64,000 nucleotides of DNA, from the NCBI RefSeq assembly GCF_032854445.1, contig NC_088305.1, positions 30,900,628-30,964,627 on the forward strand, written 5' to 3'. The notes under the pieces are model-generated. The model was not told the DNA's origin. It was given only the letters and a program-made list of their open reading frames with translations, and ran no database searches. The position numbers and the translations under genes are program-made. Positions 1-64,000 of this stretch are shown here, one piece after another; position 1 is the first letter of the stretch; the number at the start of each line of letters is the position of its first letter. The stretch comes from Liolophura sinensis (taxonomy: Eukaryota > Mollusca > Polyplacophora > Chitonida > Chitonidae).

Positions 1-1376
1 ATATTGTTTTGAGGTGGAAATTTTAAAATTCTCTTGAGACTTAATATCAGATACAGTGTTCAATCTTGTATATGGTTTGTCCAAAAACAATTGCGTAACA
101 GTACAAGAAATATGAACTATGTCTTCTGCTGTTATACTTTGGCTTCGGAGAACTCCCGGGCTTAATAGCGTATCATTTATTCATTGCAAGAGAAGAATGG
201 TCATTTCCGTTAACTTCTGGGCCAGACTCGCTATATTGCGCGAGGCTAGGCCCCTGGGCATGCGGCTCCGATGCCACTCTACAAGAATCCATTTTTGAAA
301 GGTCTTCATCAAACAGCCTTAGCTGATTTTAGGAAAACAGAGAATTTCAGGGCTGTTTGATTAGCACATGTAGGTAGTTAATCTCTTTGACTCAAAAGTT
401 TATATCGTTTTTGTTATAGTACAGTAATTGTGGAAAGACTGGATTTTTCGAACGAGTCGCTACAATACTGTGGCCTGCTTTGCATTTCTTGCCATATCAA
501 AGTTTTCCTCACACGTAAAAAGTGAGCGGTGCATCAGGGCAAGCATGTCTGGGCCCCAATCGCTTGAAAGGTGGGGCTGGGCGTGGGGAGGAAGGGCTAG
601 GCCCCTGGGCATATAGCTCCGATGGCACTCTACATGAATCCATTTGATAAATTATTGATTTTCCTCAAATGTAATACAATAAATTATTATGTGTATGTAT
701 TATTTTCACCTTCCTAGGAGCGTGGGACCAGCTTACGTTCCCTTACTGGGGCTCTCTCCACCAAAAAGTTGTTTTGAAAACTTTTATCAATAACGTCAAT
801 ACAGTCTGCTACTTAATTTCCAGACTGAGCCTTAGGAAAACTGATGGTTTATGGCCATTTTTACACCCCAAAACTATAGCAGAGAAGCTGAGAAAACCAA
901 GCGTTTTCATGTATCCTTGAAGTCTAAATGTGTGTTTGTCCATAATAACTACATGAGCCGGAATGGGGTGTCAATGTTTTGTCTGTCATTGCCTCAGAAA
1001 TCAAAGTATATTATTTTTTCATTTCCTGTTGATTTAATGCCGTGTAATTATCGAGGACTCAAAGTGATGTTACTTTCTGTATCATTTAAGCATTTCTCTA
1101 CATCTATAGCTACATACCGCTCGCAAATGCAAGGATTTATTCCTTCCGATCTCCTCATCAAGCGAAATCTGCTTAAATTAAAGTATAGCCAAAGGGTACA
1201 CAGGCCTCATAGCATAACAGCTGAGTGCCGGTGTAGGAACAGTTAATCATTACCTGGTGCACAATCCAATAACATCTAATCCAACACTATCCATGCAGGC
1301 CATCAATCAGATCAAAAAATCACGCATGCATGTACAAAGTCAAATGCGTAAAACATCAGTTAAACTAAAAGATAAA
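1..1376. other. Intergenic sequence, no gene recognised
   Basis: No exon with homology I recognise. A 131-codon open frame at 851-1246 (+) has no familiar motif and is probably chance. Two imperfect copies of a ~60-bp segment (core GCTAGGCCCCTGGGCAT) lie near 245-300 and 592-650. Confidence 0.5.
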
Positions 1377-2113
1377 TCTGTTAAATTTAACAGAAAGTCT
1401 GTTGTCTCACTCATGCTAGAATGCATTATGTTATTATAACATAATACTGTGCCGTATTCACCAGGATATCTGTTAAATTTAACAGGAAGTCTGTTGTCTC
1501 ACTCATGCTAGAATGCATTATGTTATTATGACATAATACTGTGCCGTATTCACCAGGATATCTGTTAAATTTAACAGGAAGTCTGTTGTCTCACTCATGC
1601 TAGAATGCATTATGTTATTATGACATAATACTGCGCCGTATTCACCAGAATATCTGTTAAATTTAACAGAAAGTCTGTTGTCTCACTCATGCTAGAATGC
1701 ATTATGTTATTATAACATAATGCTGCGCCGTATTCACCAGGATATCTGTTAAATTTAACAGAAAGTCTATTGTCTCACTCATGCTAGAATGCACTATGTT
1801 ATTATAACATAATACTGCGCCGTATTCACCAGGATATCTGTTAAATTTAACAGAAAGTCTGTTGTCTCACTCATGCTAGAATGCATTATGTTATTATAAC
1901 ATAATGCTGTGCCGTATTCACCAGAATATCTGTTAAATTTAACAGAAAGTCTGTTGTCTCACTCATGCTAGAATGCATTATGTTATTATAACATAATGCT
2001 GTGCCGTATTCACCAGGATATCTGTTAAATTTAACAGAAAGTCTGTTGTCTCACTCATGCTAGAATGCATTATGTTATTATGACATAATACTGTGCCGTA
2101 TTCACCAGGATAT
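1377..2113. repeat. 92-bp tandem array derived from a fold-back MITE (8 copies)
   Basis: Units start at 1377, 1469, 1561, 1653, 1745, 1837, 1929 and 2021, exactly 92 bp apart and nearly identical. Each holds the palindrome TGTTAAATTTAACA and a second one around TATGTTATTATAACATA. A diverged single unit occurs at 63256-63345 as the left arm of a fold-back element, and a right-arm-like stretch follows this array at 2177-2206. The array therefore looks like an internally amplified MITE. Confidence 0.9.
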
Positions 2114-2176
2114 CCTGTTAATCAGTATGATGAATCAATACAATACTTGTGGTTTACTTAATGGCATAATCATCTG

Positions 2177-2206
2177 TAATAACAGAATACGTTCAAGCAT
2201 CAGGTA
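2177..2206. mobile_element. Right-arm remnant of the fold-back MITE
   Basis: The stretch containing AATAACAGAATACGTTC resembles the right arm of the solitary element at 63410-63440 (AATAACAGAATACATTC). It closes the element whose left arm became the 92-bp array. Confidence 0.55.
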
Positions 2207-2720
2207 AATGTAGTTAGATGAGAATCACAAGCTCTGAAAGCCTACCTGATTGATCTGGACGAAAGTATAAGCTAGGCCTATCCCTAGAAAGAAGAAGTGA
2301 ACCGTCAACAGTGGTGACGGGAAGAGGTAACTTAGGCTAGTTATAATATATCGGCCGATAAGCCTATTTAGTAGGCTTGTTAATTAATATATGTTGTACG
2401 TCACATCTGCTCTCTGGTAAAGAACACTGCCAATATAAACCATTCATGCTGGTGTAAATATATTTATAACCTCATGAGTTAACATTTCAAGGTTAAAATC
2501 CAACGTGGATCATTCCCTGTCGCATTGCAGATAATATCATGGATGACTAGTCCTCTGAATATGTCGACGCCTGGGTTTTGATTCATTGCGTGTTGTTGTC
2601 GCAGTTTTGTTGAAACTTTTTTGACGGCTTGGCTACCAGATACTCGTTTTACTCCAGACAGCGCGAGAGAAAACGTTAGGTGCGAGACTAGCCCCTTTCT
2701 GAATCTTTCCCACCAAGATG

Positions 2721-2732
2721 TACGCATGCGCA
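2721..2732 (+). promoter_or_regulatory. NRF1-like site in the PTGES3 promoter
   Basis: TACGCATGCGCA matches the palindromic NRF1 consensus YGCGCAYGCGCR with one mismatch. It lies about 42 bp upstream of the PTGES3 ATG, a usual position for TATA-less housekeeping promoters. Function is inferred from motif and position only. Confidence 0.5.
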
Positions 2733-2773
2733 GTTGGAGTTTGACGGTCACATGGTAATTCGAAGTTGACAAA

Positions 2774-2787
2774 ATGGCTGAGAAGAA
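2774..2787 (+). CDS. PTGES3: PTGES3 coding exon 1
   Basis: ATG in AAAATGG context; 14 coding nt (MAEK plus two bases of K5), then donor GTGAGT. Too short to be found by ORF search; it is supported by phase with exon 2. Confidence 0.85.
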
Positions 2788-3415
2788 GTGAGTTTCGATC
2801 GTTTTTTGTTGATTTGTATTATGTATTTTCAGTAAAGTGGCTTGATGTCGAATCATTTACTGCTATGTTGTCAGCCTCACACCTGTGCACCGGCGAATTG
2901 ATTGCAGTTCGCAAAGAATACCTATCATCGGAGGCACGTGTGGCGACAGCAAGTTCGTTCTCGCCCCAAAGCATGTTCATGCTGATCATTGTTAGTGTAC
3001 AACAACAACAACATTCCGATTTTGTAGCGGTCTTGATATTAAATGAAGGTTTGCAGTGTATAAACAGGCATCGGATTTGTTTTCCTTTGGAGGAATTTAT
3101 CATCATTTATGCCAAAAATGTACAATAAAAATGCTAAAAATTTATTTCAGAAATGCTGAAATTGTCAAAATGATGAGTATCATGCTCTTTTTCATCCCAG
3201 TGCCTGTTTCGTCCCAGTATAATATATGCAAATGAACACTGGGAATTAGGTAATGTTAACATTTTAACATTGTAAACTGTTTTGAAATTGATGTTCTCCT
3301 GATGTGTCAGATACCAGCGAATTTCAGTTCGATCATATCTTCGTTATAGCACAAGATTAAATGGTACTGAATAATCCTAATCAGACACCACCTACAATCA
3401 GACAGCACCTACAAG

Positions 3416-3458
<43 letters not shown>

Positions 3459-6400
3459 TAACCTTCAGTAAGTAAAATTAATTATGTTCTAGGACAATAA
3501 GATGGGCTGAAAGTTACGTATTTCCTTGTATTTCTTATTTACATTTATTTTATGAATTGTGTAGTGCGAGATAAAATCAGATTGTTCTGACGTCAGGTTT
3601 GGCAATATTTTTTTCAACCAACAATGGTCAGCGGCATATTTGACAATTACAGGTAACTGCATAAAGTTTTCAAATGGAGCGCATGCTGATTTTGGTTTGG
3701 GGGCTTTCCCTGGCCGAACAAAATTTTGTCAAACTTCTCAATCTCAAGCTATAAATCATTACCATATGTAAGATGATCCTCTTGTCCCCGTGGGGCACCC
3801 CAGTTTGAAATTATCATGTTTTATGCCAGGCCCCCAAGGGGATCATGAAAAGATGATTACCTATAACATGCTATTTTCTGTATAAAATGGAGCAGATAAC
3901 TGTCTAGTTTGATAAGTGATCCTTTTACTTCATTTAATTATGTCGGCTAGCTGACTACTTTTTCAAGGTAGCCCTATAGCTGGAAAGGTAATGAAAACCC
4001 TGGACACATTGTTAAAGACAAATTAATAAAGTAAAATATTACTTTTGGTGCTGAGACCTTCCTTTTTTTTAAAAGATTGTCATGATTATCATCTCCACCT
4101 TTCAAACTTCTTGCAGTACACCTTTCTAAAATCTACAGAACTCTCTGCAAAACATGGAGAAATGAACATATTAGTTTTAGGTCATTGACAATATCCTGTC
4201 TGAGGTTGTCTTCAAGAGTTTCCTTAAAGATCTCTTGTTTTATATTATCTTGAGTAGATCATGATCAGGTTGCAATATCACTTTTGCTTTCAATTTCTTC
4301 CAGAGCCCCTCCCCCTCCAGCCAAGTGGGCACAGCGCAAGGATCGTGTGCTTTTGACCTTTGAACTGTCTGATGTAACCAACCCTAAAATAGATATCACC
4401 GATTCAGCGCTTATATTCAGGTGAGTTATCTAGTCGAGATTACAGAATAAACACTCAGGCCTTATGATGTAAAGGATTACAATCAGTGATATGTTAAACG
4501 CTCATGTTTGTAGAGCAAAGGTGTGGGACAAACTCACGATTATAGACTTTATACCCAGCAGAAATCCAGTCCTGTGACATTTTTCTGTAGGCCTGATCAC
4601 AAAGCCAGGTGACAATATGATCATGCAGAAAGGAATTTTATAAAATAGTGCTTTTTATTGGTGCACCATCATATTTTTTTTTTCAGTTTACTTGTTCATT
4701 TTACTGCAGCTTGATCAGTTTGAACTTTGAACAGTTTTTTAGAACTTAAACTGGCTCTAGGCTCTAGGTCAGTCCATGATTTCTTCAGTATGACATCAAA
4801 TGCAAATGAAGTAAATAGAAAAAGAGCAGATGTACTACATACTGTATTGATTTATTTTCAGAGGGAATGGTGGGACGGAGAAGAAAGATTACTATGTACA
4901 AATAGACTTCTTCAAAGACGTTAATCCACAGGTAACTCCTCTTGACTTGTGATTCTGTTGTAAAAATTCAGGACAAAGGAATCACAATGTGTGTGAGAAG
5001 ATGTCACAAAATCCAGTTAGTCAGATAGGTGACATAATGGGAATAGACTTTCGAAAGTTTTATTTGTCATTCTTCCGGAACTATTTTATGTATAGGCAGT
5101 CAATACAAGTACTCGCCATGTTCCTGATTTCATATTAAATTGTACAGACTACATGTACAGACATGTTACACATATTGACTACCCTAAATGACCTTAAATT
5201 TCGTCCATGCATAAGTTGCTGATTTTCGCAGATTCTGGGAGTTCTATTGATTTTAGAAAGGTGCTTTGAGGGGTGTTTGGAAGGTAGGATGATATCCTAC
5301 TGGGAAAACGTCAATTTTAGCACCAGAGGTAATATCTCATGACCTTTACTTGCCTCCTAAAAAGCTCTCATGTGGTTGAATTTTTAAGTCATTTATTCTT
5401 CATGTACAATGTGTAGCACATTCTGATTGCATGTTAAAACGTGTAGCAGGCCTTTATTTTCGTAATTCGTTACCAGAATCTAAATTGATTCCGGTGTGTT
5501 TACTTCACGGGAATTCGGGATAAGGTGTACTTCATGAAGCCCGTAGCAAAATTCCTGTGTTGTATCAGAGCCTTCCGGCAAAACTTATACGTTATTGACA
5601 AAAGTCAGTTCAATTTCTAGCCAAGAACTTTTAAGATTGTGTAAGGTCTAGGTCACAGCCAAGAAACTACCCATAGTAAAATCATTTATATGGGAACAGT
5701 ACGTAACAAAAATATGTGAAAACACTTACATGTCATCAGCAAAAGTCAAGTGAATTACATTCGCTGACGGCTTTGTGGTCTTCTGGACAATTTTTATCTC
5801 ACTCCCTGGCAAATGGTAATTCCGTAGTATCTCGCTTTTTGAATCTTACTCAAAGTTGTTCTCGCGTTTTCATTTAACACGTGCAGCTATTGTTTCGTGC
5901 GTGACGTATTTGCATCTGTGGTTGACATTTTGGTGGTGAAAAAAAATTGCAGTGAGAGCATCAATCTCTTGTCAGTTTAAAAGCATCTGGCACTTCATAC
6001 TTCTACTTCACCTGCAATACGCTTTCAAAACAACACCGTTGTCCATTTTTCCGTGGCGAGTGGTAGACGTCAACATGACTGATGTACCAGTTTAGGTCAA
6101 ACAGGTAGACGTCAACATGACTGATGTACCAATTTAGGTCAAACAGGTAGACGTCAACATGACTGATTTACCAGTTTAGGTCAAACAGGTAGACGTCAAC
6201 ATGACTGATGTACCAATTTAGGTCAAACAGGTAGACGTCAACATGACTGATGTACCAGTTTAGGTCAAACAGGTAGACGTCAACATGACTGATGTACCAA
6301 TTTAGGTCAAACAGGTAGACGACATCATGGAGTGAGGAGCTCAAGGCAGACCTTATTTTCGAGTTCGATTGAGATTTACTGAGGAAATATCCAATGAAGT

Positions 6401-9400
6401 CACTTTCATTGATTGCAAAAGGTTGGATAAATATCTCAGATTGTGGACAGACCATGTGTTAAGCGCATTCGGATATTAAGTATTGCAGCGAGAGGGCAAT
6501 GGGGTAGCTGAATAGAGGTACATAATCGGGGGCAAATGTCGTCCGGGCTAATGATGGCAGCGATCTCCATGTATCGGTAAATAATAGAAATCCTTAACTG
6601 GACCTAGTGAATGTAATTCACTAAATATGTGAATCCCATTCATCAACAGTTTTGTGGTCTTGTGGACAGTTTTCATCTTACTGCATGGGGATATGAGGGA
6701 CAGTGTCTCACTGTGACATTTTTTTTCACGTGGAGTGATTGTTTTCACGCGCTACGCATGTGGACCCATGATTGACCTGTCAGGCCCCATCATCTCGAAT
6801 ATCAAACATTGATTTCTTGTCACTGTTAAAAGCATTTTCCCAAAGTTATTGATGCACGAAGAGGTCAGTCAAATAGATCATCCTTGGACCAGTTTTTTAT
6901 GGGCTACTATAGGCCATGCATTCTAGCTGTTACACTGGACCACATTGGGCCATTAGTTCTGCATGCATTATCCCTGCATGCATTAGGACATAGGGCTCGG
7001 ACACATACATACTAAAAATAGAAATTTTGACCAGATGGAGGAATGATGTAGCGGACACACACGAGTTAGACGAGCGTGCAGATTGGTTTGTTTGATGCTT
7101 TGACTATTTATTGCTGTCCACATGTGAGATTGTTCTCATATGACTTTTCTTTATTTCACTTTTTGTATGTCTGCAGGGGATTTTTGTTAACTTTTCTGGG
7201 GGAATGGGTCCGTTTACCAGATGCAAAACGGGCCTAGCAGAAACCTTGTAGTGCCACAAAGTATGCTGTTTCTCCAAGTTTTAATACGTGGTATATAAAA
7301 TCAGTTTTGGGGATTCTGGGTGACATAAATATGACTATACGGGGGTAGAATTAAGACCCATAAATGAAAAGGCCAGCAGGCCATTTGTCTTGGAAATCAA
7401 TTTGCCCTTCCTGAATTTTTAAGGCCCTTCATGATAGAAAAAAGCACAACGCCAATAAAGCTTTAACATCTTAGGTTGACCTGATATAGATAGAGTATTA
7501 TAATCTTTGTTCAAGGAATTACAAGATTACTGATTACTGATGACACGGACAATTCTTTTTAAGAAGTTCAGGTACTTGAGGTTTGTAACTAAAAAAATCA
7601 GATGTGAACTTTTATTATTGGGTAAGCTGTTGGGCGGCCAGCAATCCTCACATAGGCTGAATTAGTGAAATATAAACAATCCTTAGACCAAAGATACAGA
7701 AGTCAGTGAAATAACATGTAAAAAGGAATGGAGAAAAACGCTCATCATGGCGATGTTTATGGCCATACGTCCACTTAAAGACAGGAGACATTGGTATGAA
7801 TTGGAAATTTGAGAACAGTTTTTTGAAAATTGTTCTTGTGTCTTTCTTACAGGAATCCAAGCAGACTCCCATAAATTTGGTTTGCGGGAGTCGTGGCTAG
7901 AATCGGATTGCCGTCAAAAATAAAGCCCTGTGTAATTAAAATGGCTTCATTACGTGTGATTTGATGATGTACATTTTGTCAGAATGTGCTTAATTCAACG
8001 CACAAGTTAACCAAATGTAAAAATATTTAGAAACATTTTGTGACAAAATGCGATATATTTAACAAACACATTTAACCAAATATGAGAAATGTAACAAAAA
8101 TGTGACAAAGAGTGATTAATTAACAAACAAGTTGTGATAAAATGTAATAGAGTTAACAAGCATGTATGTAATAACATGTCAAAATTCGATATATTATTGA
8201 ACATGTGGTGACAAAACCTCACAAATCATGCATCTGATGTGTCAAACTACAAAATAGCACAAAGTCTGATACTGCTCCAAGCTCTCTAGAATAATGTTAC
8301 CTGATGTAGGGAGCGATGTGCATTTACTGAGGTGATTCCTGAAAACCGGACTCGTGACAGTCTCCGACAGTCCCTAAAAGCTAGTTGTACGGTACACATA
8401 GTTTGTCAGTTTTGTCCTTGCACTTGGTGAAGAGCAAAGTTTTCAAATGAATGGGATGGTCAAGAAGTCTTGGCATTGCACTGTTTATTATAAAGACAGT
8501 GTTAACTTGCGTGCTCGCTAGCCTCATAAATGTTCATCAACTAAAAGAAATGTAAGAGGTATGTAGGCAGCAGGAGTTAAGATTTTGCTCTGTGGAGATT
8601 TTTTTTTTCGGAGGAGGGAATATAAAGGGGAAAAAATTGCCATCACCAAATTTGTGAGAAAAGTTGATCATGAAAATATGTTTTTATGATTGAATAACCT
8701 TGAAGAACAGGAAAATTGTATAAATTTTGATCGGACAGAGTAAAAAAATAGAATTTAGATTTTATTTCATTTTAAGGTTTTTAGTGCTGTAAAATAGAGA
8801 ATAAAATGGGTGCCACCTACATGTTTATGTTTGGGGGGGCCTCTGTGGCTGAGTGGGGTAGCACGCCAGCATGGCGCTATCACCCAGGAACCTCTGTGTG
8901 AGTTCAAGTCCAGGCTGCTTTCGTATAAGTGAAATGTTCTTGAGCATGGTGTAAAACATAGTGTGTATTGTATGTAAGAAGATTGAAATGTCAATTGAAG
9001 CTGTACTCTTACTGCAGTCATCATGTTTGAGTTACCTTTTCCTACTTTTGTTCTCCAGGAATCAAAACAAGCAGTATTGCCCAGAAAAGTATACTTCGAA
9101 ATAAAGAAAAAAGACGTAGATCAGCCATTCTGGCCTCGTCTAACCAAGGATTCCACAAAGGTTGGTGTAGATGATGAGGCCTTATGAGGTCATATAGTAT
9201 AGTGTGCACATCTCTGTGTCACATGGGGGAAAGTCACCTTCCAAAGTTTCTTAAGGTCATTTGTCTTCCACCATAGTGGTGTGCATATCTGTACATCACA
9301 TGCGGGAATGTTTGTGTGCCTATCTGTACATCACAGGCGGGAATGTTTGTGTGCCTATCTGTACATCACAGGGGGGAATGTTTGTGTGCATACCTGTACA

Positions 9401-12400
9401 TCACGTGCGGGAATGTTTGTGTGCATATCTGTACATCACATGCGGGAATGTTTGTGTGCCTATCTGTACATCACAGGCGGGAATGTTTGTGTGCCTATCT
9501 GTACATCACAGGCGGGAATGTTTGTGTGCATATCTGTACATCACGTGCGGGAATGTTTGTGTGCATATCTGTACATCACATGTGGGAATGTTTGTGTGCA
9601 TATCTGTATGTAACAGGCAGGAAGGTTTGTGTGCATATCTGTACATCAAATGCGGGAATGTTTGTTGTTAACTTTCCAGAGGTCAGTGATTTACCGAGGC
9701 GCTCCAGTTTTTTTCACTGATAAAACTCACCACAAGTGAGAAATAAAGTATGGCATTAACAAGAGTCCGGTAAAGAAACTGGCCATTTCTTAAAAAACCT
9801 GAAAGCCATTTCTTCAAAATTAGTTAACCAAGTGAAGCATTGATTTTCATTTTAAGATTAAAAGTTTAATTATGGCCATGAAGTACCAACAGATTTTTAA
9901 TACCTTGTAGCTAATGGTAAAATGTGGGAAGAAGAATTTTACCCTAAATCTTCTAAAAATTTGGGACAAATATTAGTGGTGTTGAAGTTTCTTTACAAGC
10001 CTTTTGGAAAAAGATAGGTAAAGATATAAGTGTGTTGTTCATTAGATTGTTTAACCATCTGACCATGTGAGAGAAAAGAAACTCGACATTCCTGCCAGAA
10101 TTACATATGTAAATGAGCAGAGCAGATGTCCCAGAACTTGAAAGAATTAGGGTAAATATAAACATAGTATGACAGTTGTATTTCATGATGTTTTAATTTG
10201 TGATCAGCATCACTGGTTGAAGACAGATTTTAACTTGTGGGTGGACGAAGATGACTCTGATGTGGAAACACAAGATGAAATAAATTTGGAATCTGTGAGT
10301 ATACTGAGAAGTTCTTGTTTGTGGTTTGACTTTACATTTATGACTTAAAATTTATGTGAATATCTTCAGATAAACTGTTTAAATCCAATTTTAAGGTGTT
10401 TATAACTTATTTTTTAAACCATGGTTGTATTAGTGTGTTCTAAATTTAAACATGTTATCAAATCAGATTTCTCTACATGGTTGTGTGTGTCTTGGGCCAG
10501 GGGTTGTTTCTAGCTGGTTTATTTCTGTGAAGTGTTCCTCATACCTTAGCCAGTCAGTGAGTTTGCATGTAGCTCCTACATCTTCTGCTGCTGCTGCTGC
10601 TGAGCTCTGTGTGCCGGTTTTAAATTTTCTTGTCACATGGCTGTAACTTGTCATTCAAATCTTGAAGATTGACCACTACGTGTTTATCGCGTAAAGATGA
10701 CATATCAGTCAGTTCAACTGATTCTGCATGTTAAGTTCAGACATTATCCCTAATTCCTCAACCTTTTTGCATAAAAATATCAACTTTCGTTGCAAATTAT
10801 GCCCCCCTTGAATTTGATTTTGGTGTCAAAACTACATTTGTTTGGTTTGATCAGTTTCAGGGCTTCACAAAAAGTACAATTTTAGCAGTCTACAAAGAAT
10901 AATGCCCAGGGAATATCCTTTAAAGAAAAAATGGTGTAAACTTGCAAAAGGGTCAAAGAATTACAGTAGAGTGTTCTTTCAGGAAGGTGATGTGTGATGT
11001 TTATTTTTGCAGATGATGAACTCCATGGGGGGCCTCGGTGGAGCCGATTTAGCGGTATGTAAGTCTACATCTAAAACCATTCCCCTGCAACCTCTAGGAA
11101 CGCTGTAACTCTACAATTTATTTCATTTAAATAATGGTCAGAGAAAAGGGGGCTGAGCTCTGGGGAAACGGTGGTGTATTTGAAATGTGTTCGTAATGGT
11201 TCCAGTACAATACCGATAACAGTGGTGTATTTGAAATGTGTTCGTAATGGTTCCAGTACAATACCGATAACGGTGGTGTATTTGAAATGTGTTCGTAATG
11301 GTTCCAGTACAATACCGTTAACGGTGGTGTATTTGAAATGTGTTCGTAATGGTTCCAGTACAATACCGATAACTGTGGTGTATTTGAAATGTGTCCGTAA
11401 TGGTTCCAGTACAATACCGTTAACGGTGGTGTATTTGAAATGTGTTCGTAATGGTTCCAGTACAATACCGTTAATGGTGGTGTATTTGAAATGTGTTTGT
11501 AATGGTTCCAGTACAATACCGATAACGGTGGTGTATTTGAAATGTGTTCGTAATGGTTCCAGTACAATACCGATAACGGTGGTGTATTTGAAATGTGTTC
11601 GTAATGGTTCCAGTACAATACCGATAACTGTGGTGTATTTGAAATGTGTTCGTAATGGTTCCAGTTCAATACCGATAACGGTGGTGTATTTGAAATGTGT
11701 TCGTAATGGTTCCAGTACAATACCGATAACGGTGGTGTATTTGAAATGTGTTCGTAATGGTTCCAGTACAATACCGATAACGGTGGTGTATTTGAAATGT
11801 GTTCGTAATGGTTCCAGTACAATACCGATAACTGTGGTGTATTTGAAATGTGTTTGTAATGGTTCCAGTACAATACCGATAACTGTGGTGTATTTGAAAT
11901 GTGTTCGTAATGGTTCCAGTACAATACCTATAACAGGATACCAGTTATGCTAGATGCATGGTTTTGTGCCAGACTAAGCCAATCTTCAGTGGTTGATAGT
12001 AAGTTTGTATTGTTGTTGTTGTTGCAGGGAGAAGAAGAGGACAGTGACGACGAAGGTGAGGAAAATACTTGTGTGTTATTCTTGAAGAGCTGAATCAGAC
12101 GTGTTGTTGAAGTGAAAGAAAGAATATAAACACAGTAGCCAAATCTTCACATATTTATTTGATTAGTGTTGTACGCCATACTCAAAAATATTTTGCTTCT
12201 GCGATGGCGGCCCACAACCCACAACCATCTGCAAGTTGCTGGGAAACCTTCCAATGTGCGACTGTAGAGGGAGCCAGCATGAGCTGGAGTTGAACTCACA
12301 GTGACCACATTGGTGAGAGACTTCTGGATCAGTGATCTGTGCTAGCATGCTAACCACTAGGTCATGGAGGCCTCCACACTTCTAGCCAATGCAATATAAA

Positions 12401-13193
12401 TGTCCTGTGTCTGGACTAACCAGTAGGTCATACATGGAATAACCAGTAGGTCATACATGCAATAACCAGTAGGTCATACATGCAATAAGCAGTAGGTCAT
12501 ACATGCAATAACCAGTAGGTCATACATGCAATAACCAGTAGGTCATACAGAGAATAACCAGTAGGTCATATATGCATTAACCAGTTAGGTCATACATGCA
12601 ATAACCAGTAGGTCATACATGAAGTAACCAGTAGGTCATACATGGAATAACCAGTAGGTCATACATGGAGTAACCAGTAGGTCATATAACCAGTAGGTCA
12701 TATATGCATTAACCAGTTAGGTTATACATGCAATAACCAGTAGGTCATACATGGAGTAACCAGTAGGTCATACATAGAATAACCAGTAGGTCATACATGG
12801 AGTAACCAGTAGGTCATACATGGAGTAACCAGTAGGTCATACATGGAGTAACCAGTAGGTCATACATGGAGTAACCAGTAGGTCATACATGGAGTAACCA
12901 GTAGGTCATACATGGACTAACCAGTAGGTCATACATGAACTAACCAGTAGGTCATACATGAACTAACCAGTAGGTCATACATGCAATAACCAGTAGGTCA
13001 TACATGCAATAAGCAGTAGGTCATACATGCAATAACCAGTAGGTCATACAGTGTACATGGAGTAACCAGTAGGTCATACATGGAATAACCAGTAGATCAT
13101 ACATCGAATACTCATATTTTGTTGGAATATTCAAATTTTGTCTTATTGTCTACAGATATGCCAGATTTGGAGTCAACTCCATCATCAGAGTAA
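2774..13193 (+). CDS. PTGES3: p23 co-chaperone (PTGES3), whole gene, 8 coding exons
   Basis: The Hsp90 co-chaperone p23 stabilises the ATP-bound closed Hsp90 dimer in the cytosol and nucleus. Coding exons: 2774-2787, 4304-4420, 4862-4931, 9059-9160, 10208-10294, 11013-11054, 12028-12055, 13156-13193. All introns are GT-AG, phases agree, and the product is 165 aa (human is 160). A CS-domain beta-sandwich occupies about residues 8-115. The p23 signature WPRLTK is at 92-97 and is followed by the HHWLKTDFNLW segment (102-112). A flexible acidic tail with DEDDSD, a Met/Gly-rich linker (MMNSMGG) and EEEDSDDEDMPDLE completes it, as in vertebrate p23. The tail serines in acidic context are plausible CK2 sites. 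The position of human Tyr9, reported as needed for cytosolic prostaglandin E synthase activity, is Ala14 here, so co-chaperone function is the safer call. Confidence 0.95.
3419..3455. repeat. (TA)n microsatellite
   Basis: About 18 TA repeats in PTGES3 intron 1. I see nothing else in the rest of this 1.5-kb intron. Confidence 0.95.
4304..4420 (+). CDS. PTGES3: PTGES3 coding exon 2
   Basis: Acceptor TTCTTCCAG, donor GTGAGT. Encodes a Pro-rich start then AKWAQRKDRVLLTFEL, the first CS-domain strands, and ends at LIFR (residues 5-44). Confidence 0.93.
4862..4931 (+). CDS. PTGES3: PTGES3 coding exon 3
   Basis: Acceptor TTATTTTCAG, donor GTAACT. Encodes RGNGGTEKKDYYVQIDFF, matching the SCLGGSDNFKHLNEIDLF strand-turn of human p23. 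Confidence 0.92.
6062..6321. repeat. 42-bp minisatellite (6 copies)
   Basis: Unit begins CAGGTAGACGTCAACATGAC; alternate units differ (ACCAGTTTAG or ACCAATTTAG), suggesting an 84-bp higher-order step. The period is a multiple of three, which produces a spurious repeat ORF on the - strand. Confidence 0.93.
7154..7245 (+). repeat. Dispersed repeat D, copy 1
   Basis: About 92 bp similar to 22788-22880, sharing TTTGTATGTC, GGTCYGTTTACC and CAAAACGGGCCTAGCAGAAA. Class unknown. Confidence 0.7.
8834..8960 (+). mobile_element. SINE family A, internally shortened
   Basis: tRNA-like head (GGCCTCTGTGGCTGAGTGGG, then B box GAGTTCAAGTCC) joins directly to the tail TCGTATAAGTGAAATGTTCT and GTGTAAAACA; the central region is missing. 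It ends about 100 bp before PTGES3 exon 4. Confidence 0.75.
9059..9160 (+). CDS. PTGES3: PTGES3 coding exon 4
   Basis: Acceptor TTGTTCTCCAG, donor GTTGGT. Encodes residues 68-101, including FEIKKKD and the p23 signature FWPRLTKDSTK. Confidence 0.95.
9278..9664. repeat. 35-bp minisatellite (about 11 copies)
   Basis: Unit GTGTGCATATCTGTACATCA plus CATGCGGGAATGTTT. A diverged unit at 9202-9235 (GTGTGCACATCTCTGTGTCA) lies about 40 bp after the exon 4 donor, so the array probably grew from early intron 4 sequence. The long ORFs in three frames here are repeat artefacts. Confidence 0.93.
10208..10294 (+). CDS. PTGES3: PTGES3 coding exon 5
   Basis: Acceptor GTGATCAG, donor GTGAGT. Encodes residues 102-130: HHWLKTDFNLWVDEDDSD then an acidic linker, the Hsp90-contacting end of the domain and start of the tail. 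Confidence 0.94.
10585..10602. repeat. (CTG)6 microsatellite
   Basis: Six CTG triplets in PTGES3 intron 5; short and noncoding. Confidence 0.9.
11013..11054 (+). CDS. PTGES3: PTGES3 coding exon 6
   Basis: 42-nt exon, acceptor TTTTTGCAG, donor GTATGT. Encodes MMNSMGGLGGADLA, equivalent to the MMNNMGGDEDVDLP region of human p23. Confidence 0.92.
11170..11936. repeat. 51-bp minisatellite (15 copies)
   Basis: Unit starts GGTGGTGTATTTGAAATGTG and ends near CAATACCGATAAC. The 51-bp period keeps frames open on both strands, giving false ORFs of about 260 codons. Sits in PTGES3 intron 6. Confidence 0.95.
12028..12055 (+). CDS. PTGES3: PTGES3 coding exon 7 (28-nt microexon)
   Basis: Acceptor TTGTTGTTGCAG, donor GTGAGG. 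Encodes GEEEDSDDE plus one base. The acidic run and phase with exon 8 support it. Confidence 0.9.
12148..12376 (-). mobile_element. SINE family A, near full length
   Basis: Reverse orientation: tail (TATTTATTTGATTAGTGTTG) first, then central body, then the head with B box (GAGTTGAACTCAC on +) and A box. Diverged. In PTGES3 intron 7. Confidence 0.8.
12413..13110. repeat. 24-bp minisatellite (about 28 copies)
   Basis: Unit ATAACCAGTAGGTCATACATG plus 3 nt, with variants and a few broken units. Ends about 45 bp before the last PTGES3 exon, so it may crowd the branch-point region of intron 7. Confidence 0.93.
13156..13193 (+). CDS. PTGES3: PTGES3 coding exon 8 (C-terminus)
   Basis: Acceptor TTGTCTACAG. 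Completes D and encodes MPDLESTPSSE then TAA; human p23 ends in KMPDLE, so this protein carries six or so extra residues. Confidence 0.93.
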
Positions 13194-14861
13194 TTTAACC
13201 GGAGGAAGATGCGTCCGAGGCTTCGTGTCAGTAAATGAGTAGAATTCTGGGAGGACTGTAGGACAGTGGTAACCATGGTGATCTACATGGAAGAGTCATA
13301 TGCAACCTTTGACCTCTGCTGTGTACATTGCTGGAGTGAATGACCACAAGCTGGGAAGACGGTACTGCTCCTGGTAGAGGAAAGCAAGATCTCCGCTGTG
13401 CAGATTTTTTTTTTTTTCATTTTTTTTTCCACGTAAAGCAAACTTTCAGTGAATCCATTCATAAAGTAGTTTGTGTAATGGCTTCTTCGGCGAATGTGGG
13501 TGGGATTCCAAATCTTATCAAGAACGTAATGAATTTAATTTTTAATAACATTGGTTACATTATCCAATATATGTCCAGGGATGGCAGTGTGTACATATAT
13601 ATATATACATATTTTTTGGTAATTTAATTTTTAAATTTTTTTTGTTGGAACAAAAACTTAAAAAAAAAAAACAAGCGCAAGTGGCCTTTCAAATACTTGT
13701 ATTTTGTACAAATGGAGCTGGCACGTTGTGACATCATCTGAAAACACGGACCCCTTTAGGAGATCATTTGCAGGAGATACATGTAGATGTACTTGTTATA
13801 TTGCATTTAATTTCTTTCTATCACTCTAGAGATCATTAGTGTCGTTAGTAGTCTGCAAACTGTGCTGATGAGTTGGGATGAAGGTCCTGGCGTCTTCTGG
13901 TATAACTAACCGTCAGATTTGCCCACTAAGTTTATGGCTCTACAACAACAGATAGGATTGAGAAATTTGACGACATGAGTATATTTCCTTGCTTTAGAGG
14001 ATATGGTTTGAACAAAAGATTTGCTTGAGTTGCAACATGATACTTTTAATGGAATGAAAAAGCCACAAGTGTTTAAAAGGTACATTACTGCAGCTGTATT
14101 TTGTGAGAAACTAGACTAGTGTTTATGGCCTGTTTTGCAATCCCTGGGCACACTTTCACATAACTTTGCAAGTCAAGTTTTCATAACTTTTCTTGTAAAT
14201 GATGTTGCATTGGGGTGCGATAATGTAACGTTTTATGTCATAAATTACCACAAATCTGACTTACGTAAATACTTACGAGGTTTTGTGAAAATGGCCCCCG
14301 ATAATTACATGCATGTTATTTAACTGGGCAGCCGCTAATATTCACAGTAGTGCTCATGAAACTGGTCTAGGTCGTAATCATAGCGTGTTAACTCTGGCTA
14401 TGGAATTGACCTTATCACAGAACTAAAATAACGCTGAAACATGTATGTATGCTTGGGGGTTTAAGTTTGCCCCAGAAGAAAAACCTGTGTTTTCATGGAG
14501 ACCTGGCAATGCTGACAGCAAGACTATTTTATTGACGTCATATTGAAGACTGCAGAACAGATACCCAGTACGTGGTAACGCTGTACAGGTTTCTTCGCTA
14601 CAAACAATTTTTGATGCATCAATAGCCCTTCTTGAAGCCCTTCTTCGACACCTAGCAGGATTTTAAAAAATTGGGTTGCTGCCTCTTTATTGTATTGATT
14701 TTAGTCATTAAAAATTATAGATAAGTAGATATAACAAGGTCAGTACATGACAGTAAAAACCTTGAGAAGGCTGGTGTTTGAAATCAGCTTTTTCAGGTCG
14801 TGAAAAGTCCAGAAAATAAGAGGTTCGTCGTTTAGCCTGTAAAAGATTTCAAATTAATAAA
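13194..14861 (+). other. PTGES3: Probable PTGES3 3' UTR
   Basis: No coding sequence recognised. A canonical AATAAA at 14856-14861 is the first clear poly(A) signal seen after the stop; an ATTAAA lies near 14705. The true end cannot be fixed from sequence alone. Confidence 0.4.
14856..14861 (+). terminator. Candidate poly(A) signal for PTGES3
   Basis: AATAAA followed by GTGTTCAGC, about 1.66 kb after the stop codon. Candidate only. Confidence 0.35.
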
Positions 14862-16164
14862 GTGTTCAGCACCAGCCTGAGCTACTGTTTATAGCACGCT
14901 AACAGTTTTGAAAATCTGTTTTTCAAACATTTGTTACATTGCAATGCATTGCCGTGTACATGTGAAAGACGAAGTTCCACCAATTAGTCATTTTACGTTT
15001 CTTCAGGCATATAGACGTGTACAACATTTTATTCTAGGAGTCAGGAAAATATTTCTGAAATCTTGAAAGTGTACAACCCTGTATAGGCCATATGAACTTT
15101 TTTTGTCTGTAATTGTAATACTTCCCACAGCTTCACTGTCTCGTGGATAGAATGTGTTGCGGGGACACGCATTAAGGCATTGATCACACAGACCAGCTTA
15201 GAGACAATATCGTATTTGCCCATTTGTCTTTAGTTTAGCATAGCAATAAGTTAAGATTTTCGTAAAGTTTGTTTAGCTTTATTATTACAGTTCTATGATT
15301 CTGGTGGTGTTTTTAAACTGTATTTGAGTTTCTTGAATCCCTGTGCAGTAGTATATATTTGTGGTACTCTTTTTTTTTTTTTTTTTCATCATTGCCAATC
15401 ATCATCCTAAACCAAGGCTTTTGTGGCCACTTTGTACAATTTTTATGTCCAAATGTCATGCAAGTGGTCATTTTTTCTGTGTAATATTGTATTTCATTTC
15501 TAGCATGTGCCATCCTGGAATTTTGTTTTGTCAATACTGTATTTTTTTCATTACTCCAGATATGATATGGGTCTTCTGTATTCCGTCATGTTAGCCCAAA
15601 CCCACTGGCTCCGAGCTCTACCACAATCATGTATTTGTTGGTCCTACTTCTTCATTGCACATATGCACTCAATGAAAAATCCTTAAACTTGGTGATCCTA
15701 CAGTTTAAGGTTCCTCAACTGGGGCAGAAAGCTGGTGGATGAAGTCAAGTGATTGTTTTCTAATGCTCTGTATGCTTTCCAGGAAGCATTACATGTATAT
15801 GAAAATAATGCAAAAAATGTTCTCAATGTAATGTGTTTACTGTGTTCATTTATAGTTAAATAGCAGCCTCAGTAAGATTTTTCTAGACTTGTACAGTCGT
15901 GATCTCAAATTTGCCTTTGGGTAACAGGTCATAGCTGAGTGCTCAAGGTGCTTGTCATTCATTTGCTGTATCGTCGTAGATGAGAGTCCAGTTCCTGTCT
16001 CGGGCAAGTGGTGGATAGTGCTGGTACTTGTGTATGTCTCATGGGCAGACGTACGTGTGTGTGGACAGGTACATGTGAACACTGTGTAATCACGAGGGAA
16101 AGTTTGTCAGTAACTCGCAAGAAGTTTTCACCACCTAGTGAAAGGCATGTTTGTATGCTTTGAT
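14862..16164. other. Convergent intergenic sequence
   Basis: No gene recognised between the PTGES3 3' end and the SINE at 16165. Short ORFs here have no recognisable content; T/A homopolymer runs lie near 15369-15387. Confidence 0.5.
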
Positions 16165-16365
16165 TTTTACGTCGTACTTAACAGTTTTTCATTCATATGA
16201 TGAAGAGGGGTCAGTAGGTGGGTATTGTGTTCTTTTGGCAGGGTGAATCCGTGCTGCCAAAGTGTTGTCAACACTGCAGTATCATGCCGTAGACACCCGA
16301 CCTGACACCCCATCCAGTACCAACCCCAAGGCAATCTGTCTTTTTTTTTTACTCTAACCTCTCAG
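16165..16365 (-). mobile_element. SINE family C fragment
   Basis: Tail GTCGTACTTAACAGTTTTTC and ATATGATGAAGAGG, then body TGACACCCCATCCAGTACCA; resembles 38064-38345 and 46080-46372. tRNA-like head weak or lost. Confidence 0.65.
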
Positions 16366-16682
16366 TGAAGAGTGAAGCGAGGCAGCAACAAGCATCATTT
16401 TTGAAGTGTTTAATATGATCCAGGGAAATAAGGGCTGTAAATTGTACAATGATAAAAACCAGTCTCTCAAATTTAGCCTTGAATACAGGATGCATGGATC
16501 TCTAGGTCAGTGTTTAGGGATAATCACAATACTGAGTGATATCTGCAGGTTTACTATCGCAAAGGATTGACAAGTGAACATCTGTAAACTGGATTTCATG
16601 TTCGGGCCCTGTTTGTGAAGCCACGACAAGCTGTTATTGGTGGGATTTGGGTGATGGTGTGCTGTCTGTGTTTTGGCTACTA

Positions 16683-16935
16683 CGTTTCTTCAAGCACCTG
16701 ATGAACAGACAGGAGCCTGTATGTCGTTTCTTCCAGCACCTGATGAACATACAGGAGCCTGTATGTCGTTTCTTCCAGCACCTGATGAACAGACAGGAGC
16801 CTGTATGTCGTTTCTTCCAGCACCTGATGAACATACAGGAGCCTGTATGTCGTTTCTTCCAGCACCTGATGAACAGACAGGAGCCTGTATGTCGTTTTTT
16901 CCAGCACCTGATGAACATACAGGAGCCTGTATGTC
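16683..16935. repeat. 42-bp minisatellite with 84-bp alternation (6 copies)
   Basis: Unit CAGCACCTGATGAACAGACA GGAGCCTGTATGTCGTTTCT (plus TC). ACAGACAGG and ACATACAGG alternate strictly, showing that the pair is the unit of amplification. Confidence 0.93.
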
Positions 16936-17742
16936 ACATGGGAAAGTTCAGAAGTAGCATTGGCGGGTGACCACGAGGACACAATTGTCTCCATGTGTAA
17001 AATGTCGGCGAAAGAATCTCAAAGTCTGACGTTAAACAACTAATAGCACAGCTGTCCATAAATTGACTGTCATAATGCATCTTGTTGCCTTGGTGATCAG
17101 TACTGCTGGTACCATGTTGCTATAGTGACTAATATTGGCTTCAGGGATGATGACATGGTAACCAATACTGTACGTATGTTGCCATGGTGAGCAATCCGGC
17201 AGGCCTCGGGAGGACAATGCCATCTTTAAATCGCCATAATAATATTTCTTGCATAACAAGTTTAATGATTGAAATTTGATTTCAAGATCACTTTGTGATC
17301 CTGGGGCCAGGTATCATGTTGCCATGGGAACCAGTACTTCAGGAAATATGGTGATCAGCACCCAAGGTGATATGCTTCCATGGTTGACCAGTACTTCAGG
17401 TCCCACCTGGCTCGAGTGACCAATCCGGTAGGTAGCAAGTCCCTGCTTACACATTAACAAAACTCTGAGCAACAACTTTGGAGTAAATTGCCATGGTAAT
17501 AAGTTAATTTATTCAACAGTTCCTCAGTAAAAGAAACAAAAATAGGTTAAGACTAAAAATGTAGAGACAAATTGAGATTTTGCCGTTACAATGAATGTTG
17601 ATTATAAAGTTGCATTTGTTCGTTACTGATCAATGAGATATATATATCAGATTTACTATCATTAGGTACTTTCTTTTTACGCAGATAAATATAACCTAAC
17701 TGGTGTAAAAAGCTGAAGAAAATGTCTAAAATAAACGGTTCA

Positions 17743-17778
<36 letters not shown>

Positions 17779-18448
17779 ACTTACTTCAGAGGATTAACTT
17801 AAAATACTACTGTCATCAGAGCTTCACTATAAACCCACATACAGAAGTCTTATGGCAGTAACACAGGTCAATGTCACTAAAACTTAATTCCCTTCCCTCT
17901 GAAGCCCCCCCACCCCCAACCCACCCCCCCGCCTCAGGATACCTTTGCTCTACATTTACCTGTGAAAATTTATATGTATTAAAAAGTCTTATTTTACAAT
18001 CATGGGAATAATGTGGAGCCCTGAAGTACACGGAGCTCGAACTGACTGGTTAGAATGAGCAAACACGATGTGATGACCATGAAAGACGTTGATGTTTCTT
18101 TGCATCAAAAGCTAGAACTAAAACAGGTTAATCATACAGATGTAGTTCAAATAAAATTTTTACAGGTTATTGATGTGCCACTAACAGATGCTCCGGGAAC
18201 AGTTCAGAAGTGACCACTATTAATTACAAATGCTAGCACACCTTGAACGTAAACCTGGCGCAAGAAGTAGCCCGAGAGACCTTGATCACAACACAATCAC
18301 AGCAGGCTGCACAAGTGTGCTGACAGATGTACACAAGGCTTGTTACTAACCAGGGTCCGCTTGCACACAGTGACTGTAGGCAAAGCTGATTGTAGCTACC
18401 ATGGCAACAAGTCAACTTAGCCTACGATTGCTTTGTGCAAGAGGCGCC
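16936..18448. other. Intergenic sequence
   Basis: No gene recognised. Degenerate repeats of GTTGCCATGGTGACCAGTAC type occur at about 17050-17430, plus a (GT)n(TA)n tract at 17743-17778. Confidence 0.5.
17743..17778. repeat. (GT)n(TA)n microsatellite
   Basis: GTGTGTGTG followed by about 13 TA repeats. Confidence 0.92.
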
Positions 18449-19378
18449 TGGACAGTGAAGCTGGCACCATAAGTGTGCTGACTAATGTACACTAGGCTGG
18501 TGACCGATCTGGACAGTGAAGCCAACACAAGAAATGTGCTGACAGGTTTATACAAGGCTTGTCACCGACCATGACAGTGAAGCTGACACCAGAAGTGTGT
18601 TGACAGATGTACACAAGGCTGGTTACTGACCAAGACAGTAAAGCCCACACCAAAAGTGTGCTGACAGATGTACACAAGGCTGGTTACCAGCCAAGACAAT
18701 AAAGCCCACACCAAAAGTGTGCTGACTGATCTACACTAGACTGGTGACCGATCTGGACAGCGTAGCCGACACCAGAAGTGTGTTGACAGATGTACACAAG
18801 GCTGGTTACCAACCAAGACAGTAAAGCCCACACCAGAAATGTGCCGACAGATGTACACAAGGCTGGTCACTGACCATGACAGTGAAGCCCACACCAGAAG
18901 TGTGCCGACAGATGTACACAAGGCCGGTCACTGACCATGACAGTGAAGCCGACACCAGAAGTGTGTTGACAGATGTACACAAGGCTGGTTACCAACCAAG
19001 ACAGTAAAGCCCACGCCAGAAGTGTGTTGACAGATGTACACAAGGCTGGTTACCAACCAAGACAGTAAAGCCCACACCAGAAGTGTGCCGACAGATGTAC
19101 ACAAGGCTGGTCACTGACCATGACAGTGAAGCAGACACCAGAAGTGTGCCGACAGATGTACACAAGGCTGGTTACCAACCAAGACCGTAAAGCCAACACC
19201 ATAAGTGTGCTGACTGATCTACACTAGACTGGTGACCGATCTGGACAGTGAAGCCGACACCAGAAGTGTGTTGACAGATGTACACAAGGCTGGTTACCCA
19301 CCAAGACAGTAAAGCCCACACCAGAAGTGTGCCGACAGATGTACACAAGGCTGGTCACTGACCATGACAGTGAAGCTG
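18449..19378. repeat. About 60-bp minisatellite (about 15 diverged copies)
   Basis: Unit core GTGTGCTGACAGATGTACAC AAGGCTGGTTACC then GACAGTGAAGCCCACACCAG. Copies vary considerably, so the array is older than the neighbouring ones. It ends about 100 bp beyond the ABCF2 poly(A) signal. Confidence 0.9.
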
Positions 19379-19481
19379 ATTGAATGTTAAAAAAATCAAT
19401 CACTGACCATTCAACCAGTGACTTTGAAAAAGGCAATAAATAAGACAATAGTTACATCATGGTCTTAAATGTGCTTAATAA

Positions 19482-19487
19482 TTTATT
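19482..19487 (-). terminator. Candidate poly(A) signal for ABCF2
   Basis: TTTATT on + (AATAAA on -), about 300 nt after the ABCF2 stop codon; gives a normal-length 3' UTR. Confidence 0.55.
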
Positions 19488-19789
19488 GTGTTGCTTAAAA
19501 TCCGACTTACCACACTATTAGGACACAATAGCAAGATTCAAAGCTTGCATCCTTGAACACAGCTCAATATAAATAACAACCGATGAGTTCACATCATTGC
19601 TGATCCAACAACATCAACTCAGCCCTGCAATGCAGTATGTATACAAGTATGAGGACTATACAGTGTAGCATGCTGCATGTAATACGCTGGCAATATTTAA
19701 ATCTTCGTAGGGCTTATATACCTCAATAGACAGATACAACAAAATGTTGATATTCACAATCCATAACAATTGCCTAAATTCCATGATCA

Positions 19790-19924
19790 TCATTTTTTCA
19801 AGGCTTTCTCCCTGCGGATTTTCTCCTTTTCAAGCTTGGCTTTCAAATCCTCTTTGTATTTGAAGATGCCGCCCTCCCACTTTGTCACAGTCTCATTCTC
19901 ACATATCCAGATTTCTTCAGTAAC
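19790..19924 (-). CDS. ABCF2: ABCF2 coding exon 14 (C-terminus)
   Basis: Acceptor AACCTTTCAG. Encodes [19 protein letters not shown] then a basic tail ending in EKALKK and TGA (residues 573-616). Confidence 0.95.
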
Positions 19925-22900
19925 CTGAAAGGTTATAGAACAATACATAAAAAATCTCTTCAGTTCACACCATTTAAAAACAAAAACAAATAGTTGTGAT
20001 ATGTCACCAAGAGTTCATGTCATGTAGTGAATGGATAATGTTAATAAGTTGACAACCTGAATGACAGGCAAGCATGTAGCTTCTTGATGCTGCCAAAAAC
20101 ATGTGACCTGCTGAACATCATGCCTGCAGAATCCACAGTTTTCATATATCAGAAAAAATGCCTTTGATGTGTCACCTGTTTTAATTTAATTTACCTGATT
20201 GGTGTTTAATTAATGGATTTACAAGAATATTTCACATATATGACAGCGGCCAGCCTTATGGTGGAGGAAAACGCACAACTAACGGCAGGTTGTTGCCAGA
20301 CCTTCCCACTTGTGGCCGGAGAGAAAGCCAGCATGAATTGGAGCTGCACTGGTGAGAGGCTCCTGGGTCATTACGTTACACTAGCACGCTAACCAATTGA
20401 GCCACTTAGGCCCCGTCACCCGTTTTAAGCAGTGAACATTAAACCACATGTATAGAAATGAGAGTACATGTAGGCAGGCAAAACAAGGTCATGAGTTCAC
20501 TGACAGGAAGTTACTCAGATTCTACGGATAACGCGTTTATTTATTCTGTACAACATCTAGACAGAAATGTGGCTTGTAAAAAATAAATGAAGTTGTTATA
20601 CAATTGAATCTACAGTAGGTCCTTGTTCATCATGTTCACTTGTAAATACCACCCAGCAGGCGTTAAGGTGCCAGTTTTACCAACATGCTCACTTGTAAAT
20701 GCCACCCCAGCAGGCGTTAAGGGGCCAGTTTTACCATCATGTTCACTCGTAAACGCCACCCCAGCAGGCATAAAGATGCCAGTTTTACCATCATGTTCAC
20801 TCGTAAATGCCACCCCAGCAGGCGTAAAGATGCCAGTTTTACCATCATGTTCACTCGTAAACGCCACCCCAGCAGGCATAAAGATGCCAGTTTTACCATC
20901 ATGCTCACTTGTAAATGCCACCCCAGCAGGCGTAAAGATGCCAGTTTTACCATCATGTTCACTCGTAAATGCCACCCCAGCAGGCGTAAAGACGCCAGTT
21001 TTACCATCATGTTCACTCGTAAATGCCACCCAGCAGGCGTTAGGGTGATAGTTTTACCATCATGTTCACTTGTAAATGCCCGCCCCCCCCCCACCAGCAG
21101 GCGTAAAGATGCCAGTTTTACCATCATGTTCACTCGTAAACGACACCCCAGCGGGGTTAAGGGGCCAGTTTTACCATCATGTTCACTCGTAAACGCCACC
21201 CCAGCAGGCGTTAAGGGGCCAGTTTTACCATCATGTTCACCTGTAAATGCCACCCCAGCAGGCGTGAAGATGCCAGTTTTACCTGAGAGATGAGCCTGAA
21301 GTCGTGGCTAACCAGCACCATGCCCCCTTCAAAGTCATTCATGGCCTCCGCTAATGCATCAATAGTCTCGATGTCCAAGTGATTTGTAGGTTCGTCAAAG
21401 AGTAGCAGATGAGGGTTTTGCCAGGCGATGTAAGCGAAGATGACTCGACACCTCTGGCCATCAGACAGGTTCTTCATGGGGCAGATCTGACAACAGACAA
21501 CAACACTTACAACAGTCAAGAACAGGAGAACAGAGACGAGAGAGATCACAACCGCGACAAGAACAGTGACAACAGAGATCAACACTGCGACAAGAACAGT
21601 GACAAGAGAGATCACAGCCGTGACATGAACAGTGACAAGAGAGATCACAACCGCGACAAGAACAGTGACAAGAGAGATCACCACTGCGACAAGAACAGTG
21701 ACAACAGAGATAACAACAGCTACTTCACACTTGGTATTTTACTCAGCAGTATTATAACTTATCTATGGGATTATCCAAGGGTGTTATTTGACAGTGGTTT
21801 TATTTGACAGAGGGCTGTGCAATGCTCAAAATTATCTGATTTCATATACACAATGGTGATTAGGTCTATGGGTGGATGAAACCATGAAACACTTTGCGGT
21901 AACCACTGGATGAAACCGTGCAGAATTGTGTGGCAACCAATCTATAAAACCATGCAGAACTTTGTGGTAATCACTGGATGAAACCATGCAAAACTTTGTG
22001 GTAACCAATGGAGAAAACAATGTAAAACTTTGCAATAACCACTGGATGAAACCGTGCAAAACATTGTGGTAACCACCAGACGAAACCGTGCAAAACTTAG
22101 TGGTAACCACTGGATGAAACTGTGCAGAACCCATGGAGGAAACCATGTAGAACTTAAGTAGCCACTAGAGGAAACCATGCAATAGACAGTGGAAAGAATG
22201 GAGGAAACTGCGCAGAATGCAGAGGAAACCATGCAAAACCGATGGAGGAAACCATGCAAAACCCAGTGATAACCAATGAAGGAAATCATGCAGAACTCAT
22301 GATCATGAGGAAACAGTGCAATATTTAATATACATATACACAACTTCTATCAGTACAACTGCAGTTTCATCACTTCAGAAACAGTTTTAGTAATATAACT
22401 TGCTGTGAACTAGAGGTGTTAGAGGACCCTGGTGAGGGTATTCCTCTGCCCACACCAAACTGTGCCCCACGTACTTGTTGTTGCCCTGTCAAGCCGTACA
22501 TCCCGACCATACGCCTCATCTCCTCCTTCTCCTTCACCTCTGGGTAGCATTTCTGTAGCCAATCAACAGCACTCAGCTCCAGGTCAAGAAGTTCTGACAG
22601 ATGCTGAAAGCAAAGAAGACCCATAAATGTATCATGCCAAATTACAGAACAACTCCAGGGTTTCCGCCCGAAAATAAATTTGAGTCCATTCGAGGCTGAG
22701 GTTTGGTAGTGGGGGGGATATTCTCTCTTTTGAGCCTTTTGGTAAGGTGTCATTCACAAAAAAGCTTTTTGTTTTTGTTTTTTTTTTTTCACTTTTTTGT
22801 ATGTCGGAGGGGAAATTTTGAGAAGCTTTTCCGGGGAAATGGGTCTGTTTACCGAACGCAAAACGGGCCTAGCAGAAACCCTGAACTCCATTTACATTCA

Positions 22901-25900
22901 AAGGAATTTCCATCCCATCTACCTTGCTGCTCCATCTGATGTATTCACTGTATTTTTATGTGTAATGGACACATTCGTGACACTGACAAGATAAAATTAC
23001 AGAAAATTTTTTTTTAACCATGTATGCTGCACGGGGTAAGTTGAGTGAGTGAGTGCTTGAGGTTTATCATGGCACTCAACAATATTTCAGTCATGTGACG
23101 ACGAAGGAGTGTATGTAATGTGCCTCCTTGTTGCAGGAATGATTTCCATCGAATGATTAACCAGTCGTTGCACTATCCCCCTTCATGCTGAACGCCAAGC
23201 GAGAAAGTTACAACTTCCTCTTTTAAGGTCTTAGGTGTGATTCGACCCAGGACTGACCCTGGATCTATGGCCTCCAGCTTTACCAGGATGTGGTAAGTTG
23301 AAAGAAAATTCAAGTGCCCATGCAAATGGTGTAGAGCTTCTATGGCATGCAAATGCTTTAATGTAGCTATGCGTAAATACAGTATCAGATTTTATACTAA
23401 ATGAATAATTGGGGGTTTATGTCGTCCTTAACAATTTTTCAGTCATATGACGACGAAGAGGTGTACATATACCCTGTCTTCTTGTGGACAGGAGAGTCCA
23501 GGCTGCCAAAGTGCTGCTGCCACTGAAGTATCACTCTTTGATCCCGGGTCTCCCGACCTCAAGGCAGATGCTCTAACCATTCCGACCTCAAGGCAGATCC
23601 TCTAACCATCCCGACCTCAAGGTAGATGCTCTAACCATCCTGACTTCAAGGTAGATCCTCTAACCATCCCGACCTCAAGGCAGATCCTCTAACCATCTCG
23701 ACCTCAAGGCAGATGCTCTAACCATCCCGACCTCAAGGCAGATGCTCTAACCATCCCGACCTCAAGGCTGATCCTCTAACCATCCCGACCTCAAGGCAGA
23801 TGCTCTAACCATCCCGACCTCAAGGCAGATCCTCTAACCATCCCAACCTCAAGGCTGATCCTGTAATCATCCCGACCTCAAGGCAGATCCTCTAACCATT
23901 AAGCCACCAAGAGTGTTTAATTGGATTGCTGTTTAATGCCAATATTCAAGAACTTTTATCTAACATAATGTAAGACGGCAGCCAATTTTTATGCTTGGAG
24001 ATACCAGGAGAGCCCCATGCAAAATCACTGACCCTGTGGTAAGTTACTGAGAAAGCTTTCCTACATGTCATATACATAGAGAAGCAGCTATGGAGACTAA
24101 CCTGATGGTAGCGGCCGATCTTCACATGGGAATGTCTTCTGATCAGACCATCTGTGGGGATCAGCTGAAAACAGTCAATCAATAGGATTCAGTGGAAAGT
24201 CATACTCACTTCTACAAAGTTCGGCATCAAAAATACTATATTTCACCAAAAATCTAAGTGAATCTCATTTTTTAAGTGACATATTTTGCTTGATTCTGAT
24301 TGATTCATCCACTTTTTGTGAAGTTTGATTAATTTCTACACCAAATTTAAAACTTGAATTTTAAAATTTAAAATCGTTGTTAGTATCACTTCAACTGCTT
24401 TTAACAGGGGTGAGACAGACACTGGGATGAAAAAGAGGAAACAATACATCATACTCATAATTCTGACATTTTTAGCATTTCTGAATTAAATTAACACTTT
24501 TCTCATGCATTATATAAATATATTATGCATTTGTATAAATAAACAGGAACTCCTCCAAAAAGGGCAAAATCTCATGCCTGTTTTAACAGCGTAATTTTAC
24601 AGATGAAACTTTAAGTGAAATACAGTAAGTCCGCTTAAGACAGTTACCAGTTACCTGCTAGTGCAGTAAAATTTTGAGCTGATAGCCATGTACTTCGACC
24701 AAAGCTCCTATACTACTTCATTTATTTATCTCCAAAGTAACCCACTACTTTTCCAGGGTATCCATCAACTCCAAAACCTATTGAAAGCCCTGCATGCCCA
24801 GTTTTACACTGCCCAGAGCGTTAATAGTTGTTAACAACATGCCCGTGAACTCTGCAAACCGCAAGAAGAGGTGTAACTACTTTGAGATTACCAGAATAAG
24901 AGGGTTGGAAACTTGTTACGTAGCCTACACTTCCCTTAGAGCAAAACACTTAAAAGATACATAAGTTCATCTGCCCTCATTTATACTTTACCTAACAATT
25001 TGATTTGCATTAATGCCACATTCATGAACTTTTCACTTGTACAATGGCAGTAAGGTTTAGGACGAAGGTAAGCTAGAGTGTAAAACAAACCAAATCACAC
25101 TCAGGTGTCATGATGTAATACAAGACACAATTACAGGTGTTTCACTTACCTCTCCTAGAATCAACTTGAGTAGAGTGGATTTGCCGGCTCCGTTTGGCCC
25201 CACCAGAGCAACACGCGTGTCCAAGTCTATACCAAAATCCAAATTACGATAAATCCATTTCTGAAAAAAATAATAAAAGCCATAATAATAATACAATAAA
25301 AAAACCTAAAAAAAAAGCCTAAAAAGGACAGGAAATTTCTTGGCATTGTAAATTTTCAGTGGACATGTTCATTTGTTCACCAGGATTCAATATCAGTTTC
25401 AAACTAGAAATATTTTTACCCAAGTCTTTAAATAAAAACCACTGACTGTTAGCCATTCTGGATTAAAATACTGTGCAAATTAGGCCCATGTCTTCTGCAC
25501 ACTGGACTGTACCCAGAACATAAGTATTCAAGTGACCAATGTTGTAAATCAGGAGATCAGTGTCAATATTTACATGCTACGTACAGCTCATTATCGTGGT
25601 GAATGTAGGGGAGATAACTCTTACCGAGTCCTCTGAGTATCTGAAGCTGACATGCTGCACCATGATGATAGGCGGAGGTAACTTCCCACATGGCGGAAAG
25701 TAAAACGTCAACGTCTGAAAAAAGAATAGCATTATTAATGAGAATTTTCACCTTCATCCGATTGGATTAAGTTTCTTTTAATGATATTTATTAAATGCCA
25801 TAGTCACCAAGAAAACTACTAGCTGTGTGACTTAAGAACTGCTGTGGATGGTGGTGGGTTTCTGCCCACCATAATGCCGGCCGCTATTATATAACTGAAG

Positions 25901-28900
25901 TATTCTACAGTGTAAATCAAATAGATAAATAAATAAACTTTTAAAGACTGTAACACCATCCAGTAAACAAGTCAGCATGGAATTTAGTTCTTCATCCATT
26001 TGTTTGTGTTCACTACCGTAATATTTCACAAATGCAATGACAGTAAACCACCAACCTTTGGCAAGCAAATGAACAACTTTTCCCTTGCAGGACATGGAAT
26101 TTCATCAGCATACCAAGCTCAGTATGTATGCTATACTGGTATGTGATCACTGAAGAACCTGTTTTAAGATCCCCAAAGACACTTGCCTTGTCTGAAGTGA
26201 CTTTCTCTGTTAGTCCCCCATCCACCATTTTCTTCAACGTCTTCTCCTTACTCTGGGCCTGGCGAGCCAGCTTTGCACTACCATGTCCAAACCGGGCAAT
26301 GTAGTTCTGTACATAAACACAATCAAAACATGTTAGCTTAAATGCTCTTTTTAATTTCTCCCTTAATACAATGATTGTTTACAATGAATTTAATGAAAAA
26401 AAAAAATTTCTGAAAATAATCAATAAGAATACTGGATATAATCAATAAGAAAACTGGATATAATCAATAAGAAAACTGGATACAATCAATAAGAAAACTG
26501 GATACAATAGAAAACTGGATACAATCAATAAGAAAACTGGATACAATCAATAAGAAAACTGGATATAATCAACAAGAAAACTGAATACAATCAAAATGAA
26601 TACTGATTTTGTTACTAATACAAAGAAGCTGGGCTTGATAACATGCACCTTCACTGACCAAGCGCCTGACAGCTGCCAAAAAACAAACAGTGCACTTTTG
26701 TCTTCAGAGCCAGTGATGGGCCCCACTCTTGTTTAACACACTGAACTGAGAGTTTATCATGCTGTGGCTGACTGAAGAGTGAACATCATGTGAAAAGTTA
26801 CCTTCATGTGACTGATCTGATCTTGTTCCCAGCGAAACCTCTTCATCTGATTTTCTTCCAGTTCCATTCTTGTTTGAACGTATGCGTCATAGTTACCCTG
26901 AAACACAACCATCAATCAAAATGAAAAGGTGCATCCTCACTGACATTACTAGGTGCATCCACACTGACATTACTAGGTGCATCCACACCCACATTACTAG
27001 GTGCATCCACACCCACATTACTAGGTGCATCCACACTGACATTACCAGGTGCATCCACACCCACATTACTAGGTGCATCCACACCGACATTACTACGTGC
27101 ATACACACCCACATTACTAGGTGCATACACACCCACATTACTAGGTGCATCCACACCCACATTACTAGGTGCATCCACACCCACATTACTAGGCACATAC
27201 ACCCACATTACTAGGCACATACACACCCACATTACTAGGCACATCCACACCCACACTACTAGGCACATCCACACCCACATTACTAGGTGCATCCACACCC
27301 ACATTACTAGGTGCATACACACCCACATTACTAGGTGCATCCACACCCACATTACTAGGCACATACACACCCACATTACTAGCCACATCCACACCAACAT
27401 TAGTAGAACAATAAAAAATAAAATTATAAAGTACTTAACACTGCGGTGATGTAAGCATGGGGCCAGTTGGTTTGAAGTGTGTTTAAAAGTTCAGCCAGCC
27501 TTCAATCTTAATACCTGTCTTGATCTCATACACAGCTATTTAAGTCCAGACTAAATTTGATACCAGACTTAATTTCTAATACACCTTCAAACATCTGGGC
27601 TCAAGACTTCATAATGAAGGAGCATGTTACGAACGAAGATTGTTCAAAGAGCAAAACAAAAATCCCATTTGTGACTAATGTTTATAGCTTTCCATGCTGG
27701 AGGTTGTGGGGTTTTGCACGGGCAATAGTGAGACGTAGGCACTGTTCAATGACTAATTACTGAAGTCAGTCTTGAAATTCGCTTCAAGGGTTTTGAGCAC
27801 TGTACAGAGCATCAACCATTAACTAGAATGGGAGCATCTGCACTCTACCTCGGCCTTTTAGGTCATCACTCTTCAGCTGTTTGTAAAAAATATCTGTACA
27901 CAGCGCATATGTTCTTTCAACTCATTATGACAAGAGAAAACGTTTCACTCAAAACTCAACTTGTTGGCAGAATACTTGATTTACAATCAGAATAATCGTT
28001 TATCAACAGAATAATGATTTACGATCAGAATAATGGTTTATGAGCAGTGTTTTATTTCTGTCCCAAATTTATATTAGTTCTTTTTCACAGTCCTAGTCAG
28101 GGGCACATTTTACAAAGCCGTCGCAAAGGTGCATGAAGGGTATTTCCTCTTTTCTAAATGTTCTCATGGAAACTATGTACACACTTTTGACAAATATGTT
28201 ACAATGGAGGTTGCGCCAGGTGCATTTTGCATCTGGTTCGTATAACGGTTCGGGCTCTTGAACAATCACCTGGAGCAATACCACAGCATTGTTCAAAGAG
28301 CAACAGACAAACCATAGTTGTGACTTATGGTTCTGGTTTTCGATGGTAGCTTCTGTGGGTTTTGGGTGGCCGTCTTGAAAAAACTTTCCTCATGTTTTGG
28401 GATGTTGGAAATTAAAGTTCTCACAGTCAGTGTAAAGGACACATTCGTTGTAACGGACATATTCGTTGTAAAGGAAATATTCGTGCATGTATAACTAACA
28501 ATATAAAATGTATGTTGACCAGGGTAAGTTGAGTGAGTGCTTGAGGTTTATTGCCATACTCAACAATTTTTCAGTCATATGACGACAAAGGAATCCTTAG
28601 CATGCCTCCTTATTGCAAGATGGATTTCCACCACTCTTTTATCTAGCGCTGCTTCACTGAGACGCCCTACCGAAGTCAAGTAAGCTGCCCCTCACGAGCC
28701 ATTATACTAATATGGGTCAACCAGTCGGTGCACTATCCCCTTCATGCTGAACGTCAAGTGAGGAAGTTACAACTTCCTCTTTTACAGTCTTAGGTGTTAG
28801 TTCAGGATTGACCCTGGATCTACCGCTCCTGAAGTGGATGCTCTACCAACGTGCCATCGGGGCCCAGTAACTCACAAATGAAAAAAAAAGTGTAAACAAT

Positions 28901-31900
28901 TTTGTATAAATGCTTAACAAAACATAGAATAGACTGTTATATGTTAAAAGCACCATAATGTAGGAGGACAACAAAGTAGAGCACTGATTTTGATTGATAT
29001 GCTGTCCTCCTCCTTGGAGATGGCGTCTTCATTATGCAATTAAAATCGAAAAAAAAAAAAAAAAAAAAAATTTGGGAAAAGCCAGCTACAGGTATGTGAA
29101 ATATCTGAGTCCTATAGCTACAGGTATGTGAAATATCTGAGTCCTATAGCTACAGGTATGTGAAATATCTGAGTCTTATTTCCACACAGGTTATACGATG
29201 AAGCCTAATGACGCTTGTCTCCGACGCTTTAATAAAGTTACATGCAGCAGAAAGCAGACTTACACCATAGTACTTGAGTTTCTTCAGATTCATGTGGATA
29301 ATGGTGTTACAGACACCGTTGAGGAAATCCTGCGAGTGGGATATTACCACCAATATCCGCTTGTACCTGAGGACAAAGGAGAACCAAATCACAATGTGAC
29401 ATCACAACCAATATTCCCTTGTACCCGAGGGCAAAGGAGAGACAAGCCACAATGTGATATCACAACCAACATTCCCTTGTACCCGAGGGCAAAGGAGAGA
29501 CAAGCCACAATGTGATATCACAACCAATATTCCCTTGTACCCGAGGACAAAGGAGAGACAAGTGACAATGTGATATCGCTACCAATATTCGCTGTACCTG
29601 AGGACAAAGGGGTGATAAGCCACAATGTGATATCACCATCAACTGGGACAATTCACAGTGAGTTATCCTCACCAAGACAGACTTGTACATGTATACAAAG
29701 GGGAGACAATTCACATGATATTGCCATAGATTCACTTGTATCTGTGCATCGACAAGCACTAAATTAGTTCCATGTTACTTATTACCCCGTCCTTCCAAAA
29801 AACCCGGACGCTCAAAGCTAACTCACCAGATATACTTCTACTGGAGGTCACAGAACACAGTGCCAATAGGGTTGATGTTTTTTTTTAACCTGACATATTT
29901 GTATAAATGTGAACTGTTTTTAAGTTATAAATTAAGGAGAGTACTTACTCCTTCAGCTCTTGCTCTAACCAGACACAAGCGTTCAAATCTAAATGATTCG
30001 TGGGTTCATCCAATAGCAGCAGTGCTGGTTTTATGTACAAAGCTCTGGCTAGAGATATTCTCATCCTCCAACCTCCTGAAAAGTCTGAAAAATTCAAGAT
30101 CAATCTTAATCTTTAACTGCTTTGAAAATAAAAAAAAAACAAAAATTGCCCAGTGAAAATAGGACAAGCTATACCTCTACTTTATTCCAATATGTGCTTC
30201 AATAAAACATGGTCACAGAGGTGTCCCCCAGATTTTTCAACAAGTGGTTGATGCACATAACTGCACAGACTTTCTAAAGTGTTAGTAAAGAAACCCTTCA
30301 GATTTTTTAGTACCTTCTTTGCACTCAGATGTTACTGTATAATTATCCAATGAAAGATGTTACTATGGCAATCTGCCTCCCTACATCCATCGTCACACTG
30401 TCTTCTCTAATATTTCTGCACGTCACAGGCTATCAGTGGCTATCACACTTCATACATGATGCACCACTTACAATACAACTGGCTGATTTACCCTCCACTC
30501 TTCCCTCCCACACAAACCCCTGCCAATAACAGTGATCTAATGAAATAGAGGTGTACTTCCTACAAGTGTCAGTTTGCATGACGCTTAAGGTCTGCTAGGA
30601 AACTCTTTGTCTATTGGTGACAAAATATTTGCATGATTAGAATCAATTCTACATGAGCTATGCTGCAACAGGGATAATTTTCCTCAGACAAACACGTTTC
30701 CTAAACAATTTCGCTGTGTCCCATTGTATTAACCATTTCTTTTTTTTTATGCCTTTGGGGATAGGGTTAGTAGTCCGCCCAACCACGGTCAACACAAGCA
30801 GATGCCAACTCACCTTTAACCTTTTTGTACTGCATTTCCTTAGTGAATCCCAAACCCCAGAGGATTTCAGCCGCACGGGCCTCAGCTGTTGATGCATCCA
30901 TTTCGTCCAATCGCTCGTAGACATCCATCAGTCTATCGTGAGATTCTAGGGTTTAGGAAACAAGCCAGGATAAATTCTCAAATACATGTGGATCAATTCA
31001 CATAAACAAAAAAAAAAAAAATCTTTATACATGATCTTTCAATGCAGATTAAAACTTGAAAACCGTAATTCCACTACTGCTTCATGCATATCATTTTATT
31101 TATTTCATTGGTGTTAAAGGGACACTACCAGCAGGACATGTACACTTTTTCTGAGGACTGTCAGGTTTGATGGGAGGAAAACCACCAACCTTTGGCAAGC
31201 AACTGACAAACTGTCCCACCTACATAATGAGCTCACCTGCCCTCTGGACACCCTAACAATAACACTAAAACACTTTGATGTATACAGATTCACAGTTGCT
31301 TCCATAGTACATGAACATTAACAACACTACTTCCATTTCTTGCATACATGTGAATGTTAACACACACACAACTATGAGAGGTAGGTGTGGTTTATTTGAC
31401 AAATGACTGAAGTCAGTTTTGAATTTCGCTTCAAGGTTTTCGAGCACCGAACAGAGCATCGACCATTAACTAGAATGGGTGCACCTGCACTCTACCTCGG
31501 CCTTTTAGGTCATCACTCTTCAGCTGTGTGTAAATCTGCGTACTCTTTACGACAGGGAAAAATGATCCACTCAAAATTTGACTTCTTATTCTCAACACTC
31601 TATTGATTTCTATACAGTGCCATGTCTGTACCAAATCTACGAGTGGTTCTCTTTAACAGTAGCAATCAGGTTTTTGGTAAGAGAAAATTTCCCAGAATCT
31701 GGAGGAAACTACAGTACATTCCCAGGGGCCATTTTTTTTTACAAAGCTACCCCAAAGGTGCATAAACAGCATTCCCCATGGTGACATGTCTCTTCACTTT
31801 ATGGAAACTAAATGCGCACTTATGACGAACACGTTGCAGTTGAGGTTAGTTCAGGTGAATTTCGTGCCTGGTTCCTATAACAGTTTCAGGTTCTTCAATC

Positions 31901-33677
31901 ATCTCCTGAATCAATGCCGCGGCATTGTCACCAGGTTAACTTGGGCCGAATTTCAACATGCGCATTAATTAAGGAATTTAAACGTGCAAATTCATGGGTC
32001 AGGTGCTAGTCATCTTTGGGGAGAAAACTCCTTAGATGGGTTAGTCACATCCCATATGATGGATTGGGGGTGGGTGAGGGTTAGCGGAGAAGTATTCTAC
32101 TCCGACTAGACTTGTTCTGGCCTTACCCTGATCTGCTCGCGAGGCCAAGGCTTCTGCCTCCCTCTCAAGTCGCAGTCTTTCTTCATCACACTCAATCACA
32201 CACTGTAACGCTGTCTTGTCACTAGGAGGCATTTCACGGCGTAACAAATATATATCTACATGCTCAGGTACAGGGATTTCCCGGGAACCGATGCATGCCA
32301 ATAATGAGGACTTTCCTGTGAAAATAATAAGTAACTTTATGTTATCAAAAGCACCAGTGAAATACAATTATACATGTACATGTAACTCTAACATCTTATA
32401 TTCTATTGTAAACAAAATCCAGTATGAATGGTGTTTACAAGCTTACTAAAGTGTACAAGTGTATGTATTTGCTTTATTCAGAACCAACCCTGTGTCTGTT
32501 CGGGGTAAGGAATCACCAGGCATGTGTGTAATTGCTAGGTTCTGGTCCTTTCTTGTCAGAAACAAGCTAAAAAACTCATATAATGCCCGGGCCAATTAAT
32601 TCTCCTCGTCTCTAGAACAGAGATCTCAAAAGTTCGAGGTAAAAAAAAAAACAAAGAGGACGGGGACTTACCACAGCCGTTTAAACCAATGAGACCGTAC
32701 CGCCTGCCAACATTGAGTTCCATCTTTGTGTCACTGAGAAGCTCTGAACCATGAAATGTGATAGAGAGACCATCAATGTGGACGTCACGACTGTCGGGAT
32801 GGGAGGCGAGGACACCCGTACACGAGCGGAACTCTGACGCCAAGTCCAGTCCGTCAAGCTGCTCTGCCAACACGCTCGCTGCACAGGAGGTGAAATAGAA
32901 AAAATACCATACATAAACACCGAGTTACAAGAAAGCCAGTTGTGAACAGATGCTGACAGAAGTCTGAAGTGCGCTACGTCACACTGAGCAAACCGTGTAT
33001 GCTACATAGCACATGACAAGCGCACCATGTAGCAAGCTGTACATCACGCGACAAAGACTTACGCTATTACATGGCAGTCATTCATTAACTCAGTGGCACC
33101 TGTTGCTTGAGAAAAATCTGCTGGTACCTCATTTGGTCGACAGTCTGCGAGAGTCAGATAACATACGGATACAGCCCTGGTGAATAAACCCCTGAATATT
33201 TACAAGATATATTGACTCACAGATAAATTAAAAGGGAAATTATGAGAGAACCATTTACTTTGTGAACAGGTCATGACTGATGACATTTTCCCCAAATTAC
33301 AATTTACATATCAGCTATAAACTTAATAGGATAAGCTGAACAGAAAATCCCATGGGTGAAAAAGACCTTGTATGTGTCAAAAGTAAATTATAAAGATGAT
33401 ACGATGTAGTTAATAAGAACATAGTTCGTCATTCAAGTTCTACATAAAAATGAACGTGACATATCATGCCAACATGGTCGTTATGTTTTGCCTCATCCGT
33501 CTCAACTACGCCTGTACAAAAATGATCTTACCACTTCCATTTTCTGTTACACCATTTTCAACTCCATTTGTTTGCTCTCCATTCGTTTCTTCATCCTTCT
33601 GTGTTTTTTTCTGACCACGTTGTTTTGCAGCTTCTTTTTTCTTTGCGTCCTTACGTTTTTTTTGCATCAGACGGCAT
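19790..33677 (-). CDS. ABCF2: ABCF2-type ATP-binding protein, whole gene, 14 coding exons
   Basis: Class F ABC proteins have two ATPase domains and no membrane segments; eukaryotic members act on ribosomes. Coding exons on -: 33677-33532, 32878-32672, 32315-32127, 30945-30814, 30084-29949, 29366-29264, 26897-26802, 26306-26187, 25714-25625, 25260-25150, 24164-24102, 22603-22475, 21486-21283, 19924-19790. Phases agree throughout; 616 aa from the in-frame ATG at 33667, against 623 in human ABCF2. The lysine-rich tail is followed by ABC domain 1: Walker [10 protein letters not shown] (110-118), signature FSGGW (223-227), Walker B LLLLDEP with Glu248, H-loop His277. Domain 2 has Walker [10 protein letters not shown] (424-432), signature LSDGQ (511-515), Walker B DE at 535-536 and H-loop His565. 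Both sites look catalytically intact. Oddities: a one-base A-run excess at the conserved MPSD start, one GC-AG intron (after 26187), and minisatellites grown from two exon junctions. Confidence 0.95.
20195..20414 (-). mobile_element. SINE family A, diverged
   Basis: Reverse orientation, tail TGATTGGTGTTTAATTAATG then ACAGCGGCCAGCCTTATGGT, central GACCTTCCCACTTGTGGCCG, head ending TGAGCCACTTAGGCCCC. In ABCF2 intron 13. Confidence 0.75.
20628..21282 (-). repeat. 54-bp minisatellite starting at the ABCF2 exon 13 donor (about 12 copies)
   Basis: On the - strand the unit begins GTAAAACTGGCATCTTCACG, and the first copy begins exactly at the intron GT of exon 13. Later units read ATGATG|GTAAAACTGG where the true junction reads CTCAG|GTAAAACTGG, so every unit repeats the start of the intron. 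Period 54 = 18 codons, which explains the long artefact ORFs on both strands. Confidence 0.93.
21283..21486 (-). CDS. ABCF2: ABCF2 coding exon 13 (second ABC core)
   Basis: Acceptor CTGTTGTCAG, donor GTAAAA. Encodes residues 505-572: signature LSDGQRCR, Walker [16 protein letters not shown]-loop VLVSHDFRL. Confidence 0.96.
21520..21715. repeat. 33-bp minisatellite (about 6 copies)
   Basis: Unit ACAGTGACAAGAGAGATCAC plus AACCGCGACAAGA. It begins about 35 bp upstream (intron side) of the exon 13 acceptor, so exon 13 is squeezed between two arrays. Confidence 0.88.
21885..22300. repeat. About 34-bp degenerate minisatellite
   Basis: Core GGTAACCACTGGATGAAACC plus RTGCARAACTTTGT, with many indels; older than neighbouring arrays. 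Confidence 0.8.
22475..22603 (-). CDS. ABCF2: ABCF2 coding exon 12
   Basis: Acceptor CTTTGCTTTCAG, donor GTACGT. Encodes [30 protein letters not shown] and [10 protein letters not shown] (residues 462-504), the helical segment before the signature. Confidence 0.94.
22788..22880 (+). repeat. Dispersed repeat D, copy 2
   Basis: Similar to 7154-7245, same orientation; includes GTTTACCGAACGCAAAACGG and GCCTAGCAGAAACC. Confidence 0.7.
23042..23290 (-). mobile_element. SINE family B, diverged
   Basis: Tail GGCACTCAACAATATTTCAG TCATGTGACGACGAAGG, then TGTGCCTCCTTGTTGCAGG, and head GGTGTGATTCGACCCAGGAC (B-box complement). Similar to 28519-28865 and 54556-54862. Confidence 0.75.
23400..23910 (-). 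mobile_element. SINE family C with amplified tRNA-like head
   Basis: Tail TTAACAATTTTTCAGTCATA TGACGACGAAG, body GCTGCCAAAGTGCTGCTGCC, B-box part TTTGATCCCGGGTCTCCCGA, then a 29-bp tandem array in place of the single anticodon-arm/A-box segment. Confidence 0.8.
23553..23897 (-). repeat. 29-bp array of the SINE head (about 12 copies)
   Basis: Unit CCCGACCTCAAGGCAGATGC TCTAACCAT; on - it reads ATGGTTAGAGCATCTGCCTT GAGGTCGGG, the A-box and anticodon-arm region of a tRNA-like head. Confidence 0.9.
24102..24164 (-). CDS. ABCF2: ABCF2 coding exon 11
   Basis: Acceptor CTGTTTTCAG, donor GTTAGT. Encodes [21 protein letters not shown] (residues 441-461). Confidence 0.95.
24165..25149. other. ABCF2 intron 10
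   Basis: AT-rich; no repeat or exon recognised. Confidence 0.5.
25150..25260 (-). CDS. ABCF2: ABCF2 coding exon 10 (second Walker A)
   Basis: Acceptor TTTTTTTCAG, donor GTAAGT. Encodes [30 protein letters not shown] (residues 404-440). Confidence 0.96.
25625..25714 (-). CDS. ABCF2: ABCF2 coding exon 9
   Basis: Acceptor TTTTTTCAG, donor GTAAGA. Encodes [20 protein letters not shown] and [10 protein letters not shown] (residues 374-403), the start of ABC domain 2. Confidence 0.95.
25840..25940 (+). mobile_element. SINE family A, 3' part only
   Basis: GGTGGTGGGTTTCTGCCCAC CATAATGCCGGCCGC then tail TAAATCAAATAGATAAATAA. 5'-truncated copy in ABCF2 intron 8. Confidence 0.7.
26187..26306 (-). CDS. 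ABCF2: ABCF2 coding exon 8 (GC donor)
   Basis: Acceptor TTATGTACAG. Encodes [20 protein letters not shown], then [20 protein letters not shown] (residues 334-373), the inter-domain linker. The conserved reading ends at GACAAG followed by GCAAGT: a GC-AG intron. Confidence 0.93.
26418..26600. repeat. 24-bp minisatellite (about 7 copies)
   Basis: Unit AATCAATAAGAAAACTGGAT plus AYAATC-type ends; intron 7 of ABCF2. Confidence 0.88.
26802..26897 (-). CDS. ABCF2: ABCF2 coding exon 7
   Basis: Acceptor TTGTGTTTCAG, donor GTAACT. Encodes [20 protein letters not shown] and [12 protein letters not shown] (residues 302-333), the linker helices. Confidence 0.95.
26925..27402. repeat. 24-bp minisatellite (about 19 copies)
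   Basis: Unit ACATTACTAGGTGCATCCAC ACCC, with GTGCATAC and GCACATCC variants. Starts about 28 bp on the intron side of the exon 7 acceptor, so it occupies the usual branch-point zone. Confidence 0.93.
27641..28372. mobile_element. Unclassified dispersed element E, copy 1
   Basis: About 540 bp (27750-28300) align loosely with 31390-31960, sharing CCATTAACTAGAATGGGNGC, CTACCTCGGCCTTTTAGGTC and ATCACTCTTCAGCTGTNTGT. Copy 1 is flanked by ~85-bp direct repeats (27641-27725 and 28290-28372, both with ATTGTTCAAAGAGCAA). Confidence 0.65.
28519..28865 (-). mobile_element. SINE family B, near full length
   Basis: Tail ACTCAACAATTTTTCAGTCA TATGACGACAAAGG, body with CCAGTCGGTGCACTATCCCC, head with CAGGATTGACCCTGGATCTA CCGC and GCTCTACCAACGTGCCATCG (A-box complement). 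Confidence 0.8.
29085..29175. repeat. 32-bp tandem repeat (3 copies)
   Basis: Unit GCTACAGGTATGTGAAATAT CTGAGTCCTATA; ABCF2 intron 6, about 90 bp after the exon 6 donor. Confidence 0.88.
29264..29366 (-). CDS. ABCF2: ABCF2 coding exon 6 (first H-loop)
   Basis: Acceptor TTTGTCCTCAG, donor GTAAGT. Encodes [20 protein letters not shown] and the following [15 protein letters not shown] (residues 267-301), with the H-loop His277. Confidence 0.95.
29371..29750 (-). repeat. 58-bp array copied from the ABCF2 exon 6 acceptor (about 4-6 units)
   Basis: On + the unit is GGCAAAGGAGAGACAAGCCA CAATGTGATATCACAACCAA and TATTCCCTTGTACCCGAG. On -, CTTTGTCCTCGGGTACAAGG GAATATTGGTTGTGATATCA matches CTTTGTCCTCAGGTACAAGC GGATATTGGTGGTAATATCC across the real acceptor and first ~30 nt of exon 6. 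Translations of the units still resemble the exon ([15 protein letters not shown]). Outer units are more diverged. Confidence 0.85.
29949..30084 (-). CDS. ABCF2: ABCF2 coding exon 5 (first signature and Walker B)
   Basis: Acceptor GAATTTTTCAG, donor GTAAGT. Encodes [20 protein letters not shown] and [20 protein letters not shown] (residues 222-266). Confidence 0.96.
30814..30945 (-). CDS. ABCF2: ABCF2 coding exon 4
   Basis: Acceptor TAAACCCTAG, donor GTGAGT. Encodes [20 protein letters not shown] and [20 protein letters not shown] (residues 178-221). Confidence 0.95.
31390..31960. mobile_element. Unclassified dispersed element E, copy 2
   Basis: Same orientation as copy 1 at 27750-28300 and in another intron of ABCF2; shares several 15-25-bp identical blocks and the same order of blocks. 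No coding capacity recognised. Confidence 0.65.
32127..32315 (-). CDS. ABCF2: ABCF2 coding exon 3
   Basis: Acceptor ATTTTCACAG, donor GTAAGG. Completes Walker A (GKSSLL) and encodes [40 protein letters not shown] (residues 115-177). Confidence 0.96.
32672..32878 (-). CDS. ABCF2: ABCF2 coding exon 2
   Basis: Acceptor CTCCTGTGCAG, donor GTAAGT. Encodes [40 protein letters not shown] and YGLIGLNGC (residues 46-114). Confidence 0.96.
32879..33531. other. ABCF2 intron 1
   Basis: No repeat or exon recognised. Confidence 0.5.
33532..33677 (-). CDS. ABCF2: ABCF2 coding exon 1 (N-terminus)
   Basis: Encodes a Lys-rich tail ([20 protein letters not shown]) and an [12 protein letters not shown] linker; donor GTAAGA. 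Two ATGs compete. At 33677 the ATG starts MPSDA, the start conserved in human ABCF2, but an 8-A run (33657-33664) puts it out of frame and it stops after eight residues. The ATG at 33667 (MQKKRKD) is in frame. A TAG acceptor lies 13 nt upstream of the 33677 ATG, implying a 5' UTR exon. Confidence 0.85.
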
Positions 33678-33839
33678 GGTGAACCACCTCTCTCTATTAG
33701 CCAACCAACAAAAAAACCCCCAGATTTTTGCAATGAACAACTTCCTGAAAAACCTTGGTACAATAAGAAATATTTACATATGGGAGGCCATTCACAGTAC
33801 AATAATATTTCTAAATACGCGAAAGAACTACAATATTGG

Positions 33840-34053
33840 TACATTTATTTATTTATTTGATTGGTGTTTTACGCCGTACTCAAGAATATTTCACTTATAC
33901 GACGGCGGCCACCATTATGGTGGGAGGAAACCGGGCAGAGCCCGGGAGAAAACCACGACCATCCGCAGGTGGCTGGCAGACCTTCCCACGTACGGCCGGA
34001 GAGGAAGCCAGCATGAGCTGGACTTGAACTCACAGCGATCGCATTGGTGAGAA
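33840..34053 (-). mobile_element. SINE family A, lacking the head end
   Basis: Tail TTATTTATTTATTTGATTGG, conserved domain GTTTTACGCCGTACTCAAGA ATATTTCACTTATACGACGG, central body and TGAACTCACAGCGATCGCAT; breaks off before the A box. Confidence 0.88.
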
Positions 34054-36290
34054 TATTGGTACATAGGTTTGCATCTAATAGCTGGATACATATAGTTCCA
34101 GGAATTTTGATACTGGGCTTAATCCCAGTCTCACCTGCATTTAATTAAGCGACTTATATACATACATATTTTATATCACATAATTGTCTAATACAAGCCA
34201 TTCAAATGTTAATCTTCTAATCAGTATCTCTAATCCTTTCTTTGTTATCTACATGCAGCTCTGACATGTCCAGTACATGTTTGGATTATCCCTAGCTAAC
34301 CTGTCCAGCAACCCAAACATGGGTGGGTCCCACTGTATATTAACCCCTGTCAGTCTTTGACTTGAGAATAAAATGTGAAGCTATAATATGCAGTACAACT
34401 CTTTAACACAAATATCCACAGTCTGGTGATAATAATAGGTTAAAATTGCACTTTGTCACACACATGTAACACCTTTGATGTCACATCAGTTTAGGTTAAA
34501 TATTTTTTATCACAGTCTGTCAGTGAATGGACAGGGCATGTGAGCATCAGTATCTTGCTGAAATCTTTAATAACATACGGCCCTAAAGTGACCGTCCATC
34601 TAAATCATTTTCACAACACTTTAACAATGTGTATAATCTACAATCAAGGATAATTTTGATAACGCAAAAATATAACAGTTATTCATAGTTTTGCAGTGAT
34701 GTCATAGCTGCACTGAGCCAATCATCAGCGAACTCTTTAGTCATGTGACTAGAGTACTAGAGTGAAAACAAACCCAGAATGACCCAGGCAAGATTGGCCT
34801 TGAATAAGATTTGAGCATGAATAATGAAAAATGTAAATTTTAAATAAGAATTTTTTTCTGGAAAAGTAATCACAATGTGCCTAACGTTTAAATACAGTTT
34901 GATTGTTTCATTGTCCTGTATTTCTTTAAACTTATGAATTAGCAGATGCTCAAAGCTTGAAATGATTTGAATTAAGAAGGGATTTTCACTGTCTGAGGTT
35001 TTGAGATAGGATAGGAGTGGGACATGGGTAGCTCCACGTAACCATTTCAATTCCTTTCTTTATCCTGGTCTGGATGAGAATCATAGTCACAATGGCAATC
35101 CGTGGCAAACTGTTCACCATTTCATGCAGAGGTTGACAAATCCTTTTCAAATGAAAAAAGGAATAGTTAAACTCACTATGAAATGACGTACGGTCTACCA
35201 ATGGTTCCCGCTGAAACTATAATACCCCAACAGCCCAGTATAACGAAATGAGTTAGAACAAAGGATTTCCACTGTAAGGTACTTAGCATAATGCTAATTT
35301 TATAATCATACGCCACTTTTTTTTTTTTTTACTAAAAATGTTGCAGTACACAGGAGCTGGGTGCTAATTTTCACTTGACGGCTAATGATTAACCTAGCCA
35401 AGGCATGCTTGCTAATTTAAAAATGTTTCATTGAAATTCTGCATTGCAAATCGTGCCCACATTCACCTTGACTTATAGTCAAAACAATGGAGAAACGGAA
35501 AAGGCCAAGTTGAAAGTTTTACTTTGAAATGCTAATGTTATAATCATCAGAAGATCAAAGTGTTCCATTTGAAAATCTGGTGTAGTTTTCTTGCCATTGT
35601 GGAACATGCCGAGACTGATCGAAGTGGTGACTGTATCAAACTTGTAACATTCTTGTCATGAACAGGTGTTTGGCAAATAATTTTTGTCTCAAACGCCTTT
35701 GCAAACTAATTAGACTTTCATTCTCTCCGCTTTCACATTGGTGTTGGGGTCTTACGTGACAAAACACAATTTTGCAATTTAACTTTATCTTGTACAATAT
35801 TATACAGATGTACTAAGACGTGCTCATGTACATATACATTACAAGTACATGTATGTGTGTGCAGCCAAAGTAATTTTTAGCCGGTGGTCAGAGGAAACAG
35901 AGACATAACAATGAGTAACGGTAAGACCGTAAATCTGTCTGATGTTCGGGATTAGGTACAAATGTACTGACGTTTACACTGCGGTACAACGGTGTGCGAG
36001 ACATTTGGCAATCTCGTACAGTATCTCTTAAATGGTAGACTGAACTCAATGTTGTATTGGTCAGAATTTTCACAAGTGTAGAAATCAGGAAAAAAATCAA
36101 TCCATTAATCGTACCATCCTAAAAACACGTGGGCGAAAAAATGTCGACATATGCCGACGTAATGCCAGTGTCTTCAGTGAAGAACGCATTTGTTCCGGCC
36201 GTCGAACTCGAGACAATCTCGAACCGTAATTTCTTCCCTATTTTGGCTTAGAGCCTTTCTTCCGGAAAAACAGAAATGGTAAACAGGTGT
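34054..36290. other. Upstream of ABCF2 exon 1, probable 5' intron
   Basis: No coding sequence or repeat family recognised. Confidence 0.4.
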
Positions 36291-36311
36291 TTAACGATGA
36301 AAATACATTAC

Positions 36312-36440
36312 CTTTTTCTCCCAAACCACGCCGATTTTGTCAAAATCAAACTTTCTCCTTAGTTCCTTGTTATCGTGTTTTATCCCGCCTGTAACCACAT
36401 GTGAATGGCGAAAAAGATGACGGAAACAACCGATCTCTAA
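36312..36440 (-). promoter_or_regulatory. ABCF2: Possible ABCF2 5' UTR exon and promoter
   Basis: The - strand GGGAGAAAAAG|GTAATG is a fair donor at about 36312, upstream of the acceptor before ABCF2 exon 1, and the sequence around it is relatively GC-rich. No TATA box seen. Weak inference; cDNA would settle it. Confidence 0.3.
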
Positions 36441-36599
36441 CGTACATACCGGATATGACGCACATTGAACATTCGGGACTCGGGGAAAAGTTCGTCGTGC
36501 GTATTTCCTCTGAGCGTATAAAATTTTCAACCACGCTGAACTTTTCGATACTAATTACAATCCTGAGAAAAAACATTAGATGAAAGTATTTGCTTTACG

Positions 36600-37660
36600 C
36601 TGAGCAGCAACCTAAGTGTTTCGCACGTAAAACATAATGATATGTTATTAGCCACTTGTCGCTGCAGACGATGATCTTACATGTGACTGGCTTTCCCCTT
36701 TCGAGTCGAGGATACACTGACATGCAAGCAAGGCTGACTATGCCGATGACCAATGGGAACGCGCGTTCGAATCTACTTCCCCATGCATGATTCGTCTGTG
36801 GCTTACGTCACCTGTATATTTAAGGAAATAACAGCCGGAGGGGTGGCGCATACCCTTGCGCACAAGTTTAAATTAAGTGGAAAGAAACAAAGAAAGACCC
36901 TTACCTATAACACAGGCAAGTATAAATTGAGCAGGAAAATTTAAAAAAAAAAAAAAAAACCGCTGCAAAAGTGCACTTATCTTGAGATATCGCGGTAGGC
37001 GTAAAGCGTCTAGAACAACATACATAAAGATTTCACAGACCATCAAAAGTAGAGAAGTATATGGTTTCGGCGATATAACGATTAAATAAAATAACGATTT
37101 GTTTTGTGGGTCTTGGAGGGTTATAGATTTTATATGCACTGTATGTTAGAAGGACGTGTATAGGTCTACTAATGTACTGTATACGGTACCAAAATGAAGG
37201 ACACCGGTATATTATCCTTGCGTTACAAAAACAAAATTAAGACGGAAAATTAAGATCTTCGTCTGGTGGATGACATGCAGTAAAACTGCACGAGGTGTCC
37301 GATAGCACAGTGTCCTGGCTGATTTTCTTAAACACCATTGTGCAGAGCTATTTTAATTCCTTGTATATACCAGTATACATACACATGATGTATTTGGTGA
37401 TTCTGTATCAGCCCATTTCTTGTTTACAGTCATCAGAAACCCGTAGAAGGGTTAAATATTTTAAGTGCCTTTGTCTATAAAATATGACATTTCTTTAAGG
37501 TTATGAACAAATGTATTTTATACATTGCACAAGAGGAATAACAGTACATGTATTTTATTTTGTTATCAACCCTCTCTTTCCAGGTGATAACAAAATAACA
37601 TGTTAAAATATAGGCCCCTACAGTCATAACCAAAGTTTTTCGGAGATACGCAAATTGTGT
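36600..37660. other. Intergenic sequence
   Basis: No gene recognised; a poly-A run lies at about 36943-36959. Confidence 0.45.
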
Positions 37661-37664
37661 AATA

Positions 37665-37932
37665 CTGGCCTCGGTGGCCTCCATGGTTAGTTTGCCAGCG
37701 CGGCTCGATGACCCAGAAACCTCTCACCAATGCGGTCGCTGTGAGTTCAAGTCCAGCTCTTGCTGGCTTCCTCACCGGCCGTATGTGGGAAGGTCTGCCA
37801 GCAAGCTGCGGATGGTCGTAGGTTTCCCCCGGGCTCTGCTCGGTTTCCTCCCACCATAATGGTGGCCGTTGTCGTATAAGTGAAATATTCTTGAGTACGA
37901 CGTAAAACACCAATCAAATAAATAAATAAATG
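37665..37932 (+). mobile_element. SINE family A, full length
   Basis: Head with GGTGGCCTCCATGGTTAG and B box GAGTTCAAGTCC, body CTGGCTTCCTCACCGGCCGT, conserved 3' domain GTCGTATAAGTGAAATATTC, tail AATCAAATAAATAAATAAAT. Confidence 0.9.
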
Positions 37933-38063
37933 ATAATTGTGTAATACCCACACGGACACAACAGAACAGCATGTTTTTTACATCGCCGTGTTTACTTAAG
38001 CCAGACCTGAAATATCTGTACGATTTTTAAAAAAATGAGTCTTATTCTGATATTGTATATGAT

Positions 38064-38345
38064 GACCGGTCCGATGGCCTTATGGTTAGAGCGTCCGTCT
38101 CAAAGTTGGGGTACCTGAGATCAAACCAGGGTCGTGTCAATTGTCGTACTAATTAGGTACCAAATGGCACTTGCTGCTGTCTAGCGGGAAACATGTGTCT
38201 GTATAATGTGACTGGGTGGGGTGTCATGTCTGGGGTCTGGGCATGATACTTCAGTGGCGGCAGCACTTTGGTGGCATGGACTTGCCCTGCCACAACAAGG
38301 CAGTATGTGTGCATACAATTATTGACTCGTCGTCATATACAAAAT
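38064..38345 (+). mobile_element. SINE family C, full length
   Basis: Head GATGGCCTTATGGTTAGAGC and B box GAGATCAAACC, body with CTGGGTGGGGTGTCATGTCT, GGCAGCACTTTGGTGGCATG, 3' end TTGACTCGTCGTCATAT. Confidence 0.85.
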
Positions 38346-39169
38346 AAATGAAACACAATCACAGGCCTACATGTTTACTGATATTGTATGACATACAACG
38401 GGTGATAAAGGTGCCTACACTGCATGTAGACCTACAACTCTTATCGAATTGAGCTTTATGGACCAACATATGCCAAATTTCTTCAACGAGTGTCGTAACT
38501 TTCATATGAAATTACAACTTATGTCCCGTCCTCTATTTACATTGTACGTCACACGCGTGGTTAATAGCTAACTTGCCAGACTTTGTGGTATTCCCAGATA
38601 CTCCGTTTTCCTCCAGTTTCGTCCATGAATTAAACAAACCATCACCGCCATCATGGGTGAAAAAGTAGAGGTTAAACAACAACCAGATAAATACGTAAAC
38701 TTATCATGGGGAACAAAAAGTTTGTTTCTTGGCGAAGGAATAAGAATCATGCCCAAGGGAGATAATCGCAGCTCGCCAGGTGCCGAATTCATCAGACAAG
38801 CCTTCTGACAACACAAACACCAGAACCAACATGGCTTGAATAAAAATTGAACACTTCACCTCTGGCTCACGGCATGATCAACGCAGAATACATCATTTCG
38901 CCCAACAATTCTGCATTCTGAAACTCTGACTCATTATTAGACATTTTTTTTCCTTTTTTTTAAAGTTTGTTACAATATATTATCAAAGTCAGTTATTCTT
39001 CTATCTCGATTTGAGGTAATTTTAACACTGTATTTCCTTCGTCTCTCCAGCTTTTTGTGTGCTCAGCTTGTACTTACAGATTTGATAATAAATTTGGCAC
39101 CACTTTTCTTTCTTTCATTGCTTTGAACACGATGGACCACAAACCTATACCGTATTTCTTTTCACTCAA

Positions 39170-39210
39170 TTGAGTACGGTGTAAAACACCAATCATAAAA
39201 ACAAATAAAA
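39170..39210 (+). mobile_element. SINE family A tail fragment
   Basis: TTGAGTACGGTGTAAAACAC CAATCATAAAAAC only. Confidence 0.6.
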
Positions 39211-39837
39211 AAACATTTACTTTTGTATGGTTCGAATCTTATTGATATCCAAACGTGCGCATTCTTATTTATTACAAGGAAAGTTTAACTGTGAACGGTT
39301 TTACAGTGAAATAATCCCAGGAAGGATGAATACATTTGCAGATTAATTGAAAACATGTTTATTCACGTCTAAAACTTGGCGAAAATATGTGATCTATAAA
39401 AGTGAGCAATTTCTGTATGTTGAATACCTTCCGCGTTGTTTTTGAAAAGTATTTATTGTGCAATGGGAAAATATTGAACACACTGTATAAAGAAATTTCT
39501 GTATGTTGACCAAATGGTAGTGTAATCGTGTTAGTACAACGTACAATGAGTCGAAATTTAAAGGTCTTAAGAGTGTACATCATCCAACTTAAATATGGCG
39601 ACGGTATAGAGGCCTAGTTGTAAAGTAGCCAATTGTCTATCTATCTTTATAACATCAAAGTTATTGGTTCGGGACCAGTCTCTGAGAGGGTCACGAAACG
39701 CCCTATAGGCGTACCTCACACCATCACCAGTGAAGCAGTAAGAATGAAAACATTCAATTTACTCTTCTTTTTCCTATACATTAAACACCAGTCGAACATC
39801 GATCGTTGTCAAGGCTGACGATCCGTGAAATACTAGA

Positions 39838-40050
39838 ATTTTATTTGGTTTATTAAATTTATTTGGTGTTTTCTCTGTTCTCAAGAATATTTCACATATA
39901 CGAAGACGGCCATAATTATGGTGGAGGGGTAAAACCGACAGAGCCCGTAGGAAACCCAGGAGCATACGCAGCTTTCTGATAGACCTTCCCATGTACGACT
40001 TCAGAGGAAGCCAGCACGAGCTGGATTAGTGAGGGGCCACTGGGTCCTGC
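39838..40050 (-). mobile_element. SINE family A, degraded
   Basis: TCTCAAGAATATTTCACATA TACGAAGACGGCC, body GACCTTCCCATGTACGACTT, head end lost. Confidence 0.7.
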
Positions 40051-41157
40051 ACAATGACCAGTGAATATGACGCATTGTAGGTCCTGTCACATTTCTGTCC
40101 GACACTGTCGCTGAATTCCTTAAAATCTGCACGTACATTTTTGGCTTAATAGCGCCTTTGACTGATTTTACAAAACAAACAATTGTTTAGCAAGTCCATA
40201 CGTGGTAATGATTAGGATAAAGTATAGACTGAGTTCCGAAATGATGCATCATATTTTCGCAAGCATGTTTTCCTGCAGCCTTCAGCTTTGCCTAATTTTG
40301 TGATCTCCGACCACAGTCGACTCATATTGCCGAAGTTTTTCCGCGTCTTGTGCAGTTTTTCATTCGTTAAAGACAACACATCTTCCACCAATGTGAAAAA
40401 TGAATGTACACGTGAGAAAGTCAGTTAGTGCCTTACCACAGGTTGATGGTCATCATGCCTAAGTGTGCATGAAAATTTCTTGCGTGCAACGAATTACAAT
40501 CAAATAATAAAATAAATATATAAATGTTAATGTGTAATATAGGATACGCTGCTCCTCCCTGTGAAAGTCACCACCTCTGCACAGCAAAGAATGCTTTTAA
40601 ATGGTGTCTCAGTTTACAGAGGTTGTCATTTGCCGTTGACGGCAAGTAGCCTGGAATGCACGTGTCCTTACCGAACTTTAGCAGCGTACACCGCGACACA
40701 AACACGAAAAACAATTAGTAGTTTATATTTTGTGGTGCTTGTTCATGGTGTAGCGGAAAACACCCCTAAAGGTGCAGCCTTGGGCGTTTCCAAGTTTGTA
40801 AATTCCCCCATTTTTCAAGATTTGCTGAGCCTTGCCGGCGACAAAAAACGGTAGTTTGACAGATAGAGCAGTCTAACGGTCGATGATGTCCGCTTGTCTG
40901 AGAAACTGCAGACCCTATGTCACATGTGGGAAAGTTGATCTTTAACAAGCCAAATGTCGGTAGTTTACGCCGGGCTCTCGTAAAACTGAGCGCCATCACA
41001 AAAGTTAAAAATTCTTCAGTATGGCATCGAGAAACAATTGAATGAATAAATAAGCAAATCAAAAAATACATTACCAATGAAGACACAGAATAGACAACAA
41101 TTACACACAAATAACAATATATTCTATCACATCGGTATTTTATTAGTTACATAGTTA
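40051..41157. other. Intergenic sequence
   Basis: No gene recognised. A 97-codon frame at 40561-40854 (+) has no known motif and no flanking gene structure. Confidence 0.45.
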
Positions 41158-41250
41158 CTCAGTGATAGGATATGCAAAGATACGGTGTCAGTAATCCTCA
41201 TCATGAGCTAGGCATGCTGACACCATATATTTGCTTATCCTGCCACTGAG
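41158..41250. ncRNA. Imperfect 93-nt hairpin, pre-miRNA-like
   Basis: Arms 41158-41191 and 41217-41250 (34 nt each) are complementary at 29 of 34 positions with scattered mismatches, separated by a 25-nt loop. Size and imperfect pairing fit a miRNA precursor; a short fold-back transposon is the main alternative. Strand and expression unknown. Confidence 0.35.
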
Positions 41251-41424
41251 CGACCATCTAACGAATTTATCCTGCAGAAGACCTATGTATATAGGTATAT
41301 TGTATATAGCCCAGGTAAAATCCAATATGGCATATACAATGTAAGCACCTTTATTGTTGTTATCCCGAGATGTTAATGGGAAGCCATTCTGATTCTATCT
41401 GTCAAATACACATCTCAGCCAGTA

Positions 41425-41545
41425 TTTATATTTATTTATTCATTTGATTGGTGTTTTACGTCGTACTCAAGAATATTTCACTTATACGACGACGGCCACC
41501 ATTATGGTGGGTGGAAAGCGGGCAGAGCCCTGGAGGAAGCCAGTA
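41425..41545 (-). mobile_element. SINE family A, 3' half
   Basis: TTTGATTGGTGTTTTACGTC GTACTCAAGAATATTTCACT, ends within the central body. Confidence 0.85.
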
Positions 41546-43174
41546 TTTATAGGCAAGCAAGTCAAATCACGTGACAGCGGTCCACCAATCCACGTCTGGT
41601 GCAATCGTGACGAACTTGGCAAAGCAAGAACTGCTTATATAAACAATGACAAATTCTAGGAATATGAAAAGACACCGGGTGGATATTCCTGTGGTGCAAA
41701 GGGTCTTTCTATACTAGGATCAATGTACTCTGATAACATAGGGTTGTACCTTTTGATTAGCTTCACATTTCCACTCAAAAGTACATCAATCCATAGCCAC
41801 AGAACTGCGTAGTTGTTTCGTCATTTTAGATCGTATGGGAGTTGAATAATCGAACAAGAATGAACTTCTGTTTGAGCGAACGAAACAGCTGTTTACTGAG
41901 GATAACATCAGAACGTACAATCCCTGTACGGGAGTATGTAAATCTATACTTACTGGAAACGGACTTTAGACCAATTACGTCACATCCCCTTTTCAACACA
42001 AGTGCAGTTAATAAGCAATTTTAAAAGCAAGCATAACTTTCAAGACCAATAATTATTAGAGGAATTCTTAACTCAAAAGTTCAGGAAGTTTACGTCACTA
42101 AATCGAACGCATGTGGGAACTGCTGAAAAGAATGATTAACCTGTATCATATATATGAAAGTTGAATTTAACTTTAACACAGGATTGTCCAGGGCAAACAC
42201 AACTGGCAGCAAATTCAGATTTGATAGCCAAACATTAAAAAATTGACATATTTTTGACATTATTGACATAAAATTGACACTGAGACACATAGTCCTGAAA
42301 GCGTGCTGGCTTTCGCACCACTCGTCCAGATGAAGTCTGTATACTAATAATACTTGGTGGTTCAGGGTTCACTTCCTGCAACAGCGGACTGGACGTCGTA
42401 CAGGCGGGAGAATCTGAAGAACCGCACTTCCAAAAATAGTATTCCTGCGCAAAGTTACACCAATAGTACCTAGCTTTATCTTCTTGAAATACAAGGAAAT
42501 ATGCTCAGACAATAACAACCAAGATTACATTATGTTGTTGAGCATAAACAAGAGCATTGCAACAGAGTAAAATGTCAGAAGATGGCTAAAATACCTTACA
42601 AGTCTAGTCACATGACTAACAGGGTTGGCGAAGGAAAACATGGCCGCCGCAACATTTACAAAAGGTCTTACATGGATGCTGGTACACAGGGGCAGATGCA
42701 GGGGTTAATACATGTATCACAGCCTTATCATTGGTTCAAGGTTAAGTTCAGTAAGTTATACAGTAAATATTCTTGCCGACATAGGAAGCTATACCCTGCA
42801 GCAAAATGTAAGGAAAAGTACATCATAATGAACACATGTTCAGTACAGGTGATGTCAACATTGGCAGTGAAATAGCTATGCCTGCATGCATTTAGATACA
42901 TTCGTGGTTTACAACAGCAATATAAAAATACATTTCACCATCCCATCCCAACCTAGGATTATTCTGTACACTACTCAGCAAACACATTTGACGTCGTCTG
43001 CAGGATTCGAGAATGCATCTGTATCCCACATGACGGTTGTTGTTCAGTGAAAAGCGGGATAAAGTTCCACACCTGTACTATAATTCCCATGTAAGTAAAG
43101 CACCAAGCAAGATAAGTCAATCTAATCTTTCTGACTAAAGCGAAACCTCTGTAGCTGGATATCACAACGGCAAT
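41546..43174. other. Intergenic sequence
   Basis: No gene recognised; short ORFs lack any known motif. Confidence 0.45.
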
Positions 43175-43366
43175 TTCATCTACTACCTTTGCTTCATCAT
43201 GACCATTTCATCTACTTCCTTTGTTTCATAATGACCATTTCATCTACTTCCTTTGTTTCATAATGACCATTTCATCTACTTCCTTTGTTTCACCATCGCC
43301 ATTTCATCTACTTCCTTTGTTTCATCATGATCATTTCATCTACTTCCTTTGTTTCATCATAGCTAC
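43175..43366. repeat. 32-bp minisatellite (6 copies)
   Basis: Unit CATCTACTTCCTTTGTTTCA TAATGACCATTT; lies downstream of the phospholipase poly(A) signal. Confidence 0.92.
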
Positions 43367-43477
43367 ATAACATTTCCCTTTCTTATTAAATAACAACAAT
43401 CTCGTAACACCTTTTGTTCTAACTGAAGATATGTATCAGGCTTGCACTGCTGTGTGCTTGCTACCCAGTTGTTCTTA

Positions 43478-43483
43478 TTTATT
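43478..43483 (-). terminator. Candidate poly(A) signal of the phospholipase gene
   Basis: TTTATT on + (AATAAA on -), about 230 nt after the stop codon. Confidence 0.5.
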
Positions 43484-43711
43484 TATCAAAACGCTAACAT
43501 GGCAACACTTACTTGGATTTTCCTTTATCTTTTCTCACAGAACCCCATAAGAATTAGGGGTTAATATCCAGGTCATGATCTGAACGAAAAACCCTCAGGT
43601 TGATACCATGCAGCTGCCAAGAGAAATACTGTTAGTTTTGGTCACATCTCGAACAATGCCCTCAACTGTCAGCGCATTAGACACAAGTATATCCTCTGGT
43701 GTAAGGATCTT

Positions 43712-43903
43712 TTAACCCTTTGCCTCTTCTGGAGTAACAGGCTGATTTTTCAGCTGTTCGGGCCGCGTCTCTTCTGGTATGACGCTCTGAGCTTTCAGCG
43801 AGTTTGTTTTCTCCATGTCTGCTGTGACATTCGGACTTTTCAGAGGTGGTTTGTTTTTTACCACGTAGTACTTCAAAAAGCACACCAATGATCGACGTCC
43901 TTG
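43712..43903 (-). CDS. Phospholipase exon 14 (C-terminus)
   Basis: Acceptor GTTCCTTACAG. Encodes QGRRSLVCFLKYYVVKNKPP then a low-complexity Pro/Glu/Lys tail ending PVTPEEAKG and TAA (residues 558-620). The VEQGRRSL junction with exon 13 matches the usual end of eukaryotic patatin-like proteins. Confidence 0.88.
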   Translation of the reverse strand, partial: QGRRSLVCFLKYYVVKNKPPLKSPNVTADMEKTNSLKAQSVIPEETRPEQLKNQPVTPEEAKG

Positions 43904-46900
43904 CTGTAAGGAACAAAATACAAATAGGATAATCGCTTTTCCAGTTATATTTTCCATGCTTTTGGAAATGTTTTCCAACAAATTTGGGCTTCGCTTCAGT
44001 CAACTGGATACAGGCCTCTCAGGTTTCACTAAAATCGTTTGGATTCACTCTGATCATTACAACAATATATATGTAACTTCCAGAAAATACAATTTTCGGA
44101 AACACTTCAGTGTGTTCGGTGTGGTAAGGCTTTGCATATTAGTGGCGAACATCAGAGGATATCAGAGATTGGCAGGATGAGTAACACACGAGTCCGATCA
44201 CGACATCGACAAAGTCAAATTCGAGTAAAACACACCAAAAATAAGTGCTAGCTTTTTAAACACATTTCTGTTACAGTTTATAAATGCGTCCTAGTGGTAA
44301 TTCACACCAAAATATGTGTAGCAATTAGAGAGATGTGTTTATTATAGTAAACACTCCAAATATTTATAATGTTGAGGATATTTTCAATACAGTACTACAG
44401 GAAACATTTCTACTTTCGGCTTTTACACCTTAATAATATAATCAAAAACATGTTTACTGGCCTATTTGTGTTTGTTGAAAATATCCACCACATTACTACG
44501 TAAACATATTTAGATGCTAACATGATGTTTTGAAGAATAAACACAATAAAGTGTTCTTAAACTTTAACAGTGTTTAAACAGGAAACATTTTTTTCAGTGT
44601 GCAGTTTATATTATTTAAAATATATATAAAATATTCCAGCACGCTCTTCTGTCAATAGCCGTCCAGCGGTGCTCTCCCACAATATTGTAAGCTGAAAACC
44701 TCATAGAGACTGACCAGCACGTGCGGGCTAAATATGATGACAGAGTGTTATGATATGTCACCAAAGCAAAAGGCATAGCTCCTAGCGGTGGTCTTCGTTA
44801 TAAATGCATTCAATACCATCTTCTCAGAACGCCACCACTTCACACAAAACTCCCAACCCAGGAAAATACGATCTGATATCTGCTCGGCTAATATAGGGCG
44901 ACATAAATCCGACTGTCGATGGGGTATAACAGACATCAAAAAACACGTTAACAGCCAAGAATTATTTTTCATCAAAAGCATGGAATTTGAGCTGCATGAC
45001 TTTGTTTGTTCCTTGGAGACACGATATGAGTCATCTTTGTAATATAATTAAAGACGTACAGCACAGAAAGTAAACCCAGAGCAGTGACGACAGTGTGATA
45101 GACGTACAGCACAGAATGTAAACCCAGAGCAGCGACGACAGTGTGATAGACGTACAGCACAGAAAGTAAACCCAGAGCAGCGACGACAGTGTGATAGACG
45201 TACAGCACAGAAAGTAAACCCAGAGCAGCGACGACAGTGTGATAGACGTACAGCACAGAAAGTAAACCCAGAGCAGCGACGACAGTGTGATAGACGTACA
45301 GCACAGAAAGTAAACCCAGAGCAGCGACGACAGTGTGATAGACGTACAGCACAGAAAGTAAACCCAGAGCAGCGACGACAGTGTGATAGACGTACAGCAC
45401 AGAAAGTAAACCCAGAGCAGCGACGACAGTGTGATAGACGTACAGCACAGGAAGTAAACCCAGAGCACCTTACCCGTGAAATACAGCCTCTTGTCAGTTA
45501 TTTTTAACTGTTCATGTAAATACTTATATACTAGCGAATTACACACCCCATAGCAAAATGGCTGAAACAGAATTTTGTTTAAAAAGTTCAGTGATGTTGA
45601 TTGCGATTGATGAGACGCCACCTATAATATCTTTTACCTCGACCAAGTAGCTTTTGTCGGCGTCCTCCAGTGTGAAGTCTGTCGTCTGTAAATACCCCGT
45701 ATTTATACCCACCGTTCTGTCAACGTCTCTCTCCTGAAAGAGAACAGCAAATTGGTTACGGATTTGATTTGATTTGATTTGATTTGATTGGTGTTTTACG
45801 ACGTACTCAAAAATATTTCGCTCATACGACAGCGGCCAGCATTATGGTGGAAGGAAACCGTGCAGACCCCGGGGGAAAACCACGACCTTCCACAGGTTGC
45901 TGGCAGATCTTCCCACGTGCGACTGGGTTATGAAGAAACGAATGTAAAGAACATATGTAAATCTGAGTTAGTGTAAATAGCGTTATGAAACCAATGGCAA
46001 CATACAATAACAAACATCTGCGCTGTAAATATGGGAATGGGAAAACAATATCATAATCGTTGTAATGCTTGGTATGTAAGTATAAGTATATTTGGTCACA
46101 TGACGACGAGGAGTTATTAGGTGTGCGTACCTATACTGTGCCCTCTTGTGGCAGGGATATTCAATGACGAAGACCCCAGACATGACACCCCACCCAGTCA
46201 TTTTATACTGACACCAGGCCAACTGGTCCTACTTCCTTGTCTCTCACCTCTTAGTTTTGAGGACCCAACGAGACAGCAGCAAGTACCAAGTCTTTAGTAT
46301 GACCACACCTAGGTTTGATCCCGCCGTCTCCCGACTTCTAGGCGGACGTTTTAACCATTAGGCCAACGAAAAGCTATGTTTCATGGCTGATTTAATCTAA
46401 AAGCCATTTATAAAACTACAAGCATCACACGCCTCGAAGCAACTTTTGCTCAAGTTTTTATTTTAAGTATGGAAATAAATTCTAGGCTGATCCATTTATA
46501 AAGCTATAAACAATATACAACTCTAAGGAACATTTTCTAAAGTTTTCATTTCAAGTATGGAAATACTCTTAAACTTGTCAACATGATAAAGATCAATCTC
46601 TGAAAACATATTTCACGATGCAAATCTGACGTGTGTTGATTTTAAGTCCACCAAGGTACATTGCCCAAAACACATGAAATAACAAATATTCAAACTCACT
46701 TCCATGTATATTCTTTTCACGTTTGTAACGAGAGAGGCTTGCAAAGAATCCAGAAAACTGGGTAAGTCGGTGACGTCACGTCTCCTGTATCCAAGGAAAC
46801 GCGCATGCAGATTGATACCATGTGTCTCAAGGAAGGTCACGATGTCCTGATACGATATCTGTTAGAAAAAAGACGAGTCGGTGATTTAACTGACAATTAC

Positions 46901-49900
46901 AGAAGAAGGCCACGGGGCCATGTAGGAGAAACTATTTTTTGCTGCGGTATGATACAAATCAGTGTTTTGCTGTAACCTTTCTCATCAAAACCTGATCACT
47001 CCTATCACTGTTGGCAAGGGAATGGAAAACTGAAGCCAGAAGCTGCCTTCAAAAAATGTGGTAACTAAAGTTTATAACGATATTTCTAATCGTGTCAGAT
47101 GATTTATTGAGAATTTTACAGTTCCCATTCTCGATGTTACCAGATTGCACATAATTAGACGTAGCTTCTGGTAAACTGATATCTACACCTCAAGATTTCA
47201 CAACACTTTCAACATTATCCTTACTGATGTAAATTTTGCGCCAATGCAAAACAATGAATTTTCACTATTTTCACAAATTTTCACAATAAAACACAGGGAA
47301 ATCAAATTGCTGCACATGAAGAAAGTCAATGGCGATCTTCCTAGCCACCAAACCTTCCGTGCATATGAGAAGTTCATGCCACGTGCTTGAAAGAGAGCAA
47401 AGATTGCCAAGAGAGGTAGGCCTATTCTGACGAGTGACCGGAACAACCCAGATGTAGAAATCATGACCTCGAGCGTGCTGCATTGACATTACGAGTGGCG
47501 CGAAAGTTGCCATGCGTCTTAGAAAGTGTTTGACAGATCTATGCGCTTACTTCTACATTTTCCAAAGAGCAGAACGCCGCGATTATAATCACTAAGAATA
47601 GGAATTCTGATTTCTGATGTTGCGATGAGATTTCTCAAAGCGTTGAATGCATGTCTCATTTTATCGGGCCACATTACATCATCCACTAACGCTCGGGCTT
47701 CCACTGATCACAAGTTCTTGATGACAAGAGGTGGTCAACAGCGCCCTTCTTTTTAACCGGTAGTGCAACAACAACAACAGTGAGAGGATAGATAGAATGG
47801 TGAAACCACACCCAGAGATTCGACCACTCAGTGGAGAGTGGGAAGAGTTACCTCCTCCTCGGTTCCAAGACGACGGTATCTTTTGTGAATAGCAGGTTTT
47901 GGTTTCTTCCCAAATAGTCTCAAAAAGATATTCTTTTTTTCCTTTGATGGAAGCAAATTATTGAAATGAAGATACATTATTACTGACTTGGTTAAAGCTT
48001 ACCGTACTCTGTCATCTGATCTCAACTTTCCACATGGCCTATAAAAATATTGCTATCTTCGTCTGGGATACATAAATCACTACACAGGAGTCAAAGGCAG
48101 TGGGCATATAGTCCACACAAGTTACACAGCATAAAGTTTCGTTCTACCGCCATGAATCACCCCAAGTCACAACAATTATCTTACATAATTCACACAAAGG
48201 TATAACTGTCTGACATAAACTAGGAATTAAAGGCACATGTGAATATAACTGGGGATAATGCGTATAAAACTTTACGATATTTCCAACAGAAACAGAAACA
48301 CATGAATAGTAACAAGGCTGCAATAGCCCAGCTGTTCAGAAACACATGAATAGTAACAAGGCTGCAATAGCCCAGCTGTTCAGAAACACATGAATAGTAA
48401 CAAGGCTGCAATAGCCCAGCTGTTCAGAAACACATGAATAGTAACAAGGCTGCAATAGCCCAGCTGTTCAGAAACACATGAATAGTAACAAGGCTGCAAT
48501 AGCCCAGCTGTACAGAAACACATGAATAGTAACAAGGCTGCAATAGCCCAGCTGTTCAGAAACACATGAATAGTAACAAGGCTGCAATAGCCCAGCTGTT
48601 CAGAAACGACAGAATGATCAGAAACGACCAGCTCACGGAATGAAATGATCATTCATCAGTTTCGTATATAGCAAGATTTGTTTTAAAATTTTAAACTTAA
48701 AACTTTTTCGTCTGTTAACATCATGGGATATTCGTGTTTAATACCAAACAGGCGTTATTCATTGGGTATGGCTATACTAAGGTGCTCATTCTTTGGTTTA
48801 GTGCTAATAATTTCAAACTGGAATCCACTGAAAATGAAACGCCTTGCAAAATAAGGTATATCTATACTAGCCGAGTGCTACATACCTGATCTTTGGACTT
48901 GTCCTCTCCTATGATTTTGGCAAATGCTTCTTTGGTCGTCACTTCACGGCCAAACAGAATCTTGTAGTCTGTTTCTGAAAACGCCTCCTGTTGAACAAAG
49001 AAGAATTACGTTTCATCGAGAACACCTTGAGCATACACAATTCCCTCCTTATACCTGGTTAATGATAACCGTGACAACAGGATAAGATCAGCCTGACATT
49101 TAGACCATAAAACTTTAGCACCCTGGAACAAGTCACAATCTCATCAGAGTGATATGGAGTTGTTATATTATACGTTGAAGTATACTTTTGAACAGAACAG
49201 AAGTATATGCATAACGACACCTAAGGCCAAGGAAAGAGTCAGGAAAACTAATCGTAGAATTGTTTAAAAAAAAATTTGTTCATAAATGAAAACTGTGTAA
49301 AGCAGAGAACTGTGAATTCGGTGTCATGTCTGGTGTCCTAGTCTTTGGAAATAATCCGCAAATCTTAAAAGAAAAGATTTATTTATTTATTTGATTGGTG
49401 TTTTACGCCGTACTCAAGAATATTTCACTTACACGACGGCGGCCAGCATTATGGTGGGTGGAAACCGGGCACAGCCCGGAGGAAACCCACGACCATCCGC
49501 AGGTTGCTGAAAGACCTTCCCACGTAAGGCCGGAGAGGAAGCCAGCATGAGCTCGACTTGAACCCACAGCGACCGCATTGGTGAGAGACTCCTGGGTCAT
49601 TACGCTGCGCTAGCGCGCTAACTAAAAGAAAGGATAACACATAACTTAACTTATAACTTGTTACTTATTTCGACATAGGGGTGAAAACGGTCACAGCCAC
49701 CTTGTTCTGACGTGCTTAGTAACTGTAAATATACTTCTAATCCTGATTTTGTACGAGTTTATGGGATACGCAATGTCAGAGAAACCGGTAACACAATGAC
49801 GAGTCACTACGCTAAATATGGCTAAAAGGCAAAACAGGGATCGCCAGACGTCACTGGGAACAGCTCCGTTCTCGAATTTTAGAAGTAGCTCACATCTCAT

Positions 49901-52900
49901 GGATTAAAACTGATAACAAGGCGGTGCCCTAGATTTTCTCGATCTTCCGAAATAAACAAGGTAAACATGTTATTTATTTATTTAATTGGTGTGTTGCTCC
50001 GTACTCAAGACAATTTCATGTATACAACGGCGTATAACCGGCAGGAAACCAAGAATAGCCCGGGACAAATCCAGGGCCATCCGCAGAATGCTGGCAAATC
50101 TTCCCACTTTCGCCCCGAGAGGAATCCCGCACGAGCCGGACTTGAACTCACAGCTACCGCATTGGCGAGAGGCTACTGACTCAGTTGACTGCACTGACAA
50201 GTTAAATACTAGGCCACAGTGGGCCCTGTAAAGTCATTTGTTGTATTTCTCGGGGCATGACCTCGAGATAAATTCACATCTTACTTACATCTTTCAAAGC
50301 TTTGTCCAGCTCCTCTTCACTGATGGTACTGCTGTTGTCCACATCGTGGTCTTTTAGTACCTAAGGCAGGAAACAATTTACACAAAGAGGTAAATAAGAC
50401 AGCATAAAGATGGCCCTCAGACACACCAATCACAAATTAAAGCCTCTTGGTTTAAATACGTACACATTCGTCTTAGTTTCCGCTTTCTTTCCTTTGTGAA
50501 TTTAAAACAAATAAACACATTCAAAATATTGCAATACTTGGTGTCGAATCTTCCGTTTCATAATAAATAGTCAGAGTCAGTCTCGTATTTCCTCCACTAT
50601 ATTATATGCAGTCGGGACCTCCGTGTCTCAGTTGGTTAGCGCGCTAGCGCAGCGTAAAGACCCAGGAGCCTCTCACCAATGCAATCGCTGTTAGTTCAAG
50701 TCCAGCTCATGCTGGCTTCCTCTCCGGCCGTACGTGGAAAGGTCTTGCAGCAACCTGCGGATGGTCGTGGGTTTCCCCCGGGCTGTGCCCCGTTTCCACA
50801 TACCATAATGCTGGCCGCCGTCGTATAAGTGAAATATTCTTGAGTACGGCGTAAAACACCAATCAAATAAATAAATAAATAAATATTATATGCAGTCACT
50901 GTAAATCTCGCACCTGTATTTCTCCACTTCACGGGAGAGAGTCACAAATAGTCTTGTATTTTCCCAGTACAAGGAATATGTACACAATAAGTCTCACATT
51001 TTCCAGTTACACGATGTGAATGCAGTCACAGTAGGTAAGATCTTAAGTTTTCTCACTACACCATATGCAATCAAAAAAGAGTCTGGTTTTTTCCTAAAAA
51101 AAAACAGACTGCACTTACACCTATTTTCGCACTACACGATACTCACTCATAATGAGGATGGTATATATCCCCTTTTCACGATACAAGCACAAAATGACCT
51201 TCATGTTTCCTCATACGTTGAATGCCGTCACACTGAGTCACGTAAACTTTACCCTGAGTCACGACACCCACCCTTCACGACACACACATACAAAGACCTT
51301 CATGTTTCCTCATACGTTGAATGCAGTCACGCTGAGTCACGTAAACTTTACATTCAGTCACGACACCCACCCTTCACGATACACACATACAATGGCCTTC
51401 ATGTTTCCTCATACGTTGAATGCAGTCACACTGAGTTACGCAGACTTTACACTGAGTCACGACACCCACCCTTCACGGTACACACATACAAAGACCTTCA
51501 TGTTTTCCTCATACGTTGAATGCAGTCACGCTGAGTCACGTAAACTTTACATTGAGTCACGACACCCACCCTTCACGATACACACATACAATGGCCTTCA
51601 TGTTTCCTCATACGTTGAATGCAGTCACGCTGAGTCACGTAAACTTTACATTGAGTCACGACAACCACCCTTCACGATACACACATACAATGGCCTTCAT
51701 GTTTCCTCATACGTTGAATGCAGTCACACTGAGTCACGTAGACTTTACACTGAGTCCCGACACCCACCCTACACATACACACGACGCGCTGCCACACCTT
51801 TGTTGACTGCTGTATCAATATGGTACTGCTTCTCAGTTACTCAATGTGTTTTCTTATCACATTATTTGCTTGTTATTTTCACAAAAGAATAATTAAAAAA
51901 CAAGTTTTTCAAAATGAAGTAAGCAGAAGAAGAAAACTCACTTTTAAGAACGCATCCACTGCTTTCGATACCCTATTGTGCTGTCTAGCCGTCCTTTCTT
52001 CCTTTTGGACTGTTTGGATGTATTTCCTGTCCGAATTACAACCATACATTAATCATAACCGAATGATTAGTTTATTTATTTACTGACCTATAGAGGTTTA
52101 CCGCCGTGCTCAAGACGATTTCGTTTATATGACAGTGCACAGATTTAAGACCAGTTGAATCCAGGCAAAGCTAGCCCAGGAAAAACCGACCGCATTTCGC
52201 ATTTTGAAAAACTCTATGATTTAAAGCCACACTGCAAAGACCAGAAGCGGAATATAAATGTCCTAGACTATAATTAGTTCAGTTCTTAAGTAACGATTTT
52301 TCTCCACAGACATTTTTAATTTTAGAGCTAATCGGTCAACAAGCCCATGAGCGACTCCGAGCGTAATCTGCGAGTCCAAGTTATCTCAAATTCAACAATT
52401 CTATGAATTTATTTCGGACATCGATCGCGTGACTGTATTGCTGAAACAATAACCCCTTGGTTTTTGCAGTCTCGTACCTTGCCATCTTGGTGTTGGGGTA
52501 TTTAGGTAATTCGGCACCTCGCCGGGCCTCTAAGGCTGTCCGGTACATTTCCTGCTCATTGTCGGAGTACTGTGCACATGTACATAAGCAAAAAGTCAAC
52601 GGTTAATCGCTAGCAAGGAAATCACTAAATATGCAAACGTTTATTTCAGACATGATCAGAAGTTTAAAAAAATCGAACAATCTTTCAAGTATTATAAGGC
52701 CTACGAAGCAATATGAATCTTGGAATGCATTAAAAATGCAAAACTTAAGTTCCGGTCAGGTTGATTAATAAACGTCATCTCATGTGTGTTACAATTTAAA
52801 CATGCATAAAAAATTATGTGAAATTATGTTAGATAATATTTAAAGAAGTTATTCCAGATAACAGTAGAAGCAGACAGATGTACAGACCGACAGACAGACA

Positions 52901-55900
52901 GATGTACAGAAAGACAGATAGACAGATGTACAGACTGACAGACAGACAGATGTACAGACCGACAGACAGACAGATGTACAGACCGACAGACAGACAGACA
53001 GATGTACAGACCGATAGACAGACAGATGTACAGACCGACAGACAGACTGATACAGCGTGTGATACAGAATCACATTACTGACAAGATGGTCACTTCATTT
53101 TACAGAACATGGGCTCTAATTAAATCTACCAGAACAACCATTCTGTGAATTCACATTTTTGGAAAATAAAACACATTTTACATCACCCGGGAAATTTTAT
53201 TTCATCTATATGTATAACTGTTTGCCTTCAAGAATCTATTCTAAAGATCTTTATTTTTCCAGTCATTGTTAATGTTTGCATCAAATGTTTAATAATCCGA
53301 GATCCAAGGATCCTGTTTTCTGTGAATTTAATCAAATCAAATTAAAAACACTCACCAGGAGGAACCCTAAAGTCTTTTCGTTCCATTTCCCAAAACGGTT
53401 TCTCCTCTCATACTTCTGTAATATTTCCGACAGGGGCTGGAGTTTGTGGAGGAAGCTGTCCTGGGGGTCCATAGATAACCACCAGCCTGAGGTGAAACAA
53501 AGAAACATTGGCTGAACAACAACAACAAACAACCTATACCAATGTAGGCGTGCTATCCGACATTCCCAGAGTATTGTCCTCAACCACTGAATGAGCTACT
53601 TTCTCTGAACGCCGATGGAGGGCAGTGTAATTAATGGGACCAAATTTACTCCGCCTGGGAACAGTCGCCGGCGATTGAATATACAAAGGAATATTAACCT
53701 GACCAAAAGCAACTGTATATCCTCGCTGTCACTGTCCTTATTTGACAAAACAAAAAACTGCATGTGGGCAATATAAAATTTTTTGTTTGGAGCCGCCATT
53801 TTGGCGCCATTCTCTCGATATTTAGGCCTATGTCGTCACTGATTGCTGAAGAGGTTCTAGATCTATGATCTATACTCATTGTTTTTCAAAGACAAGCGGC
53901 TGCAGTCACCGGAAACAGAGTTGATAGAAATTAAATATGCCCAATATTTGGAGCCCATGCAGTTGCGGGTCATAGATTATATGTGAATTCATACATAGCT
54001 ACCAGTTGACACGTCCAAGGGTACTTGCGTAAAACACGCTGACACGTTTACAAACACAATGGACGCGGCTGTTCAGTATAACTCAAATCAAGTAATCAAG
54101 ATTCGCTGATAAAATTCTGTTTTAGTTCTTATTCAGGGCGATGTAGGTTTAACAGCAGGGCGCCCTATATCCCTCACTGCGGATGCGCTGCTCTATACAG
54201 ATACGTTCCCTCTACATCACTGCCATCACTAACACATTTTGTAACGAAATCTTGAACAACGGCGATGTTACCGCACGGGGTCACGATGAAGGGGCAGAAA
54301 TGATGGCAGAAAAAAACACAGAAGTTCTGTCTCAACCTTTGTTTCTAATAGGGGTTTAATACTTTATGGACATGCATTCTCTTCATGTAAAGTAGGTACA
54401 ACTTGATTCTCAATTATATTGATTAAATAGTTCCGCGCGAGGACACCAGTGGTGAGGCTAAGCCTAAACAAGACTTCGTGCGTCGCACATGTCGGCTCAA
54501 ACCTTCAAGCTTATCAAGTGGTAGCGGTGACCGGTGTATAGGTTACAAAAGCGCATTGAGCGAGTGCCTGGGGTTTAACGTCGTACTTAACAATTTTCCA
54601 GCCATATGGCGACGAAGGAATCCTTAGAGTGCATGAAATGTGCCTCCTTGTTGCAGGCGGATTTCCAACGCTCTTTTATCTACTGCTTCACTGAGGCGCG
54701 TTACCGAAGGTAAGTAAGCCAGAGCCATTATACTGATACGGGTCAACCAGTCGTTGCACTATCCCCTTCGTGCTGAACGACAAGGTGTGACTCGACCCAG
54801 GACTGACCCTGGATCTACCGCTCTCGAAGCGGAGGCTCTACCAACTGTGCTATGCGGACTGGTTGCGTCAAAAAGACGTAGCCTAGCTGAATCAAAGCTT
54901 GTCAGCAGACATATCTTAAATTTACACGGTATAGATTACACTAATGGTATACATGATACACTTGTTGTTTACATAAACAGTTAGGACAAAAACCTGCGGA
55001 TGGTCCTGAATGGATCTGCCAGGTTTCCTCATGGTTACCGTCGTATAAGGGAAACATTCTTGAGCACATCGTTAAACAATCAATGAAACCAAATAAATAA
55101 GAAAAAGTTAGAATGAAACTCTAACTGAGGCAAAATGACAAGAGGCTGTATTTCACCGGCAGCGTGTGACAGCGTTTTTGACATTGTCGTCGCTGCTCTG
55201 GTTTTCTCTATTCTAAAAACGAAGGCTGAATAAATCCATACCCTTAATATATCACAAAGGCTTAGATGCTTACCATCAAAACAATGGACTGGATAGTTAC
55301 ACAGGACCCCGCCGTCAACAAAGATGTCGGTGTGTCCGAACACCGTGTACTTCGTAGCCGAGAACATACCTGTGGCGAAGAAAATACACATTCATTTTAA
55401 TGGTTAGTCACTGTTTTACCCCTAGCCTCACGCTGTGTTTCAGCAGCGCCAAGTGTCGTGTGTAGAGTCTTCGCCATATCGTTTCAGTGATGCTACACTA
55501 TCTCCACAATCGACCTATAGGACTGACGTCTTATACAACGAGACTGTCGCGACAAAATTATGGAGATGGCACAAGTCGAGTTGTATTAGTAAAAAAGCTG
55601 CACATATGACAAACATGGACCGTAGACTCGGTGATAGTAAGCCTTATGCACTTTTCGGTAACCTGCAGAAAAAAAAACTAGGAAAGAATTCGGGCACGTA
55701 ACAGCCTTTGGGCGACGTTTATGACAATACGTCAGTTCGTGTACCATTTGAAGCTTTTTTCATTGAAGAGTTCAAGTTCTTGTCCAAAACTAGATCGCTG
55801 GTTCAGTATAAATAACAGAGTTGACTGAATGCGTGGACTTTGGGAGCATATCAAACGGTTGCTGGCTTAAATAATACCATGTACTACCTTATATTAATTA

Positions 55901-58900
55901 ACTTGACCGATAATACATACAAGCAAGAATGGCAAGATATGAGCTTGCGGTTTATAATTACCAGGTATGGCCATGGACATGCGCACTGCCACTGCCACAG
56001 GCATGTCGGGAGTAGTCTTCACATGACAGTACGTCGTGGACATCTGGTTCAGATTTGTCACTGCCACGCAGAGTTCTTTACCAAATTCTTGGTATAACTA
56101 AATACGCAAAAAAAAAAACAAACAAAAAAACAACAACTGGTAAACGCGATGTTCTAACTATACTCTATCTACGTCGTATTATGTCGTTGTATAATACAAA
56201 GTATAGACCACGTTATTGCTGCCATCGCATTGCCGGAAAACTGTGTTAAATCAATAACCTTAGCCGGTCGAGTTGATGATATTCAAGAACGAAGAAAGAT
56301 TTACCGTGAACTGAGATAGCTGAACCTAGTGATGCAAGGTTACCGCATACCCCAAACCCTAACAGCATAATGATAAAAGTTTGTATGATACTGACTGACG
56401 GTGATGATTGATATTAACTGATGATTGATATTAACTGATGTTAACTGATGATTGATATTAACTGATGATTGATATTAACTGATGATGATAGTGGTGGTTG
56501 TGATACTAACTGAGTTAGCATGATGGCAGCTAAAGAAAACTAGAACATTTAGATAAATAACACCAACCAAATATATTTTACATAATCCTTAGAGCAAGAT
56601 AGGTATATGTGGTATGCCTTTTACGGTCTTACAATGTAACCAACGGTGAGCGGTTTGAACGAAAAATAGTTTACTTCTCTGAAGGTGATATCCCTGTTTT
56701 GAGTAGCTTCGTGCATCCTGTCACCGAACCAGCGAAACACTCTCTTTCCAGGATTCCACCCATACGTCAAGAGTAAGTTAGGGAGAAGACTGAGGTAACC
56801 ACAGCTGTGATCTGTGGACAGAAACGATCCGTGGATGAGTATCAGATAAAGTAAGTTAGGGAGAAGACCGAGGTAACCACAGCTGTGATCTATGGACAGA
56901 AACGATCCGTGAATCAGTAGCAGCTAGAGTAAGTTAGAAAGAAGACCGAGGTAGCCACAGCTGTGATCTGTGGACAGAAACAATCCGTGGATGGGTATTA
57001 CCTAGAGTAAGTTAGGGAGAAGACTGAGGTAACCACAGCTGTGATCTTTGGACAGAAACAATCCGTGGATGGGTATTACCTAGAGTAAGTTAGGGAGAAG
57101 ACTGAGGTAACCACAGCTGTGATCTGTGGACAGAAACGATCCGTGGATCAGTATCAGATAGAATAAGTTAGGGAGAAGACTGAGGTAACCACAGCTGTGA
57201 TCTATGGACAGAAACGATCCGTGAATCAGTAGCAGCTAGAGTAAGTTAGAAAGAAGACCGAGGTAGCCACAGCTGTGATCCGTGGACAGAAACGATCCGT
57301 GGATGAGTATCAGATAGAGTAAGTTAGAAAGAAGACCGAGGTAGCCACAGCTGTGAGCTATGGACAGAAACGATCCGTGGATGAGTATCAGATAAAGTAA
57401 GTTAGGGAGAAGACCGAGGTAGCCACAGCTGTGATCTATGGACAGAAACGATCCGTGAATCAGTAGCAGCTAGAGTAAGTTAGAAAGAAGACCGAGGTAG
57501 CCACAGCTGTGATCTATGGACAGAAACGATCCGTGGATGAGTATCAGATAAAGTAAGTTAGGGAGAAGACCGAGGTAGCCACAGCTGTGATCTATGGACA
57601 GAAACGATCCGTGGATGAGTATCAGATAAAGTAAGTTAGAAAGAAGACCGAGGTAGCCACAGCTGTGATCTATGGACAGAAACGATCCGTGGATGAGTAT
57701 CAGATAAAGTAAGTTAGGGAGAAGACTGAGGTAGCCACTGCTGTGATCTATGGACAGAAACGATCCGTGAATCAGTAGCAGCTAGAGTAAGTTAGAAAGA
57801 AGACCGAGGTAGCCACAGCTGTGATTTATGGACAGAAACGATCCGTGGATGAGTATCAGATAAAGTAAGTTAGGGAGAAGACCGAGGTAGACACGGCTGT
57901 GATATGTGAACAGAAACGATCCGTGGATGGGTATCACCAAGAGTAAGTTAGGGAGAAGACTGCGGTAACCACAGCTGTGATCTGTGGACAGAAACGATCC
58001 GTGGATCAGTATCAGATAAAGTAAGTTAGGGAGAAGACTGAGGTAACCACAGCTGTGATCTATGGACTGAAACGATCCGTGGATCAGTATCAGATAAAGT
58101 AAGTTAGGGAGAAGACTGAAGTAACAGCTGTGATCTGTGGACAGAAACGATCTGTGGATGGGTATCACCAAGAGTAAGTTAGGGAGAAGACTGAAGTAAC
58201 AGCTGTGATCTTTGAACAGAAACGATCCGTGGATGGGAATCACCAAGAGTAAGTTAGGGAGAAGACTGCGGTAACCACATCTGTGATATGTGGACAGAAA
58301 CAATCCGTGGATGGGTATTACCTAGAGTAAGTTAGGGAGAAGACTGAAGTAACAGCCGTGATATGTGAACAGAAACAATCCGTGGATGGGTATCACCAAG
58401 AGTAAGTTAGGGAGAAGACTGAAGTAACAGCTGTGATCTGTGGACAGAAACGATCTGTGGATGGGTATTACCTAGAGTAAGTTAGGGAGAAGACTGAAGT
58501 AACAGCCGTGATATGTGGACAGAAACGATCCGTGGATGAGTATCAGATAGAATAAGTTAGGGAGAAGACTGAAGTAACAGCTGTGATCTGTGGACAGAAA
58601 CAATCCGTGGATGGGTATTACCTAGAGTAAGTTAGGAAGAAGACTGAAGTAACAGCTGTGATCTGTGGACAGAAACGATCCGTGGATCAGTATCAGATAG
58701 AATAAGTTAGGGAGAAGACTGAGGTAACCACAGCCGTGATATGTGAACAGAAACGATCCGTGGATGAGTATCAGATAAAGTAAGTTAGGGAGAAGACCGA
58801 GGTAGCCACAGCTGTGATCTGTGAACAGAAACGATCCGTGGATGAGTATCAGATAAAGTAAGTTAGGGAGAAGACTGAGGTAACCACAGCTGTGGTCTAT

Positions 58901-61900
58901 GGACAGAAACGATCCGTGAATCAGTAGCAGCTAGAGTAAGTTAGAAAGAAGACCGAGGTAGCCACAGCTGTGATCTATGGACAGAAACGATCCGTGGATG
59001 AGTATCAGATAAAGTAAGTTAGGGAGAAGACTGAGGTAGACACGGCTGTGATATGTGAACAGAAACGATCCGTGGATGGGTATCACCAAGAGTAAGTTAG
59101 GGAGAAGACTGCGGTAACCACAGCTGTGATCTGTGGACAGAAACAATCCGTGGATGGGTATCACCAAGAGTAAGTTAGGGAGAAGACTGAAGTAACAGCT
59201 GTGATCTGTGAACAGAAACGATCCGTGGATGGGAATCACCAAGAATAAGTTAGGGAGACGACTTCGGTAACCACATCTGTGATATGTGGACAGAAACGAT
59301 CCGTGGATCGGTATTACCTAGAGTAAGTTAGGAAGAAGACTGAGGTAACCACAGCTGTGACCTGTGAACAGAAACGATCCGTGGATCAGTAGCAGCTAGA
59401 GTAAGTTAGGGAGAAGACTGAAGTAACAGCTGTGATCTGTGGACAGAAACGATCTGTGGATGGGTATTACCTAGAGTAAGTTAGGGAGAAGACTGAAGTA
59501 ACAGCCGTGATATGTGAACAGAAACGATCCGTGGATGAGTATCAGATAGAATAAGTTAGGGAGAAGACTGAGGTAACCACGGCTGTGATTTGTGGACAGA
59601 AACGATCCTTGGATGAGTATCAGATAGAATAAGTTAGGGAGAAGACTGAGGTAACCACGGCTGTGATTTGTGGACAGAAACGATCCGTGGATCAGTATCA
59701 GATAGAATAAGTTAGGGAGAAGACTGAGGTAACCACAGCTGTGATCTGTGAACAGAAACGATCCGTGGATCAGTAGCAGCTAGAGTAAGTTAGGGCGAAG
59801 ACTGAGGTAACCACAGCTGTGATCTATGGACAGAAACGATCCGTGGATGAGTATCAGATAAAGCAAGTTAGGGAGAAGACTGAGGTAACCACAGCTGTGA
59901 TCTGTGAACAAAAACGATCCGTGGATCAGTAGCAGCTAGAGTAAGTTAGGGAGAAAACTGAAGTAACAGCTGTGATCTGTGAACAAAAACGATCCGTGGA
60001 TGGGTATTACCTAGAGTAAGTTAGGAAGACGACTGAAGTAACAGCCGTGATATGTGGACAGAAACAATCCGTGGATGGGTATCACCAAAAGTAAGTTAGG
60101 AAGAAGACTGAAGTAACAGCCGTGATATGTGAACAGAAACAATCCGTGGATGGGTATCACCAAGAGTAAGTTAGGAAGAAGACTGAAGTAACAGCCGGGA
60201 TATGTGAACAGAAACAATCCGTGAATGGGCATCACCAAGAGTAAGTTAGGAAGAAGACTGAAGTAACAGCCGTGATATGTGAACAGAAACAATCCGTGGA
60301 TGGGTATCACCAAGAGTAAGTTAGGAAGAAGACTGAAGTAACAGCCGTAATATGTGAACAGAAACAATCCGTGGATGGGTATCACCAAGAGTAAGTTAGG
60401 AAGAAGACTGAAGTAACAGCTGTGATCTGTGGACAGAGACGATCTGTGGATGGGTATTACCTAGACTAAGTTAGGGAGAAGACTGAAGTAACAGCTGTGA
60501 TATGTGAACAGAAACGATCGGTGGATGAGTATCAGATAGAATAAGTTAGGGAGAAGACTGAGGTAACCACAGCTGTGATCTGTGGACAGAAACCATCCGT
60601 GAATCAGTATCAGATAAAGTAAGTTAGGGAGAAGACCGAGGTAGCCACAGCTGTGATCTGTGAACAGAAACGATCCGTAGATCAGTATCAGATAGAGTAA
60701 GTTAGGGAGAAGACTGAAGTAACAGCTGTGATCTGTGGACTGAAACGATCCTTGGATGAGTATCAGTTAGAGATAGAGAGAAGACTGAACATTGTGGTAG
60801 TCTCAGTGGGAGGGCTTCGAGTGAGGGGGGGGGGGGGGGGCGCAATGGGCTATGGGGCGTCCTTACCTAGGAATATCCTCCTCATATCCATGCCGACAAA
60901 CTCCCTGATGTCGTCTGGCGTGTACCCTACAGCCAGCAAGGCGGCCGTCATGGCTCCAGCAGAGGTTCCGGCAAAACGCTTGATTTGGCTTAGCATGCCT
61001 ATCTCCTCCATTTCCTGAAAACGGACATTATACGTTAATTAAATATATCAGATTATGAGTTATCTTACCCGGGCAAAGAAACTTCCTGAGTTCAGTAAGG
61101 TTTTCGTCTCCGAAAGTCCGTTTTCCGACATGGCAAAAAGTTGGTCAAACTCAAAAAAACATATGGCAAATATAAATTCATATTCCCTACTCAGTTTACT
61201 GAAGCCTCGCACATTGCAACACACGGCTGTTGGACCTGTATGACAAGTGAATATGAAAATGAAAATGAGGAAAACTAACCGGTCTGAATAACGCTGCATG
61301 TAATCCGTCATTTTGTCGTCGAAACACCAAAATATTCGTTCCTTAAAAACACACAAAACTATGAACACTGTTTACATTGTGGATTAAAATGTATACCTCA
61401 TTCCGAACTACACCTTATTAACATAACTGACAAATGACGAGCCGCAAGGCATATTAATTATAACTACTATAGTTTATTAAAGGAGGCTTATCAGTGCCAT
61501 ACAGATTCAGCTGGATTCTTCTTTTCCTACAAATAGTATACTTGCTGTTGTGGTTTATGAGCTGAGTTTGTAAATCTCTTTTTTTTTCCAGAAAAAATGT
61601 TTTACCTAAAAATATTGCTTTCACAAAGAAAATGATTTTTTTTCACGAAGGAAATTAAAGTTTCGCTGTGGTATGTCTATTGCATGGAATTTACTTGCGT
61701 AGCCTAATCACACTGTACTTTCTATTTATGTCATTATTTGATTGGTGCATGTTTTACGCCGTAAAATATTTCACTTTTACGGCTGCGGCCAGCATTTTAT
61801 ATGATGAGAGGAAAGCTAACAAACCCACGACCATCCGCGTTTTGCTGGCACGTACGACTGGAGAGGAAGCCAGCATGAGCTCACAGCGACCACATTTGTG

Positions 61901-62354
61901 ACTGGTTCCTGAGACAGATTGTACTTGGTACCAAATTACATTTACCGAAAGCAAAATGAAACTGAAACAAAAAACAAACCATATAATGTTAACATTATCA
62001 TTTTACAACAAGGAAGCGATATTTTACCTTGAGCGCTCCACAGTACGCCATACCCTTGTTTCCCCCGCCTTCAAAAACCAAGTTCTCGAAAGGATATGTG
62101 TACTTGGTATGGTCCACTGCCATGGCTTCTTTATCTTCTTCCGTCAACATCGTGCTCAGACGGGACCGGGCCGCCTGGATAACTTCCGGAAGGACTCGGA
62201 TCTCAGAGCCGTCAGTATCGTCCAAGACAAAAATGTCGTCCATATCAGATTCCGAGTCAACCTCAGGCTCGTCAGGTGGGGGGTTCACAGCTCCATACCG
62301 GCTTTTCTTGATTATTTTGGCGCGCGGAGGATGCTTGCTCACTTTATTGCCCAT
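43712..62354 (-). CDS. Patatin-like phospholipase with EF-hand, whole gene, 14 coding exons
   Basis: Predicted Ser/Asp-dyad lipid acyl hydrolase; substrate unknown. Coding exons on -: 62354-62028, 61014-60867, 56811-56675, 56097-55962, 55369-55274, 53486-53356, 52569-52478, 52026-51942, 50360-50289, 48987-48886, 47941-47852, 46858-46700, 45733-45638, 43903-43712. Phases agree throughout; 620 aa. Residues 1-7 MGNKVSK form an N-myristoylation signal (Gly2, Ser6, Lys7), suggesting membrane attachment without a signal peptide. An acidic linker leads to the patatin domain: GGGNKG oxyanion loop 96-101, GTSAG with nucleophile Ser127, and DGG with catalytic Asp268. A charged region (326-525) carries a canonical EF-hand loop at 390-401 (Asp390, Asp392, Ser394, Thr396, Glu401). 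The patatin C-terminal part resumes at RTVGINTGYLQTTDF. Calcium control of the lipase is an inference. Intron 2 is filled by tandem copies of the intron 2/exon 3 junction. Confidence 0.92.
45052..45466. repeat. 48-bp minisatellite (about 8.6 copies)
   Basis: Unit AGACGTACAGCACAGAAAGT AAACCCAGAGCAGCGACGAC AGTGTGAT; nearly identical copies, so recently expanded. Gives artefact ORFs on -. Intron 13. Confidence 0.95.
45638..45733 (-). CDS. Phospholipase exon 13
   Basis: Acceptor TTCTCTTTCAG, donor GTAAAA. Encodes ERDVDRTVGINTGYLQTTDF TLEDADKSYLVE (residues 526-557), a conserved C-terminal patatin segment. Confidence 0.9.
45763..45930 (-). mobile_element. SINE family A, head-truncated
   Basis: Tail of repeated GATTT, then GTGTTTTACGACGTACTCAA AAATATTTCGCTCATACGAC and body to CTTCCCACGTGCGACTGG. 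Confidence 0.82.
46080..46372 (-). mobile_element. SINE family C, near full length
   Basis: TTTGGTCACATGACGACGAG GAG, body GACATGACACCCCACCCAGT, head TTTGATCCCGCCGTCTCCCG and CGTTTTAACCATTAGGCC (A-box complement). Confidence 0.8.
46700..46858 (-). CDS. Phospholipase exon 12
   Basis: Acceptor TTTTTCTAACAG, donor GTGAGT. Encodes ISYQDIVTFLETHGINLHAR, then FLGYRRRDVTDLPSFLDSLQ and ASLVTNVKRIYME (residues 473-525). Confidence 0.88.
47271..47704 (-). other. Two adjoining ORFs of unknown origin in intron 11
   Basis: Frames 47704-47519 and 47513-47271 together give about 430 bp of open sequence with a frame change between them. I do not recognise either product and no splice phase links them to the phospholipase. 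Possibly a decayed inserted gene or chance. Confidence 0.25.
47852..47941 (-). CDS. Phospholipase exon 11
   Basis: Acceptor is AAG rather than CAG/TAG (CCATCAAAG), donor GTAACT. Encodes a very basic segment EKKNIFLRLFGKKPKPAIHK plus RYRRLGTEEE (residues 443-472), a possible membrane or anionic-lipid binding patch. Confidence 0.8.
48294..48607. repeat. 45-bp minisatellite (7 copies)
   Basis: Unit CAGAAACACATGAATAGTAA CAAGGCTGCAATAGCCCAGC TGTTC; almost identical copies. Intron 10. Confidence 0.95.
48886..48987 (-). CDS. Phospholipase exon 10
   Basis: Acceptor TTGTTCAACAG, donor GTATGT. Encodes EAFSETDYKILFGREVTTKE then AFAKIIGEDKSKDQ (residues 409-442), following the EF-hand. Confidence 0.88.
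49375..49622 (-). mobile_element. SINE family A, full length
   Basis: Tail ATTTATTTATTTATTTGATT, conserved domain GTTTTACGCCGTACTCAAGA, body, B-box complement GGACTTGAACTCAC-like and GCGCTAGCGCGCTAAC. Confidence 0.9.
49970..50226 (-). mobile_element. SINE family A, full length, diverged
   Basis: TATTTATTTATTTAATTGGT, CTCCGTACTCAAGACAATTT, GGACTTGAACTCACAGCTAC and end AGGCCACAGTGGGCCC. Confidence 0.87.
50289..50360 (-). CDS. Phospholipase exon 9 (EF-hand)
   Basis: Acceptor CTGCCTTAG, donor GTAAGT. Encodes VLKDHDVDNSSTISEEELDK ALKD (residues 385-408), with EF-loop positions 1, 3, 5, 7, 8 and 12 as D, D, S, T, I and E. Confidence 0.92.
50612..50885 (+). mobile_element. SINE family A, full length
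   Basis: Head ACCTCCGTGTCTCAGTTGGT TAGCGCGC (A box), B box AGTTCAAGTCC, 3' domain GTCGTATAAGTGAAATATTC TTGAGTACGGCGTAAAACAC and (AAAT)n tail. Best reference copy in the window. Confidence 0.92.
51170..51790. repeat. About 99-bp minisatellite (6 copies)
   Basis: Unit TTCATGTTTCCTCATACGTT GAATGCAGTCACGCTGAGTC ACGTAAACTTTACA and a CACGACACCCACCCTTCACG segment. A (GTCAC) submotif recurs inside it. Intron 8. Confidence 0.92.
51942..52026 (-). CDS. Phospholipase exon 8
   Basis: Acceptor TTCGGACAG, donor GTGAGT. Completes Arg356 and encodes KYIQTVQKEERTARQHNRVS KAVDAFLK (residues 357-384); the helix leads straight into the EF-hand. Confidence 0.85.
52068..52140 (-). mobile_element. SINE family A, 3' end only
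   Basis: TTTATTTATTTACTGACC, then CCGCCGTGCTCAAGACGATT TCGTTTATATGAC. Confidence 0.65.
52478..52569 (-). CDS. Phospholipase exon 7
   Basis: Acceptor ATGTGCACAG, donor GTACGA. Encodes YSDNEQEMYRTALEARRGAE and LPKYPNTKMA plus AG (residues 326-356). Retaining the following intron would add 31 codons and a stop at 52381, a possible short isoform without the EF-hand. Confidence 0.82.
52866..53053. repeat. GACA/GATG-rich tandem repeat
   Basis: Units of ACAGACAGACAGATGTACAG ACCG, 20-24 bp, intron 6. Confidence 0.9.
53356..53486 (-). CDS. Phospholipase exon 6
   Basis: Acceptor GTTTCACCTCAG, donor GTGAGT. Encodes GWWLSMDPQDSFLHKLQPLS then EILQKYERRNRFGKWNEKTL GFLL (residues 282-325). Confidence 0.92.
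53487..54555. other. Phospholipase intron 5, exon 6 side
   Basis: No exon or repeat recognised in this part of the intron. Confidence 0.5.
54556..54862 (-). mobile_element. SINE family B, full length
   Basis: Tail AACGTCGTACTTAACAATTT TCCAGCCATATGGCGACGAA, body GTGCCTCCTTGTTGCAGG, head GGTGTGACTCGACCCAGGAC (B) and GGCTCTACCAACTGTGCTAT (A). The head is strongly tRNA-like. Confidence 0.88.
54985..55098 (+). mobile_element. SINE family A, 3' half
   Basis: CCTGCGGATGGTCCTG, then CCGTCGTATAAGGGAAACAT TCTTGAGCACATCG and AAATAAATAAG tail. Confidence 0.75.
55274..55369 (-). CDS. Phospholipase exon 5 (catalytic Asp)
   Basis: Acceptor TTCGCCACAG, donor GTAAGC. Encodes GMFSATKYTVFGHTDIFVDG GVLCNYPVHCFD (residues 250-281) with DGG at 268-270. 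Confidence 0.95.
55962..56097 (-). CDS. Phospholipase exon 4
   Basis: Acceptor GCGTATTTAG, donor GTAATT. Encodes LYQEFGKELCVAVTNLNQMS, TTYCHVKTTPDMPVAVAVRM and SMAIP (residues 205-249), the patatin core strand and helix before the Asp loop. Confidence 0.94.
56400..56495. repeat. 17-bp tandem repeat (5-6 copies)
   Basis: Unit TGATGATTGATATTAAC with shortened variants. Confidence 0.85.
56675..56811 (-). CDS. Phospholipase exon 3 (founder of the big array)
   Basis: Acceptor TCTGTCCACAG, donor GTAAAC. Encodes DHSCGYLSLLPNLLLTYGWN, PGKRVFRWFGDRMHEATQNR and DITFRE (residues 159-204). Its first ~44 nt recur throughout the upstream intron. The copy at 56811 is the one that continues into conserved patatin sequence. 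Confidence 0.92.
56768..60778 (-). repeat. About 4-kb array of intron-exon junction copies (about 51 units of 78/72 bp)
   Basis: On - each unit joins ~34 nt of intron (ACCCATCCACGGATCGTTTC then TGTCCACAG), the 3' splice site, and 41-44 nt of exon 3 (ATCACAGCTGTGGTTACCTC then AGTCTTCTCCCTAACTTACT). Units are 78 bp, or 72 bp where GGTTACC is shortened to GTTAC-type. Three spacer types occur (GTAATACCCATCC, CTGATACTCATCC, CTGCTACTGATTC). Most units keep AG at the junction; those reading CACATATCAC have lost it. The array runs from inside exon 3 to about 90 bp short of the exon 2 donor. Confidence 0.95.
60825..60840. repeat. 16-bp poly-G tract
   Basis: Sixteen G on + (C on -), 26 nt into phospholipase intron 2, between the exon 2 donor and the array. 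Length uncertain because of homopolymer error. Confidence 0.9.
60867..61014 (-). CDS. Phospholipase exon 2 (catalytic Ser)
   Basis: Acceptor CCGTTTTCAG, donor GTAAGG. Encodes EMEEIGMLSQIKRFAGTSAG AMTAALLAVGYTPDDIREFV and GMDMRRIFL (residues 110-158) with the GTSAG nucleophile elbow. Confidence 0.96.
61733..61912 (-). mobile_element. SINE family A, diverged
   Basis: ATTTGATTGGTGCATGTTTT ACGCCGT, then GCTGCGGCCAGCATTTTATA and GAGGAAGCCAGCATGAGCTC; intron 1. Confidence 0.75.
62028..62354 (-). CDS. Phospholipase exon 1 (N-terminus)
   Basis: Starts at the ATG giving MGNKVSKHPPRAKIIKKSRY; the start is chosen because it yields a perfect myristoylation signal and no upstream in-frame ATG precedes it closely (GTG ACT ATG GGC). 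Continues through an acidic linker to NLVFEGGGNKGMAYCGALK; donor GTAAAA. Residues 1-109. Confidence 0.93.
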
Positions 62355-62444
62355 AGTCACCCGTTTACCACTCTACTAATCACTGAAGAAGTTGTTTCAA
62401 CGATACTTACTATTATCGTTGTGTTTATACAGTCACGTACATGA

Positions 62445-62446
<2 letters not shown>

Positions 62447-62475
<29 letters not shown>
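62447..62475. repeat. (TA)n microsatellite
   Basis: About 14 TA repeats roughly 95 bp upstream of the phospholipase ATG, in the likely promoter or 5' UTR. Confidence 0.93.
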
Positions 62476-62478
<3 letters not shown>

Positions 62479-62479
62479 G

Positions 62480-63255
62480 GCCTTTGATGTCGGCTTGTAC
62501 TTCCTGTACTCTTTGACCAATCCTTGACTTGAAAGGCTGTGACGTGATCGGCTGTGACGTAACACTGCTCGTGCTTAACTGTCGTGGGTTGCTGTCTCAT
62601 TGATAATTCATCTCACACAGGTTCGTTATGCAGTTTAGCTTACCCATTAGACTATCCTTGCACCGAACCGGGTCACCTATTAATCACCACGTCTTTAGTA
62701 TAGCAGGTTCTGAAAAGACACAGTTAATCATCCGGGTATATAATTATCTGCATCGATTTTCATTCCGGAATATTTTTTCATCTGACGATACCACAATCGT
62801 GATACATATTAGAACTATATTGATTGATACGTATTGATGGATCTGACAACATGTGTGCTCGTTTGCCTTTTCAGTGTTTAGCTTTTTCTGTCTACTTTTA
62901 ATAAAGAACAGCGTATGTACATCGCGTTGACAGAACTTAGGAACTGAAATATGGAACGCACCATCTGGGATAGATATCGCGCTTGTCTAATATACAGGAA
63001 AGCCGAAAATCAGGTGTCTTGCATTAATTGCCCAACAAAAAAATTGCCGCTTTAAAACCATTTTATAAACTACATTTCTTTATGCTTTTATTTACGCTTT
63101 TGTGTTTTGCTTTTTCATTTCTATGTGTGATACATGGACCACACTAATAATGTGAGATACCAGTTGTTTGCAATAAAAAATTTCATAATCATATTTTCAG
63201 CGCTTGAAAAAAGTTTTGTGAGGCCTAGTAGAGTAGGCCCTACATTCAAAAAATC
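62480..63255. other. Region upstream of the phospholipase gene
   Basis: Probable promoter region; no further gene recognised. CTGTGACGTGATCGGCTGTG ACGTAAC near 62537-62563 holds two TGACGT CRE half-sites. Confidence 0.4.
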
Positions 63256-63484
63256 AATCTGTTAAATTTTTAACAGAAAGTCTGTTGTCTGGGTGATGCT
63301 AGAATGTATTCTGCTGTTATAACATAATACTGTGTCATATTAAACATAATATCATGTTAGTTTAGAATCTTTATATGGAATTAATAGAACACACGTGTTT
63401 TATTTAACAGAATAATCTGTTTCAATAACAGAATACATTCTAACATCGTTCAGATAACAGGCTTTCTGTTCACATGAACAGATC
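63256..63484. mobile_element. Solitary fold-back MITE
   Basis: Left arm AATCTGTTAAATTTTTAACA GAAAGTCTGTTGTC and right arm ending TAACAGGCTTTCTGTTCACA TGAACAGAT are imperfect inverted copies about 70 bp long. The left arm matches the 92-bp units at 1377-2113. No transposase. Confidence 0.8.
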
Positions 63485-63667
63485 CTTTTTGTGAGCGTAA
63501 TGTTTATTCACTATATATGTAATCGAGCTATTCCATCATTAAATGCAGAGTTAACATCAGGTGAGCGCAAAGAACCCTTATAATTCAAACATTTCAGTGC
63601 AGTTTATTCAAGTATGCATATCTAATATCTAAAGTTAATAAAGTTATCTTTGGATACAGTTTACATC

Positions 63668-63830
63668 CGGTGGCCTAAGTGCGTCCGCCTAGAAGTCGGC
63701 GGGCCTGGGTCATACCAGTGTCGGTTTATGCCAAAAGGCTTAACAGTACCACAATGAGGTTAGATCAAGGAAAGAAGTATGGTTGGCCCGATTTGTCGGC
63801 GGTGTCATAAGATTGATAAAATATGAAATA
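63668..63830 (+). mobile_element. SINE family C, 5' part
   Basis: Head GGTGGCCTAAGTGCGTCCGC CTAGAAGTCGG and GGGTCATACC; resembles the head at 46330-46372. Confidence 0.6.
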
Positions 63831-64000
63831 TGACGTAAAAACTCAAGCATACCTTCCTAAATACATACATACGCACACCCGCTTTTTGTTACCGGTACGT
63901 GTACCAGTTATAACATGGTCGTCTTGATTTCCCTGAGAGAGAGAAACTATTCCTCAGCCACACCAGATTCCGTGTGATGAAAATAGTATCTACTCACACA

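Follow-up and report, generated by a model that had tools for sequence, protein, structure and literature searches.

Intron 2 of a phospholipase gene of the chiton Liolophura sinensis is filled almost completely by 52 tandem copies of its own 3′ splice junction. We put at about 90% the probability that this array is a mirage minisatellite in which the inner copies are non-coding decoys and the exon-proximal acceptor is the one most probably used. The interpretation we favor is that a feature of a known kind has been met in a new phylum, at an extreme copy number, and apparently as one of a fair number in the genome. The array extends to a second phylum a phenomenon noted in amphioxus genes, and with its roughly fifty near-identical acceptor copies it offers a natural experiment in the avoidance of decoys by the spliceosome. 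The whole stretch of DNA that we analyzed, referred to as the window, is 64,000 nucleotides long, and coordinates are given as positions within it.

Anatomy of the array in patatin intron 2

We segmented the array, on the minus strand, into 52 adjoining units of 75 or 78 bp covering window positions 56768-60745, and Tandem Repeats Finder, run on the window, returned 56770-60772 with a period of 78 and 52.1 copies. A sequence-only reading of the same DNA had counted about 51 tandem copies in the intron, a figure that both methods bore out. Thirty-two units are 78 bp long and 19 are 75 bp long, and the last one, unit 52, is the genuine junction. Each unit comprises about 34 nt from the end of the patatin-phospholipase intron, an acceptor and 44 nt from the start of exon 3, a composition that had been proposed earlier and that the unit-by-unit segmentation confirmed. 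Within a unit, a pyrimidine tract and AG (TTTCTGTCCACAG) are followed by the 44-nt start of exon 3 and then by 21 nt before the next acceptor, and in many units a branch-point-like CTGATAC was recognized by eye within these 21 nt. The part matching exon 3 is 41 nt long in the 75-bp units versus 44 nt in the 78-bp units. The true junction, TTTCTGTCCACAG/ATCACAGCTGTGG (a slash marks the splice point here and below), is that of the exon-proximal unit 52, and repeat identity ends at 56768, 44 nt inside exon 3, which starts at 56811. With 52 units of 75/78 bp the array has repeats of minisatellite size, and with 34 nt of intron plus 44 nt of exon each unit spans an exon-intron boundary.

The flanking exons 2 and 3 are intact and the gene is a phospholipase gene, as had been claimed; joined exons 1-3 matched Patatin PF01734 with an E value of 1.5e-16. 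The further statement that almost no ordinary intron is left also held, since 77 nt outside the array and a degenerate part-unit at its distal edge are all that was found (Table 1).

Table 1. Coordinates of the patatin exons, the intron 2 array and two further junction arrays within the window.
Feature	Position	Strand	Remarks
Patatin exon 2, 148 nt	60867..61014	-	carries GTSAG; end ...CCTAG/GTAAGG, phase 1
Intron 2 donor GT	60865..60866	-	intron 2 is 4055 nt long
Sole intron 2 sequence outside the array, 77 nt, with C-tract	60790..60866	-	from sequence
Degenerate part-unit, distal array edge	60746..60789	-	from sequence, by eye
Units 1-51, decoy copies (branch region, polypyrimidine tract, acceptor, 44 nt of exon 3)	56825..60745	-	
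Genuine acceptor TTTCTGTCCACAG, intronic start of unit 52	56812..56824	-	
Copied segment, first 44 nt of exon 3, exonic part of unit 52	56768..56811	-	
Patatin exon 3, 137 nt	56675..56811	-	
Acceptor-side mirage, ABCF2-like gene, 58 bp x 5.1	29340..29636	-	27 nt into exon starting at 29366 (YKRILVVI...)
Donor-side array, ABCF2-like gene, 54 bp x 12	20628..21283	-	starts at last exon base, CTCTCAG/GTAAAACTGG

We also searched the 609 Mb genome with a 76-base query unit and obtained at least 52 matches; the count is a lower bound, and very common words may be skipped by the search. All of them lay at the patatin locus, on contig C11 of an assembly that shows one haplotype, and there was no copy of the unit at another locus among them. 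Introner elements are repeats associated with introns. The chiton array differs from them in showing no dispersal among these matches, and with at least 52 matches at a single locus we rejected an introner or transposed repeat as its source.

Junction arrays elsewhere in the genome

The array is not an isolated case; it is one of 14 junction arrays that we met in this genome, the window included. Two of the 14 contain practically no exon, namely the array at locus L035 and the donor-side array of the ABCF2-like gene in the window (20628-21283), which repeats GTAAAACTGG. Three joined exons of the ABCF2-like gene matched yeast ARB1 (E 1.3e-28), and the exon of its acceptor-side mirage is homologous to ARB1. 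Three cases stand out in the survey described below. Kinesin genes yielded a donor array of 73 bp x 21.6 that reaches 54 nt into the exon and an acceptor array of 64 bp x 11.8 that reaches 23 nt into the exon. In a dynein gene, a donor-side array of 31 bp x 20 extends 29 nt into the exon. Three extra donor-side cases were found by eye outside the called set (L030, L063, and L035, the last of which merely touches the donor). Arrays that lay near exons and off the junction (L047, L061 and one kinesin C1 region) were not counted as mirages, nor was a dynein array 28 bp before an acceptor. The anatomy of the patatin array recurs in ABCF2-like, dynein, myosin and kinesin genes, in which the exon was identified through either a family model or a solved relative.

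For the survey we took the best-scoring exon matches of three families, genome-wide, and sampled about 208 kb. Dynein (PF12774) gave 90 matches at 30 loci and myosin (PF00063) gave 81 matches at 28 loci; 112 of these 171 matches were used, and after merging they formed 37 regions totalling 145,975 bp, among them one locus, L066, taken because a mirage was suspected there. This set held 29 arrays and 191 called junctions. Five arrays contained a called junction, where 2,000 random placements predicted 1.62 (P 0.024, L066 included); without L066 there were 4 of 29 arrays and 189 junctions, with 1.57 expected and a P of 0.062. Kinesin (PF00225; 132 matches, 20 loci) served as a replication under the same rules, with 30 matches used and four intron-spanning ones dropped. 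Its 61,711 bp held 16 arrays and 48 junctions, and 3 arrays contained a called junction versus 0.81 expected (P 0.032). When the families were pooled, 8 of the 45 arrays contained a called junction, with 2.4 expected (Poisson P 0.0036, L066 included), and these involved 8 of the 239 junctions; when L066 was left out there were 7 arrays against 2.39 expected (P 0.011).

The excess in the dynein and myosin set, in kinesin and in the two combined is consistent with a birth of the patatin array at a splice-junction hotspot, as opposed to the chance placement of an ordinary intronic minisatellite. We regard this account, which is compatible with the mirage reading, as less likely than not. One of the five dynein and myosin arrays comes from the locus sampled on suspicion, the sample is small, and the junction caller is generic. 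A second test in the dynein and myosin set, which made no use of array calls, points away from a hotspot. We scored a 30-mer as duplicated if two or more additional near-copies of it occurred within 1.5 kb, and found that 30-mers centered on junctions were duplicated in 6 of 191 cases, fewer than the 15 of 188 found deeper in the intron at each of 120, 180 and 240 nt. Closer to the junction, the intronic counts were 7 of 190 at 30 nt, 10 of 190 at 60 nt and 12 of 189 at 90 nt. Exonic 30-mers were duplicated in 1 of 191 cases at both 30 and 60 nt, in 2 at 90 nt and in 3 at 120 nt, the probes at the last two distances being ones that may fall outside short exons. Because duplication rises into the intron, mirages may perhaps simply be the fringe of an abundance of minisatellites in the introns of this genome. 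Arrays take up 25,662 of the 207,686 bp sampled (12.4%) and, with a filter that differed slightly, 19.5% of the window.

We also examined where array ends fall relative to exon edges. With L066 included, 8 ends lay at 7-54 nt in the exon, none lay in the first 13 nt of the intron, and 6 lay at 14-34 nt. This clustering would be simply explained by selection, because an end inside the splice signal would do harm and a junction-spanning array keeps an intact exon-side copy. It is possible that splice junctions are true hotspots of minisatellite birth. The fuller proposition, in which minisatellites of this chiton arise preferentially at splice junctions, decoy arrays sit at a few percent of all junctions, and the spliceosome must pick out the exon-proximal copy from up to fifty near-identical ones, seems to us rather doubtful. 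If it were true, mirages would be the product of a mutation process that is linked to transcription or splicing and has arisen convergently in animals, and would be no peculiarity of amphioxus. Our first count suggests that mirages are frequent enough in the chiton to merit study.

Reading frames and decay of the inner copies

When exon 2 (phase 1, ending at 60867) was joined to exon 3 from the first AG (56811), the reading frame continued as ...RRIFLDHSCGYLSLLPNLLLTYGWNPGKRVF, and only the acceptor before 56811 gave the frame DHSCGYLSLLPNLLLTYGWNPG without an insert. A second AG (ATCACAG/CTG), seven bases on, was rejected as the real acceptor because its use shifts, and so breaks, the reading frame. 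Among the 34 AG-bearing acceptors, the frame was open through exon 3 only from units 51 and 52, and acceptor 51 would insert 26 residues in frame. We therefore discarded a protein-coding tandem repeat as an explanation, given that entry at one of these two units is needed to keep the frame open.

The AG at the in-frame site is kept in 34 of 52 units and lost in 18, so that the earlier picture of a field of duplicated acceptors stands for the former and was overstated for the latter; the second-site AG is kept in 43 of 52. Mean pairwise identity among units is 87.7%, and column conservation is 0.925 in the exonic part versus 0.908 in the intronic part, i.e., the two are similarly variable. The 51 inner units comprise 48 distinct sequences, with three identical pairs. 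Concerted turnover within the array was evident as a block duplication, in which the six units 22-27 recur as units 37-42 at a lag of 15 units with 3.0 differences per unit, a correspondence that 2 of 500 shuffles matched. We found 23 distinct exonic variants, of which 17 were nonsynonymous, 5 were synonymous and 1 was a stop, versus a neutral expectation of 70/26/4%. Inner exonic variation at codon positions 1, 2 and 3 was 0.09, 0.032 and 0.108, respectively. This is the order seen under coding constraint, but we did not take it as evidence because the third-minus-second difference was reached in 1,183 of 20,000 column shuffles and is not significant, although coding constraint may still be at work. 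The inner copies look like neutral, decaying decoys.

It is unlikely that the array is functional, with the inner acceptors and the donor-like CTAG/GTAATA sites present in nine units feeding alternative splicing, 26-residue inserts or regulation through nonsense transcripts. Stops are met from every inner acceptor but 51, the donor-like sites score at most 2.0 versus 5.7 for the real exon 2 donor, and the exonic variants occur at neutral proportions. These results outweigh, in our view, the points in favor of such a role, which are the AG kept by 34 acceptors, unit lengths (75 and 78) that are both divisible by three, the in-frame gain of 26 residues through acceptor 51, and the non-significant hint of a codon-position bias.

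Origin of the array and comparison with known systems

For the mirage itself, we infer an initial short tandem duplication across the intron 2/exon 3 junction that would have taken in about 34 nt of intron and 44 nt of exon. Such a duplication would have been harmless, because the exon-proximal copy still keeps the intron end, the acceptor and the complete exon. Unequal exchange or slippage may then have expanded and rearranged the array to 52 units, and intron 2 would have lengthened from roughly 0.1 kb to 4.06 kb. One observation counts against this scheme, namely that the array opens at its left edge with exon-phase sequence, an arrangement not expected from a single clean duplication. In splicing, exon 2 is most probably joined to the acceptor at 56811, ahead of the complete exon 3 and its donor. 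Sequence strength alone cannot choose this acceptor, because on a simple generic score 18 of the 34 AG-bearing acceptors, unit 52 itself counted, are at least as strong as unit 52. Since there are 17 equal or better acceptors, the model requires a robust exon-proximal choice, and the right acceptor would be selected by the entire exon 3 together with its donor.

The view that no standard element class behaves in this way had to be given up, as a class of mirage minisatellites has been reported in amphioxus. The genes concerned are Adh3, the globins BflGb6 and BflGb9, TnC and PGBD5 (PMC3087553, PMC3902484), PGBD5 having been added, and TnC (troponin C) cited, in the later paper (PMC3902484). 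Like the chiton array, the amphioxus mirages are described as minisatellite-like tandem duplications of an intron-exon boundary, at either exon end, with splice signals in many inner copies, and splicing is reported to be undisturbed (PMC3087553, PMC3902484). The chiton array differs in having 52 units, versus 6 and 3 in the BflGb6 haplotypes (PMC3087553), in occupying nearly the whole intron, and in having several independent counterparts among the sampled chiton genes. Its host is a mollusc and not a cephalochordate, although cephalochordates are the range reported so far and do not form a structural criterion. A literature search of titles and abstract openings, with subscription journals thinly covered, turned up no mirage that we recognized in a mollusc, and the word minisatellite is absent from a chiton genome comparison (PMC12005716). 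A paper on Plasmodiophora was set aside, the region it concerns being mitochondrial.

Minisatellite units at exon-intron boundaries that alter gene structure, as in the chiton, have also been reported in human segmental-duplication genes (PMC2812944). The human internal tandem repeats average 30 bp x 4 units and are tied to novel introns (PMC2812944), whereas the chiton array has 52 units and a new intron is not indicated. Still less probable than a functional array is that intron 2 was born de novo through tandem duplication of an exonic AGGT segment. This idea, cited in one of the amphioxus papers (PMC3087553), shares with our scheme a start as a tandem duplication that includes splice signals, and intron gain was proposed there for the amphioxus mirages. 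In the chiton gene, however, the array includes neither the exon 2 donor (60866) nor 77 nt of unique intron, and strong donors are absent from its units, so the two splice sites do not both come from the duplicated segment and the intron probably predates the array. Mirage arrays may be raw material for intron expansion, and perhaps for intron gain.

Least probable of all is an assembly artefact in which the assembler inflated a few units, because, even though tandem arrays are classical sites of assembly error and coverage is just 14X, the Liolophura japonica assembly (632 scaffolds, 609.5 Mb) is based on PacBio HiFi reads whose reported mean of 8,347 bp can span the 4.0 kb array (PMC11068029), 48 of the 51 inner units differ in sequence, and further junction arrays exist in the same build. 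Gene prediction and short-read assembly will probably go wrong at mirage loci. As a separate observation, a Pfam GFP search and a query with a lancelet-derived fluorescent protein, neither backed by a working positive control, were negative. The genome also contains eight consecutive matches to the molluscan haemocyanin domain, and amphioxus was rejected as the host.

Minisatellite load

Minisatellites made up 19.5% of the window (1-64000), compared with 9.3% of the dynein/myosin sample (145,975 bp) and 19.5% of the kinesin sample (61,711 bp), the array filters for the two samples differing slightly from that used for the window. Many of the window's minisatellites are housed in the introns of both recognised genes, the patatin phospholipase and the ABCF2-like gene, and the unit differs from array to array.

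Splice-site-like units

Acceptor-like stretches were observed within the units of two ABCF2-like intron arrays. The 27 bp unit of the kinesin intron array, present in ~44 copies, consists of a polypyrimidine tract and acceptor with almost nothing else (TCTCTCTCTGTTGTCAG/GTATTTT). The dynein array holds ~20 diverged, consecutive copies of a unit that runs from pyrimidines through CAG to GTAAGT, an arrangement that recursive splice sites also have.

Arrays in the window and in sampled regions of the chiton assembly (G000; contigs C6, C9)
Array	Coordinates	Acceptor-like stretch	Distance to downstream real acceptor
ABCF2-like intron	window 26418-26605	GTATCCAG	~110 bp
ABCF2-like intron	window 21527-21717	CTTGTCGCAG	~40 bp
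Kinesin intron	L070 region, G000 C9:4628200-4629381		
Dynein	L019 2481-3105 = G000 C6:21543884-21544508		

A dispersed repeat

A dispersed repeat, perhaps a SINE-like element, was also seen in the window at 33.5-34.0, 37.6-38.0, 41.4-41.6, 49.9-50.2 and 50.7-50.9 kb (example translation, LIGVLRRTQEYFTYTTTATIMVGG).
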